From an uncultured Verrucomicrobiae bacterium (GTDB lineage Bacteria; Verrucomicrobiota; Verrucomicrobiia; Limisphaerales; UBA1096): DNA of 64,000 bases. The notes under the pieces were generated by a model. That model was given only the letters and a program-made list of their open reading frames with translations, had not been told where the DNA came from and ran no database searches. Shown here one piece after another: positions 1 to 64,000 of this stretch. The DNA is taken from contig CALJHX010000008.1 in assembly GCA_937770485.1 (NCBI GenBank), positions 1 to 64,000 on the forward strand. Reading direction: 5' to 3'. The position numbers and the translations under genes are program-made. Position 1 is the stretch's first letter. Each line of letters starts with the position of its first letter.

Positions 1-2
1 GG

Positions 3-299
3 CTGAAGAAGATGGCACTTGAACTGGACTTGCCAGTAATCGCCTTGGCCCAGTTTAACTCTCGATTGAAAACGACAACAATCCAGGTCCGCGGCTGGTC
101 CGACCTGCGTGAGTCGGGCTCGATAGAGGCGGACGGTGACGTGGTCATCTTCATACGCAGCGAAAGGAAAGGCGTCATTATCGACAGTCGGATGCTCTGC
201 CAGTTTGTTGTTGGCAAAAACAGAAATGAACCACAGGGCGTGTTTGACCTCTGCTTCGACAGGGATGTCTGCTGGTTTGAGGATTTGCGCAAACACTAG
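3..299 (+). CDS. DnaB-type replicative helicase, C-terminal fragment (5' end outside window)
   Basis: The open frame enters from the left edge and ends at 299. Its roughly 98 residues match the end of the RecA-like ATPase domain of DnaB: PVIALAQFN corresponds to the usual PVIALSQLNR segment, SDLRESGSIEADGDVV to the nearly invariant SDLRESG(S/A)IEQDAD motif, and VVGKNRNEPQG to the KNRNGPTG segment. DnaB unwinds DNA at the replication fork with ATP. The sequence is more diverged than usual for a chromosomal DnaB (GD for DAD in the Walker B neighbourhood, FNSRL in place of LNR), so it may be an accessory, phage-related or decaying copy. Family assignment is firm; functional status cannot be judged without the missing 5' part. 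Confidence 0.8.
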   Translation: MKKMALELDLPVIALAQFNSRLKTTTIQVRGWSDLRESGSIEADGDVVIFIRSERKGVIIDSRMLCQFVVGKNRNEPQGVFDLCFDRDVCWFEDLRKH

Positions 300-402
300 G
301 ATTTGGTTGCGAAGGCTGAAAAGTCACGCAGCTAGTTGATTCTTGTCGGGTTCCAAAACAGGTTTAGCCGCAGATGGAGCCAGATAAAAAGGGAGTCCGT
401 AA

Positions 403-560
403 TTCTTGCTCAGATTGGCAGAGTTATTTTTCGTTTTGCTTCGCGACTCTACAGTTTGGATTTTTTTGTTTACGAATCAGGATGCTTTCGTTGTTGAGTC
501 GTTTAGGTGGAAGAATGTGGAGTTTGAAAAGACTTAGTGGCGGTTTAGTGTCCCTTAAGA
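403..560 (+). repeat. Direct repeat copy A, 3' side of metX
   Basis: An imperfect copy of this stretch recurs at 3168-3330 in the same orientation. The best part is the block around 423-505: TTCGTTTT, CTTCGC, ACTCT and TACGAATCAGGA are shared, followed by GAGTCGTTTA. The two copies bracket the metX-metY operon. A 70-codon open frame falls inside (374-586) but has no recognisable product and is probably incidental. Bases 300-402 hold no gene that I can see. Confidence 0.6.
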
Positions 561-587
561 ATTCCGCTCTACCCCTTCTTAATTAAC

Positions 588-1745
588 CTACTTATCCAGA
601 AAAGCTGCTAGAGTCGGTTGGTATAGTTCAGGCTCAAGCAGGAAAGAATCATGTCCTTTATCAGATTCAACTTCGTGCAACTCTGAGATTATGTGGTTTT
701 TTATGAAAAAATTGTGAAGTTCTTTTTGTTCATCCGGATAAAAACAAACGTCTGTATCTATTGAAATGACCAAGGCTCTAAAGTCAGGACTGAGTTTCGC
801 GGAACTTTCAGTCTTGTTCTCAATAGAGAACTTTTGCCAGGCACTAACAATCTTTAAATAAGAATTAGCATCAAATCTTTGCGAAAATTTACTCGCTTGG
901 TATTTGAAATAGGATTCTATTTGATGTGTTGGGCAGTAACTTGAATTATCATCATTCTGGATCAATACATTCTTCTTAGCACGCTCGGCCATCATCGAAA
1001 GAGAAACATAGGTCTTGTGACCAATCATTCGGGCCAACTCCAATCCTAATTGGGGAGAATTCTTTTCAGAATAGTTTCCCTCTTGAAATAAAGAATCACT
1101 TTCGATCGCCTTGATTTGCTCATAATTGTGTATGATTTGAAGAGGTTGTAATTTTATTCCCGATGCGATAGATGCCAGCTTGTTAACTTTTTCAGGATAA
1201 AGAAATACGGTCGTTAGAGCAAGTAATCCGCCAAGAGAAGCACCTACAACTGCATAAAGTTTTTTGATTCCAAGTGACTCAATCAGTTCCATTTGTGACC
1301 GTACTATGTCTTGAAATGATATACACGGGAATGCCCCCATATATTTTTTTCCTGAATCAGGATTTATTGTGTCAGGACCTGTTGATCCATAGCAACCGCC
1401 AAGATAGTTCGCACATATTACAAAATATTTAGAGGTATCTATTACTCTTTTGGGACCGATAAATTTATCCCACCAACCTGTTCTGCATTCATCTGCCCAA
1501 AACCGATCAACCGATTCGTTTACCGACTCACGGTATCCGGCCGCGTGTTGGCTGCCACTTAAAGCGTGAAATAGGAGGATGACATTGTCTTTATTGCTAT
1601 TGAGTGTGCCGTAAGTCTCGAAAGCCAATTCGCCATGATTAAGCTGTTCGCCATTTTCGAGTAGGAAAGGCTTGTCCGAGGCGGCAAACTGATAAGTACC
1701 TTTAAATGAAATCAAGTCGTCACCATCGGGAAGTTGAGACATCAC
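588..1745 (-). CDS. metX: Homoserine O-acetyltransferase (MetX)
   Basis: The 385-residue product is an alpha/beta-hydrolase-fold acyltransferase that acetylates L-homoserine with acetyl-CoA, the activation step of direct-sulfhydrylation methionine synthesis in the cytoplasm. Family hallmarks are visible: HALSGSQHAAG near residue 60, GPDTINPDSGKKY near 123, the nucleophile elbow GASLGG with Ser170 (GGSMGG is more usual), the acid region SIDTD near 328-332, and the catalytic His in KGHDS at 365. Length is normal. The gene lies 35 bases downstream of metY on the same strand, so the two enzymes acting in sequence are co-transcribed. It is more AT-rich than the genes to the right. A succinyltransferase activity cannot be excluded from sequence alone, but pairing with MetY favours acetyl. 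Confidence 0.93.
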   Translation of the reverse strand: MMSQLPDGDDLISFKGTYQFAASDKPFLLENGEQLNHGELAFETYGTLNSNKDNVILLFHALSGSQHAAGYRESVNESVDRFWADECRTGWWDKFIGPKRVIDTSKYFVICANYLGGCYGSTGPDTINPDSGKKYMGAFPCISFQDIVRSQMELIESLGIKKLYAVVGASLGGLLALTTVFLYPEKVNKLASIASGIKLQPLQIIHNYEQIKAIESDSLFQEGNYSEKNSPQLGLELARMIGHKTYVSLSMMAERAKKNVLIQNDDNSSYCPTHQIESYFKYQASKFSQRFDANSYLKIVSAWQKFSIENKTESSAKLSPDFRALVISIDTDVCFYPDEQKELHNFFIKNHIISELHEVESDKGHDSFLLEPELYQPTLAAFLDK

Positions 1746-1780
1746 TTCAATGACAAGGAATATAGTCGTTTGATTTTAAC

Positions 1781-3058
1781 CTATGCCAGAGCTTGGTCCA
1801 AATCAGCGATAATATCTTCAATATTCTCTATCCCAACACTCAACCTGACCAGTTCTGGCGTAATTCCTCCTTCGCGCTGCTGCTCCTCATTAAGTTGAGA
1901 GTGGGTAGTAGAAGCAGGGTGGATTGCCAAACTCTTGGCGTCGCCAACATTGGCAACATGAGAGAAGAGCTTTAGGCTGTTTATGAATTGTTCTCCCGCA
2001 TCTCTACCTCCATTGATGCCAAATACCACCATAGAACCACCTTTTCCCTTAAGATACTTTTGATTTAACTCATTCATTGGGTCTCCTTCCAGTTTTGGAT
2101 AACGAACCCAATCCACAGCTTTGTGGTCTTTGAGATGTTCAGCAACGATTGAAGCATTTTCACAGTGCTTCTCCATGCGAAGCGGAAGAGTCTCAATACC
2201 CTGTAAGAACATCCATGAATTGTCTGGAGAAATACAGGCCCCTAAATTCCTGAGTGGGACTGTTCGCATTCTAAGAATATAGGCAAGGGGGGCAAGCATT
2301 TCTGGCAAGTCATGCCCCCATCTTAAACCATGATAAGAATTATCTGGTTCATCGTATAACGGATGTTTGCCGGCAGCCCAATTGAACCGTCCGCTATCAA
2401 TGACTATACCACCTATTCCTGATCCATGGCCTCCTAACCATTTAGTTAACGAATGAATGATGATATCACAACCATGCGCCAATGGTTGAGTCAGGTAAGG
2501 TGTCGAGAAAGTAGCATCTACAACAACGGGAATACCATGAGCTTTGGCGATTGAAGACACCTTCTCTAAATCTGTAATTTCCAAGGCTGGGTTTGAAACC
2601 GATTCGCAAAAAATCGCACGAGTCTTGTCATCAATTGCATTGGCAAAAGCCTCGGGATCATTTGAATCTACAAATTTAACATTTATTCCAAGATTAGGTA
2701 ATATGTTATTAAATTGTGTATAAGTGCCTCCGTAAAGGTTCCTTGCGCTGACTATATTATCCCCTGCTTGGGCGAGATTAATAATTGAATAAAAAACCCC
2801 GCTTGTGCCTGATGCCAAGCTTAAACCAGCCATTTCATGGGCACCCTCCAACAATGCAACTCGTTTTTCTAAAACATCGTTGGTCGGATTCATTAACCTC
2901 GAGTAAATGTTTCCCAACTCTTGGAGTGCAAATAGTTTGGCAGCATGCTCTGTGCTCTTAAACTGATATGATGATGTTCGATAAACGGGAACTGCTCTTG
3001 ATAGAGTCGTTTGCTCAACTGAGTAGCCTCCGTGTAAACAGGTTGTTTCAAATTTCAT
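1781..3058 (-). CDS. metY: O-acetylhomoserine sulfhydrylase (MetY)
   Basis: This PLP-dependent Cys/Met-metabolism family enzyme converts O-acetylhomoserine and sulfide to homocysteine. Visible motifs include the start FETTCLHGGY, the phosphate-binding region SLASGTSG, YGGTY, the VVVDATFSTP segment, and the PLP lysine in HSLTKWLGGHG (about residue 206 from this start). The frame is open six codons further upstream to 3076, but the ATG at 3058 gives the usual family start MKFET and leaves about 30 bases behind the predicted promoter at 3095-3123. It is the first gene of the metY-metX operon. No SAM riboswitch was recognised in the short leader. AT-rich composition and bracketing repeats suggest acquisition as a cassette. 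Confidence 0.93.
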   Translation of the reverse strand: MKFETTCLHGGYSVEQTTLSRAVPVYRTSSYQFKSTEHAAKLFALQELGNIYSRLMNPTNDVLEKRVALLEGAHEMAGLSLASGTSGVFYSIINLAQAGDNIVSARNLYGGTYTQFNNILPNLGINVKFVDSNDPEAFANAIDDKTRAIFCESVSNPALEITDLEKVSSIAKAHGIPVVVDATFSTPYLTQPLAHGCDIIIHSLTKWLGGHGSGIGGIVIDSGRFNWAAGKHPLYDEPDNSYHGLRWGHDLPEMLAPLAYILRMRTVPLRNLGACISPDNSWMFLQGIETLPLRMEKHCENASIVAEHLKDHKAVDWVRYPKLEGDPMNELNQKYLKGKGGSMVVFGINGGRDAGEQFINSLKLFSHVANVGDAKSLAIHPASTTHSQLNEEQQREGGITPELVRLSVGIENIEDIIADLDQALA

Positions 3059-3094
3059 TATTTTAATGATACGCAAGTAAAACGAATCCGGAAT

Positions 3095-3123
3095 ATTATC
3101 GACAAAAGATGAGACTTTTTCAA
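3095..3123 (-). promoter_or_regulatory. Predicted sigma70-type promoter of metYX
   Basis: Reading the minus strand, TTGAAA (3123-3118) and GATAAT (3100-3095) are separated by exactly 17 bases; each hexamer matches 5 of 6 consensus positions. Transcription would begin about 30 bases before the preferred metY start at 3058. Confidence 0.6.
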
Positions 3124-3167
3124 TAAATAAACAAAACTAATAAAATATAAAAATATAAAAAGCTGTT

Positions 3168-3330
3168 TTCTTGCGCAGTTTATTTTCGTTTTCTTTCGCA
3201 ACTCTTCGGTTTAGCTTTTTTCTTTGTACGAATCAGGACGTTGTCGTTAAGTCGTTTAGAAGATTCAACGCGAAGGTTGAAGAAGGCTTTTCGGCGGCTT
3301 CGAGTCTTGTGGGAGCACTACTTTCCTTAA
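3168..3330 (+). repeat. Direct repeat copy B, upstream of metY
   Basis: Same orientation and similar length as copy A at 403-560, with the shared core TTCGTTTT, CTTTCGCAACTCT and TACGAATCAGGA. It occupies most of the 370-base gap between metY and the next gene. No convincing coding frame was found in the gap; the rest is a very AT-rich tract (3123-3165) upstream of the metYX promoter. Confidence 0.6.
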
Positions 3331-3450
3331 CTCTTCCAGCCAATTTCTTCACGATAACACTCAAATAACGGGTGAGTCTGTGGGCTTGCAGAGCCGCTGG
3401 TTTTTGCCAATGCTCTCCTCCGAAGCATTTGCGTTTTTTAGTCACAAATC

Positions 3451-4566
3451 ATGAAAACCATTCAACGTTCCATTGTCGGTTTATTCGCCGCTTTGCTAGC
3501 GACATTTTTCGTTTCACCATCGGACGCGGCCCCCTATGAGAAAGGGGATGTCAAACTCCAGTCCATCGGGCCGCTTGCGACCGGACCGGATGGAGTTTTG
3601 TTTATCTCAGATCCCAAGGCGGCTTCCATCATCGCTATCAAGACCGCGGCCAAGCCGACCGACAATCCCCCCGGCAATTTCAAGGTCGAAGGTTTGAAAG
3701 CCAAAGTGGCGGCTGTCCTGGGCGCGTCCGTGGATCAAGTACGGATCATTGACCTTGCAGTGGATACCAGTTCGCAGTTGGCCTATTTATCCGTCATACG
3801 CGGACAGGGTGCCAACGCCAACGCGACTGTTGTATCCGTCCGACCCAGTGGAAAGATTCATGTTTTGTCTCTCAAGAATGTTCAGCATGCTGTTGCGAAA
3901 CTGTCAAACGCCCCCGCCGATCAAGAAACAGGAACAGGTCGCCGGCGCAGAAATCAGCGGATGGAGTCCATCACGGATATTGCCTTCGTCAACGGCAAGG
4001 TGATTGTTGCGGGACTATCCAATGAGGAGTTTTCCTCGACGCTGCGGACTATTCCTTTTCCCTTTGAAGGTTCTCAGAAGGGGTCGGGAGTGAGAATTTT
4101 TCACGGGGCACATGGCCGTTATGAAACGTCCTCACCCGTCCGCACGTTCGTTAGCTACGACATCGCTGGCGATCCTTATATACTCGCCGCTTACACCTGC
4201 ACTCCACTCGTGAAAATCCCGATGATGGAGTTGAAGCCGGGTTCAAATGTCGTTGGGGAAACCATCGCGGAACTGGGCAACCGCAACCGCCCGCTCGACA
4301 TGATTGTCTATAAGAAGGATGGCAAGGAGTACCTGCTGATGGCCAACAGCAGCCGAGGAGTGATGAAAATCACCACGGAGAAACTTGGGAACTACAAGGG
4401 CATCACAGAAAAAGTGTCCGGAGGCGGAACAAAAGGAGTGCCCTATGAAACAGTTTCAGACTGGACGAAGGTTTACCAGTTGGCCGAGTTGGACGGCCAG
4501 CATGCACTGGTGGTAAGGGGTGCGGATGGTGACAACCTGAACCTTGAGGCTGTTCGACTCCCGTAA
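3451..4566 (+). CDS. Exported protein of unknown function, beta-propeller-like
   Basis: A 371-residue protein with a clear signal peptide (hydrophobic core to about residue 22, cleavage probably after SDAA). The mature part alternates short beta-rich segments such as TGPDGVLFISDPKAASIIAI, IIDLAVDTSSQLAYLSV and ITDIAFVNGKVIVAGLSN, a pattern of propeller-type folds, but no named family is recognised. A basic stretch GRRRRNQR sits mid-protein. Its stop codon overlaps the start of the next gene by one base (TAATG), so the two exported proteins are very likely made together. Function unknown; the propeller fold is inference. Confidence 0.75.
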   Translation: MKTIQRSIVGLFAALLATFFVSPSDAAPYEKGDVKLQSIGPLATGPDGVLFISDPKAASIIAIKTAAKPTDNPPGNFKVEGLKAKVAAVLGASVDQVRIIDLAVDTSSQLAYLSVIRGQGANANATVVSVRPSGKIHVLSLKNVQHAVAKLSNAPADQETGTGRRRRNQRMESITDIAFVNGKVIVAGLSNEEFSSTLRTIPFPFEGSQKGSGVRIFHGAHGRYETSSPVRTFVSYDIAGDPYILAAYTCTPLVKIPMMELKPGSNVVGETIAELGNRNRPLDMIVYKKDGKEYLLMANSSRGVMKITTEKLGNYKGITEKVSGGGTKGVPYETVSDWTKVYQLAELDGQHALVVRGADGDNLNLEAVRLP

Positions 4567-5780
4567 TGTCGGCGAGGGACTACTGTGCGATAGCGTTTTG
4601 TCCATTCATTCTTGTCTTGCAGCTTGGCTGTTCCAAGGCAACTCAAGATAACGCTGAGGAATCCACGAAGACCACCGGGTTAATTCGCCTGGTCAAGCGA
4701 CCTGCCTCACCAATCCAAGTGGTGTTTGAGGCCGATCTGCCCCAAGCAGTGGCTGATAGCCTTGCAAATTCAGAAGCATTGGAGACGAAAGACTGGGAAA
4801 AGGTATTTCACATCCACGTCGATACTGCACAGGGCTTGAGCTGGAGGGAGCTTCCACCCGTTCAAGGCTCCTATCAGATTACAAATAACCGCCTGATATT
4901 TGAGCCGCTCTTTCCCCCGCAGGCTGGTATTAATTACCATGCCGTTTTCGATCCTTCGAAGGCCGTCCGTCCGCAGGCTGGAATGTCTTTTGATGTCATC
5001 GAGACAATTCTTCGAATCGAAAAGCCAAAGGCCAAGCCGGAAACAATCGTGAGCCAAGTTTATCCGACCGCAAATTCGCTGCCCGAGAACCTTCTTAAAT
5101 TCTATCTGCATTTTTCCGCGCCGATGAGGCAGGGTAAAGTTTACAGCCACATCCACCTACTCAATGCGCGGAACGAAAAAATTGATCTTCCGTTCCTGGA
5201 GTTGGACGAGGAACTGTGGAACCCGGACAGCACACGACTCACCATCCTGTTTGACCCCGGACGCATCAAGAGCGGCCTGCTGCCTCGGGAACAAGATGGG
5301 CCGGTGTTGCAGGAAGGCCAATCGTACACACTGAAAATTGACGCCACCTGGCAGGATGCGGCAGGCGCGCCGCTCAAGCACGGCTTCACAGATTTTTTTG
5401 TCGTGACCGCCCCGGACGTGGAAATGCCATCCCCGGCCCGATGGAAAATGACTGCCCCAGAGGCCGGTTCAATAAATCCAATGACTCTCGATTTTCCTGA
5501 ACCATTGGATCACGCACTCCTGCAACGACTGCTTTGGATCGAGGATGCCGGGAAGCATGCGGTTGAAGGTCAGGTTCAAGTCGGGAATGTTGAGAGGCAG
5601 TGGGCGTTCGTCCCAAACCAAGCGTGGAAGGACGGTGATTACCGGGTGGTGATAGGGACAGGGCTAGAGGATCTTGCCGGAAACAGTGTCGCGCGACCGT
5701 TCGAAGTCGACCGGGTTCAGCGCCCCGACGATGAGTTCGTTCCCGACTACGTCACACTTGAATTCAAAATCGGAAACTGA
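4566..5780 (+). CDS. Lipoprotein with bacterial Ig-like domains, unknown function
   Basis: This 404-residue product begins with a short hydrophobic segment ending in LQLGC, a good lipobox, so it is probably a lipoprotein. Two or more segments resemble SbsA/Big_5-type Ig-like domains, each with a phrase such as FYLHFSAPMRQG or TLDFPEPLD followed by a strand and a GxxY motif (about residues 80-140, 165-285 and 300-395). Such domains usually act as spacers or adhesion modules on exported proteins. It is translationally coupled to the preceding exported protein through a TAATG overlap, suggesting a complex or shared cell-envelope role. No enzyme signature is visible. Confidence 0.75.
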   Translation: MSARDYCAIAFCPFILVLQLGCSKATQDNAEESTKTTGLIRLVKRPASPIQVVFEADLPQAVADSLANSEALETKDWEKVFHIHVDTAQGLSWRELPPVQGSYQITNNRLIFEPLFPPQAGINYHAVFDPSKAVRPQAGMSFDVIETILRIEKPKAKPETIVSQVYPTANSLPENLLKFYLHFSAPMRQGKVYSHIHLLNARNEKIDLPFLELDEELWNPDSTRLTILFDPGRIKSGLLPREQDGPVLQEGQSYTLKIDATWQDAAGAPLKHGFTDFFVVTAPDVEMPSPARWKMTAPEAGSINPMTLDFPEPLDHALLQRLLWIEDAGKHAVEGQVQVGNVERQWAFVPNQAWKDGDYRVVIGTGLEDLAGNSVARPFEVDRVQRPDDEFVPDYVTLEFKIGN

Positions 5781-5887
5781 CCACATTGCTTAAGAATGAT
5801 TTCCGATCTGCACATATCAACTTCCATTTGCGATGAAGGCCCCTCCCGCGCTGCCCCGGGGAGACATCAATCAGCGACTTTCCCAAT

Positions 5888-8455
5888 ATGAGAAAACTGG
5901 ACAGACTGATCTCCCGTTACGAGGAGTTTCATCAGGACGAGACGAACCGGCTCGTCCACTTCATTTGCGTGCCGTTGATTGCGCTGAGCCTCGTGGGGCT
6001 GCTTTGGTGCATCAAGATTCCGACTACGCTTGGCGACGAGCTTTCGTTCACGCTGAACGCCGGGGCTGTCTTCATCAGCCTGGCCTCGGTTTATTATTTG
6101 TTCCTGTCAATTGGCAGTTTTTTAGGGATGCTGTACTTCGGCCTGGCCGCGAGTGTCCTGTGCATCAGCGTCGAGGCAAGCCCGCTGCCGCTGTTTGCCG
6201 TGTCGCTGACAGTGTTTGTGCTGGCTTGGGCAGGGCAGTTCATTGGTCACGGGATTGAGGGGAAGAAACCAGCGTTCACGGAGGACATTCAGTTTCTGCT
6301 GGTTAGTCCGGCTTGGCTGCTCGATGCGCTTTACAGAAAACCGGCAGTGACTCTGTTGACGGCGCTGCTGGTCGGCTGCGGGACATTCGGTTTGGCTGAC
6401 CGGTTATTCGTGATGAAGCCGTCGGTCGATTTTTCCGCCGCGCTTGGCCATGCGGCGAAGTACGATGTGCAGATTATCCGCGACGAGTGGGGCATCCCGC
6501 ACATTCTCGGCAAGACGGACGCCGACACCGCGCACGGCCTGGCCTACGCCCATGCCGAGGACGACTTCGAGACGATTCAGGATGTGTTCCTCGCTGTCCG
6601 AGGGAAGCTGGCCTCAGAGGCGGGGTTGGCGATGGCACCGAACGACTATTACGTGCACTTGATCCGGCTGTGGGATGGCTTGGACGAAAAGTACGCCACG
6701 CTCGATCCCAAGTTCCGTGCCATCTGCCAGGGCTATTGCGACGGCTTGAACCTCTACGCCAGCCGGCATCCGGAGAAATTGAAGCGCAACATTTGGCCGG
6801 CCAAGCCGCAGGATCTCGTGGCCGGCTCCATCCACAAGCTGCCGATGATGTTCGGGTTGCACAACGCTCTTGCACGGCTCATGGCGGATACCGAAAAGCC
6901 GTCACCCGTGGCCAGCGTACTGAACCCCGATAGGCTCCCGCTTGGCTCGAACTTCGTCGCGGTCGGGCCAAGCCGCTCGACCGACGGGGCCACGCGTGTC
7001 TGCATTAACTCACACCAGCCGTGGACCGGCCCGGTCGCTTGGTACGAGGCGCACCTCATCAGCGAGGAGGGGCAAAATATCTACGGCGGCCTGTTTCCCG
7101 GCTCGCCAGTCATCTTCCTCGGGCACAACGAAAACATCGCGTGGGGACACACGGTCAATCAGCCCGACCTCGTTGATACATTTGAACTCGAGCTCAACCC
7201 GGAAAACGAAAACCAGTACAAGATTGACGGCGAATGGCTCGAGTTGGAACGGCGTCTGGCTCCGCTTGAGGTTCGGCTTTGGCGCGATTTTCGGTGGACG
7301 GTCAATCGCGAGGTGCTTTACTCGATTTTCGGTCCGGCGATGCGCGTTAACGGGCGGGTATTTGCGGTTCGTTACGCCGGCATTGGCGAGTTCCGACAGA
7401 CTGAGCAATGGTACCGCATGGGCCGTGCGCAGAGCCTCGAGCAATTCAAGGACGCCATGCGCATCCAAGCGTTGGCGATGTTCAACACAGGCTACGGCGA
7501 CCGCGACGGGAACATTTTTTACGCGTACAACGCCCTATTGCCGGAGCGTGCTGACGGCCACGACTGGAGCGGCACCGTTCCCGGCAACACCCGCGACACC
7601 CTTTGGACGGAGTACCGTCCGTTCGACCAACTGCCGATCGTCGAAAACCCAAAATCAGGGTTCATCCAAAACTGCAACAGCGATCCGTTTCAGACATCCA
7701 TCGGCGGGGACAACCCGGACGAGTCGGCGTTCTCGGAAAACTACGGTATCGAAAAATGGATGACCAACCGCGCCCGCCGGGCGGTTGAACTGTACGGCAG
7801 CGACGAGTCGATCACCCACGACGAATTCTTCCGTTACAAATACGACAAGCTCTACTCGGAGAAATCGAATTTACGCCGGCAAGTGGCCGACTTCGTCGAG
7901 GCGCAAGCGGGCAACAGCGAGCTAAAAAAAGAGATTGACCTTCTGCGTCAATGGAACGGTGAAACGACCAAGGACAATCGCTCCGCCGCCCTTGTCCTGC
8001 TGACCTTTCGGCCAAGGTCAAACTCGAGCAAACTAAAAACCGGGCATGAGCGAACGCTTGATCAGCTTCAGAGAGCTTCGGGAAATCTTGTCAAACACTT
8101 TGGCCGGATCGACGTCGAGTGGGGCAAGGTCAACCGCCTCGTTCGCGGCGACAAAAACCTCCCGCTCGGCGGCGGCCCCGACACGCTTCGCGCCATCTAC
8201 GGGAGACCACAGGAAGATGGCACGCTTGCCGGGCAGGCCGGTGACTGCTTTTTCCAGTTCGTCGAGTGGGACAAGGACGGCCAACTTAACGCCTGGGCGA
8301 TGAACCAGTTTGGCAGCAACCCCGGCAACCCCGGTTCGGTGCATCACACCGACCAAGCGCCGCTGTTTGCGGAGGAAAAACTGAGAAAAGTGCCGTTCAC
8401 CCGGGAGGAAGTGCTGGCCAAGGCCAAGCGCACCTACCGCCCCATTGATCTTTGA
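5888..8455 (+). CDS. Mpo1-like (DUF962) membrane domain fused to penicillin/acyl-homoserine-lactone acylase
   Basis: The 855-residue protein has two parts. Residues 1-150 match the Mpo1/DUF962 family: YEEFHQDETNRLVHF (His15, His24), several membrane helices and QFIGHGIEGKKPA (His121). Yeast Mpo1 is an iron-dependent dioxygenase that alpha-oxidises 2-hydroxy fatty acids. After one more helix (about 152-175), residues 192-855 are an Ntn-hydrolase of the penicillin amidase family: DEWGIPHI, the autocleavage point LG|SNFVAV with N-terminal nucleophile Ser354, SHQPW, FLGHNENIAWGHT and QNCNSDP. Such enzymes cleave amide-linked acyl groups and normally self-process in the periplasm. The frame is continuous across the junction. 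The substrate is unknown; N-acyl lipids or signals fit both halves. No ribosome-binding site stands out before the ATG. Confidence 0.85.
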   Translation: MRKLDRLISRYEEFHQDETNRLVHFICVPLIALSLVGLLWCIKIPTTLGDELSFTLNAGAVFISLASVYYLFLSIGSFLGMLYFGLAASVLCISVEASPLPLFAVSLTVFVLAWAGQFIGHGIEGKKPAFTEDIQFLLVSPAWLLDALYRKPAVTLLTALLVGCGTFGLADRLFVMKPSVDFSAALGHAAKYDVQIIRDEWGIPHILGKTDADTAHGLAYAHAEDDFETIQDVFLAVRGKLASEAGLAMAPNDYYVHLIRLWDGLDEKYATLDPKFRAICQGYCDGLNLYASRHPEKLKRNIWPAKPQDLVAGSIHKLPMMFGLHNALARLMADTEKPSPVASVLNPDRLPLGSNFVAVGPSRSTDGATRVCINSHQPWTGPVAWYEAHLISEEGQNIYGGLFPGSPVIFLGHNENIAWGHTVNQPDLVDTFELELNPENENQYKIDGEWLELERRLAPLEVRLWRDFRWTVNREVLYSIFGPAMRVNGRVFAVRYAGIGEFRQTEQWYRMGRAQSLEQFKDAMRIQALAMFNTGYGDRDGNIFYAYNALLPERADGHDWSGTVPGNTRDTLWTEYRPFDQLPIVENPKSGFIQNCNSDPFQTSIGGDNPDESAFSENYGIEKWMTNRARRAVELYGSDESITHDEFFRYKYDKLYSEKSNLRRQVADFVEAQAGNSELKKEIDLLRQWNGETTKDNRSAALVLLTFRPRSNSSKLKTGHERTLDQLQRASGNLVKHFGRIDVEWGKVNRLVRGDKNLPLGGGPDTLRAIYGRPQEDGTLAGQAGDCFFQFVEWDKDGQLNAWAMNQFGSNPGNPGSVHHTDQAPLFAEEKLRKVPFTREEVLAKAKRTYRPIDL

Positions 8456-8490
8456 GCGATCAGTTGTTCCGATTGGCAAAGACACACCGG

Positions 8491-9801
8491 TTAGTCGTCG
8501 AAAAGGTTGTGGCTTGGCCAATCGGTGACGGCATCGGCGGCCTTGTGGACGAGCGGGTCAATTTTTGAGGAGGGGTTTTTGCCGTCAGCCGTCTGGTTGG
8601 TGTTGAACAGCACCGACCAGCAGAGGCCGTCGTGCCGCAGCACGAGAATCGTTGAGGTGCCGGACAATCCGCCGGTGTGCCAGCGGTTGGTTTTTCCGTT
8701 TTTCACCGGGCGCACCGACCAGCCGCAGCCGTAGTGCGTGGCATCCGGCTTGCCCTCTTCGTCGTTGCCGAAGTGGCCCTTGTCCGGACGCTCGATCATG
8801 GTCGCGATGGTTTCCTTTTTCAGGATGCCGGATTGTTCGAAGCGGTCCACCGCCGAGCCGAACCGCACGAGGTCAGGCGCCGAGGCGATCCAGCCGCCGA
8901 GCGAGTCGAAGCTCTCGATCGACCAGGCGCCGTAAGGCCAACTGACTTTCGCGCCGATGGCGTCGCCGGTGACGGCGATCCCGAGGAGGTCGCCGACGGG
9001 ATAATATTTCACCTCGTTTTCGGCGCGGTCGCGGAAGAGGGTTTTGCCGAGGCGCATCGACTCGATGCCGAGCGGCTTGAGGAACTCGTTCACCATGTAG
9101 TCGCCGTAAGCTCGGCCGGTGAGCTGCTCGATCACGCGGCCGAGCAGGCAGTAGCCGAGGTTCGAGTACACGTAGCGTTGGCCGGGGTCGAAGTCCAGTT
9201 GCCATCCCATCATGAAGCGGATGACGTCGTCCTGCGTGGCGGGCGGCGGCTTGCCGAGGACGCTGGCGATCTCGATGGCGTGGAACAGCGGATCGATCGT
9301 CTCCTTGCGATCCCAGCCTCCTTGATGCCGCAGCAGGTGGGCGATGGTCACTTGGCCAAGCCGGGGGTCGGCCGAGTCGCCCTTGGCCAAGTGCGGCTTG
9401 TGAGGCAGCAGGTCGAACACCGGCGTGTCGAGGCTGAGCTTGCCCTGCTCGACCAATTGCAGCGTGGCGGTGGCGGTGAACGACTTGGAGATGCTGGCGA
9501 TGCGGAACAGCGAGTTGGGCCGCACCGGTTGCTTTTTCTCGACATCCGAATAACCAAAGCTGCGCGCGTAAACCAGGCGACCGTCCTTGGCCACGGCCAG
9601 CGACGCGCCGGGGATTTTGTTGTCGCGGACGAACGCCTCCATCAGTTCGTCGAACGGCTTCAGCTCGGGAAACTTTTTACCGGCGGAAACGACCGTTTGG
9701 CTGTCCTTGGCCAAGTCAGCCTCTGCCGCCGGTGCGCTTGGCCAAGCGACAAACAAACAGGCTATAACCCAACTCAATACCATTCGGTCGGAAGGCTGCA
9801 T
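8491..9801 (-). CDS. Exported serine hydrolase, class C beta-lactamase/esterase fold
   Basis: The protein carries the three serine beta-lactamase-like motifs: SISK (Ser103/Lys106 from this start), YSN in YVYSNLGYCLLG, and HTG in RWHTGGLSG. Members include esterases, D-aminopeptidases and penicillin-binding-protein-like enzymes, so the substrate is not predictable. The open frame extends to 9891, but the ATG at 9801 lies just after the upstream gene's stop (9806) and gives a signal peptide (VLSWVIACLFVAWPSAPAAEA), so it is preferred; an ATG at 9783 is also possible. The signal peptide itself contains a TTGGCCAA repeat, read as AWPSA. Probably co-transcribed with the upstream Tat protein. Confidence 0.85.
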   Translation of the reverse strand: MQPSDRMVLSWVIACLFVAWPSAPAAEADLAKDSQTVVSAGKKFPELKPFDELMEAFVRDNKIPGASLAVAKDGRLVYARSFGYSDVEKKQPVRPNSLFRIASISKSFTATATLQLVEQGKLSLDTPVFDLLPHKPHLAKGDSADPRLGQVTIAHLLRHQGGWDRKETIDPLFHAIEIASVLGKPPPATQDDVIRFMMGWQLDFDPGQRYVYSNLGYCLLGRVIEQLTGRAYGDYMVNEFLKPLGIESMRLGKTLFRDRAENEVKYYPVGDLLGIAVTGDAIGAKVSWPYGAWSIESFDSLGGWIASAPDLVRFGSAVDRFEQSGILKKETIATMIERPDKGHFGNDEEGKPDATHYGCGWSVRPVKNGKTNRWHTGGLSGTSTILVLRHDGLCWSVLFNTNQTADGKNPSSKIDPLVHKAADAVTDWPSHNLFDD

Positions 9802-9805
9802 CGCT

Positions 9806-11356
9806 TCAAGCCTGGAACGCATTGCCGATTCGATCGACCAACGGATTTGTGCGTTCGCCCGTGCCGTGCAGCTTGAACAGACTGGTGGCAAGGAAACGGT
9901 TCCTCCAATTGGACGAGACCTGATAATAGTCCTCGAGCACGGCGGAACTGAACTTGTAATCGTGAGAGTCGTTGCCCTTGAGGAACACGAGACGGCGTGC
10001 CTCCGCGATCAACGCCTGCGGGCTATGCCCGTTGTCCAGGTAGGCCAAGGTCTTTTGCGCAGCGGCGAGCCGATTGCTGTCCACGCTCTGGAAGATGCTA
10101 CCAAGCGCATGATCCCCTACGGCATCGGGCGGCAGATCCAGTTGGCCATGCGTCCGTTCAAGCACCTGGCCGCGGCCGCGCATGGCCTCGCGAAACGAGC
10201 ACAGGAAAGCCGCGTTTTGCAGCAACACCAGCCGGCGCGTCGTGTCGTTGCTGCTGGTGTTGTAGATGAATCGAAGCGCATTGGTGGTGGTCAAGGCATG
10301 CAATGCGACGATGCCGTTCTGCCGCATCAACAACTCACCCGCACCGAGAAACAGCGCGTCAAAAATAGACTGCGGCGACACGCCGCGATTGAGCTGGGTC
10401 ACGACAAGTCGGCACACCTGCTCCTCGCCGCCGGCATGGAGCGCGGCGACCAATTCCCGAACCGCATCGTCACTGGGTTGGCCGTGTTGCCATGCATCGC
10501 GAATCTCCCTGGAGAGCGTTTGGTTTCTGCGCCATGCCAGATCCGGCGCCAAGTCGTTTTCTGCCGGATTTGGTTCGCCAACATGGTTGAGCAGCGCGTA
10601 GGCGAGCGAGCGCATCACCGGCTCGGCATGACGCCAGCCGATGGTTTGCAGGGTGCGCCAGGCGTTGGCCAAAAAGATGGCCTTGTGTCCAATGCTGCGA
10701 AAGTCCCTTGCCGCGTACTCGGCAAACAGCTCAAAAACCTGGTTCGCCCCGTGACCGCGCACGAGGCCGGTTACGGCGGCATCAGCCGCCTCCTCGTTCC
10801 AACGATTCATCGCCCGCCGAAAGGCGCGCTTAGCCTGGGTAGCGGAGGGAACCTGTTTTTGATTCACCGGCGGCATGGTCCAGTTGCCCTCCCGCACGTC
10901 GCGTGCCTGCGCACTTTTGAAGTTGTCCAGGGCCCAAAAAACCGGCAGCCAACGGTCGGCCGCCGGGGAGGAGAGGCTGGCCAAGTGGGCCGAGTGGACT
11001 ACCAGCACGGCGTGAAACTTGAAACCGACTGACGGCCGGGGCTCCACATTGCGCACCCCTGCCAACAGCAGGCCGGCCAGCAGTTCGCGATAGCTCATCC
11101 CGGCCTTGATTCGTTCCGCCACCACCTCCATCAGCCTGTCCCGCGGCGTGTCCTCGATCAGCCGCACCGTCGGCTCAATCTCCGGTAGCAACTGGACGGC
11201 CTCCGGGGACACCTTGGCCTCAGCCGACGGGACAGCGTGAAGCCGGGACAAAAAGGCAATGTCACTGACCCCGGCCACCGCAGTTCCAGCCGCCATATCG
11301 GTGAGGAACCGCCGCCGGGTTGGGCGTAAAGATGGGTTCACTTGCTTCATGGTCAA
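9806..11356 (-). CDS. Twin-arginine-exported protein of unknown function
   Basis: The 516-residue product has a Tat-type leader (RPTRRRFLTDMAAGTAVAGV), which suggests export in folded form. The body is largely helical, with segments such as GHGANQVFELFAEYAARDFRS, HAEPVMRSLAYALLNH and LLMRQNGIVALHALTTTNAL spaced by conserved-looking His residues, but I recognise no named family. Histidine-rich helices plus Tat export make a metal or other cofactor conceivable; that is inference. The gene ends four bases before the serine hydrolase start on the same strand, indicating an operon. A 170-base divergent spacer separates it from the pseudopilin at 11526. Confidence 0.75.
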   Translation of the reverse strand: MTMKQVNPSLRPTRRRFLTDMAAGTAVAGVSDIAFLSRLHAVPSAEAKVSPEAVQLLPEIEPTVRLIEDTPRDRLMEVVAERIKAGMSYRELLAGLLLAGVRNVEPRPSVGFKFHAVLVVHSAHLASLSSPAADRWLPVFWALDNFKSAQARDVREGNWTMPPVNQKQVPSATQAKRAFRRAMNRWNEEAADAAVTGLVRGHGANQVFELFAEYAARDFRSIGHKAIFLANAWRTLQTIGWRHAEPVMRSLAYALLNHVGEPNPAENDLAPDLAWRRNQTLSREIRDAWQHGQPSDDAVRELVAALHAGGEEQVCRLVVTQLNRGVSPQSIFDALFLGAGELLMRQNGIVALHALTTTNALRFIYNTSSNDTTRRLVLLQNAAFLCSFREAMRGRGQVLERTHGQLDLPPDAVGDHALGSIFQSVDSNRLAAAQKTLAYLDNGHSPQALIAEARRLVFLKGNDSHDYKFSSAVLEDYYQVSSNWRNRFLATSLFKLHGTGERTNPLVDRIGNAFQA

Positions 11357-11525
11357 TCAAAGGGAAAATCTGGGCGGCAACCGGGGATATGACAATCCCC
11401 AAATGCCGGTCTGCCATTACGCCTTGCCAAGCGCTTGGCTCGACGGCGGGTCGGCTGTTGTTGCCCATTGACAACAGCCAGAAATTGGCATATTTGCGGG
11501 GACAGGACGTAGTCCATCCCGACTG

Positions 11526-12260
11526 ATGAAAACCAAGCCAACTACTCCAAAACCAAATCCCGCGAGAGGATTCACATTAATCGAGTTGCTCGTGGTGATT
11601 GCGATCATTGCCATTCTCGCCGCGATGCTGTTGCCGGCGCTGGCCAAGGCCAAGGACAAGGCGATCAGCATGAGTTGTATGAACAACGTCAAGCAGATGG
11701 GCCTGGCGCTGGTGTTGTACGAGCAGGACGCGCAGGAAGTGCCGCGCTGCTGGCCACCGTTTCAGCTCAGGGACAAGAAAGGCGTCATGCAGCCCCGCCT
11801 TTGGTACCGGGTCATCCAGCCGTATCTTGGCAAGGAGGCGAAGGTCATGGGCACCGGCGTGTTCATCTGCCCCGGCACCTCCAAGCGGAAACGCACCAAG
11901 GACTATAAGGACGATTACAACTACGCGATGAACTCCAAGTTTAACGCGAGCAGCAAGTGGGCGGTACCACCGAAAGGCACGTTCAAAATGTCCGTGCTTG
12001 AGGACCCATCGGGCACCATTTTCGTCGCGGACATCGACGGCTTCAACTCATGCCTCTACCCCGACGAGACCGACACCGGCAGCAACATTACCGAGCCACT
12101 GGCAACGTCCTGTACCGCCACAGTGGCGGCACGGAGAAAAGTTCCTTCTACATGGGCGCGCAGCTCACGCGCGGAATTCGGCTCAGCAAGCTCGAACTAC
12201 TTCGATGGCCACTCCGAGCCGCTCAAAAAACGCGCCCCCGAGGACCTGTTTCGCACTTAA
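11526..12260 (+). CDS. Pseudopilin-like protein (prepilin N-terminal methylation domain), two compensating frameshifts
   Basis: Residues 15-40 form a class III prepilin leader and hydrophobic helix ([18 protein letters not shown]), cleaved and methylated by a prepilin peptidase. The remaining ~200 residues follow the layout common in Verrucomicrobiota one-gene pseudopilins: cysteine pair (SMSCMNN, FICPG), then a terminal YFDGH motif. Between about 12098 and 12185 the reading frame looks wrong: in frame it reads [12 protein letters not shown], whereas the +2 frame gives [17 protein letters not shown], which fits the family; the original frame resumes for [12 protein letters not shown]. Two compensating indels, real or sequencing errors, explain this. 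Assembly partners are unknown. Confidence 0.8.
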
Positions 12261-12285
12261 GAAGAACAAACGCTGAGCCGCCAAC

Positions 12286-13008
12286 TCAAGGCTTCTGCTT
12301 GCGGAAGAGGTCGGTCCTGATTTGCCTGGCCGCGCGGTAGCCGGCGTGGCCGTCGAGGTAGAGGATGTTCGAGCCGACGCTGTGCCTCGCGGCAGCGATG
12401 CGGCGGTCGTTGCTGAGGCGTTTGCCACTTGAGTCGTAGGGCAGGTGGCTTGGCCGCCAGACGTCGTTCAGGGCTGTTTGCGGATCACGGAAACCGGTGA
12501 CGATGGGGCGCCATGTGTTGTCCTCGTTGTCCAGCAGATACGCCGAGTCGGCCGGTTGCCTGAAGTCGGTGATCTTGCTCAAGCCAAGCTGCTCGTAGCC
12601 GTTTTTGTCCCTAGTGGAGTTGAAGTCCCACGCGTTGATCACGTACGTGACTACTTGTTTTTTGTTCGGTGTGTTCTTGGGGATGGGGTAGCTCGGGCAC
12701 ATGAAAATCCTGATGTTCCGGTAGTCCCGCTTCGTGCCGCCCTCCGGCACGTAGGGCATGAACTCCAGCCACCAGCGCCGAGAGTTGCCGGCGGTGCCGC
12801 GGGGAACCATATCTTCATTCTCATCGGCGAACATCAGCATGGCCAGGCCGACCTGCTTGAGGTCGTTGAGGCAGACGGTGGACTGCCCCTTCTGCTTGGC
12901 CTTGGCCAGCGCGGGCAACAGCATCGCGGCAAGGATAGCGATAATCGCGATCACCACGAGCAACTCGATCAATGTAAAGGCACCTCTTAGTTTGGAGTTC
13001 AGATTCAT
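12286..13008 (-). CDS. Pseudopilin-like protein, tandem paralogue 2
   Basis: The protein starts MNLNSKLRGAFTLIELL and carries the prepilin cleavage/methylation domain followed by a globular part with RWWLEFMPYVPEGGT, MCPSYP, the W-rich DVWRPSHLPY and the final ILYLDGHA motif. It is closely related along its whole length to the neighbour at 13047-13778. The frame is open to an ATG at 13020, but alignment with that neighbour ([17 protein letters not shown]) supports 13008. A TTGGCCAA repeat at 13024-13031 lies where a ribosome-binding site would be for the upstream ATG. Probably exposed by a type II secretion or type IV pilus-like machine; the role is unknown. Confidence 0.88.
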   Translation of the reverse strand: MNLNSKLRGAFTLIELLVVIAIIAILAAMLLPALAKAKQKGQSTVCLNDLKQVGLAMLMFADENEDMVPRGTAGNSRRWWLEFMPYVPEGGTKRDYRNIRIFMCPSYPIPKNTPNKKQVVTYVINAWDFNSTRDKNGYEQLGLSKITDFRQPADSAYLLDNEDNTWRPIVTGFRDPQTALNDVWRPSHLPYDSSGKRLSNDRRIAAARHSVGSNILYLDGHAGYRAARQIRTDLFRKQKP

Positions 13009-13046
13009 GTCAAATTTCATTGTTTGGCCAAACGTTTTGCAGCGAG

Positions 13047-13778
13047 CTATGGTTTCTTTTCGCGGAACAACTCAATGTTGATCAGCTTGGAATCACGAAA
13101 ACTTGAGTGGCCGTCGAGGAAGAGTATGTTTGAACCCTTACCACTATGTCGCTTCGCGGCAATGCGCCGATCGCTGCTGAGGCGTTTCCCATTGGCGCCG
13201 TATGGTAAATGGGTTGGCTGCCATACATCGTTTAAATCCGTTCTCATGTCTTGAAACCCAGTAACGATTGGACGATTGATACCGGGGTTGTCAATCCCAT
13301 CCTCATTGTCCAAAAGGTAAGCGGAGTTGGAAGGCTGCGTGAAGTCGGTGATCTTGCTCAGCCCGATATGCTCGTAGCCTATATTGTCCTTTGCCGAACG
13401 AAACTTCCATGCGTTAACGACGTAGGTGATCACCTGCTTTTTATTTGGGGTACGCTTGGGTAGCGGATAACTCGGGCACATGAAGATCTTGATATTACGA
13501 AAATCCTTCTCCGTGCCGCCCTCCGGGGCGTAGGGCATGAACTCGAACCACCAGCGTTTGGCATTGCCGCGGGGGATCGTGTCGTCGTTGTCATCGGCGA
13601 ACATCAACATCGTCAATCCGACCTGCTTGAGATTGTTCATACAGGCGGTCGCATGCGCTTTTTGCTTCGCCTTGGCTAGGGCCGGCAACAGCATCGCGGC
13701 TAGAATGGCGATAATCGCGATTACCACCAGCAACTCGATCAGGGTGAAGCCGCCTCTTGGTTTCGAGTTCGATTTCAT
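13047..13778 (-). CDS. Pseudopilin-like protein, tandem paralogue 1
   Basis: A 243-residue protein with the leader [18 protein letters not shown] at residues 9-26 and the same body layout as the next gene ([42 protein letters not shown]). The pair are head-to-tail duplicates 38 bases apart on the same strand and likely one transcript; this copy is more AT-rich and differs throughout, so the duplication is not recent. Lies about 100 bases downstream of the heme/FG-GAP gene. Confidence 0.88.
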
Positions 13779-13880
13779 TTTTTGAGATTATCGCTTGACC
13801 ATGCAAGCTTGTATGACGCGGTTGTGTTTGGGGTTGTTTTACCCCTCCCATCCCCAAAAGCAAGCCCCGCTTGGCAAGAT

Positions 13881-15387
13881 TCAGCGGGAGTTTTTGTCCC
13901 GGTTTTCCAGCACGCGTAGGTGGTTGCCAATCCGCTCCCAACGCTCTAGGAACGCACGCGGTATCTGCACCGAGCGCAAAAACGAGGCGTCCCTCTCGTA
14001 AGCCCTCGAGTAGGTCTGGTAATTGAGCGCACCGAGCAGCAGATCCGGGTCGCCGTCGCCGTCGATGTCCCCGCTGGCGATCCGGCACCAGCGGCCCTGC
14101 TCGTGCCCTAGAAGCGGTTGACTTGCGAACCGCGCGCCGGTGCGGATGTGCAGCATCGCCGCTTGGTGGGGCTTGTGCCGGAAATCGGCAAAATAAGAAA
14201 CACTTGCGATGTCCAGGTCGCCGTCCACCTCGGCATCGAGCACTGTGAAGTCCATCACGCCATGAGCCGGGATGAACTGTTTCTCCGCGAGGTCGTCCTC
14301 GCCGAGATCGTAAATGCGGATACCGTGATACCGCCTCGGGTTGGAGCGAAACTCCGTGGTGTCGCCGTTGGAGAGAATGACATTCACCGCGCCGTCGCCG
14401 TCCGCGTCGAGCATCTCCATCGCGGTGAAGCCCCAGCCCGGCTGTTTTTTGATCAACACCGACTGGGCGATCCCGCCGCCCGGCTTCATCGTGAACCGCA
14501 GCAGACACTCGTGCTCCTGAGCGACGAGCACGTAAACTCTCCGGCTGACCGTCGGCGTCCGTGTCGAGAACTCGGCAATCGATCGCACCGCTTATCGGCA
14601 GCACAAAGATCGGCTGGCTTTCCCGGTAAACGGTGATCTTTCCCTTGCTGATGCCGTACTCGCACAGCACGGCATAGTCGGTGTCCGAGTGGCGGAATGG
14701 CACGTAGCGCGTCGGGCGGTTCAGCCCACGGAGCAACGGCCTGTACTCCCCTAGGCCGGAGTCGGTGATGTAGCCGACCTCGCCGGTTTCGCTGTCCAGC
14801 GGATCGAGCGTTCCGTGGCTGCAGACGTACAACCGATCCTCGGCTAACTGAAAGTCGCACGGCACCTTGTCGGCGGCGAATGTGCGCACGTTGCGAAACG
14901 CCCGATCGTACACCAGCACCGCCCGGCTCAACTCGTCGCCGATGTAAACCAGGCCGTTGGTCGCGTCGTGATGAATGGCGGTCACGTTCAGTTTCTCAAC
15001 CGTCGAGCGGTGACCAAACGCGGCGCTCACGGGCGGTACGCTCGACGACGTCGCCGGGGGCTTTTCGTGGCTGTGCTCAAGGTAGTATGCCTTGATGGAA
15101 TCCCATCGGGCTTGGACGGCGGCCTTTGTCTGCGGGTCGTAGTTTTCGATTTGGTCGATCCCGAGCAAGTCTTCGAGATAAGGGAACGCGCCCTTTTCCC
15201 AATCGACACGGTGCATGCTCGCGGGCGGGGGGAAGGCGTGGCACTTAGAGCACTCCCGCTTGGCCAAGCGCTCCGGGGTCTCCGCTCCGGCGGGTCCAGC
15301 GGCACTCAGGAACCCGGCAAGGCACAGGGCCAAGCCGGGTAGTCTCCGGTGCGGCGTGAGCGCCCTTGGCCAAGCGAGCCAAAACAT
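13881..15387 (-). CDS. Exported c-type-heme plus FG-GAP/VCBS beta-propeller protein, apparent frameshift
   Basis: The product is read from two frames. The first (from 15387; open to 15429) gives a signal peptide (LALCLAGFLSAAGPAGAET), a CxxCH heme-binding motif in ECSKCHAFPPP, then propeller blades with phrases such as GLVYIGDELSRAVLVYD and YAVLCEYGISKGKITVY up to VLDTDADGQPES. Near 14537-14540 the frame breaks; the next frame continues smoothly with VYVLVAQEHECLLRF, LDADGDGAVNVIL, DAEVDGDLDIASV and SGDIDGDGDPDLLLGA to 13881. Dropping one base in the AGAG stretch joins the frames. FG-GAP repeats bind calcium and form extracellular propellers; the heme motif suggests an electron-transfer or sensing role (inference). 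Indel could be real or a sequencing error. Confidence 0.75.
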
Positions 15388-15568
15388 CCGTAGGGAGCAG
15401 ACAGCCGTTCGCCGACCAAAAACAAGCAAAAAAACGAATCGTGTGTAAGTGAAAGCTCTCGCAGGAAGAAATAATTTTGATTTTTGACTTTAATCCAAAA
15501 GCCTAAAGTACCCCGTTTTTGTCGAGCTTCCGATTAATTAATTAGTCTGTAAAAAGAATCAATAAATC

Positions 15569-18500
15569 ATGAGAATACAAAAAACCATTCGAGGCTTGTC
15601 ATCGTATTGGGCATGCCTGTTCGTTTTGGCAGCTTTACGGCAAATATCCAAGCCCAAAACCCCAAGCTGATTGCTTATTGGGACTTCGACATAGCCGGGA
15701 ATGTTGTCGTTGATAATGTTGCTGGTATCAGGGGCGAGGTTAAAGGGAGAACGGGGTTTACCACCGGCCGCACCGGAGCCGCTGGTGATCGTGCCATTGA
15801 TTTTGGTGCTTCACCCGGTGGCAACTGGGTAAGGATTCACCATGAAGGTAACGCGTGGCTGAGACCGGCTTCTGATGCCACCAACTAACCGTCTCATTTT
15901 GGCAAAAGCTTCATTCCCGGATATCTTCCTCAAGCTTCTGGTTTGGGGCAGGAAGTGCACCCGCAGGCAACGTAATGCACAAGCCCATGTACCTTGGGGC
16001 AGGTGCGAGATATTTATGGGACACAGCCGGCAGTGGGATAGCCCGAATAAACAAGGCTTGGGGAGGAGACTACAACTCATGGAATCATTTTGCCTTTGTT
16101 AAGAATGGAAATACCAAGCAGATCTTCATCAATGGTAAACTGCCATCAAGCCAAGCAACAGTAGGCGTCTTTTTGGCGACTGGACGGTAGCAAGCATTGG
16201 TCCGAAACACTGGGGTTTAACGTGGCCGGCATGATCGACGATTTCGCAGTTTATGCATCTGCGCTAACAGGTGCTGAGATTAATGCATTGGCAGGCGGCA
16301 AAACCCGTCAATTGGAGCTCCAATTGCTATAGGCGGAGAGTCCATTACTGTCTATCAGCTATTATCCAAAGACTACAACACCATTCAGAGCGGAAACTCG
16401 TAACGGACAGGATAGAATTGTCATCACAGGTATTTTCCCATCCGGTGATGAAATCAAGGGGCCGTATATGATGGAAAGACTGGTGCTGTGACGTTGCCGG
16501 AAATCGAACTCAAGAAACTTAAATTCGGAGGCGGTGCGCTGTGCATTAATTTGGATGAGCAGACCCTCACCGGCGAAGCCTTCGTGCGAGCCTGCGTTTT
16601 TAGGAGGGGCTTCGATTGCAGGGAGCTTCACTGCTGGGCCGGAAGGATTGAGAGACATTGGACTGGTTGCGGACGACATGGGAATACCGATCGGAACCAC
16701 GCCCGCATGCTCCAGAAAATCGGCGCCTCATTGAATGATCTGCACATCAGATCCGGGTTGGTATATCAGGGAAACTGGGTATTTCTGTGGGAAAGAAAAA
16801 GATCGCAGACGAATGGCCTGTCTATGTTGACAGCTATGCTACTTGGCACAGCAACGGATATTTGGAGATGATCCCGACTTCAGGTCATAGGCATCACTAC
16901 AGGCGAGGGGGTGTTAAGGTACACCCCGCAGAAAGTTCATTTTATGCCGAGGCATGGATGGATATGTACAGTGGCGCGCTAAGAGGGACGGTGAAGCTCA
17001 ACGCCCGCCCCAATTACTTCAACGGGCACTTCGGCATGACGGTTCAAATCCCACAAGCCATTCCGATCGTCGGAGGAATCAACTTTGGCGGTGCCGATAT
17101 CGACATGACGATCACCGACAAATACTGGGAGGTCGCGGCCGGAGTTTATTTTCAGATCGTCCCCGATGTACCGCAGATTTGCATCCCCGAAGTGTGTGTC
17201 ACTTTGGGCTAGCCTGATCTCCACTGCAGCTGGAGCGGGTGCAAGGGGCACTGGCACACCAGGCGCGATTGCACCCCGCGTATATGCACCCCAGCGATTA
17301 ACAACTCGTGGTCGCGGGCCAAGTTCAACGTCCGGTATCACTCGCAAGACGGCTTCAGTACTGCACGCGGGGGCCGCTTGGCCAAGATGTACAGCGAGAA
17401 CCTCGCTCGCGAGCCTTGGGAGAACCCCTTCGTGGCCATCATCGAGGTGCCAGAGGAAAAAGCCTACGCCATCTTCAACGACAACTGGGACATCCTCCAC
17501 GAGAGCGTCACCAAGTCGGACAGCCGCAACATCCGCAAACAAGGCCCGGTGGTTGAGACCATCGAGGTGGCCGAGGACTTGGCCACGGCCATCTTCCGCA
17601 TCAGCTACGAGAAGGAAGTGGATGATATCGATCTGGTGCTGATCACGCCGGACGGCGCGGAACTGGACATTCACAACGGCCCGATGCCGTTCGGTTACGA
17701 GGTCGGAGCCAAAGGCACGGGCACCGTCAACGCCGAGGCCAAGGAGGCTTATTACCTGTTGCAGGATGTCAAGAAAGGCACTTACCAAATGGTGGTTGGC
17801 AACGCCGACGCGCTCGGCGGCACACTGGTCGAGTTGGCCTCGCCCAACGCGATACCCCAGGTGGTCGGCGCTGTCGCCAGTGAATCCGGCGCACGCGACG
17901 GCACGGTGATCCCGAACCAGTTCGACATCGACTGGGCCTACTTTCGACGAGGACGAGGGCAGCGAGACGGTTGTCAGCTTCTTCGTGGACAAGGATCGCC
18001 AGGGCTACGATGGCTTCTACGTCGGCGGTGGTCTGGTTACCGAGATGGATACCGACGAGCCGTTCACCTTCCTGACCGACTCGCTCGGGCTTCGTCCCGG
18101 TTGGTACTACACCTACGTCGAGGTCAACGACGGGCGCAACCTCGCAGAGCGCATCTACTCGGACGAGCGGATCTACATCGACATGGACAACGCGCCGGAC
18201 AGCGTCGAGCAAATGGCGACCTTGGCCGGCCCGAACAGCTTCACCGTTGCCTGGGATGCCGTGGCCGACGAGCGGGTGGACTACTACAACGTCGTGTACT
18301 CAAAGAGCCCCACGTTCGACAAGAATCGAGGCGAGCCAAATGGTTTACCCGCTGACAGGTCAGACGCAGTTCAGCGACGTGAAAATCGAGGGATTGGAGA
18401 ACGGAGTTCCGTACTACGTGGCAGTGCTTTCCGTGGACGGGAACTACGTCGAGTCCAGCGCCAAGGTGATTCACCGGGTCGTCCCGACGAACTACCCCGG

Positions 18501-19398
18501 CGGCACGCCCCCGTCGATCACGTCAACGGCGAGTGACAAAGCCACAGTGGGCTACGATTGGAACTACCGCCCGACTTTCTTCGACGGCGACGATCACAAC
18601 CCTGAACTCGTCGAGGATCTAACTCAGCAAGTTCGCAACGATATGGATTGGACGCTGGTGTCCGCGCCGAACGGGATGGAGATCGACGAAGCATCCGGCT
18701 TAATCAGCTGGAAACCGACAGCCGATCAGGAGGGCGTACACCGCGTGCTCATCTCCGCCAAGGAACACGAGGGGGAAGCAGATCCGTTGGATGATGGGGA
18801 GTTCGCGATCGATATCGCCCAAGAGGCGACGCAGGAAATTGAGATCAATGTCTTCCCGGCACACCTGCTAAACGGCGTGCCGTACCGCGAGGATGTGTTC
18901 ACATTCGTCAGCAATCCGCCGTTGACGGCGGTCAAGGGCACAACCTACTCCTACACGCCGAACGTCTTCACCGACGGGCAGGAATACGAGGTGATGTTGC
19001 TCAACGGACCGAAAGGGGTGACCGTGGAGAACAACATCGTCAAATGGGATGTCCCGGCTGACGCCAAGAGCGATTTCATTGAATTGCGCGCTGAGACAAA
19101 TAATGGCGATCTGATCGATCAGACCTACTTTGTCCATGTGCACGGCGATAACAGCTTGATCAAGCGCAGCACGAGTATTGTGAAATACGAAGCCATCAAC
19201 GGTGGCATCCTCATCGGGTGGACTGGAGATGCTTCAAAATACCAGGTGCAACACACCGCCTCTCTGACCCCGGACGCTTCGGGTGTTGTGGAGTGGGAGA
19301 ACGTCGGCGAGCCGTTTGAGAACGGTCCGGTAAACTTCCACGCTGAGAAAAGCACAACGGGGAACGCCGGCTACTACCGGATCAAAGATCTGGAGTAA
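15569..19398 (+). pseudogene. Large secreted LamG/Ig-like protein, broken by many frameshifts
   Basis: Collinear fragments of one ~1,250-residue secreted protein run through all three frames. In order: ATG 15569 and a signal-like stretch; a LamG/concanavalin module (LIAYWDFDIAG at 15656, continuing as WNHFAFVKNGNTKQIFINGK in another frame by 16080, then GMIDDFAVYASALTGAEI near 16230); 16787-17212 with IPIVGGINFGGADIDM; a Cys-rich segment (17220-17300) reaching AKMYSENLAREPW; a fibronectin/cadherin-like section with breaks near 17940 and 18330; and an intact end (18340-19398) with Ig-like repeats, finishing GYYRIKDLE. At least six frame changes occur, densest in 15.9-17.2 kb. Either a decayed gene or a poorly resolved stretch. 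Intact relatives would be wall- or matrix-associated proteins. Confidence 0.7.
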
Positions 19399-19424
19399 TC
19401 GAAATTCAGAAAGATTGCCAAAAC

Positions 19425-19452
19425 GCAAAGCCCACCGAAAGGTGGGCTTTGC
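19425..19452 (+). terminator. Hairpin terminator after the LamG/Ig-like gene
   Basis: A perfect 12-bp stem, GCAAAGCCCACC / GGTGGGCTTTGC, closes on a GAAA tetraloop and starts 26 bases after the stop codon at 19398. The tail TGTTT is short in T, but stem stability and placement fit an intrinsic terminator. Confidence 0.75.
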
Positions 19453-19514
19453 TGTTTAATGGGTCGCTCGAAAAGTAGCTTTTAATAACGCTTTCCGAGG
19501 GATTTCACTCTCAT

Positions 19515-19610
19515 CCGGCCTGTGGCCGGCTTCTCCCTGAGGGAGAAGGAATCAAAGGGGACGCGCTTGGCTAAGCTCCCTCTCTCAGCGGGAGAGAGCC
19601 GGGGATAGGA
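19515..19610. repeat. Cluster of three short palindromes (REP-like element)
   Basis: Three adjacent hairpins: CCGGCC-TGT-GGCCGG (19515-19529), CTTCTCCC-TGA-GGGAGAAG (19530-19548), and a CTCTCTC/GGGAGAGAG stem around 19581-19598. Between the last two sits GCGCTTGGCTAAGC, a one-mismatch form of the window-wide palindrome. The layout resembles dispersed intergenic palindromic repeats of other bacteria. A TATAAT at 19622-19627 follows and could serve as the -10 of the next gene; no good -35 was found. Confidence 0.6.
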
Positions 19611-19663
19611 AGATCACAGGGTATAATGATATGCTATATGCAGACAAATCGCTGAATTAGTAA

Positions 19664-22600
19664 ATGACCGAATTTAAAAAATTTATCATAGGGTGCCTGG
19701 TCTTGGCCTCAGCTGGCGCTGTATTCGCGGTTGAGCAACAGCCACTCAAACTTGGTCAGGGTATTGGCCAAGCGGGGTTTCGCTTGGTTGATGCTGTGCC
19801 GTCCGGCGCGACGTTTCGCAATGAAATAAGCGTCGCTGCTGCTGCTGAAAATCAGGTGTTGCTCAACGGTTCTGGCGTGGCGGCGGGCGACTTTGACCGG
19901 GACGGCCTGCCCGACCTCTACTTTTGCGGGCTGGAAAATGACAACGTACTTTACCGCAACCTCGGGGGCTTCCGGTTTCAGCCCGTCGCGGATGACGACG
20001 TGGCGTGCGCGGGTGTTCCGTCAACGAGCGCTGCCTTTGCCGACCTGAACGGCGACGGGCATTTTGACCTGCTCGTGGGCACGCTTGGCCAAGGGGTGAT
20101 CATACTGATGAACGACAAGCGCGGCGGCTTTTCCAAGTCCGGAATCGCACTGCCGGAGGGCGACTCTCTTGCCATCTATAGCACGCCGATGACAGACATC
20201 GACCGGGACGGTGACTTGGACGTGTATTTGGCAACGTACCGCTCCACCTCAATCCGCAACAACCCGGGTCTCAAGTTCAAGTTGGGCTTCGCCAACAACG
20301 AACAAACGTTGGAAAGCGTCACCGATTCCAAAACAGGAGCGCAATACGACAACGGCAGATTTTACATTCGGGACGGCGAAGTTTTGGAGGCCGGCACGCC
20401 GGACTACCTGCTGCTCAACGACGGCACGGGGAAATTTCGAGTTACAACATTGTCGCAATTCCAAGCAAACGCTCCCGGCGACGAAGTAGCGACGGCACGC
20501 AACTGGGGGCTGGGTTCAATCTTTGCGGACTTTGACAACGACCACCGGGATGACCTTTACGTTTGCAACGATTTAGATGGTGCTGACTATTTTTATCGTT
20601 CAACTGCCAACGGCTTTGACGATGTCATCTCCGGGTTGAACAACATGACCTCGGCGTTTTCGATGGGCGTCGATGTGGCAGATATCAACAATGACGGACT
20701 CTCGGATTTCATCGTGGTGGATATGATGAATTATTCCCTGCCTGAGCGCAAAATGCAGATCCCTCACAGCACACCCGAGCCGGGGTACCCCTCCGCCATC
20801 AGCGAGTACAGGCGAAACACGCTGTTCGCCGGCGCGGGCGGCGCGGAATTCGACGAGATCGCCCACTACAGCGGACTCGACTCAAGTGACTGGTCGTGGT
20901 GCCCCATATTTATGGATGTCGATCTGGACGGTTACCAGGATTTGCTAGTCACAAACGGGTTTAGCTACGATTTGGAAAATCCTGATGTTCAGAATGAACT
21001 GATGAAGCTAAGCATCCAAACAGGCGGCCGGGGAGATTTGGTCGAGAAGTCATTCAAGATCAAACACTCCAAGTTGGATCAAAATTTGAGCTTTCGCAAC
21101 TTGGGCGATCTCACCTTTCGAGACCGGTCCGCCGACTGGGGTTTTGATTTGGACGGCATCTCTCACGGTGCCTGTCTCGCCGACTTGGACAATGACGGCG
21201 ATCTGGACGTTGTGCTGAATAATTTCTCGCTCTATCTGCAGGGAAGACAACTCCTCGGCGAAAGCCTTCCGAGGCTTCGGCAATCGAATCCTGTTTGCAC
21301 GATTTACGAAAACCTTACGAGCTCCGACAGGATAAAAGTCCGGGTACGCTCCGAAGCCGAAAACACGCACGGCATCGGAGCCACACTCGTTTTCATTCAG
21401 GGCTCAGTTCGGCAGACGAAACAAATCCGCGCCGGCTCGCGGTACTGTTCCTCGGACAGTCCCGAGGTCACATTCGCGTGGCTAGCGGACAAATCATCGC
21501 GCCGGCTCGAATACCGCTCGGGCAGCAAAGTTGCCTTCATCGAAAAAGTGAAACGGAACTCGCTCATCACGTTCAGCGAAAATGACTTGGCCGAAGAGGC
21601 GCCCGTTTCAAAAAACTTTGACACCGCCCTGTTCGAGGAGCAACCGGTTCGCTCATCGTTCCGGCACTCCCCGAATCAACTCAATGCCGAACATTTTCAG
21701 CCCGGTATTTCGCGAAACCATTTTTTGACCGAGCCGATCGTTTCGGCAGCTGGTAACGATCCCGCTGTCGTGAGGATCAGCACCGGCGGCTCCGTGCAGG
21801 ACGTATCTCTTGGGGACGGGCCAATGGCAAAAAGACGCATTGGCCGGCACTCCCGCTGGGACTTGGTTGATTTTGCTCACCTGTCCGTCGCCGGCAAACT
21901 GATGCGGCTCGAGTTGCAACAGCAACTGAACAACCGCCAACAAATCGAGAGCCGATTATTTATCACTGAGGATGTGCAAAGCCCCCGCGCCGCCACTTGG
22001 GCGCATGCCCTGCCTGCCAACTTCAATTGCCTCGCTGTCACGCGGCATCCCAGCCTCCCGGAGGTCGCCGCGCTCGCGCTTGGCGGCGGGACATCGCTTG
22101 GGCATTACCCCTTGGCCGCAAAGACGCTGATCATGGAGTTGCGATTGGCCAAGTCGGGGGATGAGCCGCGTATCATGCACAAGCTGCCGTTGGAACTACC
22201 GGTCAACGACATGGTGTTTGCCGACATGAACGGCCAAAGGGGACAGGAGTTAGTGATCGCTCCTGAAGGCGGCGAGATCGCGGTCTTCCACATCACCGAG
22301 AGCGAGGCAGTCAACATCACAAAAACCCTGAACATACATTCCGGCATCGGTAACTGGAACAGCCTTGCCTGTTTTGATTTCAGTGGCAACGGCCGCAACG
22401 ATTTGCTCGTAGGTAACTGGGGAAGCAATAATTCGCTGAAACGATACACCGAAAACAACTATCGGCTGTATTACCACAAAGAAGGCGGGAGCACGCGTCT
22501 CTTCGAGACGTTTCAAGCCAATGGGAAAAACATTCTAAAATCCGGCTTGACCAAGTTCAAATCAAACAACCCACTGCGCGGGTTGATGTATCGCACTCAC

Positions 22601-23296
22601 AGGTCATTTCAGTTGGAGGGAGTAGAGGATATTTTCGAGGCTGCCCCGAAATACCGTACCCTCGATACACTCAACACAAAGCTGTTCTTGAACGACAACG
22701 GTAAATTTAAATCGTTCAATCTTCCGGAGGTCGTGCAGTTTACGCCGACCTTTGGCATCGCCGTGGAGGACTTCGACTTGGATGGCTCACTCGACATTGC
22801 CCTGTGCCAGGGATTCGCTGGTTTTTACGGGAACGACGAACCGCAAACAAACACCAGCAACCTGATTCTGCTAAACCGCATTGCCGCTGGCGGCTCGTTT
22901 GAGGTTCGGCGAAATAGCGGCACCGTAGCGAACAGCACCTATCCAAGAATCATCGGCTCCGGGGATTTTAACGAAGACAACAGGCCGGATTTGGTGATCC
23001 CTGATTACAATGGGGGTATTCGTTATTACACTAATAAAAACCCAAAAAAGGGCATTAAATTGCGACTAAACGGCGACAGCACTAAACTGATTGGACTCAA
23101 GGCGAGATTACGCTACAAGGACGGGAGAAAGGGCCCGCTTTATGAATACACACCAAAATATGGTTACCGGAAGGAAGCGCCTAGTCACTTTATTTTTGGT
23201 GTTCGTTCCCCAGTCGAAGCCATCGAGATCATCGACCTGGACACATTGCGCGAGTTGAAAATTGTGCCAGACCGATCCACCTACTCATGGAATTAA
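19664..23296 (+). CDS. Secreted FG-GAP/VCBS repeat protein with ASPIC-UnbV domain (CRTAC1-like)
   Basis: The 1,210-residue protein has a signal peptide (cleavage near residue 22) and a long series of calcium-binding FG-GAP blades: GDFDRDGLPDLYF (75-87), DLNGDGHFDLLVG, DIDRDGDLDVYLA, DFDNDHRDDLYV, DINNDGLSDFIV, DVDLDGYQDLLVT, DLDNDGDLDVVL. Around residues 560-620 comes an ASPIC/UnbV-like segment (HGIGATLVFIQGSVRQTKQI). A second propeller follows (DFSGNGRNDLLVGNW, DFDLDGSLDIALC, DFNEDNRPDLVIPDYN). The double-propeller arrangement with the UnbV region in the middle is typical of CRTAC1-family proteins, probably extracellular adhesion or matrix proteins; their substrates are unknown. Frame is intact throughout. 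Confidence 0.88.
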   Translation: MTEFKKFIIGCLVLASAGAVFAVEQQPLKLGQGIGQAGFRLVDAVPSGATFRNEISVAAAAENQVLLNGSGVAAGDFDRDGLPDLYFCGLENDNVLYRNLGGFRFQPVADDDVACAGVPSTSAAFADLNGDGHFDLLVGTLGQGVIILMNDKRGGFSKSGIALPEGDSLAIYSTPMTDIDRDGDLDVYLATYRSTSIRNNPGLKFKLGFANNEQTLESVTDSKTGAQYDNGRFYIRDGEVLEAGTPDYLLLNDGTGKFRVTTLSQFQANAPGDEVATARNWGLGSIFADFDNDHRDDLYVCNDLDGADYFYRSTANGFDDVISGLNNMTSAFSMGVDVADINNDGLSDFIVVDMMNYSLPERKMQIPHSTPEPGYPSAISEYRRNTLFAGAGGAEFDEIAHYSGLDSSDWSWCPIFMDVDLDGYQDLLVTNGFSYDLENPDVQNELMKLSIQTGGRGDLVEKSFKIKHSKLDQNLSFRNLGDLTFRDRSADWGFDLDGISHGACLADLDNDGDLDVVLNNFSLYLQGRQLLGESLPRLRQSNPVCTIYENLTSSDRIKVRVRSEAENTHGIGATLVFIQGSVRQTKQIRAGSRYCSSDSPEVTFAWLADKSSRRLEYRSGSKVAFIEKVKRNSLITFSENDLAEEAPVSKNFDTALFEEQPVRSSFRHSPNQLNAEHFQPGISRNHFLTEPIVSAAGNDPAVVRISTGGSVQDVSLGDGPMAKRRIGRHSRWDLVDFAHLSVAGKLMRLELQQQLNNRQQIESRLFITEDVQSPRAATWAHALPANFNCLAVTRHPSLPEVAALALGGGTSLGHYPLAAKTLIMELRLAKSGDEPRIMHKLPLELPVNDMVFADMNGQRGQELVIAPEGGEIAVFHITESEAVNITKTLNIHSGIGNWNSLACFDFSGNGRNDLLVGNWGSNNSLKRYTENNYRLYYHKEGGSTRLFETFQANGKNILKSGLTKFKSNNPLRGLMYRTHRSFQLEGVEDIFEAAPKYRTLDTLNTKLFLNDNGKFKSFNLPEVVQFTPTFGIAVEDFDLDGSLDIALCQGFAGFYGNDEPQTNTSNLILLNRIAAGGSFEVRRNSGTVANSTYPRIIGSGDFNEDNRPDLVIPDYNGGIRYYTNKNPKKGIKLRLNGDSTKLIGLKARLRYKDGRKGPLYEYTPKYGYRKEAPSHFIFGVRSPVEAIEIIDLDTLRELKIVPDRSTYSWN

Positions 23297-23303
23297 ATTC
23301 GCC

Positions 23304-25676
23304 ATGTTACTTTCACCATTTAAAAATATGAACATCAAATCCGCTCATCGCTTTGCGAGTGCCCTTCTCGTTCTCTTACTGCTCCCCGCTGTGGCTTTTG
23401 CAGCACCCGCCAATTGGACGGTGCTCATCTACGGCCATGCTGACCACAACCTTACTTCAGCTATGCGGGATGATCTTTTGGAAATGGAACAGGCTGGAAG
23501 CTCCGAAGATTTAAATATCGTTGTTCAAGTTGATATCAACACCAAGGATCGTGGGACCAAGTTGTGGAAATTTAAAAACAAAATTGATCCAAAAAAATAT
23601 AATGGTGTGAATCGGTTGCTTATCGGCGAAGACATCGATGGTAGAAAAGTAACCTTCCACTCCAAGATTATTGAGTCGTTATCAGAAAGCAACAACATGG
23701 ATGATCCGGCGGTGCTCAAGGATTTTATCAAGTGGGGCATGGCGAAGTATCCTGCCAATCGATATGGACTGGTTCTCTGGAATCATGGAGGTCAGTTTCT
23801 AGGGTACGGAGGCGACACCCAAAACGGCTCGTTGAAGCACGGAATGGGGTTAACCACACAGCAAATCCGATCGGCTCTCACGGATGCTTTGACAGGTACT
23901 GCTGTAAATAAATTTGATTTTATCGGTTTTGACACCTGTCTGATGGGAGGCGCAGAGGTGCTCGGAGATTTCAGCACACTCTGTGATGTGTTTTTTGCAT
24001 GCCCGGAACTGGACTATGGGGACGGCTGGGACTACGGGAGCACACTGGGTTTCCTGAAAGCTAACCCCAATGTAGAAATTGCTACGTTTGCTAGAAAAGA
24101 AGTGGAATTTTGGAACGACCATCACACGACGGCTATGGACCAGACTCACAAAGTCCATGCCGCTTATGACATGGCCAAGTACAACTCTTTTGCCCAAAAC
24201 TTTCGCTCTTTCACAGAACAATTAAAGATTTACGGAGAAACTGGTGGTCAGGAGATTCCCAAACTTCGGGCAGAAGCCACGCACTACTCCGTGTCTAAGC
24301 GCACTCAGGCCAAGTCGCCTACGAATTTCATCGATTTGGGTGAATTCGCCAAAAATGTGGCCAATGCACCCGTGAACGACGAGCTAAAAAAAACCTCTTT
24401 GAATCTAGTACAGGCGATCGAAAACATGATCCTAGCCAAGTCCACCGGCAGCCAGCGCACTCATGTTTCCGCCCTGTCCATCGCCTACCCTCACAATACC
24501 GAGAACTGGGTGAAGAAATACGAAAAGCTTTATGATGAAATTTCGTTCACCAAGGATGTAGGGGCAGATTGGAGACAGTTCCTCTCCCTCTATGGCGCAA
24601 TGAGTGCGGCAGACCAATCCCCACCGTCGCTTACAGCTGGCGGCTACTCCCGAAGTTTCTCAAACACTGGCCGAGACACGAACGAGCCGGACGCCATCTT
24701 CACGACCGCATCGCTGGATGAACCGGCCATAATGGACTTTGACGTGACGGGTGAGGACACGTTCGAACTGAGTGCCACCCTAGTCATCCCGGACAACCCC
24801 GATGACCCTAACGAGTATATCTATATAGGCGAAGTGGGCCGATTCAAAATCGAACGGGAAGGTTACCACGAACTGCAGTGGCCCGGAACAAACTCAATGA
24901 TCACAAGCGCCGACGTGGACTACATGCTCCAGCTTGGCGGATGGTTCATGGATCGCGAGGGAAAACAGATGATTAGCTTTGCGGATTATCAACCACCCGA
25001 TTCCAATGAGAATATAGAACTGATCCTCTTCACAAGTATCGACGAAGATGGCTTCGGAAAAGTTCATACGATCCTAGAAGACTCCGGCCAGGAGCTACCG
25101 GACGGCACAGCGGTGGCTGCCACTCCAGCCTCTTCATCGCTTGAACTCGAGAAAGGGGGCAAGCTTTGGCCAGTATATTTTTCGGAAATTTGGGATGTTG
25201 TGAATGAAGAGTGGCAACCTCAGTATTTTTATTACGAGGACGGCTTCGTTCTCATCCCGGAAAACGGAATGGAAGGCGTCGAAGTCGAGTTTGCCCAGGA
25301 AACCGAAGGTGAGTACTCTCTAGAGCTTCAGGCATCCGATTTCATAGGCAATTTCAGCGAAATCCTTGAATACAATATAACGGTTCCTGCTGAAAAAATC
25401 GGCGATCCTGTGGATGACTATGGGTATGTGTCCACGCTGGAATTTACCGGTTTGCCACCCTTGTACACCGTTAGAAGCAAGGACTCACCGAAGTGGTTTT
25501 ACCTTGAGTGGGATGATGATGGAACCTTGGGTGCCACGTTACAACAAACCGGCAACCTACTGACTGGCGAATGGACGGAAGTGCCGGTTGACCTTATAGA
25601 CATTGAGGATAATATCGCGTATATATGGGTTGAGATGGCTGCGGACGCACAGTTTTTTCGATTGATAAAGAGGTAA
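23304..25676 (+). CDS. Secreted clostripain-family (peptidase C11) cysteine protease
   Basis: After a signal peptide (FASALLVLLLLPAVAFAAPA) comes the C11 catalytic domain: NWTVLIYGHADHN at 37, the His in LVLWNHGG (His161) and the catalytic Cys in FDTCLMGGAE (Cys212), numbered from the ATG at 23304. Clostripain-type enzymes cleave after Arg or Lys and usually self-activate. Residues ~450-800 form beta-rich accessory domains ending in AQFFRLIKR, a tail type shared with two other secreted proteins here. The frame is open from 23262, overlapping the previous stop; ATGs at 23304 or 23328 are both plausible starts because both retain the signal peptide. The spacing to the upstream FG-GAP gene is 7 bases, suggesting co-expression. 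Confidence 0.88.
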   Translation: MLLSPFKNMNIKSAHRFASALLVLLLLPAVAFAAPANWTVLIYGHADHNLTSAMRDDLLEMEQAGSSEDLNIVVQVDINTKDRGTKLWKFKNKIDPKKYNGVNRLLIGEDIDGRKVTFHSKIIESLSESNNMDDPAVLKDFIKWGMAKYPANRYGLVLWNHGGQFLGYGGDTQNGSLKHGMGLTTQQIRSALTDALTGTAVNKFDFIGFDTCLMGGAEVLGDFSTLCDVFFACPELDYGDGWDYGSTLGFLKANPNVEIATFARKEVEFWNDHHTTAMDQTHKVHAAYDMAKYNSFAQNFRSFTEQLKIYGETGGQEIPKLRAEATHYSVSKRTQAKSPTNFIDLGEFAKNVANAPVNDELKKTSLNLVQAIENMILAKSTGSQRTHVSALSIAYPHNTENWVKKYEKLYDEISFTKDVGADWRQFLSLYGAMSAADQSPPSLTAGGYSRSFSNTGRDTNEPDAIFTTASLDEPAIMDFDVTGEDTFELSATLVIPDNPDDPNEYIYIGEVGRFKIEREGYHELQWPGTNSMITSADVDYMLQLGGWFMDREGKQMISFADYQPPDSNENIELILFTSIDEDGFGKVHTILEDSGQELPDGTAVAATPASSSLELEKGGKLWPVYFSEIWDVVNEEWQPQYFYYEDGFVLIPENGMEGVEVEFAQETEGEYSLELQASDFIGNFSEILEYNITVPAEKIGDPVDDYGYVSTLEFTGLPPLYTVRSKDSPKWFYLEWDDDGTLGATLQQTGNLLTGEWTEVPVDLIDIEDNIAYIWVEMAADAQFFRLIKR

Positions 25677-25719
25677 CATGATAATCCCGCTTGGAGAAGC
25701 AATCGCCAACGGATAAAAA

Positions 25720-25744
25720 AATGGACGGAATAAAACCGTCCATT
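25720..25744. terminator. Bidirectional hairpin terminator between convergent genes
   Basis: A 9-bp perfect stem, AATGGACGG / CCGTCCATT, with a 7-base loop lies between the stops at 25676 (plus) and 25779 (minus). A run of six A before it supplies the U-run for minus-strand transcripts, while TTTGCTTT follows on the plus side. Confidence 0.75.
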
Positions 25745-25778
25745 TGCTTTAAATCGATTGGTAAATCCGCTGAGTTAA

Positions 25779-26780
25779 TCACTCTAACAGTTTTTCCGTA
25801 TCTATCAGCTTCTTTTCAGCATTTAATAAAATATTGGAATCAATTTCTCTGCCCTTTTTAAGTTCTTCTTCCAGCGAACTGATTAATTCTTTCGAGTCCT
25901 TTCTAACCCAAATCGCTGCTGCACGACTTTTCCCTGGGTTCTTGATACCTTCCATTGACTGCTCGATTTTTTGCGTAAGTGATTTAGCCTTCTTCACTAG
26001 CATCTTGAGTTTGGAGGATTGCTGAGAAACTGCCAGTTTGATGGTCGGACGCCTTCTTGATGAAGTTAATTTGCTTTTTTTCCGGGCCGGAGCCGTGCGA
26101 ACAGTGCGCTTCTGATTGCCGGTGGCCGTTTCCACAGCACCTGTAGCCCGGGTATTAGTTGGCGCGGTAGCACCCGGTATCTTTTTTGTAATCAACCGGC
26201 TTGGCCGGCGACTGGGTCGGGTTTTCCGAGTGCTCGTGTTCTTCGAATCTGCCGCACGGGTTGCCGTGCTGGAGGACTTACTGATTCGCCTAGCACTGGG
26301 GCGACTACTAGGCCTAGCACTGGGGCGACTACTAGGCCTAACAGATAGATTCGATTTGGTTTCACCTAGATTTCCAATTGATCCTCGGCTTTGTTTTTTT
26401 GCCTCGGGTAAGGTTCCAAACTCATTTAGTGTCAACTCACCATTGTTGTTTGTATCCAGTTTTTTGAGGGTCTCGACGGCAGCCTCAATCTCTTCGAAGG
26501 AGAGCTTACCATCTTTGTTGGCATCCAGTGCCGCCACCAACTGTGACGGCTTGGGATTGGCCTTGACGATCGTCGGTTTCGAGGTTGGCCGGGGTAGTTC
26601 CACCATGTCCGGCTTGGAATTTGAAGAGTCTGCTCGGTCGCGGTCATCTGCCACGATTGGGTTCGATAGCGCCGGTTTCGTAACAGTCGGTTTGTCTTTG
26701 GCTAGTCTGGGGCTCTTTTGGGCAAAACCGGCCATGGACAAGCTCAATCCCGATATTAGTGTTATTACTGTTTTATTCAT
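25779..26780 (-). CDS. Exported EF-hand protein with Arg/Ser/Pro-rich basic tail
   Basis: A 333-residue protein with an N-terminal signal (ITLISGLSLSMAGFAQ). Residues ~85-125 hold two EF-hand loops, DANKDGKLSFEE and DTNNNGELTLNE, with the spacing of a calcium-binding pair. The middle (about 145-245) is extremely basic and low-complexity, with RPSSRPSA octapeptides followed by KSKLTSSRRRP; the C-terminal 80 residues look like an amphipathic helix or coiled coil (LVKKAKSLTQKIEQSM). Export plus basic tail suggests binding to acidic polysaccharide, nucleic acid or envelope; this is inference. A palindromic site lies 17 bases before the start. Confidence 0.8.
   Translation of the reverse strand: MNKTVITLISGLSLSMAGFAQKSPRLAKDKPTVTKPALSNPIVADDRDRADSSNSKPDMVELPRPTSKPTIVKANPKPSQLVAALDANKDGKLSFEEIEAAVETLKKLDTNNNGELTLNEFGTLPEAKKQSRGSIGNLGETKSNLSVRPSSRPSARPSSRPSARRISKSSSTATRAADSKNTSTRKTRPSRRPSRLITKKIPGATAPTNTRATGAVETATGNQKRTVRTAPARKKSKLTSSRRRPTIKLAVSQQSSKLKMLVKKAKSLTQKIEQSMEGIKNPGKSRAAAIWVRKDSKELISSLEEELKKGREIDSNILLNAEKKLIDTEKLLE
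26289..26340 (-). repeat. Tandem 24-bp repeat inside the EF-hand gene
   Basis: The 24-base unit at 26289-26312 (plus strand starts CCTAGCACTGGGGCGACTAC) is repeated perfectly at 26313-26336, plus four bases of a third copy. It encodes RPSSRPSA on the minus strand, so copy-number change would keep the frame. Confidence 0.9.
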
Positions 26781-26796
26781 AATTTTAACTTCAATC

Positions 26797-26810
26797 GTTA
26801 CATTTGTAAC
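26797..26810. promoter_or_regulatory. Perfect palindrome upstream of the EF-hand gene, possible operator
   Basis: GTTACA-TT-TGTAAC is an exact inverted repeat with a 2-base centre, 16 bases upstream of the start codon at 26780. Size and symmetry fit a dimeric repressor or CRP/GntR-type site, but no cognate regulator is identified here. Confidence 0.35.
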
Positions 26811-27153
26811 CTTCTCGAACCTCCTCGCTATCGGGGATTATCCGTTTCGAAGGAAAATAATCCACCTAATCGATTGGTCAACCTTTTAAGACAACTGTTT
26901 ATGCGATCCACTCAAGTGCTTTTTTATTTGTCCTTGGTAGATACATCCGTCCTTCAGAGTGTTCTGTAACTTTCTAAATCCGTCTTTCATTGCTGATGAT
27001 AGAAGCTACCCTTGTGATTTTGTGAATGATTTTTTTTCCACTTTCGGACAACTTGTCTGTAAGCAATCCGACAATTTTTTCGCCAATCGGATACCGCTTG
27101 GCAGAGCGTATTGCTAAGCTTAATTCGCTATTAATTGTAGTCGAGCGGGTTGG
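26811..27153. other. AT-rich intergenic stretch with no gene seen
   Basis: About 340 bases between the EF-hand gene start region and the secretin stop. A 71-codon frame at 27026-27241 overlaps the secretin end and looks accidental. No tRNA, strong hairpin or coding homology is evident. Confidence 0.5.
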
Positions 27154-29333
27154 CTATTGGGCGTTATCGTCGCTGAGTTCCTTGATGCGCTCAAGGATGG
27201 CGTCGCTGTCGCGGTTGAAGGCTCTCTCGAACTCTGGATAGTAGTTGATGACCTGATAGAAGTACCGGGCGACGTCGTAGTCGATGATGTGATATTTGTC
27301 GCGAAGCTCTTGTTCGGTCGGGAAGATGATCTGCCGACCAACTCGGAATTCCTGGATGGTAACTGGCATGGAGGGGTTGAGCGCTAGGATGCGCTTGAGT
27401 ATCAATACGCCCTTGAGCACTTCTAGTGCCGTGGCACCACGTACGCCGGGTGGAGTGACTGCGTTGGATAGCAGCAGGGTGTTGCGCGCGAGGTCGTCGG
27501 AGTTGAGCACACTGATCTGTTCCACGTAGTTGTCGGGGTTGGCCACGTTGGTGTGACTGATGAGCGCACGAGGATGCTCGAACGGCCCGGCGGTTTTGGC
27601 CTTGTGGTCGGCATAGTCGAGCACAAGTGCGTTTCCGCTGTCACTTTTCAGGTCTCGCAATAGGTTGCCGAGGAAGAGTGTCTTGAACTTGTTACCAAAC
27701 CCGGCGCCCTCGTCTGCCTGGAACACCAGAATGTGATTGTCGTCGATGTAGCGGTGGTAGTTGGCCTTGTGCACGATCTCCCAGAGCATGCGACGTACGA
27801 TCACATCTTCGCCCGGCACCATGTCCTGCAGATAGGAGAAGATCGGTTCTTTTTCAGAAAGCTCTAAGTGCCCGTCTTGAAATGTCTTCAGTTCTTCTAG
27901 AATACTGGCGTAGTAGTTGCTTTGCGTTGCAAAAGCGAGGTCGAACACGTCGTCGTCCCGGATACGGTAGGCGTTGCGGAACAGGATGTGGTCGAACGAG
28001 TCGAATGTCTTTGAGTCCTTTGGGATGACGTAGCTGAATGATTTCTCGCCGGTGTCGATGACGTGCGGCGTCAGCACGACGATAACCTCGCGCTTGTCGT
28101 CTTTCTTGATCGACCGCTTGAACAGGTTGCCAACGTACGGAATCTTGGAGAGGAACGGCACTCCGGACTGGCTGTTACTCGTGTCGGTGGCGATCAAGCC
28201 GCCGATGATGAACGGGGTGTTGTCGGCCACTCGTACAAAGGTCTGGACCTGCCTGTTGTCCACGACGGGCGCGAGCAGCACGCTGGTGTCGCTCTTGTGT
28301 TCGCTCTTAGAGGGATTGACCGAACTGACGATGGTCTCGATTTGCATGGTGACTTCCGAGCCGTCCTCACTGATACGAGGGCGCAGGTTCAGCACGATAC
28401 CAGTCTGAAGGTAGTTCACTCCGGATCGCACGTGAGTATTAGTAGCCACCGCCGTGGAAGTGGGCACCTGTTGTCCGACCTGAATCCGTGCCTGCCGTCC
28501 GTTGAGCACCAGCACCGACGGATTGGACAAAATCTCCGCATAAACGGTTTGCGTCAGCGCACGCAGGCCGGCGGAGAAACCCACACCGGGTAAATTCCCC
28601 CAGTCATCCTCCCAGTTTTCCAACACGTCGTCAAACCGCCCGACAAACGGAACTGTACTTTGGTCAGCGGGGAGTGAGAGGCTGAAATCCCTCCGTTGCA
28701 GGGCGTAATTCACCCCCAACTCGTTCATTTTGTCGGTATCGACCTCGACCACCAGCGCCTCGATCACCACCTGCCGCGCCGGCACGTCGATGTCGTTACG
28801 AAGCAACTGCATCAGCGCGTGCATTTGCTCCGGGTACGCTTTTTCGTACACGATGAACAAGCGATGCTCCGGTGCGCCGGAGGTCTGCTGGTGCAAGTAT
28901 GTGCCCCCCAGTGTGCCCCCAGTCCGCTGGCTTCCCCGCCACCGCCATCGAGAGACGGCTCCATGAGGCTCGTCTTGTTGGCGTCGATGAGCTTGATGAC
29001 CAGTGGATAACTTTCAAACTCCTGCAACACCGTGTAAACCGTCTCCGCGAGCGACTCACCCTGGGCGGCGGCGAATTCCACCGTCGCGTAGTTGAGTGCC
29101 TTGAGCAGCGCGATCACGCGGTCGCCCTGCATATAGCTGAGCCGGTACGTTTGAAAATCCAAATCACTGGCCGGAGAGCCGATGGCCGGCAACGGGGCAT
29201 ACTCCTCGGCTGCTTCAGGCTCAGGAGCGACTGCTGCGTCCTGCGCGTTGGCCAGGCGACTACTCAGACCTAAGGCTAGGGTGTACAGGAGGACGATTCG
29301 AAGAATAGGTTCCGGGTTGAGGCTAGTTATCAT
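27154..29333 (-). CDS. Secretin (GspD/PulD-like outer-membrane channel) with long novel C-terminal extension, apparent frameshift
   Basis: Two overlapping frames form one ~727-residue protein. The first (from 29333) gives a signal peptide and an N-domain (YRLSYMQGDRVIALLKALNY); it runs out after SLDGGGG near 28937. Adding one G in that G-run leads into GSQRTGGTLGGTYLHQQTSG and the second frame, with the secretin core: VPARQVVIEALVVEVD, SNPSVLVLNGRQARIQVG, and the signature VPFLSKIPYVGNLFK ending in VIVVLTPHVID. Secretins form multimeric outer-membrane gates for type II secretion or pili. About 290 residues follow the core (27157-28026), unlike any secretin tail I recognise. The start overlaps the cNMP gene by 11 bases, so it ends a three- or four-gene operon. 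Confidence 0.82.
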
Positions 29334-29760
29334 TTTTCTGTTGTTGAGATTGGGTAGACTGTTCGCGAATCCGCCGGACGAGAATTTTCAGCAGATTCTC
29401 CGTCACATCAAATTGTTTCGACAGGATTCGGCGGAACGAATTCTGGCGGATCACCAGCAGAAGGCAATCCGTTTCCGCCGAGGCCGAGGCCGAGCGTGTC
29501 TCGCCGTCGAGGATACTCAATTCGCCGAAAAACGCGCCTTGCGGCAGGCTCGCCAGCGTCTTGTCACCGTCATGAATGCGCACCGACCCGTCAGCGATGA
29601 TGTACATACTGTCGCCTATGCTGTCTTTCTTGAAGATCGTTTCGCCGGAGGGACAACTGGTTTCGTCGGCCGCCTCCGCCACCCACGCAAGCGTGTCGGG
29701 TGGCATGGTGCTGAACAGGGGCACGTTTTTCAGGAACAGGATTCGCTGGACGAGTATCAT
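29323..29760 (-). CDS. Small cyclic-nucleotide-binding-domain protein
   Basis: The 145 residues form a single CAP-family effector domain: LFSTMPPDTLAWVAEAADE helices, GETIFKKDSIGDSMYIIADG, and the phosphate-binding cassette FFGELSILDGETRSASA, which keeps the GEL(S/A) and R-S-A pattern of ligand-binding members. There is no DNA-binding helix-turn-helix, so it is a sensor or adaptor rather than a transcription factor. It sits three bases downstream of the transporter/HEAT gene and overlaps the secretin start by 11 bases. In related proteins such a domain is fused to the C-terminus of nucleotide-transporter/HEAT proteins, supporting a direct partnership. Confidence 0.85.
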   Translation of the reverse strand: MILVQRILFLKNVPLFSTMPPDTLAWVAEAADETSCPSGETIFKKDSIGDSMYIIADGSVRIHDGDKTLASLPQGAFFGELSILDGETRSASASAETDCLLLVIRQNSFRRILSKQFDVTENLLKILVRRIREQSTQSQQQKNDN

Positions 29761-29763
29761 GAT

Positions 29764-32541
29764 TCAAAGAGTACTGAGTTTGCGCTTGGCCAAGAGGACG
29801 ATCGCTTGGCAGGCGTCCTTGGCCGAAAGTTCACACTGCGCGGCGACCGCCGCTTCGCCCGGCTCGTTGGCCAGAAAAATCTCGAGCGCGGTTTCACGGA
29901 CGACCGCCTCGCCGTGCCGCAGGCTCTCCCGCACAAAATCACCATGCGTGACGTACCCGTCGGCACCCACCAACATCAGCAGGCCGGACACCACCCAGCG
30001 CGAGTCGTGCCCACGAAACGTCTCGACGAAATACTTCAGGCCGGCCGTCGTACCGGCCGGTCCCGGCTTGGCCAACCCGATGATGCGCTCGGCGTCCGCC
30101 TGGCCAAGCACCCCCTCGAGCACCTCGCCTACCTCGGCGCGGGCGTTCTCGCCACCACTCGCCGCGGCTCGAAACAGTTTCTCGTAATCGATCGAGGCAT
30201 CGAACAACTGCAGCACCTTGAACAGCACCTGCAGACGCATCTCGAAATGGTGATCGCAGGCTAAGCGCAGCGCCTCCGCTTGGCCGTCGTCCGGCAGCTT
30301 GGCCAACTGCTCCCGATAAAACCCGGCTTGCCGCGTGTACTCCGCTAACTGCTCACGGGCGAGCGCCGTCAATTCCTTGTTGCTGCGCTCGCTGCCCAGC
30401 GTCGCGCAGTAGTCCATCGTCAGCTGAGCTCGGTCCGTCTCGCTGCTGACCTGCTCGATCAACTGCTCGATGCGCACCGACTTGCCGTTCTCGTTGATCA
30501 CGATCAGCAACTGCGTCAGCAGTTGGAACGTTTCCGGCGATTCGTCGTACTTGATCGTGTCGAGATGCTGCCCGATTAATTCCGCCGCCGGTTTGCCGAT
30601 GCCTTGCAGGCATTCTGTGATGGCCGGGCGCAGCGGTTCCTCGGTGATCAACCGAGTCAGTCTCCCAAAGGTGGAATTCAGCTTGGCTTTGTCGATTGAG
30701 TGGATCGCGTCGCGCCGGATGTCGTCGGATGGGTCGTCGAGCAACTTGGCGGTGATTAGTGCCGTGTCGAGATTGCGAATCATTGATAGGCAAACCACCG
30801 CCAGATGCCGGTTTTCCGGGTCATCAGAATGGAGGAACTCGTAAAAGACATTGCCCGCATGGACGTTGATGGAAAGTTCGCCGGAATTCAGCAGAACCGC
30901 CGCGCAGGCACAGCGCACCTCTGGGGCGGGATCCCCTAGAAACGACTGGAGAATGCGAAACTCGTCCCCATCGGAGTTCGCGCCGAGACAGTTGACCGCC
31001 TCCGAGCGCAGGCGCGGAGAGCCAGTTTTCACTGCCTCGAGAATTCGTTCGCGATCGGTGTCATTGCCGAACTCAGACAGGTAACGCACGCCTGCCAGTT
31101 TCAGCGTTTCGTCCTCCTTGGCCAACATGGCGCGAAACTCATCAAGCCAGTCCGGTTGACGTATCCCGATAATCAGGTCCGCCAAAAAACCGGCCTCGAA
31201 GTCGCTCGCCTTGGCCAACGACTCGCGGAGCTGCGATTCGAAACGCGAGTCCATCATCACGGTGGATTCGTCGTCGAAATCGATCACATGGGAGTCGAGC
31301 ATCCCCACCAGCGAGGCGAGGTATTGCCGATAGTTCAGGTAGGCGACGGCCACCCACACGCAGGCGATCACGATGATCACCGTGTTCAGGCGCACCACCG
31401 AGTTCTGCTGCCAAAACGCCAGCGTCGCCGTGATCACGAGGCTTGAGACGGCGATCGTCGCCGGGCGGGCCAAGCCGTCGATTACACTTTTCATCTGGCC
31501 GCGCGACTGTTTTTTCACCGCGAGAAAAAGCATTTGCAGCCCCACGTACTCGATCGTGAAAAAGATCACCTGACAAATAAACTTGCCGGCGTACACGCCC
31601 TTTTCGGTGCCAAGCGCCAGCGCACAAATCGACGAGATTACCAGCATCACCGGCAGCACCGTGATCGCCGTGATCACACCGCCCTTGGTCAAAATCGAGC
31701 GCACAATGAACAACTGAAGCACCAGTTGAACGATGCTGCTGTACGTGTAAAATTGACCGAAGAATTGGTTCAGGTTCCCCGCGTGATCTCTGGCCACTTG
31801 AAACTTAAACTGAATATCGATCAGGCAGATCACCATCGTCGAGAGCACCACAAGCGCCAGCATCAGCATCGCCTGCCGGCTACCCAGCATCCCGGTGAAC
31901 GACCGAAACGCACTCGGCGCCTTGGGCGGCGCGCCGCCCGGCTTGGCGTCCCCTTGGCTGAACAGGCTCGTCTTGGCCAAGCCGGCGAGCGCGACCAGCA
32001 TCAGGATGGTCACGAGGCCAAGCGAGATGACGTCCACATGTCCGCTGCGGCTTGCCATCGACACCACGTAACCGGCGACGATGCAACCCACAGTCCCGGC
32101 CGCGCCGATCAACCCGAACCACCGCTTCGACTCCTTGGGATTGAGCACCCCGACCGCCAGCCCCCAAAACAAAACCATCGGCGTGACGACCACCACGTCG
32201 CTCACCATGTAAGTGATCACGGCGACGACTTTCCCGGCGACCAATTTTTCGGCGGTATAAAACACTGCGACCACCACGCCGGCCATCGCGGCGGCTAGCG
32301 AACCCATTGCCAGCTTCATCGCGCCGTAGACCTGAAATCGTGCGCAAAGGTACGTGATGAACACCGCCACGATACTCGACATCACGGCGGCCGTCATGAT
32401 CATCAGCGGGATGTTGCCCTTGTCGAAGTTCTTGAGAAACAACGAGTCGGCCGTCGCCCGCGCCGTCAACGAGCACAGCGCGAGCAGGAAATAAATCCCG
32501 CAAAGAATCAGAATCTTCCGCTCAACCTTGAAGAAGCTCAT
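29764..32541 (-). CDS. ATP/ADP-translocase-like (Npt) membrane protein with HEAT repeats
   Basis: Of 925 residues, about 1-430 comprise some 11-12 membrane helices with the layout of nucleotide-transporter-like MFS relatives: an early RATADSLFLKNF segment, and PKESKRWFGLIGAAGTVGCIVAG resembling the family's conserved loop. Residues ~470-700 are HEAT-like helical repeats (AGVRYLSEFGNDTDRERI, PEVRCACAAVLLNSGE, DIRRDAIHSIDKAKL), followed by a helical tail. Classical members exchange ATP for ADP in intracellular bacteria; HEAT-bearing members in free-living bacteria have no assigned substrate. The gene is immediately followed by the cNMP-binding protein and secretin, suggesting a second-messenger-regulated envelope complex (inference). 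Confidence 0.82.
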   Translation of the reverse strand: MSFFKVERKILILCGIYFLLALCSLTARATADSLFLKNFDKGNIPLMIMTAAVMSSIVAVFITYLCARFQVYGAMKLAMGSLAAAMAGVVVAVFYTAEKLVAGKVVAVITYMVSDVVVVTPMVLFWGLAVGVLNPKESKRWFGLIGAAGTVGCIVAGYVVSMASRSGHVDVISLGLVTILMLVALAGLAKTSLFSQGDAKPGGAPPKAPSAFRSFTGMLGSRQAMLMLALVVLSTMVICLIDIQFKFQVARDHAGNLNQFFGQFYTYSSIVQLVLQLFIVRSILTKGGVITAITVLPVMLVISSICALALGTEKGVYAGKFICQVIFFTIEYVGLQMLFLAVKKQSRGQMKSVIDGLARPATIAVSSLVITATLAFWQQNSVVRLNTVIIVIACVWVAVAYLNYRQYLASLVGMLDSHVIDFDDESTVMMDSRFESQLRESLAKASDFEAGFLADLIIGIRQPDWLDEFRAMLAKEDETLKLAGVRYLSEFGNDTDRERILEAVKTGSPRLRSEAVNCLGANSDGDEFRILQSFLGDPAPEVRCACAAVLLNSGELSINVHAGNVFYEFLHSDDPENRHLAVVCLSMIRNLDTALITAKLLDDPSDDIRRDAIHSIDKAKLNSTFGRLTRLITEEPLRPAITECLQGIGKPAAELIGQHLDTIKYDESPETFQLLTQLLIVINENGKSVRIEQLIEQVSSETDRAQLTMDYCATLGSERSNKELTALAREQLAEYTRQAGFYREQLAKLPDDGQAEALRLACDHHFEMRLQVLFKVLQLFDASIDYEKLFRAAASGGENARAEVGEVLEGVLGQADAERIIGLAKPGPAGTTAGLKYFVETFRGHDSRWVVSGLLMLVGADGYVTHGDFVRESLRHGEAVVRETALEIFLANEPGEAAVAAQCELSAKDACQAIVLLAKRKLSTL

Positions 32542-32582
32542 GAACTGTGGTTTTCAGCGGGTTTGCGCTTGGCCTGGCGCGG

Positions 32583-33893
32583 CTACTGTTTCTCGACGCG
32601 GTACAGCGCCTTGTCGGTTCGCAGGAAAAGGGCGTCGCCACTCACTGCGGCGCTGGCGTGGTGGGCGCCGTCAAGGTTGTTGCGAGCCAATATTTTAAAC
32701 TCCCGGCCCGGCTTTAGCACAGTTGTTTCGCCCTCCTTGCTGTGGAAGAGCAATCTACCACCGACAAATGTCGGTGACGCGCCGTGGTTGCCGCCGATAC
32801 GCTCGCGCCATTGTTCTCTGCCGGTCTTGGCGTCGAGGCAGGTGACCATTCCGCCTGAGTCGCTAACGAAGTATATTTCTTTGCCAACCAGGATCGGCGA
32901 CGAGACGGCTGGAACGCTACGCTTGCACGCCCAAGCGATCTCAGGCTTGGCCTTGGTTATGTCGAACGCAATCAACTGCGGACGCATGAAGCTGGTGCCG
33001 ATGTAAACCATGCCATCACCAACTACCGGCTTAGGCACGATCGAAAAACCAAGTGAACCGTACTTCACCTTCCAAAGTTCCTCGCCGCTTGCGGGGTCGT
33101 AACCGTACAACCAGTCTGCCGCCGGCGAGATGACGACGTCACGCCCATGCACTTTGGTGACGACTGGCGTGCCGTAGGCTTTTTTCAGTTGCGGGTTACT
33201 GTTCATCTCACCGGAGCGCCGAGTCTGCCAAGCGAGCTTGCCGGTGCGCTTGTCGAGCGCGGCGATGAACTGCCGGTCGCTGCCGTCCATGTGAAAGATC
33301 AGCAGGTCGTTCCAAATAATTGGCGAGCCGCCCGGTCCGTTCTCGTGCATCACCCGCAGATCCTGATTCGTCCAAAGCACCTTGCCACTTTTCATGTCGA
33401 GACACGCGGAACCGTATGAACCGTTTTGAGAGTAGAGTTTGCCGTCCTCCACGACCGGTGTGGGTGAGGCATAGCTGTTCGTCTTGTGCACCCACTGCGG
33501 ATTTTCCTTTTTAAGCAATTCGATGTCTTTGACGATCTTGCCGCTGGATTTATCAATGCAGAGCGTGTGAATGCGCACTTCGGACAAGACGATCAACGGC
33601 TGGCCGCCGGTGTTGGCTTTCAATCGCTCCTTTTTCTTCTCCTCGGACGCGAGGGTTTCGTGTGCTACTGTCACCCAAACTTGGTTGTCTAGAATGACCG
33701 GCGAAGACCAACCGCGCCCGGGCAACTCGGTACGCCATGAGACATTTTTCACCTCGCTCCACTCGGCCGGCAGCTTGGAGGCGTCGGCGTGGCCTTGGCC
33801 ACCCGGCCCGCGCCACTGGGGCCAATCGGCTAGGGCAGGGGAGATCGCAGCCAGCGAAGCGGCGACAACGGCGAATGCAATTTTTGTTTTCAT
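32583..33893 (-). CDS. Exported PQQ-type beta-propeller protein (paralogue 1)
   Basis: A 436-residue protein with a signal peptide (IAFAVVAASLAAISPALA) and PQQ/BamB-like blades recognised by repeated phrases: DWPQWRGPGGQG, LDMKSGKVLWTNQD, LDKRTGKLAWQTR, YDPASGEELWKVKYG and LDAKTGREQWRERIG. The WPxWRGP start is common in Verrucomicrobiota and Planctomycetota exported propellers. There is no dehydrogenase active site, so a scaffold, binding or redox-partner role is more likely than catalysis. A TTGGCCAA palindrome lies seven bases before the ATG (33900-33907). It may lead the operon with the transporter/HEAT gene, 41 bases downstream. Similar to the protein at 50637-51881. Confidence 0.85.
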   Translation of the reverse strand: MKTKIAFAVVAASLAAISPALADWPQWRGPGGQGHADASKLPAEWSEVKNVSWRTELPGRGWSSPVILDNQVWVTVAHETLASEEKKKERLKANTGGQPLIVLSEVRIHTLCIDKSSGKIVKDIELLKKENPQWVHKTNSYASPTPVVEDGKLYSQNGSYGSACLDMKSGKVLWTNQDLRVMHENGPGGSPIIWNDLLIFHMDGSDRQFIAALDKRTGKLAWQTRRSGEMNSNPQLKKAYGTPVVTKVHGRDVVISPAADWLYGYDPASGEELWKVKYGSLGFSIVPKPVVGDGMVYIGTSFMRPQLIAFDITKAKPEIAWACKRSVPAVSSPILVGKEIYFVSDSGGMVTCLDAKTGREQWRERIGGNHGASPTFVGGRLLFHSKEGETTVLKPGREFKILARNNLDGAHHASAAVSGDALFLRTDKALYRVEKQ

Positions 33894-33899
33894 GTAAAC

Positions 33900-33907
33900 T
33901 TGGCCAA
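33900..33907. repeat. TTGGCCAA palindrome in a 5' leader
   Basis: Intergenic copy of the window-wide palindrome, extended on one side to CTTGGCCAAGCGG, directly upstream of the PQQ-propeller start. A second intergenic copy lies at 33972-33979 in the same spacer. Because these copies are outside genes, protein sequence cannot explain the motif. Confidence 0.8.
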
Positions 33908-34040
33908 GCGGCAGTTTTGTGTGCGGTGTAGTGTACCAAGCCTAAGCCGCCGGGCAACCTTTCTCCGTCGCTTGGCCAAGTCCTTGCCGCTTGTTTTGCT
34001 TGCAAGGATGGCCGCTTGCCTTTAGCCCAAGTCGCGTCTG

Positions 34041-35117
34041 ATGGAGAGAGAGGCGTTAAAAAAAACCAGCCGCATGGTGGTCAAGTTTGGCACCGGCATT
34101 CTGACCAGCCGCAGCAAACAGATCGATCCCGGTCAAATAGAGCAACTGGTAGCCCAAGTGGCAGCCCAGCGCCAGGCCGGCCGGGAGATCATTGTCGTGT
34201 CATCCGGCGCCGTTGGTGCCGGCATGGGCGTGCTCGCTATGGACAAGCGCCCCACCGACCTGTCCGACCTGCAAGCCTGCGCCGCCGTTGGCCAGTCGCA
34301 GCTCATGTCCACCTACACGGAACTGTTTGCCAGGCACAACATGCAGGTCGCCCAGGTGCTCCTCACGCATGATGACATCGAGCACCGAGAACGCCACCTC
34401 AACGCCCGCAACACGCTCGTCTCCCTGCTCGACAAGGGCGTCGTGCCGATCGTCAACGAGAACGACGCCGTTAGCTACACCGAGCTGAAATTCGGCGACA
34501 ACGACTGGCTCGCGGCACTGGTTGCCTGTCTGCTCCCGGCCGACCTGCTGATCCTCCTCACCACCGTCGACGGCTTAATAGAGAACTTTGGCAAAAAAAA
34601 TCCCCGCACGATCCCGCTTGTCGAGACAATCGATGCGAGTATCCAAAAACTCGCTGGTGGCACATTGAGCGCCAGCGCCGTCGGCGGCATGGAAGCCAAG
34701 CTCCGCGCCGCCAAGATGGCCGCCCGCACCGGCATCCCAATGGTCATCGCCTCTGGCAAGAAGAAGCGCGTCCTCGCCAACATTATCGACGGTCGCGAGG
34801 AGGGAACTTTTTTCACCCCGCGCCCCGGCCGCCTCAAGGGCCACAAGCGGCGCATCGCCTTTTTTCATCATCCCAAGGGATCGCTGTGGGTGGATGACGG
34901 CGCGCGTGACGCTTTGCGCGACAAGGGTAAGAGTCTTTTGCCCCCCGGCGTGGCCAAGTGCAACGGCGACTTTGCGAAAGGTGATGTTGTGCGCATCTGC
35001 GATATTAATGGCACCGAGTTTTCACGCGGCATCAGCCGCTTCGATGCCAATGAGATCCGCGCCCGAGAACTTAAGGGCATCGAGATTGTCCACCGAAATG
35101 ACCTCGTCATTCTCTGA
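34041..35117 (+). CDS. proB: Glutamate 5-kinase (ProB) with C-terminal PUA domain
   Basis: The 358-residue product phosphorylates L-glutamate to gamma-glutamyl phosphate, the first step of proline synthesis. The amino-acid-kinase domain shows MVVKFGTGILT, the glycine-rich IIVVSSGAVGAGM, VGQSQLM, the acidic NENDAVS and LTTVDGL, and GGMEAKLRAAKMA. Residues ~275-350 form the PUA domain (SLWVDDGARDAL, KGDVVRICDINGTEFSRG), as in bacterial ProB, where feedback by proline acts. Length is typical. mazG begins one base after its stop. proA is not in the window. Confidence 0.95.
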   Translation: MEREALKKTSRMVVKFGTGILTSRSKQIDPGQIEQLVAQVAAQRQAGREIIVVSSGAVGAGMGVLAMDKRPTDLSDLQACAAVGQSQLMSTYTELFARHNMQVAQVLLTHDDIEHRERHLNARNTLVSLLDKGVVPIVNENDAVSYTELKFGDNDWLAALVACLLPADLLILLTTVDGLIENFGKKNPRTIPLVETIDASIQKLAGGTLSASAVGGMEAKLRAAKMAARTGIPMVIASGKKKRVLANIIDGREEGTFFTPRPGRLKGHKRRIAFFHHPKGSLWVDDGARDALRDKGKSLLPPGVAKCNGDFAKGDVVRICDINGTEFSRGISRFDANEIRARELKGIEIVHRNDLVIL

Positions 35118-35118
35118 C

Positions 35119-35826
35119 ATGCCAGCCAAGCGCAAACCCAAAAATAAAAAACCTGCGATCGACGAACTTATTGAGGTAATGACGCGCCTGCGCGGCCCCG
35201 GTGGCTGCCCGTGGGACCGCGAGCAGGATCATAAGTCGATCCGTTTCCACGCCGTCGAGGAGGTGTACGAGTTGATCGATGCCATCGAGGCCGACGACGA
35301 CCAAGAGATGCTCGAGGAATGTGGCGACCTGCTACTGCAAGTCGTCTTCCACTGCCAACTGGCCAGTGAACGCAAGGTGTTCGACTTCGAGCAAGCTGCC
35401 CGCACCATTACTGACAAGCTCATCCGTCGCCACCCTCACGTTTTTGGCGACTCAAAAGCCGAGGACGTGGACGCTGTCTGGGAGCAGTGGGAAAAAATAA
35501 AGCGCGAAGAAAAGCAGGGCACCCGACACGAGCGCCCCTCCGTGCTCGACGGTATCCCGCGCCACCTGCCGTCACTGCAGCGCACCGAAAAGCTCATCAA
35601 AAAAGCGCGTAAAAACAGCCTCGCCGACAAGCCCTTGGCCAAGCCGGCCAAGCAACGCTATACCAAGGCCACCCTGGCCAAGGAGTTGTTCGCTCTCGCC
35701 GAGTACGCTCAGCGCAAAGGTTGGCAACCCGAGGCACTTCTCCGTGCCGAAGCCAATCGCCACGAAAAAGTGCTTCGCAAAAAGGAAGCCAAGGCGGGTT
35801 TAGAATTGATAGCCGAAGCCAACTAA
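35119..35826 (+). CDS. mazG: MazG nucleoside triphosphate pyrophosphohydrolase
   Basis: The 235-residue protein hydrolyses non-canonical or surplus NTPs to NMP and PPi. The N-terminal MazG domain shows LRGPGGCPWDREQDHKSI, then the Mg-binding EEVYELIDAIE and EECGDLLLQVVFH motifs; the second half is shorter and partly degenerate (RYTKATLAKELFALAEYAQ), as in forms with one active catalytic site. The ATG at 35119 is one base after the proB stop, so the two are co-transcribed. An in-frame extension upstream to 34894 is only the proB region read in another frame. Lysine-rich start (MPAKRKPKNKK). Confidence 0.92.
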   Translation: MPAKRKPKNKKPAIDELIEVMTRLRGPGGCPWDREQDHKSIRFHAVEEVYELIDAIEADDDQEMLEECGDLLLQVVFHCQLASERKVFDFEQAARTITDKLIRRHPHVFGDSKAEDVDAVWEQWEKIKREEKQGTRHERPSVLDGIPRHLPSLQRTEKLIKKARKNSLADKPLAKPAKQRYTKATLAKELFALAEYAQRKGWQPEALLRAEANRHEKVLRKKEAKAGLELIAEAN

Positions 35827-35859
35827 ATAAACGCCGCTTTAGAGTGCAATCAAAATTTT

Positions 35860-38202
35860 TCACTCGTACAGGAGATGTTTTGCTCGGCGGCCGGTGAATT
35901 TGGCTAGGTCGGTTTTCCAGAGCGCCTTGATTTGTGTCAGCGTTTTGCCTTGGCCGAGAGCCTCGAGAGTGGGGGGGTGGCAGAGGAGGCGGCCAACCTT
36001 GGCCAAGCGGAAGCTCTTCGGGTACAACTCGTGCAGCACACGAGCAATGTCAATGCCCAGTGGCACGGCGCGCAGTTTGTGGCGGTCGGTGATGATGATG
36101 TTCACGCCGCCGCACGACTCGTCCTTGTGCACGCTATAGTCGGGCGTGAAGCGGATCGGCACAAACCGGACGCCCGGCTGGCCAAGCGCGTTGAGTTTGT
36201 CGGATAATTTTACGTCATCGATGTACGGCGCACCGATTACCTCGAATGGAGTGTCGGTGCCACGGCCGACGGACATCGCGGTCTCGAGCAGGCCGATGCC
36301 GGGGTAAAGCAGCGCCTGGGTGAGGCTGCGCATGTTGGGCGACGGATTCGTCCACGGTTGGCCGGTGGTGTCGAACAGTTGGCTACGTTTCCAACCCTCG
36401 ATTTTCACGATCTGCAACTCGAGGCCAATGTTGCGCTCGGCGTTGATCATCCTTGCCAGCTCGCCGGCGGTCATGCCGTGTTGCACCGGGATGTTGTGGT
36501 ATGCGATGAACTGGCTCGGCCCAAGTCTTACCGGCCCGGCAACGGTAGTGCCTATCGGGTTTACGCGGTCGAGCACGATGAATTTCACACCGGCCTCAGC
36601 GGCCGCCTCCATCGCCAGTCCCATCGTTGAAATGTAGGTGTAAAACCGGCAGCCGACGTCTTGAATGTCAAAGATCAAGGTGTCGAGTCCGGCGAGTTGC
36701 TCCTGTGTCGGCTTGCGGCTTTTGCCGTATAGGCTGTAAATCTTGAGCCCTGATTTTGTGTCGGTGCCATCGTTGACTTTCTCATCTAGTTTGCCGTACA
36801 GCCCGTGCTCAGGACTGAACAGCACCGTGAGCTCAACCTCATTCGACGTTCTCAAAAAATCCAGGGTCGAGCGGCGGTTTCGGTCATGGCCGGTGTGGTT
36901 GGTGATTAGTCCAACCTTCGTGCCCTTGGGTAGAATACCTTTTCGCTGCCGTAACACGTCGGCTCCATTGAGCACGCCCGGCGCATTGCTGCCGCCAAAC
37001 GAAAACTCCCGCAACGCCTCGGCGGTCAGGGTGGCGACTTCGCGGCGTAGCGCGATGACGTTGCCTTTGCCGTCGGGATGCGTGCGACTGGTCATGAGAA
37101 TCACCGTAGTTTTGGTGGCTGGATCGACCCATAACGAACTGCCGGTCCAGCCGGTGTGCCCGAAGCCGCCGATCTTGAAATGGTTGCCGCGAGGACTTGA
37201 GTACGGCGAGTCGATGTCCCAACCGAGGCCGCGTTTGGCCTTCATGCCCTTCGGCGTGTGAACCGAAGTCATCAACCGAACTGTCTCACTTTTGAAAATG
37301 CGCCGACCATTCAATTTGCCGCCGTTGAGCATCATTTGGGCAAAGCGCGATAGGTCGGCAGCAGTAGTGAAAAGCCCAGCATGACCTGCAACGCCATCCA
37401 TGCGGCGAGCTGTCGGATCGTGAACAATGCCATGTAAAATTTCACCATCCACGCGTTCGGTTGGTGCAACTCGACTACGTTTTTTAAAGGGGGGCAAGAA
37501 GCCGGTATCACGCATGCCAAGCCGCTGGTAAATATGCTTGGAAGTGAATTCGTCTAGCATTTGACCTGACGCCAGTTGAACAATTTCACCAAGCAATATG
37601 AAGTTAATATCGCTGTAACGAAACTTGGTGCCCGGCTGCGCCGTCAACCTCTCCTCCTTGGCCAAATCAATAGCCTTGGCAAGGCCACTCCAGGTAGGTT
37701 TGGAAGACAGGCTAGGCCGAAGTCCGGAAGTATGGGTAAGCAGATGTCGAATTGTCACTGCTCCCTTGCCGTGAGCCTTAAAGTTGGTAATCCAGTGATC
37801 GACCTTGTCGTCGAGTCGAAGTTTATCGCGTTCGGCCAACAGCATAATGGCAGGAGCGGTGGCAATGACCTTGGTCAATGATGCGCTGTCAAAAATGGTG
37901 TCATATGTCATCGGCAGAAATTCCGGCGCCACCGCCTTGGCCCCGTACGATTTTTGATACACCGCGCCGCCATGTTCAATACGCACGACCACACCAGGAA
38001 CTCTGCCAGCGGCGATGGTACCCTCGATCGCCTCGTCGATCGCCTCTAGTTTGGCCAATCGAAATACGGTTGAAAAAGTCTGACTTTTTGTTGCAGATGT
38101 CTGGCCAGACGATCGCAAGTGAGATTGCGGATTGGGCACCTGACAGGCCGTCAAATTCAATAACAGAGCTAAACTGAGTGATTTTCCAACAAATCTTTGC
38201 AT
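35860..38202 (-). CDS. Lipoprotein fusion: serine hydrolase plus NamZ-type exo-muramidase (DUF1343)
   Basis: The 780-residue product begins with a lipoprotein signal (LALLLNLTAC). Residues ~60-400 are a class C beta-lactamase-like hydrolase with SLTK (in FDSASLTKVIA), YSD (in FRYSDINFILLG) and HTG (in GGFGHTGWTG). Residues ~415-780 match DUF1343: GLITNHTGHDRN, SPEHGLYG, LIFDIQDVGCRFYTY, DRVNPIG and GRGTDTPFE. DUF1343 proteins of the NamZ family release terminal N-acetylmuramic acid from peptidoglycan fragments. A single envelope enzyme could thus trim peptides or esters and the sugar chain. The frame is uninterrupted. Fusion composition is visible; the joint pathway role is inference. Confidence 0.88.
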   Translation of the reverse strand: MQRFVGKSLSLALLLNLTACQVPNPQSHLRSSGQTSATKSQTFSTVFRLAKLEAIDEAIEGTIAAGRVPGVVVRIEHGGAVYQKSYGAKAVAPEFLPMTYDTIFDSASLTKVIATAPAIMLLAERDKLRLDDKVDHWITNFKAHGKGAVTIRHLLTHTSGLRPSLSSKPTWSGLAKAIDLAKEERLTAQPGTKFRYSDINFILLGEIVQLASGQMLDEFTSKHIYQRLGMRDTGFLPPFKKRSRVAPTERVDGEILHGIVHDPTARRMDGVAGHAGLFTTAADLSRFAQMMLNGGKLNGRRIFKSETVRLMTSVHTPKGMKAKRGLGWDIDSPYSSPRGNHFKIGGFGHTGWTGSSLWVDPATKTTVILMTSRTHPDGKGNVIALRREVATLTAEALREFSFGGSNAPGVLNGADVLRQRKGILPKGTKVGLITNHTGHDRNRRSTLDFLRTSNEVELTVLFSPEHGLYGKLDEKVNDGTDTKSGLKIYSLYGKSRKPTQEQLAGLDTLIFDIQDVGCRFYTYISTMGLAMEAAAEAGVKFIVLDRVNPIGTTVAGPVRLGPSQFIAYHNIPVQHGMTAGELARMINAERNIGLELQIVKIEGWKRSQLFDTTGQPWTNPSPNMRSLTQALLYPGIGLLETAMSVGRGTDTPFEVIGAPYIDDVKLSDKLNALGQPGVRFVPIRFTPDYSVHKDESCGGVNIIITDRHKLRAVPLGIDIARVLHELYPKSFRLAKVGRLLCHPPTLEALGQGKTLTQIKALWKTDLAKFTGRRAKHLLYE

Positions 38203-38266
38203 ATGCTAGACCTAGCTTACTGCTTGATGGCACCACGGCCAAGTGAAAGGTCTGCTAAAGGTAAAG

Positions 38267-38294
38267 TTAGAATTAAGTATAAAAAAACTATACA
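38267..38294 (+). promoter_or_regulatory. Possible promoter of sdhCAB
   Basis: TTAGAA (38267-38272) and TATACA (38289-38294) are spaced by 16 bases in an AT-rich stretch about 60 bases before the sdhC start. Each hexamer is an imperfect consensus match, so this is tentative. Confidence 0.3.
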
Positions 38295-38354
38295 AAATAA
38301 TACACTCGACGGTGTTGGTGTTCATTCGATAAGGTTATTTTTTTTTTGAATCTC

Positions 38355-39143
38355 ATGCCGCTTGTGAGCAATATTTTAAGTTCTTCGCTTGGTCAAAAGT
38401 ATTTGATGGCTCTTTCTGGAGTTGGGTTGTTCGGCTTCATTGTCGTGCACATGCTTGGTAATTTGACGATTCTCGCGGGTCCGTCGGCAATCAATGAATA
38501 CGCGGCGAAGTTGCACAGCATGGGGCCTCTCCTTTGGATAGCCAGGATCGGGTTGCTGGGAATGGCCGGAGTTCACATTTGGGCCGCGGTCAGATTAACG
38601 CGGGATAATCGAAAAGCACGATCTGTCCAATACGAAGGAGTCGTTGACCCAGTCGATCGACACCGTAAGAGCAAGATTGTCTCCACCTACGCTTCCCGTA
38701 CCATGATTTACAGTGGATTGATCATCGCCGCCTTCGCATTGTTTCATATAGCACACTTTACTTGGAAAATCCCACAAATTAACGGTGTGGAGGTGGACTT
38801 CGAAACATTTTATGTTTACGAAGTGAGTGCGGGCTCAGATCAAGTCGCTTATCTTACACCTCTACCAGACGGCGTCGGTAAAGAAGGGGAAAACGCAGTT
38901 GATGTTTATAAAATGCTGACGACCGGGTTCAAAGTCTGGTGGGTTTCTATTTTTTATGTAATTGCCGTTGGGCTACTTTGTATTCATTTGAGCCATGGCT
39001 TGAGTGCCATGTTCCAATCCCTTGGGTTGAAAACCAAGGCCTACGAAAAGTGGATTGATCACTTTGCCTGCGCTACTGGCTGGTTACTTTTCGGAGGATA
39101 TGCCTCAGTACCGGTGAGCATACTACTTGGAATTATCCCATAA
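38355..39143 (+). CDS. sdhC: Succinate dehydrogenase/fumarate reductase cytochrome b subunit (SdhC)
   Basis: The 262-residue membrane anchor has five hydrophobic helices and candidate heme-ligand histidines His32 (VVHMLGN), His74 (AGVHIWAA) and His131/134 (FHIAHF), the pattern of single-subunit, di-heme b558-type anchors. It transfers electrons between succinate and quinone. [15 protein letters not shown] is the expected family start, so ATG 38355 is chosen over a TTG three codons earlier. sdhA starts one base after its stop. No sdhD is present or needed for this type. Confidence 0.92.
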
Positions 39144-39144
39144 A

Positions 39145-41190
39145 ATGGTCGCAAAGAAAAAAACAGCCAAGTCTAAAGTTAAAACTTCGGTAAATAAATC
39201 CTCACGCAATTCTGCCGACTCGATGAATGTATCTTCACGAGCTAAAAAACCGTTTAGTCTGAAGCCCAATATTCCACCCGGCCCAATATCAGAAAAGTGG
39301 GAGAAACATAAGTTTAATTTGAAACTGGTCACCCCAGCCAACAAGCGTAAATTTGAAATCATCGTGGTGGGCAGTGGCTTGGCCGGTGCCTCCTCGGCCG
39401 CTACATTGGCTGAATTGGGATACAACGTGAAATGCTTCTGCTATCAGGATAGCCCACGTCGTGCCCACTCAATCGCCGCGCAGGGTGGCATCAATGCAGC
39501 CAAGAATTACCAGAATGACGGCGACTCGGTGTACCGGCTTTTTTACGATACAGTGAAGGGTGGTGACTACCGGTCGCGGGAGGCCAACGTGTATCGGCTT
39601 GCTCAGGTCAGCGTGGACATCATCGACCAATGCTCTGCACAAGGGGTTCCATTTGCTCGCGAGTATGGTGGCCTTTTGGCCAATAGATCATTTGGAGGAG
39701 CGCAAGTCAGCCGCACATTCTATGCACGAGGTCAGACAGGGCAGCAACTACTGCTCGGTGCTTATTCTGCGCTTAACCGGCAGATCGGACTGGGAAAGGT
39801 AAAAATGCACTGTCGTACTGAAATGTTGGATATCGTTTTGGTGAATGGCCATGCCAAAGGTATTGTGGTGCGCGACATGGTCACTGGCAAAATAAGCCGT
39901 CACTCGGCACACGCTGTCGTTCTGGCAACCGGTGGTTACGGGAACGCGTTTTTTCTTTCGACGAATGCTAAAGGTTGCAACGTCACAGCAACTTTTCGAG
40001 CATACAAACGAGGCGCGGGGTTTGCTAACCCCTGCTACACTCAGATTCACCCCACATGCATACCCGTAAGCGGCTCTCACCAAAGCAAACTCACGTTGAT
40101 GAGTGAATCGCTCCGCAACGACGGCCGGGTCTGGGTGCCTAAAGACAAAAAAGTTGCCGAGAAAATTCGTAGAGGCGAACTGAAACCGAGCGATGTTTCC
40201 GAGGAGAATCGCGACTATTATCTGGAGAGTAAATATCCCAGCTTCGGCAACCTTGTGCCCCGCGATTTAGCCTCCCGTAACGCCAAAGAAGTCTGCGATG
40301 AAGGACGGGGGGTAGTTGCCTCTGGTTTGGGGGTTTATCTGGATTTTACCGATGCCATCGAGAGATTGGGCGAAAATACCGTCCGCGAACGCTATGGTAA
40401 TCTTTTCGATATGTATGAAAAGATCACGGGCACCAACGCGTACCAAAACCCAATGACCATTTATCCTGCGGTCCACTACACGATGGGAGGTCTATGGGTG
40501 GACTATAACTTGATGAGCAACCTCCCTGGCTTATTTGCCATCGGTGAAGCCAACTTTTCGGATCACGGTGCCAACAGACTCGGTGCCAGTGCGTTGATGC
40601 AGGGTCTTGCAGACGGATACTTCGTGCTGCCATACACCATAGGTCAGTATCTTGCTGAAATCGGCGAGGGCGACCGGCCAAGCTTGGATGATCCTGCTTT
40701 CATAAGTGTTCAGGACGAAGTCGAATGCAGAATCAATACCATGCTTTCCATAAAAGGCGAACGCACACCGACTTCATTTCACCGTGAGCTGGGACAGATC
40801 ATGTGGGACAAGTGCGGCATGGAACGCAACAAGACACAACTCCAAGAGGCTATCAAATTAATTCCCCGCTTAAGGCAGGAATTCTGGAGTAATTTAAAGA
40901 TTCCTGGTGAAAACGCATCCTTGAATCAAAGCCTTGAACGTGCCGGACGCGTAGCAGACTTTCTCGAGTTTGGTGAGTTGATGTGCCGCGATGCATTGCA
41001 ACGCGAAGAATCATGCGGGGGTCACTTTCGGAGTGAGCACCAAACCACCGAGGGTGAAGCAAAACGTAATGACGATGATTTCTCATACGTCAGTGCCTGG
41101 GAGTACATGGGCGAAAACAAGAACCCAAAACTCCACAAAGAACCACTCAAGTACGAAGAGGTGAAGATGACCCAGCGGAATTACAAATGA
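39145..41190 (+). CDS. sdhA: Succinate dehydrogenase/fumarate reductase flavoprotein subunit (SdhA)
   Basis: A 681-residue flavoprotein: dinucleotide-binding [12 protein letters not shown] at 75-86, the covalent-FAD histidine in [11 protein letters not shown] (His108), the active-site region QIHPTCIP, and [19 protein letters not shown] near the C-terminal FAD segment. It oxidises succinate to fumarate. The N-terminus is unusual: about 65 residues rich in Lys and Ser ([12 protein letters not shown]) precede the FAD domain, absent from typical SdhA. Start ATG 39145 follows the sdhC stop by one base. Confidence 0.93.
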
Positions 41191-41214
41191 GTCTATGGCT
41201 AAGATTCGAAAGTT

Positions 41215-41310
41215 ATGAAAACGCGGTTTCGATTTCAAAAATTGCACGTGTGGATGGCATACCTAAATCAATGTTGTTCCCTCACACGCGATGAGCCTTA
41301 CATTGACTAA
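41215..41310 (+). pseudogene. Possible remnant of a four-helix-bundle (23S rRNA IVS-type) protein
   Basis: In the 231-base gap between sdhA and sdhB, an ATG opens MKTRFRFQKLHVW, which matches the usual start (FRFEKLEVW-like) of the small four-helix-bundle family; the frame then loses similarity and stops after 31 codons. The rest of the gap shows no intact gene. Identification rests on about 10 residues. Confidence 0.35.
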
Positions 41311-41421
41311 AAATACCATGAGACCGCACTTGAAGAGATTAACCAACTTGTATGAAAAACAGTGGGGCTTGAAAAATTCGCTGGAAGTCAATGGCTCCAA
41401 AACTCAATTTTTAAGGATCTA

Positions 41422-42174
41422 ATGAATTTAACCCTCAAAGTATGGCGCCAAGAGAATGCAGACGATCCCGGCCATTTTGAAGTCTACATGGCTCAGGACA
41501 TCAGTCCGGATATGTCTTTTCTAGAAATGCTCGATATCGTCAATGAATACATTATCGCTGATGACGGAGAGCCAATCGCATTCGACTCCGATTGCCGTGA
41601 AGGTATTTGCGGAGCCTGCTCGATGGTCATCAATGGTGTGCCGCATGGGGGGCAGCAGGGCACTACTGCCTGTCAGTTACACATGCGGCACTTCTGCTCT
41701 GGGGATACCGTTACCATTGAGCCATGGCGGGCGACGGCTTTTCCAGTGCATCGGGATTTGATTGTTGATCGCACATCATTTGAAAGGATACAGCAGGCCG
41801 GCGGCTTCATCAGCGTGCGTACAGGCAGTGTGCCGGATGCCAACGCCACGCTAGTACCGAAGGGAGATGCCGACCTCGCGATGGACGCCGCCCAGTGCAT
41901 CGGCTGTGGAGCTTGTGTCGCTGCCTGTAAGAACGCCAGTGCCATGCTCTTCGTGGCAGCCAAGGTGTCGCACTTAAGCCTTGTGCCACAGGGCCAACCC
42001 GAACGTGAACGCCGTGCCATAGCAATGGTTAAGCAGATGGACAAGGAAGGATTTGGAAACTGCACCGTTACCGGTGCCTGCGAGGCCGTTTGTCCGAAAG
42101 AAATCTCTATCGATTTTATCGGACGCCTGAACCGTGAATACGGCAGGGCAATTCTAAAAAAAGGCAACGCCTGA
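41422..42174 (+). CDS. sdhB: Succinate dehydrogenase/fumarate reductase iron-sulfur subunit (SdhB)
   Basis: The 250-residue protein carries all three cluster-binding sets: Cys58/63/66/84 for [2Fe-2S] ([11 protein letters not shown]), Cys159/162/165 with Cys224 for [4Fe-4S] ([12 protein letters not shown]), and Cys169/214/220 for [3Fe-4S] ([12 protein letters not shown]). It relays electrons from SdhA to SdhC. The frame is open from 41362, but ATG 41422, with AAGGA nine bases ahead, gives the family start [10 protein letters not shown]. Separation from sdhA by 231 bases is unusual for this operon. Confidence 0.94.
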
Positions 42175-42185
42175 ACAGCTTCCGC

Positions 42186-42193
42186 TTGGCCAA
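42186..42193. repeat. TTGGCCAA palindrome between convergent genes
   Basis: Copy of the window-wide palindrome (GCTTGGCCAAA) in the 28-base gap between sdhB and glyS. No separate terminator was recognised here. Confidence 0.8.
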
Positions 42194-42202
42194 ATACGGT
42201 AG

Positions 42203-43849
42203 TTACATGATCTCCTTTAGCAGGATGCCCAATAGGTCTACGATTTTTACTCGGCGCTGCTCCATGCTGTCGCGGTCGCGGAGGGTGACGGTGTCCTTGG
42301 TTGCGTCGCCATTTTCGCCGATCGTGTCGAAGTCGATTGTGACACCGAACGGCGTGCCGACTTCGTCCTGGCGGCGGTAGCGGCGGCCAATCGCGCCTGT
42401 TTCGTCGTAGAACACCGTCATGTAAGGCTGTAGCATCGCGCGGACTTCCATGGCCTTGGCCACCAGCTCCGGCTTGTTTTTTAGCAATGGGAAAACGCCC
42501 ACCTTGACCGGCGCGATGCGCGGATGAAAGTGCATCACGACACGGGTCTCGACCTTGCCTTTTTCGTTGGTGATCTCCTCTTCGTCATAGGCGTCGCAGA
42601 TGAACGCCAGCACAGTTCGGTCGGCCCCGGCGGCCGGCTCGATGACGTGCGGCACGAAACGTTCCCTGGCTTCCTCGTCATGGTAGGTCAGATCCTTGCC
42701 GCTGCCGGGATACTTCGGCTTGCCATCCTCGCCCTGCTCGACGACGAGTTTGTCGCCGTCGCGGACGAGTTTACCCTCCATGTGCGAGCGTAGATCAAAG
42801 TCGCCGCGGTGGGCGATGCCCTCGAGTTCGCCGTACTCGCCTTCCTCGCAGAACGGGAAGGCGTACTCGACGTCCGCGGTGCCGACCGAGTAGTGCGCCA
42901 GTTCGGCCTGCTCGTGGTCGCGCAGTATGAGCCGTTCCTTGTTGATGCCAAGATCGACGTACCACTGGAAACGGCGGTCGCGCCAGAATTGATACCACTC
43001 TCGTGACTCGCTTGGGTGGCAGAAAAACTCCATCTCCATCTGCTCAAACTCGCGGGTGCGAAAGGTGAAGTTGCGCGGCGTGATCTCGTTGCGGAAACTC
43101 TTGCCCTGTTGTGCGATGCCGAACGGCACTTTCATGCGACTGCTGTCCACCACGTTGCGGAAGTTGACGAACATCCCCTGCGCTGTCTCCGGCCGGAGGA
43201 ACGCCACGCTGTCGTCGCTGCGCATCGCGCCGATGTGCGTCTCGAACATCAGGTTGAACTCGCGCGGCTCGGTGAGCGTACCGAGCTCCTTCGAATCAGG
43301 GGCGAGCACCTGGTCTGTCTCGCTGATCGCCGTCAAGTCGGTGACGTCGCCGTGCCAAACAAGTTTGTCTGCGTACTTGGCCTTCAGCTTGAAATACTGC
43401 AGCGCGCGGCGAGTGATCTCCTCCTTGGCATCGCCATCGGTGACACAGGTGACGAACGCCTTTTGGCCGTCGTGCTCCACCCAGGCGCCCTTGATATGGT
43501 CGTGGCGGTAGCGGCGTTTGCTCTCGCGGCAATCAACCATCATGTCGCTGAACAGGTCGTAATGGCCGGACGTCTTCCACACTCGCGGGTGCATGATGAT
43601 CGACGACTCGATGCCGGTCATCTGGAACGGCCTCGGTGCGCCCTCCGGTTGCACTCGCTCGTTGTGCGCGGTAACCATGTCGCGCCACCACGCCTCCTTG
43701 ATGTTGCGCTTGAGCGCGACACCGAGCGGGCCGTAGTCCCACAACCCGTTGAGTCCGCCGTAAATTTCCGAAGACTGGAAAATAAATCCGCGCCGACGGC
43801 AGAGCGACACGATTTTTTCCATCCGATCGTTTGAATTGGTCTCGGCCAT
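42203..43849 (-). CDS. glyS: Glycyl-tRNA synthetase, single-chain (alpha2) type
   Basis: The 548-residue class II synthetase charges tRNA-Gly. Recognisable segments: RRGFIFQSSEIYGGLNGLWDYGPLG, MTGIESSI, FNLMFETHIG, the motif 2-like FRNEITPRNFTFRTREFEQMEMEFF, and the C-terminal anticodon domain (APVKVGVFPLL, GRRYRRQDEVGTPFGVTIDFD). This is the dimeric type shared with eukaryotes and many bacteria, not the alpha2beta2 form. The frame is open far upstream into the divergent gene, but ATG 43849 (MAETNSN) is the normal start. Confidence 0.95.
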   Translation of the reverse strand: MAETNSNDRMEKIVSLCRRRGFIFQSSEIYGGLNGLWDYGPLGVALKRNIKEAWWRDMVTAHNERVQPEGAPRPFQMTGIESSIIMHPRVWKTSGHYDLFSDMMVDCRESKRRYRHDHIKGAWVEHDGQKAFVTCVTDGDAKEEITRRALQYFKLKAKYADKLVWHGDVTDLTAISETDQVLAPDSKELGTLTEPREFNLMFETHIGAMRSDDSVAFLRPETAQGMFVNFRNVVDSSRMKVPFGIAQQGKSFRNEITPRNFTFRTREFEQMEMEFFCHPSESREWYQFWRDRRFQWYVDLGINKERLILRDHEQAELAHYSVGTADVEYAFPFCEEGEYGELEGIAHRGDFDLRSHMEGKLVRDGDKLVVEQGEDGKPKYPGSGKDLTYHDEEARERFVPHVIEPAAGADRTVLAFICDAYDEEEITNEKGKVETRVVMHFHPRIAPVKVGVFPLLKNKPELVAKAMEVRAMLQPYMTVFYDETGAIGRRYRRQDEVGTPFGVTIDFDTIGENGDATKDTVTLRDRDSMEQRRVKIVDLLGILLKEIM

Positions 43850-43940
43850 AAAAAAGGGTCGGCATCTTCGCAGAGAAAAGTCCGGTGTCAAGGGAACGAA
43901 AGCCGCTTGGCTGTTTATTTCCGTTGAAAAAGGGCTGGAT

Positions 43941-46295
43941 GTGCTGACAATCCCCGGCGTGTTGTTCCGCCCCGGCAGAGTGTTGGCGTTGGTGCTCGCC
44001 GTTCTGCTCGTCGGCACGGTGGCGGTGCTGTTCACTCCCAGCGAGCCATCTCCCGCCGCCGTTCCCAGGCCAAGCCAAGCGGGTGGCCTTGTCGATGAAC
44101 AGGTGATGCAGCAGGTCGCCGTCATCGAGGCCAGGCACCTCCAATGGGACGCCACAGTGTGGGCCGACGAGATGACCGCGCGCCAGTACGGCGAAGTGGC
44201 GATTCGAATCTGGGACAAGCTCCGCGCCGGCGCCGATCCGTTTCAACTGCTCGCCGGCATACCGTTTCGCGAGATGCAGCTTGGTCATGCGCAGCCGGAG
44301 GAGGAGTGGGAGTCTGGCATCCGCCGCGTCCGCCTGGCCAAGGGCGGGCCGACTTGGTCTGCTACACAATTCACTCAGGCGCTTGACCGCTGGAAGGCCG
44401 CCGGCTGGCAACTCGAGCAGAGCGAGTGGCGTCATCGCCGGTTCGATCCTCACGCCGACGGCGGGCCAACGTCGGTATTCTGGGTTTCGCTGCACCTTGT
44501 CAAAGACACCTTGTCCAAGCGCGGCATCTTGCGGGGCGACATCACGGTGCAGTGGCAACCGACCGAACTCACGCCGGAGACCCTGGCCCAACCGGATCAC
44601 ATCGACCTCGCTGGACTCGAGTGGCTTGAGCGCGCTGGTGCGCCGGCGTTCAACCCGGCCAACAGGCAGGACATCACTCCCAACGACGGGAACATCTTCA
44701 TTGACCCGCTCATCCTTTACGACTTCAACGGCGACGGCCGGGTGGAGGTGATCCTGGGCTGCAAAAACCGCATCTACCGCAACCTCGGCGAGGGGCGTTT
44801 CAAGGCGGAGACGCTCTGCCCGAAGTTCAGCGAAACTGTGTTCAACGTCACGCTCGAAGACTTGTCCGGCGACGGCGTGGTGGACGTCGTTGCCTGCGGG
44901 CACGATGGCATTTATCTCATTGAAGGAGAGCAGGGTGGGACGTTCAAAAGTGAGGCCCGTCTCGTTTGGCAGGCACCGGAAAAAGTGCTCGACCCGATGG
45001 TGATGACCACCGGCGACATCGACGGTGACGGCGACGCGGACCTGTGGTTGTCGCAGTACAAACTGCCTTACGTGAAAGGCCAAATGCCGACACCGATTTA
45101 CGATGCTAACGACGGTTTTCCCGGCTATCTGCTGCTCAACGACAGCACCGGCCGGTTGACCGACAGCACCGTCGACGCCGGGCTTGCGGCCAAGCGCCAT
45201 CGCCGGTCGTACAGCGCGTCGTTAGCGGACATCGACGACGACCGCGACTTGGACCTGGTTGTCGTCAGCGACTTCGCCGGTGTGGATATTTATCTCAACG
45301 ACAGCACAGGCAAATTCACCGACACAACCGACCGGCTTGTCGGGAATCGTTACGGCTTCGGTATGGCTCACACCTTCGCTGACTACGATGCTGATGGCCG
45401 AATGGATTTTCTGATGATCGGGATGAACTCGTGGGCCGTTGAGCGGCTATTGTCGATGAAGCTCGCGCCGCCGACGCACCGGCACTACACCGAGCGGTTG
45501 GCCGACCTCACGTTCGGCAACCGGCTTTACTTCGGCGCCGGGGCGAAGTTCGAGCAGCGGCCGATGGGCGATCGCGTGGCCAACACCGGCTGGTCGTGGG
45601 GCGCGACGTCGTTCGACGCGGACAACGACGGCGACACCGATCTCTTCATCGCCAACGGCCACAAGAGCCGTGAGTCGGTGAAGGATTACGAACGGCAGTT
45701 TTGGTGCCACGACATTTACCACGGCACTTCCGAGCCGAACACCGCGATGGAGGTTTACATTAGTGGCATGTCCAGCCGGTTGTATGGTGCCGGCTTCTCT
45801 TATGGTGGCTACGAGAAAAACCGGCTGCTGCTCAACCGCGAAAACAAGTCACTCGATGACGTTGCATTCCTGATGAACGCCTCGCACGAGATCGACTCGC
45901 GCAACGTCGCCAGCGGCGACATCGACGGCGACGGGCGGCTTGACCTCATTTTCACCCACTTCTCCGTCTGGCCGGAACCTGCGACGCAGGGGCTGCTGAT
46001 GGCGCCCAACCTTTGGCCGGGCGACAACCGCTGGGTGGGCTTCCTCTTGGCCCGCAGCGTTGGCTGCCCATCGCTCAACGGAACCAAGGTTCGCCTCCGT
46101 GCCGGCGGGCGCGACCAGTGGCGCGTCATCGTCAACGGAGACTCTTACCGCTCACAGCACGCGCCGATCGCCCACTTCGGCCTTGGCCAAGCGGCGGTGG
46201 AGTTTGTCGAAATCCAATGGCCAAACGGCCAAACCACGCGGATCGCCGCGCCGCCGCACGGGCGTTATCACGCCGTCACGGCTCCGGCCGAATGA
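43941..46295 (+). CDS. FG-GAP repeat protein with C-terminal ASPIC-UnbV domain, membrane-anchored or secreted
   Basis: The frame is open from 43836, but the most plausible start is GTG 43941 (AGGG eight bases ahead), placing a hydrophobic segment (VLALVLAVLLVGTVAVLF) near the N-terminus. A mid-region of 250 residues without a known domain is followed by FG-GAP blades: DFNGDGRVEVILG, DLSGDGVVDVVAC, DIDGDGDADLWLS, DIDDDRDLDLVVV, DADNDGDTDLFIA, DIDGDGRLDLIF. The last 80 residues are an ASPIC-UnbV domain (LNGTKVRLRAGGRDQWRV, FGLGQAAVEFVEIQWPNGQ). Divergent from glyS; its end overlaps hemW's end by 20 bases. Start assignment is uncertain by about 35 codons. Confidence 0.82.
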   Translation: MLTIPGVLFRPGRVLALVLAVLLVGTVAVLFTPSEPSPAAVPRPSQAGGLVDEQVMQQVAVIEARHLQWDATVWADEMTARQYGEVAIRIWDKLRAGADPFQLLAGIPFREMQLGHAQPEEEWESGIRRVRLAKGGPTWSATQFTQALDRWKAAGWQLEQSEWRHRRFDPHADGGPTSVFWVSLHLVKDTLSKRGILRGDITVQWQPTELTPETLAQPDHIDLAGLEWLERAGAPAFNPANRQDITPNDGNIFIDPLILYDFNGDGRVEVILGCKNRIYRNLGEGRFKAETLCPKFSETVFNVTLEDLSGDGVVDVVACGHDGIYLIEGEQGGTFKSEARLVWQAPEKVLDPMVMTTGDIDGDGDADLWLSQYKLPYVKGQMPTPIYDANDGFPGYLLLNDSTGRLTDSTVDAGLAAKRHRRSYSASLADIDDDRDLDLVVVSDFAGVDIYLNDSTGKFTDTTDRLVGNRYGFGMAHTFADYDADGRMDFLMIGMNSWAVERLLSMKLAPPTHRHYTERLADLTFGNRLYFGAGAKFEQRPMGDRVANTGWSWGATSFDADNDGDTDLFIANGHKSRESVKDYERQFWCHDIYHGTSEPNTAMEVYISGMSSRLYGAGFSYGGYEKNRLLLNRENKSLDDVAFLMNASHEIDSRNVASGDIDGDGRLDLIFTHFSVWPEPATQGLLMAPNLWPGDNRWVGFLLARSVGCPSLNGTKVRLRAGGRDQWRVIVNGDSYRSQHAPIAHFGLGQAAVEFVEIQWPNGQTTRIAAPPHGRYHAVTAPAE

Positions 46296-47448
46296 ACCAC
46301 TCGGCCACTGTGTCGGCGAAGCGCATTCCCAGCCGCGTGAGGTGGAATCGTTCGTCGCTGCGGACGCCCCAGTTGGACTCGACCACCCGCTGCATGTCGC
46401 CGGCCCACTCGGCGCGCAGGTCGTGGCCGGTGGTTTGCTCGAACAACTCGAACGGCCAACCGGCATTCATCCGCAGGCCGAACGCCGCCGTTTCGCCGGC
46501 GCTGGCCAGGGGTGAAAGTTGCTCGACCGACTCATGCGCCCGTTGGCCAAGCGCAAGCTGTTCGCAGTAGCGCTCGGTGTTGGCGATGTTGCGGATACGG
46601 CGGCCATCGACGTAACCGGACGCGCTTGGCCCAAGCGCCTGGCACGCGCCGCCTCGCCAGTAGTTGACGTTGTGACGGGAGGCGCGCGATGGCAGCTCGG
46701 CGTTTGGCTCGCCGTCGTGCCGCGCGAAGTTGGCCACCTCGTACTGCGCGAAGCCGGCAGCGGCGGCGGTGTCGATCAGCTCGTCGTACATCGCGCAGGC
46801 CAGTGCTTCATCGACGTCGAACTCGCCGGCTTGCAACTGCTCGTAGAGCGGCGTGTCCTCCTCGTAGATCACTTCGTAGCAGGAGAGGTGTTCGCAGCCC
46901 ATCGCAATCGTCTCGGCCATGGTGGCTTTCCAAATGTCCATTGTCTGGCCGGGGATGGCGAACATGAGGTCGAGGTTGATGTTGTCGAGACCGGCGGCGC
47001 GCAGGCGGTCGAACGACTTGAACACCATCTCGCGCGAGTGAATGCGACCAAGCCGGTCGAGCAGCCCCTCGTCGAGCGACTGCACGCCCATCGAGATGCG
47101 GTTCACGCCGTGCTCGCGAAGGAGCTTGGCCTTTTCCGTCGAGACGGTGGCGGGGTTGCATTCGACGGTCCACTCGTCGGCTCCGAGCAGGTCGAGCCGC
47201 TCCATCGCGACTAGGACGCGCCGCCATTGAGCCGTGCTGAGCAGCGACGGTGTGCCGCCGCCAAAGAAAATCGTCCGGGGCTTGAGCGATGAGGCGACCA
47301 GTTCCATCTCGCGGATCAGCGCATCGACGAAGCGGTTCATCTGCTCGCCGCTGGAGAGCTCGGAGAAAAATGCGCAGTACTCACACTTGGCCGCACAAAA
47401 CGGCACGTGCACGTACAGGCTTGGGACGGGGGAAGAAAACGCGCTCAT
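46276..47448 (-). CDS. hemW: HemW-type radical SAM protein (heme chaperone family)
   Basis: The 390-residue protein has the radical-SAM cluster motif CAAKCEYC (Cys18, 22, 25) after LYVHVPF, then TIFFGGGTPSLLS, NPATVSTEKAKLL, NRISMGVQS and NINLDLMFAIPGQT, with the C-terminal HemW domain (SRHNVNYWRGG, FGLRMNAGW). HemW proteins bind heme and were long annotated as oxygen-independent coproporphyrinogen oxidases; the first motif lacks the extra Cys seen in true HemN, favouring HemW. It likely shares a transcript with the small membrane protein 15 bases upstream. Confidence 0.9.
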   Translation of the reverse strand: MSAFSSPVPSLYVHVPFCAAKCEYCAFFSELSSGEQMNRFVDALIREMELVASSLKPRTIFFGGGTPSLLSTAQWRRVLVAMERLDLLGADEWTVECNPATVSTEKAKLLREHGVNRISMGVQSLDEGLLDRLGRIHSREMVFKSFDRLRAAGLDNINLDLMFAIPGQTMDIWKATMAETIAMGCEHLSCYEVIYEEDTPLYEQLQAGEFDVDEALACAMYDELIDTAAAAGFAQYEVANFARHDGEPNAELPSRASRHNVNYWRGGACQALGPSASGYVDGRRIRNIANTERYCEQLALGQRAHESVEQLSPLASAGETAAFGLRMNAGWPFELFEQTTGHDLRAEWAGDMQRVVESNWGVRSDERFHLTRLGMRFADTVAEWFIRPEP

Positions 47449-47463
47449 GAAAAGCGCGGTCGA

Positions 47464-47667
47464 TCAGGAAGCGTTGCGCTTCCTGGAGTAGTCAATGGCC
47501 GAGACTACAGCGGCACCAATGGCGAAGATGACAGAGGCCGTCCCGACGCCGACGCCGACGCCGATGCTCATCTCCTTGTACATATCCACCAGTACGATGC
47601 TATCCGTCATCGTGGAGGCGCCAAACACGCCCACAGCCATAACACCTATGAGAACACCCCAAAACAT
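47464..47667 (-). CDS. Small glycine-rich membrane protein, unknown
   Basis: A 67-residue frame with two hydrophobic segments (WGVLIGVMAVGVFGA and SVIFAIGAAVVSAI) around a GVGVGVG stretch and a basic end (YSRKRNAS), giving a two-helix hairpin topology. It sits just upstream of hemW on the same strand. No ribosome-binding site or family is recognised, so coding status rests on composition and position. Confidence 0.45.
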   Translation of the reverse strand: MFWGVLIGVMAVGVFGASTMTDSIVLVDMYKEMSIGVGVGVGTASVIFAIGAAVVSAIDYSRKRNAS

Positions 47668-47821
47668 AATTTACCCGGCAACAGCCGGAGGGGCAACCTA
47701 ACCTCTCTTGGTGTGCTAGGCCAAGTGGTTTTTAGTTTAATTTTCTGTTTATTTGTTTTTGTCCCATAATTTGTTATTATATCTAAGCGTTAACGCACAC
47801 TTTTGTTATCACACTCTTTTT

Positions 47822-48961
47822 ATGGATTTACCACATTTCCCCCCGTTCTGTCTCGCTCGCCTGCTGCGAAACACGTTCCGCCCGAGGCAGGGCGAGCGTG
47901 TTTGCATTCTCATCGACTTACCCGACCCCGACTTGGCCAAGGGCTGGGCGTTCCTCGACAACGAGGGATTTTCCATCCAGCGTCACGCGCACGACTCGTT
48001 TTACAATGTGCTGCACGGAGGCGTGATGGCCGAGCTTGGCCTGACTGGCGGCGAGTTTTTTGCCTACGAGGAAACCGGCGGCAGTAATCTCGACCTGCCG
48101 GACCGTGCAGTCGCGCCGGACGGAACCGAGCGGAGTCTCGAGCGGGACGTTTATCCAAACTACGACATCATCCTCTGCATCTCGACCCACTCCGCCACTG
48201 CGCCGCTGACTGCGTTAGCCAAGCGGCACGGTTTTCGCGGGGCGACGCTGCACGGTGTGAATGACATCATTCTCCGCAGCGGCCTCGCCGTGGACTACAA
48301 CGAGGTCAGTCTCGTCACCGAGAGGCTTCGCCTTGCGCTGACTCGCGCTGACTGGTTCGAAATTGATTTCAAGCTTGGCGACGACACGCACACCCTCCGG
48401 CTTGAGTGTAGTCAGGGGGAGGCGCAGAAAAGTCATGGCATCTGTCTTGCCGACGAGCCGGACGTCGCCAACCTCCCCGCAGGTGAGGTGTACTTCGTGC
48501 CTACCGGCGGCAACGGCGCGTTCCCGATGCAGTACGCCGACGGCACGCTTGGCCTGCAGCAGGTCACCGGCGGCAGCATCACCCGGGTCACGCTGATCCG
48601 CGGCGACCAAGCGGTCATTGACGCGCACAACGCCAAGCTGGCCGACGACCCGGTCACCGGCGAACTCGGTGAGTTGGGCTTCGGCACGCAGGTGCTGCCG
48701 GTGTCCGGTCGCGACATTCAGGACGAGAAAATCCTCGGCACGATGCACGTCGCCACCGGCCGCAGCGACCACCTCGGCGGCGACTTGACGCCGGATAAGT
48801 TTGCCAAGGCCCAAAACGCCACGCACGACGACATCCTTTTTTCACCGAGCAAAACCCCTGACATCACAGTCTCCGAAGTCCGCATGCAGCGCGACGGCGG
48901 GTCGATCGTCGTGTTAGAGAATTACAAACCGGCCGAGCACCTCTTACGGGCGATCGGTTGA
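47822..48961 (+). CDS. Probable M29-type metallo-aminopeptidase
   Basis: The 379-residue product resembles leucyl aminopeptidases of the AmpS/AmpT (M29) family: GEVYFVPTGG (first metal-site Glu region), a GELGFGTQ segment, and EKILGTMHVATGRSDHLGGD, similar to the LGxxHxAxGxS signature with metal-binding histidines, followed by DDILFS. These enzymes remove N-terminal residues using two divalent metals. The overall match is partial, so a related hydrolase is possible. The frame opens at 47753 with a TTG, but ATG 47822 is preferred. The 150-base upstream gap is AT-rich with no clear promoter. Confidence 0.6.
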   Translation: MDLPHFPPFCLARLLRNTFRPRQGERVCILIDLPDPDLAKGWAFLDNEGFSIQRHAHDSFYNVLHGGVMAELGLTGGEFFAYEETGGSNLDLPDRAVAPDGTERSLERDVYPNYDIILCISTHSATAPLTALAKRHGFRGATLHGVNDIILRSGLAVDYNEVSLVTERLRLALTRADWFEIDFKLGDDTHTLRLECSQGEAQKSHGICLADEPDVANLPAGEVYFVPTGGNGAFPMQYADGTLGLQQVTGGSITRVTLIRGDQAVIDAHNAKLADDPVTGELGELGFGTQVLPVSGRDIQDEKILGTMHVATGRSDHLGGDLTPDKFAKAQNATHDDILFSPSKTPDITVSEVRMQRDGGSIVVLENYKPAEHLLRAIG

Positions 48962-49009
48962 GATGAGTTTACTTTCCCCGAAAGCCGCGTAACCTCAGCC
49001 CCACACGTC

Positions 49010-49798
49010 ATGCGCCTACTCACTTGCATCCTCACACTTGCCGGCTTCGCCGCCGGGGAGCTCTCCGCCGCGGACAAAAAACCGCTGCGTGCCCTGCTGA
49101 TCACCGGCGGTTGCTGCCATGATTACGCCACGCAAAAGGATCTGCTCAAGCAGGGGCTTGAGGTGCGGATAAATGTCGTTGTCGATCACGTGCACTCGCC
49201 GGACAAAAGCACCAACCCGCCGTTAGCCATCTACGGCAACGCCGACTATGCCAAGGGATATGATGTCGTCATTCACGACGAATGCGCCGCCGCGCAGACC
49301 GATCCCAAGATCATTGCCGGCGTACTGGCACCGCACCGCAACGGCATCCCCGCAGTAAACCTCCATTGCGCGATGCACTCGTACCGCTTTGGTGACTTTC
49401 GCAAGCCGGTGAAGCCCGGAGCCGCCAACGCGAAGTGGTACGAATTCATTGGTCTGCAGTCCACCGGCCACGGCCCGAAAAAGCCGATCGCGATCGCGTT
49501 TGAGCACAACGTGCCGTTCATTACCAAGGGAATCAAAGACTGGACGACCGGAAACGAGGAACTCTACAACAACGTACAGGTGCTCCCCACCTCCAAGGTC
49601 GTTGCGCGCGGCACACAGGGCAAAAGCAAGGCTGTCGTTGCGTGGACAAATGACTACAGAGGCACCCGTGTGTTCAGCACTTCCATCGGCCACAACAACT
49701 TTACCGTCGCCGACTCTCGCTACCTCGACTTCGTCGCGCGCGGACTTCTTTGGGCCGTCAAGCGTGAGGATGCGCCGATCAAAAAGGCGGACAAATAA
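49010..49798 (+). CDS. Exported ThuA-like domain protein
   Basis: A 262-residue protein with a signal peptide (LLTCILTLAGFAAGELSA) and a ThuA fold of the glutamine-amidotransferase-like superfamily: LRALLITGGCCHDY, YDVVIHDECAA, GIPAVNLHCAMHSYR, VVAWTNDYRGTRVFSTSIGH. ThuA-like proteins are linked to sugar or glycoside use, but their reaction is poorly known; exported versions are abundant in Planctomycetota and Verrucomicrobiota. It precedes the methyltransferase gene by four bases, so co-transcription is likely. Confidence 0.85.
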   Translation: MRLLTCILTLAGFAAGELSAADKKPLRALLITGGCCHDYATQKDLLKQGLEVRINVVVDHVHSPDKSTNPPLAIYGNADYAKGYDVVIHDECAAAQTDPKIIAGVLAPHRNGIPAVNLHCAMHSYRFGDFRKPVKPGAANAKWYEFIGLQSTGHGPKKPIAIAFEHNVPFITKGIKDWTTGNEELYNNVQVLPTSKVVARGTQGKSKAVVAWTNDYRGTRVFSTSIGHNNFTVADSRYLDFVARGLLWAVKREDAPIKKADK

Positions 49799-49802
49799 CG
49801 CG

Positions 49803-50564
49803 ATGGCTGAGGGTTTTTACGAGACCGCAAAGGCGCTTTCCGAGTACCTGCTCTTTCACTATGGCAGACCGGAGGAGGTGTTGCCATGGGACTTCGGGCC
49901 AAGCGATGCGCTCGATTACCCCGCCCGCTGCGTCAGCGAATGCGTTGCCGCCGATCGGTTGCCACCCAACGCCCGCGCACTCGACCTCGGCTGCGCCGTC
50001 GGCCGCTCGACGTTTGAACTCGCCCGGCACTGCACCGAGGCCATCGGCATCGACTTGTCCGAAGGCTTCATCGCCGCCGCCGGGCGGCTCCAGCACGACG
50101 GTCAAGTTCCCTATTCATTTGTTGTCGAGGGCGAGATTGGCCAAGCGACCGTCGCTGAGGTGCCGGGAGGCATCGACCGAGCTCGCGTGAGTTTCGAGCA
50201 GGGTGACGCGACGTTCCTGCGCGATGGACTTGGCCAGTTTGACGTGGTGCTGATAGCCAATCTCATCGACCGCCTGCCATGCCCGACCAAGTGCCTCAAG
50301 CAACTCCCCGACTTTGTCGCTGCAGGTGGCCAGTTGATTATCGCTTCACCCTGCACTTGGCTCGAGGATTACACGCCAAAGACCGAGTGGCTCGGCGGCT
50401 ACGATCGCGATAGCCAAAGGCAACAAACCCTCGACACTCTTCGCGATCTCCTCTCACCCGCCTTCACGCTGGACGGCGAGTGGAACCTCCCGTTCCTCAT
50501 CCGCGAGCACGCCCGCAAATACCAATGGAGCATCGCCCAAGCCACCCGTTGGCTTCGCCGATAA
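49803..50564 (+). CDS. Putative 4-mercaptohistidine N1-methyltransferase (OvoA C-terminal type)
   Basis: The 253-residue protein matches the stand-alone version of the OvoA methyltransferase domain (TIGR04345-type): YETAKALSEYLLFHYG at the start, the SAM-binding LDLGCAVGRSTFELAR (60-75), IGIDLSEGFI, and the diagnostic SPCTWLEDYTPKTEWLGG near residue 180. The reaction would methylate 5-thiohistidine at the imidazole to give ovothiol A. The sulfoxide synthase that makes the precursor is not in this window. ATG 49803 is chosen because it gives the family start; the frame is open upstream inside the ThuA gene. Confidence 0.82.
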   Translation: MAEGFYETAKALSEYLLFHYGRPEEVLPWDFGPSDALDYPARCVSECVAADRLPPNARALDLGCAVGRSTFELARHCTEAIGIDLSEGFIAAAGRLQHDGQVPYSFVVEGEIGQATVAEVPGGIDRARVSFEQGDATFLRDGLGQFDVVLIANLIDRLPCPTKCLKQLPDFVAAGGQLIIASPCTWLEDYTPKTEWLGGYDRDSQRQQTLDTLRDLLSPAFTLDGEWNLPFLIREHARKYQWSIAQATRWLRR

Positions 50565-50636
50565 ACCTGCTCCAAATGAGACCTTGCTCCGGTGGGGTGA
50601 TTAGGCAACGCTGCTGAGCCGATAATTCAGTTCACC

Positions 50637-51881
50637 ATGCACAAACTCGCTTCTTTATTTTTGTTCATCGGCTTGGCCAACGGCTTGGTTGCCGAAACCA
50701 AGTTTGCCCCATCCGATTGGCCGAACTGGCGCGGACTCACCTCCGACGGCCAAGCGCCGCTCGTCGAGGGACTGCCGACGAAGTGGAGTGAGACGAAAAA
50801 TGTCGTTTGGAAAACTCCGATCCCGGGCCGTGGCCACGGCACGCCGACGGTGGTGGGTAATCGCATTTATCTAGCCACGGCGGATGAGGAAGAAATGTTT
50901 CAGGCGGTGTTCTGCATCGACAAGGCCAATGGCAAGGTCGTCTGGCAAACGAAGGTGCACGAGGGGCAGTTCGCGATCGGGCTGAATGAGCATGCTTCGC
51001 ACGCGGGCACGGTGGTGGTGCACGACGGCGAGCGGTTGTACGTGAACTTCGTAATCGGCAACCAGGCGTTCGCCTCAGCGCTGGGGCTCGACGGCAAACT
51101 CCTTTGGCAAAAACCGATCGGTAAATACAAGGTGCATCAGGGCTACGGCAGTTCGCCGATGGTGTATCGTCACATCGTCGTTGTGAAGGCCGACACTAAA
51201 ATCGGTGGCGCAATCATTGGACTGGATAAAAAAACCGGTCGTGAAATCTGGCGGCGAGAACGTCCGAAAATCCCGAACTACACCACGCCGGTGGTCGTGG
51301 AGGCAGCGGGCCGGCTTCAGATGGTTTTTTGCGGTTGCGAGCTGATCACAAGCCTCGATCCGCTCACGGGTGAAAAACTGTGGGAAGTGCCCGGTTCCAC
51401 ACAGGAGTGCGTCTCTACGCTGGTCACTGATGGCACGCATATTTTCGTCAGCGGCGGTTGGCCGAAGAATCACACTGCGGCGATTGTAGCTGACGGCTCC
51501 GGCAAGGTGATCTGGCAAAATACCGCCCGCGTTTACGTGCCGTCGATGCTGATCCGAGACGGTTTTCTCTACGTGACGATGGACGCTGGTTTCGCCATTT
51601 GCTGGGATGCCAAAACCGGCCGGCCGCAGTGGAAAGAGCGGCTCGGTGGTAAATTTTTCACTTCTCCGGTGATGGCTGGAAATCGGATTTATGGAACGAA
51701 TCTCGATGGCAAGACGTTTGTCTTTGAAGCCAACCCTGACGAGTTCAAGCCCATCGCCACCAACCAGCTTGGCGACGAGGTGTACGCCTCGCCGGTCGTC
51801 AGTGGCAACCGTCTCTACCTCCGTGTAGCGTTCAAGGACGGCGAGCGCCGAGAATTCCTCTACGCCATCGGCGGCAAGTGA
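50637..51881 (+). CDS. Exported PQQ-type beta-propeller protein (paralogue 2)
   Basis: The 414 residues start with a signal peptide (LASLFLFIGLANGLVA), then DWPNWRGLTSDGQAP and blades marked KANGKVVWQTKV, LDGKLLWQKPIG, LDKKTGREIWRRER, LDPLTGEKLWEVPG, WDAKTGRPQWKERLGG. No catalytic motif is visible. It is the same type as 32583-33893 with similar length and order of blades. The signal peptide contains a TTGGCCAA copy read as GLANG. A strong terminator follows at 51950-51981. Confidence 0.85.
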   Translation: MHKLASLFLFIGLANGLVAETKFAPSDWPNWRGLTSDGQAPLVEGLPTKWSETKNVVWKTPIPGRGHGTPTVVGNRIYLATADEEEMFQAVFCIDKANGKVVWQTKVHEGQFAIGLNEHASHAGTVVVHDGERLYVNFVIGNQAFASALGLDGKLLWQKPIGKYKVHQGYGSSPMVYRHIVVVKADTKIGGAIIGLDKKTGREIWRRERPKIPNYTTPVVVEAAGRLQMVFCGCELITSLDPLTGEKLWEVPGSTQECVSTLVTDGTHIFVSGGWPKNHTAAIVADGSGKVIWQNTARVYVPSMLIRDGFLYVTMDAGFAICWDAKTGRPQWKERLGGKFFTSPVMAGNRIYGTNLDGKTFVFEANPDEFKPIATNQLGDEVYASPVVSGNRLYLRVAFKDGERREFLYAIGGK

Positions 51882-51949
51882 GCCTGCGTTTGCCCAAGCG
51901 CTTCCGGCCAGTCAATCCGCGCCGAATACTTTTGCTGAGTTTGGCAACA

Positions 51950-51981
51950 AAACAGGCCGGGCTTGGATGCCCGGCCTGTTT
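51950..51981. terminator. Bidirectional hairpin terminator
   Basis: A 13-bp perfect stem, AAACAGGCCGGGC / GCCCGGCCTGTTT, with a TTGGAT loop lies between the convergent stops at 51881 and 52012. Confidence 0.85.
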
Positions 51982-52011
51982 GAGTTTGTTAGCGTGTTCC
52001 CTGTCCAGTCC

Positions 52012-55000
52012 TTACGGGTGCGACAAGCGGTAAAAACGCGCCCCGGTCTCGGCGGGAGTCACTTTGATGACTAGCTTACCGTCCTCGACGGTGGCCTCCG
52101 CGCCGGCGTCCTGCCAGGGGCCGGTCACTTTTTCCGCGTACTGTGTCACCCAGCCGGTCTCGTCTGCAGACCAGCTCAGGGTGAGTGTGGCGTCTGCGCC
52201 TTGGCCAAGCGCCATGGCGATCGGCACAGCCGGTTCTTCCGGACCGGGCAGCTCGACCTCTGTGCCTTTGCCCTTGACCAAGCGCACGTCGTCGAGCAGC
52301 ACAGTGTTATCCCCGGCGGCAGTCTGTGCAAAGGCGATATCGGCCACGTCCGAGTCGGCAGTGAAGTTGTACACGAACACGTAGTACGGCTCGGCATCGC
52401 CCACCGGGTTGACCTCGTACTCAAGCGCGGTCTCGCCGTTCACGCTCACGTTGAGAGTGGGCCTGTTGCCGCTGCGAGCGTTGAAGGCGAAGGAGAGGTG
52501 GTACGCCTCGCCGTCCTCGAGTTCTTCGACAAACTGCGAGAGCGTGGCGTCTCCCTGCAGGAAAGCGACGCGGTCCTGCTCCGGGTTAATGCCGTTGTTG
52601 GCAAAAGGCCCCGGACCGGAAACGTTGACGCCGTAGTTGCCGGTCGATGTCCAGCCACTGATGGGTGCGGGCTGGATGTAGCCGGGGAAGCCCGGCGTGC
52701 CGCTGGCCTCGAAGCCGGGGTTGATCATGGCCACATCGGCCGCGCTGCGCTTGACCAATGTCACTCCATCCATCAACAACGTGGCATCCCCGGCGGCGAT
52801 GGCTTCAAAAACCAACTCACCCGAGGATGACTCCGGAGTAAACTCGATGTGGTGATAATAGTACGGCTCGTCACCACCGACTGCAGTAGATCTCCGAAAT
52901 GTAATCGAGTTCCTCCTCCGCAAACTGGATGGACAGGTCCATGGTTCCACCGCAGCAGTTCCGGACGTTGTAATGAAACTGCAACCAGTATTGCTGGCCT
53001 GCCTCGAGACCGCCGACAAGCTGCTTGAGCTTCCTTGAGCCTTGCGTGAAGGCAATCTGCACGCGATCGGGGATGACTCCGTTGTCCTGAAACGGCCCGC
53101 TGGCGTTGTTGACACCAGAGCCGCCCTCCCATCCACCGACTGCGCCATAATGAGGCCAAGCAGCAGACGGGGGATGATCCTCGAAACTGGGATTCTGGAT
53201 CAGCGAACCACTCACGGCCACCTCCACTCCGGCCGGGTTGAAGCAGACGCCGTATTGGTTCGAAAAAACCAACGTGGCACTGCCACGATCCACGGCCTCG
53301 ACTTCGAACGACTGGGTCAACTCACCGTCGTCACTGGCGAATTTCAGTTCCAGCTTGCCATTGGAGCCGCCGGTGATCTTGACAACTGACGGGTCGGAAC
53401 TGGTCACGGTGAGGACGGCGTCCTCATCGGCGATCAACTCCTCGGGGATCGTCAGCGCGACGGCGGTGCCAGTCTGCCCAACAGTCAGTTTCAACTCACC
53501 AACGGATGAAGTGATACAGGGCAGCGTGGAGGAGGCGCCGGTCACCGTGACGTTGTCGAAGATAACCGTGTTGTCACCCTCAGCCGCCTGGGCGAACGAC
53601 AGGTTCACAGCGGAGGCGGTCGCGGTGAATTGGACGGTCTTGACGTGGAACGCATTAGCACCACCGACAGCCTCGATGGACTCTTCAAGAAGCACCTCGT
53701 CGTCGGCCTTGACGACGAGCGTCGGCGTATTACCGCCGCGGGCGTTGCAGGCGAAACGCACTTCATATTTTTCGCCCGGTACCAGGCCGGAGATGATTTG
53801 GCTCAGCGAACCGGCTCCCTGCAAAAAAGCGACCAAATCCTGGTCTTCCGCCTTGCCGTTGTTGGCGAACGGGCCGGGCCCGTTGAAGTTGACACCATAG
53901 TTCCCGGTGCCCGCCCAGCCGGCGATCGGCTTGGGCTGGATGTAGCCGGGCCAAGGCGGCGTACCGCTGGACTCGAAGCTGGGGTTCATCACGATGACAT
54001 TACCCTCGTCGCGCTGCACGACCGAAACGGCATCCAGAATCAGCGTGGCATCTCCGGCGGTTTCCGCGCGAAAAACCAACTCTGCAGTCTCGGTCTCGGG
54101 GGTGAACACAACAGTCTTACTGTGGTAAGCGTTTGCCCCACCGACCGCTTTGAACTCCTCGTGCCGGGCCAATTCCTCACCATCCAGTTCCACGATCAGG
54201 CTGATGGTGGAATCGCCGCAGCAGTTGCGGCGGTTGTAGTAGAATTGCAGCCAATACTGTTTTTCAGGATTCAGGCCGGTGAGCATCTGGGAGACCGTAC
54301 GCGAGCCTTGGCTGAACGCCACTTGGTTACGGTCCGGTGTGCCGCCATTGTCATTGAACGGTCCGCCGATGTTGACACCACTGCCGCCAGCCCAGCCGCC
54401 AATCGGGCCGTAGTGCGGCCAAGCAGCAGCGGGCGGGTGCGCCTCAAAACTCGGATTCACCACGAAAGCCGAGCGCTTGGTCAGAAAGACCGGGTCGCCA
54501 ATACAGACACCCGAGTCAACCGACAAGCTGAACGCCGCTTGACCACTGCCAAGCACCGCCACGTCCACCGTCTTGGTGTTTGGCCCTCCCTTGGCAAAAG
54601 TAAGCGTGATCGCGCCGTCGGCGTTGTCATCGGGGATGGCTACGCTTGGGTCGCTGCTGGTCAGCGTGACGACGGCGTCTCCGTTCTCAATCAGGCCAAC
54701 CGGCACCTTGACAGTGATTTGCGTGGCGTCGTCGCCGGGACCAAGGTCGGCGTTGACCACCGTGGCCGAGACACAGGCGTGAGCGACCACCTCGAAGTCG
54801 TCGAACGTGTGTTCGAGGTCAGTGCCGTAGCCAAGCAGCGAGATGTTGTTCGCGTGGAAACCACCCTGCTTGGTGTACTCCATTGACGAGCCGGTGAGTG
54901 GCGATTCCTCCCCGTTGATCCACATGCGGACCGTAGCTGGCGCGCCTGCAAAATTGATCGAGCTGGATGTGATCCGCACGTCCAGTTCACCCTCGGGCAG

Positions 55001-56557
55001 GGTGCCGATCTCCGGGCTTCCGTATATGCCCACCGTCCCGTCGAAGACCTGCACCCGCCCGTCGTTTCGGAACAGGATGCCGAAGCCGTCGGAGGCATTG
55101 ACAAACTTGTTCTTCTCCGTCGCGCCAAACACAACAGCGGCCCAGTCCGGCGAGTCGTAAAAATCGTTGTTCGATCCAGGATGCACTTTGAACGAAATTT
55201 CAAATTCAGGCCCATCGATGAAATTGTAATCGGGCGACACGTTTTGTCCCACGATGTAAAGTTTGCCCTCTGCCCAATCTGGATTCACTACTGTGAACTC
55301 ATCGGCAGCACCACCCGCGGCCGATGCTTCCGATTCAACATAATCAAGAACTCCGGCCGTGCCGGTTTGGCGACCGCCGTCGTTCTCAAAATTCACATCC
55401 CAGTCCTCGGTAGAAGTCTCATATGTGTCGGAAAATACGACCTCCTCTACACCGAAACCGCTGGCCGCCATCACCGTGATGCTCCTGGCCAGAAACCCGG
55501 CCTGCTCACTCGAGAGTTGCACCCTGCCCACTCCGCCGCCGACCACGTTGATCTTGAACGTGCCATCGGCCTGATTGGCATCGGCGAAAGACAACACCAA
55601 CTTGCCGTCGTCTCCCGCTCCCTCGATCCCGACTATTTCCGGAGTCAGGCTTTGCGCGGTGACCTCAACCACACCGGCCTCAATAAGCGACTTGGGCACC
55701 GAGACCGTAACGTCGTCCGTTATTTCACCGGCAATGGCGTTAATCTGGGTTGGCGACACGCCAATGGCAGGCGCTGCTGAGACTTTCAAGTTATCAAACG
55801 TATGCTGCCATGTGTTGCCGCCGAACGCACCGCCCAGCAGCGTGATGAAGTTGGCCCTGAACCCGGCGGCCTTGACATACTCCGTGGCACCGCCCTCTGT
55901 GATGACGGCGGCCTCTCCGTTGATGAACACGCGAATGGTGGCCGGCGATGCGCCGTCGAAGCTGTCCACCTCTACCTCGATGCGAACCTCGAGGTCATCC
56001 TTCGGGATGCCGTCGGCGAACCCGCCGTTGCCCCCGTAGATGCTTGCGCCGCCGTCAAAAACCTGGATATCGCCGTTGTTGCGGAACAGGATGCCGAAGC
56101 CGTCGGCACTGATGACCCACGAGTTTTTCGATGTGGCCCCAAATACGACTGCGGCCCAGTCGCCAGAGGCGTTGTCCTCGTCATCGAGCCCGGCGTCCAC
56201 CTCGAACTCGATGGTGAACGGACTGCCGAAGGCGAAGTTGTGATCCGGGGAAACCGAAATCCAATCGCTGCCCGGCTCCGGGAACAGGCTCAACTTGCCG
56301 GGAGCCCACTCCGAGTTGAGAACGGTCAGATCCTCCGACGAGTCGGAATAAGTGGTCGCGCCCAGCACACCGCTCTGCCTTTCATCGTTCTCGAAGCCAA
56401 GATCGGTGGTTTCCGTCTCCGAGACCTCAAAGGTGTCCTGAAAGATGAGCACCTGTTCCTGCGCGAACGCTGTGCCGCCAAGGAGCGACCACAACGCCAC
56501 GCCCGCAATGATGAGCGCGAGGCTCATTGTGTTGGTTCGTGTGTTTGTTTGTTTCAT
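52012..56557 (-). CDS. Giant modular secreted protein (LamG-like, Ig-like and galactose-binding-like repeats), apparent frameshift
   Basis: Two frames make one ~1,515-residue protein. After a signal peptide come two copies of a LamG-like module (DWAAVVFGATSKN, DGFGILFRNNGDIQVFDG and their repeats), each followed by a Big-like domain. Then jelly-roll-like modules of two kinds alternate: type A (NPSFEAHPPAAAWPHYGPI, NCCGD) and type B (SGTPPWPGYIQPKPIAGW, GNYGVNFNGPGPFANNG), in order A-B-Ig-A-B. The frame breaks near 52890: EEELDYISE runs into a stop, while the +1 frame continues with TAVGGDEPYYYH exactly where the repeats predict. It ends with the tail ARFYRLSHP. Likely glycan-binding matrix or adhesion protein. 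Confidence 0.8.
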
Positions 56558-56637
56558 TTTGTTCTGGAGTGGTTCTGTTTATGAGTAGCCAAATTCGCTG
56601 AGGGAGATTAAATCATTCACGATAACAAGTTGAGTGA

Positions 56638-57390
56638 TCATCTGCGGCGGTTTTTTTTCTTAAAGTCCATAATGATGTCGTCGATGTTGTCCTTCTTTCT
56701 CGACTCCACGTGCGAGTCCATGAAGACGATGTTGGCGGCACCAGCGGGGTGTTCCATGTTGTGCTTGTAGCCGACATGATAACGGCCACTGCTGTTTTTG
56801 GTCAGGTAGGTCACGGCAGGATGGTTCAACTCGTAGGAGATGTCGGAGATCAAAAACGTGGCGGACGGCTCACGCACGGAGGTGAGCTTCGCGGTCTCGG
56901 GATGCGGCGGCTGGCCGGGCGGGGTCGGGTATCTGGGATTATTGGGAAAACCCAGGTTGTTGTACTGGTTCATCCCGTAACTGATCTTCCACGGGTTCCC
57001 TCCGGTGCGCCGCTCCTTGATGCGTGTCGGGCAGCGGTACACGTTTTTGGCAAAGTCGCTGTCTTCGGTTTTCCCCCCGGCCTTGAACTTGTTACGGAGC
57101 ACGTACGACACCAGCAGGTTCTGGAAATTGTTGATGTTCGCGTCGTGCCGGATGGCCCAGGCGAACGGGAGCTTGTCGTCATTGTCCATGACATATAGTG
57201 CAGTGGCCAAGCCCATCTGCTTGAGGTTGTTTTTGCACTGCGTGGAGACAGCCTGCGACTTGGCCTTGGCCAGGGCCGGCAGCAGCAGTGCAGCTAGAAT
57301 GGCAATGATGGCGATGACCACCAGCAGCTCAATAAGGGTGAATCCCCGAGGTCTGTTTCCTCCGGGCTTTAGTGAGTCCGAGTCATTCAT
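56638..57390 (-). CDS. Pseudopilin-like protein (prepilin N-terminal methylation domain)
   Basis: The 250-residue product has the leader [18 protein letters not shown] at 14-31, then a globular part with [12 protein letters not shown], a Cys in [16 protein letters not shown] and a final [11 protein letters not shown] in place of the usual DGH motif, with a basic end KKKNRRR. It belongs to the same broad family as the three pseudopilins at 11.5-13.8 kb but is not a close duplicate. It lies downstream of the SLC13 transporter and upstream of the giant secreted protein on the same strand. Confidence 0.87.
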
Positions 57391-57461
57391 TTGTAATTAC
57401 GGGAAGTTACACTAACTGGTTGAAAATGTCACTAAAAAATCAATCCAGTGGCATCTTGTTT

Positions 57462-59271
57462 CTACAAGGGCCAGAACTGGACGATGAGTGGTGTGCCGAG
57501 GATGGCTATGACGATTTCCAGCGGCAGGCCAACCCGCCAGTAGTCGCCGAAACGGTAACCACCCGGCCCCAATATCATGGCGTTGCACTGGTGCCCGATG
57601 GGGGTCAGAAAGGCGCACGACGCCCCCACCGCCACCGCCATCAAAAACGGGTCGGGCTGCAGGCCAAGCGTGCCGGAGATGCCGACCGCGATCGGGGCCA
57701 TGATGAACGCCGTGGCGGCGTTGTTGATGATGTCCGAGAGGCACATGGTCACGATCATGACCAGGGTGATCATCGACCACGGCGGCAGGGCGCCGGTCAG
57801 GCCCTTGATGGACTCGGCGATCAGCCCGGTGCAGTCCGTCGATTGAAACGCCTGGCTAACCGGAATCATCGCGCCGAGGAGGACGATGATTGGCCATTCC
57901 ACCTCTCGATAAATATCCCGGAGCGGCAAAATCCCGCAAAGAATGTAGGCCAGCACAGCACCCAAAAAGGCGATGGTCATCGGGAAGCCGGTCATGCTCA
58001 ACCCGATGGCTCCCGCAAATATCGCCACTGACAAACCAATCCGTGAGAACGTACCCACCTTTAGCTCCCGCTCGGCCAAGGGCAGCAGACTGAGATCGGT
58101 GATGGTGTCGTCCATCTCCGGGGTTTTGCCGTGCAGCAGCAAAACGTCGCCGACGCGAAAAACCACCTCCTTGAGTTGCTTGCGGATGGGCTTGTTTTGA
58201 CGCGCCACAGCCATGAGCGTCATCGTGTTGCCGCTGTGACGCCGGAGGTACGTCCGGGTGCGCCCCAGCAGCGGCGAGCCGGCGGTAACGATGGCCTCGG
58301 TGAAGCCGGTGTTCTCCCCCTTCAGGCTGTCGATGCGATGCCGCATCTCGGTGGACAGATGCAGGCCGTGTTCCTCGATCAACGCCTGCAACTCCACCGG
58401 GTCGGCCTTGACCACGTACCGGCAGCCCTCCTGTATGATGCCGTCCGGGTTAGGTGGCAGAACCTTGTCGTCCTTTCGGATGAAGCCGAAGAGGGTCATT
58501 TTTTCGCCGACAAGCTTCCTCCACTTCGGTCACCGTTTTGCCGATCCATTTGCAACCGTCCGGGGTGCTGATCTCGGTGATGTAATCGTCGATTTGGAAC
58601 AGCGATTCCATGCCCGGTTTCTTGTGCGACTTGGCGGGGATCAGCCGCCAACCGACGAGCACGATAAACAGCAGACCGGCAATCGCCACCAAGCCGCCGA
58701 CCGGCGAAAAGTCAAACAAGCCGAACGCCGGTTCGCCGGTGAGCTCCGCACGCAGGCTGGCGATGATGATGTTCGGCGGTGTGCCGATCATCGTCATCAT
58801 GCCGCCGAGGATGCTGGCAAACGCCATCGGCAACAGAAGGATGGTGGGCGAGCGCTGGCGGTCGACCGCCGTCTTCAGCGCGACCGGCAGCATGAGCGCG
58901 AGCGCGCCGACGTTGTTCATGAAGGCGGACAAAACCATGACCACCAGCGAGAGGCTCAAGATGTGCGGGATCTGGTTTTTCGTGAACGGCATCACGCTGC
59001 GCGAGATTTGGTCCACCACGCCGGAGTTGCGCAGCGCCCGGCTGATGATCAGCACCGCCGCCACGGTCACCACCGCCGGATGCCCGAACCCCTCCAGCAC
59101 CCGCTTGGGCTCCTCGACCAGTTTGGACGTTTCACCCCCGAGGATCGCGTCCAGCGCCACCAACGCCACCAGCGCGATGACTGCCACGATGTCGTAGCGC
59201 CACTTGTTCCACGCGAACAGGGCGAACATCACGAGAATCAGTCCAATAACGGCAATCTGGTCGGGTGTCAT
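57462..59271 (-). CDS. SLC13-type (DASS/CitT-like) transporter with TrkA-C domains, apparent frameshift at an A-run
   Basis: Two overlapping frames join into a ~600-residue ion-transporter-superfamily permease. The first (59271-58450) gives six or so helices with SAFMNNVGALALMLPVAL and GGMMTMIGTPPNIIIAS, the conserved inverted-repeat loop, then a soluble RCK-C/TrkA-C region. At a run of six A (minus strand) near 58499-58504 the frame changes; removing one A joins CRRK to MTLFGFIRKDD. The second part finishes a second TrkA-C domain (GCRYVVKADPVEL, FRVGDVLLLHG) and the last helices (LSDIINNAATAFIMAPIAV, TPIGHQCNAMILGPGGY). Substrates of this group include sulfate and carboxylates; not resolvable here. 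Confidence 0.85.
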
Positions 59272-59350
59272 GAATTAAATTAGTTCAGCGTCCGCAAAAC
59301 AATAACAAGCCGGCCAAGCGCATCAAACGCAATTCCTCCCCGCTAGCCGC

Positions 59351-59358
59351 TTGGCCAA
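59351..59358. repeat. Extended palindrome CGCTTGGCCAAGCG in the rodZ leader
   Basis: Intergenic 14-base perfect form (59348-59361) of the window-wide palindrome, 65 bases before the RodZ-like gene. A degenerate half, GGCCAAGCGC, also occurs at about 59312. Confidence 0.85.
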
Positions 59359-59423
59359 GCGCGGGCAAAAACCGCTTATTCGGGATTGTGTATGGAGGCT
59401 TTTCCCGCTAGAAAACGGGCAGG

Positions 59424-59971
59424 ATGCCATCCGTTGGAGACCAATTGAGGACCGCCCGCGAGGAGCAGGGCAAGTCGCTCGAGGACATTGGCGGCGAGCT
59501 TAAAATCCGCACCAACCACGTGCTGGCCCTCGAGGAGGGGGATTTCGACAAGTTCGACGCCCCGGTGTTCGTGCGCGGGTTCGTCCGTTCCTACTGCCGG
59601 GTTCTCAAGATCGACTCGGCCCCGGTGGTCGTCCAGCTCAACCACGAGCTTGGCGGCACGGATGCGCTGGCCAGCGACCCCGCGCTGTCTCCGGGCAAAA
59701 AAGGATTCGTATATCAACTCACGCTTTTCCTGACGCGCGTCAACTGGAGCATCTGGCTGCCTGTGATCGTGCTGATCCTGATCGCCGCGACGGTCTTGCT
59801 GGTGGTCGATGCCAAAAATGACCAGCGCGAGGCACTCAGAAGCGGCGACTGGGTCAACGACCTGCCGGCAGCCGAGTACAAGCCATCGCGCGGGATACTC
59901 GAGTTGGAAATAAATGACCTGCCACCCGCGCCGGTCAAGCCGTCCGCCACCAACTCCCCGAGCGTTAAACC

Positions 59972-59975
<4 letters not shown>
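59424..59975 (+). CDS. RodZ-like helix-turn-helix membrane protein
   Basis: The 183-residue protein has a Cro/C1-type HTH at its N-terminus (VGDQLRTAREEQGKSLEDIG, then FVRGFVRSYCRVLKID, the usual RodZ signature), one membrane helix (WLPVIVLILIAATVLLVV, about 112-130) and a short periplasmic tail. RodZ links MreB to the elongation machinery, but HTH-25-TM proteins also serve as regulators. The periplasmic part is shorter than in E. coli RodZ. Its stop overlaps the start of the next gene (GTGA). Confidence 0.8.
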
Positions 59976-63538
<3,563 letters not shown>

Positions 63539-63547
63539 CGGCCGCGC

Positions 63548-64000
63548 TCAGGCGAGCCAGGAACGTTCGATTTCTTTTACGGCCTCCGGCCAGTTGGGGT
63601 GGTTGAACTCAAAGCCAGACTCGAGCAGTCTGCCCGGCACCACTCGGCGGCTTTTCAGCAGCAACTCCGTCTCGGTCCGCATGAAGAATGCGCCGATCTC
63701 GAGCATCCACGCTGAGGCTGGCAGGCCGTACTTCACGCCGCACGCCTCGCGCAACGCCCGCATGAACTCGCGGTTTGGCATCGGGTTGGGCGAGCACATG
63801 TTGATCGGCCCGCTGAGTTCCTCGCGGTCGAGGCACCAGTCGAGCATCCGTAAAAGATCCTCCACGTGCAGCCAACTGACGTACTGCGTGCCCGGCCCCT
63901 GTGTGCCGGCAAGCCCGAACCGGGTGATGTTGCGAAACGCCTCGAACACCCCGCCCGCGCCAGTGCCGAACACCATTGACAGGCGCATCGCAATGCGGCG
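63548..64000 (-). CDS. TIGR01777-type SDR epimerase, C-terminal part (gene enters from right edge)
   Basis: The frame is open to the window edge; about 150 residues are visible. They match the end of the extended-SDR TIGR01777 family (YfcH/SDR39U1-like): VFGTGAGGVFEAF, GTQYVSWLHVEDLLRMLDW, GPINMCSPNPMPNREFMRAL, and the C-terminal VVPGRLLESGFEF near the end. These are NAD(P)-binding epimerase-like proteins with poorly known substrates. The catalytic YxxxK and Rossmann glycines lie outside the window. Confidence 0.85.
   Translation of the reverse strand, partial: RRIAMRLSMVFGTGAGGVFEAFRNITRFGLAGTQGPGTQYVSWLHVEDLLRMLDWCLDREELSGPINMCSPNPMPNREFMRALREACGVKYGLPASAWMLEIGAFFMRTETELLLKSRRVVPGRLLESGFEFNHPNWPEAVKEIERSWLA

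Follow-up and report, generated by a model that had tools for sequence, protein, structure and literature searches.

A conserved fusion of an Mpo1-like membrane domain and a penicillin-acylase-type hydrolase in Verrucomicrobiota

The fusion gene and its surroundings

In the window (the whole 64,000-nucleotide stretch of DNA that was analysed), two protein families are joined within one open frame of 855 codons. The frame starts with ATG and has no internal stop codon, and an in-frame stop lies a short distance upstream of the start. Pfam searches placed both domains above cut-off: Mpo1-like (PF06127) at residues 2-150, with 61.0 bits against a cut-off of 24 (E 1e-16) and covering profile positions 2-93 of 95, and Penicil_amidase (PF01804) at residues 193-842, with 371.6 bits against a cut-off of 21.3 (E 1e-110; profile positions 1-673 of 675). 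An earlier note on this DNA had proposed one continuous frame that joins an Mpo1-like domain to a complete acylase, which is thus confirmed. The three histidines and the autocleavage Gly-Ser that it named were also found, the former at His15, His24 and His121 and the latter at Gly353-Ser354. In the alignment, the Mpo1-like domain ends at residue 151, which is the end point of stand-alone Mpo1 proteins. The parts of the gene are listed in Table 1.

Table 1. Coordinates of the fusion gene and its parts within the window.
Feature	Position	Strand	Basis
Whole fusion gene	5888..8455	+	855 aa plus stop; intact homologues
Mpo1-like (DUF962) membrane domain, residues 1-151	5888..6340	+	PF06127, E 1.2e-16; alignment with stand-alone copies
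His15 codon, invariant	5930..5932	+	Alignment
His24 codon, invariant	5957..5959	+	Alignment
His121 codon, invariant (likewise Glu124)	6248..6250	+	Alignment
Joining segment, residues 152-190: extra hydrophobic helix 152-175, then short link	6341..6457	+	
Acylase alpha-chain part, residues 191-353	6458..6946	+	PF01804; alignment to cephalosporin acylase alpha chain
Acylase beta-chain part, residues 354-855, beginning at nucleophile Ser354	6947..8452	+	

Upstream of the fusion gene (3451-5780) lie genes for a 371-residue secreted-looking protein with no Pfam family and a 404-residue lipoprotein-like protein (Big_5). They stay beside the fusion in several genomes of the genus, and no flanking gene is common to the different families. 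A convergent gene on the reverse strand (8491-9891) encodes a PF00144 protein of the serine beta-lactamase/esterase family, which scored far under the cut-offs of true class C beta-lactamases. Further downstream (11526-13778), three prepilin-like genes with a common N-terminus (28 protein letters, not shown) are found on both strands, and further genomes of the genus have such genes close to the fusion as well.

Distribution and origin of the fusion

The fusion was found in 17 genomes belonging to four genera and three families of one order (Pedosphaerales-like), with 57-98% identity, and by their labels these genomes are mostly marine MAGs. Within the genus, the window included, there are 10 full-length copies and one copy at a contig edge, which are 79-98% identical and open through the joint. 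Outside the genus, six genomes of two other families carry the fusion at 57-64% identity. A scan of named species genomes with clade-specific patterns located it in the Verrucomicrobiota MAGs UBA673, ETNP1, SI036, ALOHA, ARS72, ARS81, SP274 and others, and yielded three divergent fusions (L065-L067; 57-62% identical). The Mpo1 profile was also run against 320 genomes of the order; strong matches, at E 2e-8 or better, numbered 17 and came from three families (f1, f20 and f24; four genera). All 17 lie in open frames of 747-1212 codons, and the newly found ones that were inspected proved to be the same fusion; eleven further matches, weak and with partial profile cover, were left uncounted. Among plasmid records, none covered 80% of the fusion protein, the best matches being acylases only.

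The earlier note had considered that close relatives might carry separate full-length genes, with an indel in this genome creating an artificial fusion, or that homologues might have lost the Mpo1 histidines. Both possibilities were checked: the fusion is unbroken in independent assemblies, and His15, His24 and His121 are retained throughout. A frameshift, an assembly error or a chance joining of two genes was therefore ruled out as the source of the frame, and its probability is negligible, because the reading frame is kept through the joint and the same joint recurs in 17 independently assembled genomes across the whole range of 57-98% identity. The joining is genuine and of long standing, and selection has maintained it.

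Elsewhere in the class, the two parts are encoded by separate genes, which lie apart and even on different contigs within one genome (G309, G210). Stand-alone Mpo1-like genes (family f61, G345) have about 155 codons and are 38-45% identical to the fusion over the domain; their stop falls at about the residue where the fusion carries on. The encoded proteins of about 155 residues have the same invariant residues as the fused domain, and no gene neighbourhood was shared at the loci that were inspected. Acylases that stand alone show 24-33% identity, and their N-terminus is a signal-peptide-like stretch. No N-terminal signal peptide is present in the fusion, where the hydrophobic helix 152-175 occupies its place and is probably derived from it.

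The fused copies form one clade in the trees of both domains (support 100/100), and nearest to this clade among the sampled acylases are the cephalosporin-acylase-like ones. Since the fused copies group together in both trees and all strong Mpo1 matches are of fusion length, the fusion has a single origin and has been retained for long. In the simplest history, a single joining event would have taken place, in which an Mpo1 gene lost its stop codon and the signal peptide of the acylase became a membrane helix.

Sequence conservation, predicted structure and topology

In 24 aligned rows of fused and stand-alone proteins, His15, His24 and His121 are invariant, and so, in fused and stand-alone proteins alike, are Asn20, Glu124 and a Gly-His-x-x-Glu-Gly-x-x-Pro motif. 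All 12 fused rows that were aligned keep His15, His24, His121 and Glu124 of the Mpo1 part unchanged, together with Gly353, Ser354, His376, Val423 and Asn597 of the acylase part. For most pairs, dN/dS within a genus was 0.08-0.19 in each of the Mpo1, alpha and beta parts; in the joining segment it was 0.23-0.42 for pairs with enough change, making this segment the fastest-evolving part. Both domains are under similar purifying selection. The invariant catalytic positions and the similarly low dN/dS argue that both domains are needed, and enzymatic activity is likely for each half. The genuine two-domain fusion suggested in the earlier note is borne out by these data. In the genome of origin (83% complete), neither another Mpo1 nor another PF01804 protein was found.

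An AlphaFold2 model was built from a 38-row alignment and had a mean pLDDT of 86.6 and a pTM of 0.83. It places helices of the Mpo1 part at residues 18-40, 58-73, 75-97, 102-124 and 130-150; searches of the PDB by sequence and by fold returned no match for this domain. For the acylase part of the model, the best fold match in the PDB was cephalosporin acylase (TM 0.84-0.85 by target length), followed in order by MacQ, D-succinylase and PvdQ.

Cephalosporin or glutaryl-7-ACA acylases (1keh, 3s8r, 4e57; S45) were nearest in both the PDB sequence and fold searches. The whole acylase domain of the fusion aligns with them (E 4e-62) at 25-27% identity, and the modelled beta-chain part, with its conserved His376, Val423 and Asn597, matches 4e57/1keh. 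Residue numbers of the beta chain were mapped through the alignment with 1keh, in which Ser354 equals Ser1, His376 equals His23, Val423 equals Val70 and Asn597 equals Asn244. The fusion differs from these enzymes in having a membrane module in place of the N-terminal secretion signal, Asp786 at the position of Glu455-beta and Phe410 at that of Arg57-beta, with Leu in two fused rows (L118, L119). It thus lacks the arginine by which a glutaryl-7-ACA acylase would be recognised. In cephalosporin acylases, Arg57-beta binds the glutaryl carboxylate; as it is not kept here, the acyl pocket of the fusion is probably not adapted to acyl groups with a carboxylate. The release of an acyl chain, as put forward in the earlier note, is in line with this, since a pocket without the glutarate-holding arginine would fit a fatty or otherwise uncharged acyl group.

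The acylase part also has the Ntn fold in common with the AHL acylases PvdQ and MacQ, and matches the PvdQ profile with E 5e-52. These enzymes have no membrane domain, unlike the fusion, and against the NCBIfam PvdQ equivalog the fusion scored 176.7 bits, far under the cut-off of 950. PvdQ takes a long fatty acid off a periplasmic siderophore precursor, and for many acylases of this family it is not settled what they act on in nature and which role they serve (PMC5474475).

Yeast Mpo1 (YGL010w) reportedly carries out the alpha-oxidation of a 2-hydroxy fatty acid. The fusion resembles it in the family match above cut-off (PF06127/DUF962), the three conserved histidines and the multi-helix membrane character, and differs in being bacterial and in the extra helix and acylase that follow; its oxygenase activity is predicted from these likenesses. 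A paper citing the primary work characterises yeast Mpo1 as a dioxygenase that depends on Fe(II) and acts in fatty acid metabolism (PMC9624242).

Lysine and arginine residues are concentrated before helix 1 (4-6 residues) and after helix 4 (4-5 residues), with almost none in the other loops. According to the positive-inside rule, applied to the sequence, the N-terminus and the loop with His121 would therefore be cytoplasmic. A further hydrophobic helix follows before the acylase and would carry it outside; the favoured topology thus places one active site on either side of the membrane. Helix 130-150 is ambiguous in this respect, being moderately hydrophobic in the fusions and more so in the stand-alone copies. 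If it spanned the membrane, which its hydrophobicity might allow, the acylase would be cytoplasmic and the opposite-face placement reversed, contrary to the usual placement of the family. With active sites on opposite faces, direct channelling from the acylase to the Mpo1 domain appears unlikely. Long-chain acids flip across bilayers, however, and a relay between the domains would therefore still be possible.

Candidate function and alternative readings

We hypothesize, with a confidence somewhat short of even, that the fusion is a two-domain, self-processing lipid amidase and alpha-oxidase of the inner membrane. The Mpo1 part would reside in the inner membrane with its histidine cluster toward the cytoplasm, the old acylase signal peptide would serve as a membrane anchor, and the acylase part would be exported to the periplasm. 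Autocleavage of the precursor ahead of Ser354 would yield an alpha chain that stays covalently attached to the membrane domain and a beta chain retained by non-covalent contacts. The acylase would act at the periplasmic face, where its substrate would be an N-acylated lipid, lipopeptide or signal and its product a long-chain acid. Provided that this acid carries a 2-hydroxyl, it would flip across the bilayer, and the Mpo1 domain, depending on Fe(II), would remove one carbon, which would allow the chain to enter beta-oxidation.

Deacylation followed by alpha-oxidation of the freed chain is a plausible candidate function. The deacylation step is likely, and the hand-over between the domains, which is a guess, is the weak step. 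A vectorial bifunctional enzyme is possible though less likely than not: its acylase half would deacylate an N-(2-hydroxyacyl) lipid outside the inner membrane, and the Mpo1 half of the same polypeptide would alpha-oxidise the released 2-hydroxy acid on the inner side. If true, it would constitute an undescribed salvage route for bacterial or algal hydroxy-amide lipids. The placement of the two active sites on opposite faces in the favoured topology counts against these ideas, as do two further observations. No neighbour gene is conserved between the three families and none points to lipid turnover, the inspected neighbours having no lipid-metabolism domains. In addition, a clear fatty acid 2-hydroxylase was not found in the genome of origin, which weighs against the two-step reading; the single FA_hydroxylase-family (PF04116) protein there (L140, G000:C1:39584-39985) belongs to a broad sterol-desaturase-type family.

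The domains could also be tethered for co-localisation only, both being active in the turnover of membrane lipids or signals and neither using the product of the other; for example, the acylase might degrade foreign N-acyl signals or lipopeptides outside while the Mpo1 domain handles hydroxy acids inside. This reading, which we consider possible though somewhat unlikely, is consistent with two constrained domains that probably face opposite sides, with a joining segment whose sequence varies freely, so that no precise path between the domains seems to be kept, and with the separation of the two genes elsewhere in the class. Against this reading, the two domains strictly occur within a single chain in this taxonomic order, which suggests that linkage brings some gain beyond shared location. 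It is unlikely, in our judgement, that the Mpo1 domain acts mainly as a membrane anchor or a fatty-acid-binding platform, with its oxygenase activity lost or never present. The join does swap a signal peptide for a membrane module, which would be enough to give a membrane-bound acylase, but an anchor would not need the invariant histidines, Asn20, Glu124 and Gly-His-x-x-Glu-Gly-x-x-Pro motif, which go with a dN/dS as low as that of the acylase, and a single helix would suffice.

In a genuine fusion, both parts might also differ in their chemistry from Mpo1 and from PvdQ-like acylases, for example as a beta-lactam or peptide acylase combined with a membrane oxygenase that acts on a different lipid or an isoprenoid. 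The distance of the acylase from its nearest PDB relatives, the broad substrate range of S45 enzymes and the missing structural relative of the Mpo1 domain in the PDB leave some room for it. We regard it as very unlikely, given that Arg57-beta is not kept and that the Mpo1 domain scores above the Pfam cut-off with its histidines intact.

The earlier note was aware of no described enzyme that combines these domains, which agrees with our literature search: none of the papers covered describes an Mpo1-like domain paired with a penicillin acylase. On the sampling of Verrucomicrobiota and plasmid records, two known families are combined here into a new domain architecture. No known physiological role of bacterial Mpo1-like proteins was found. 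By the 'Rosetta stone' argument, a fusion often shows that two families are functionally linked, and this one ties bacterial Mpo1-like proteins to the S45 acylases. It also predicts a class of substrates, namely amide-linked and probably 2-hydroxy acyl chains, and offers a clean example of a signal peptide that has probably been turned into a joining membrane helix.

At the start of the contig (window positions 400-3200), metX (588-1745) and metY (1781-3076) are encoded on the reverse strand. Their DNA has about 40% GC, against 55-63% in the adjoining DNA. Because relatives of metX at 63-70% identity are present in five other genomes of the genus, contamination seems a poorer explanation for the two genes than a block that is variably present and may have been acquired.
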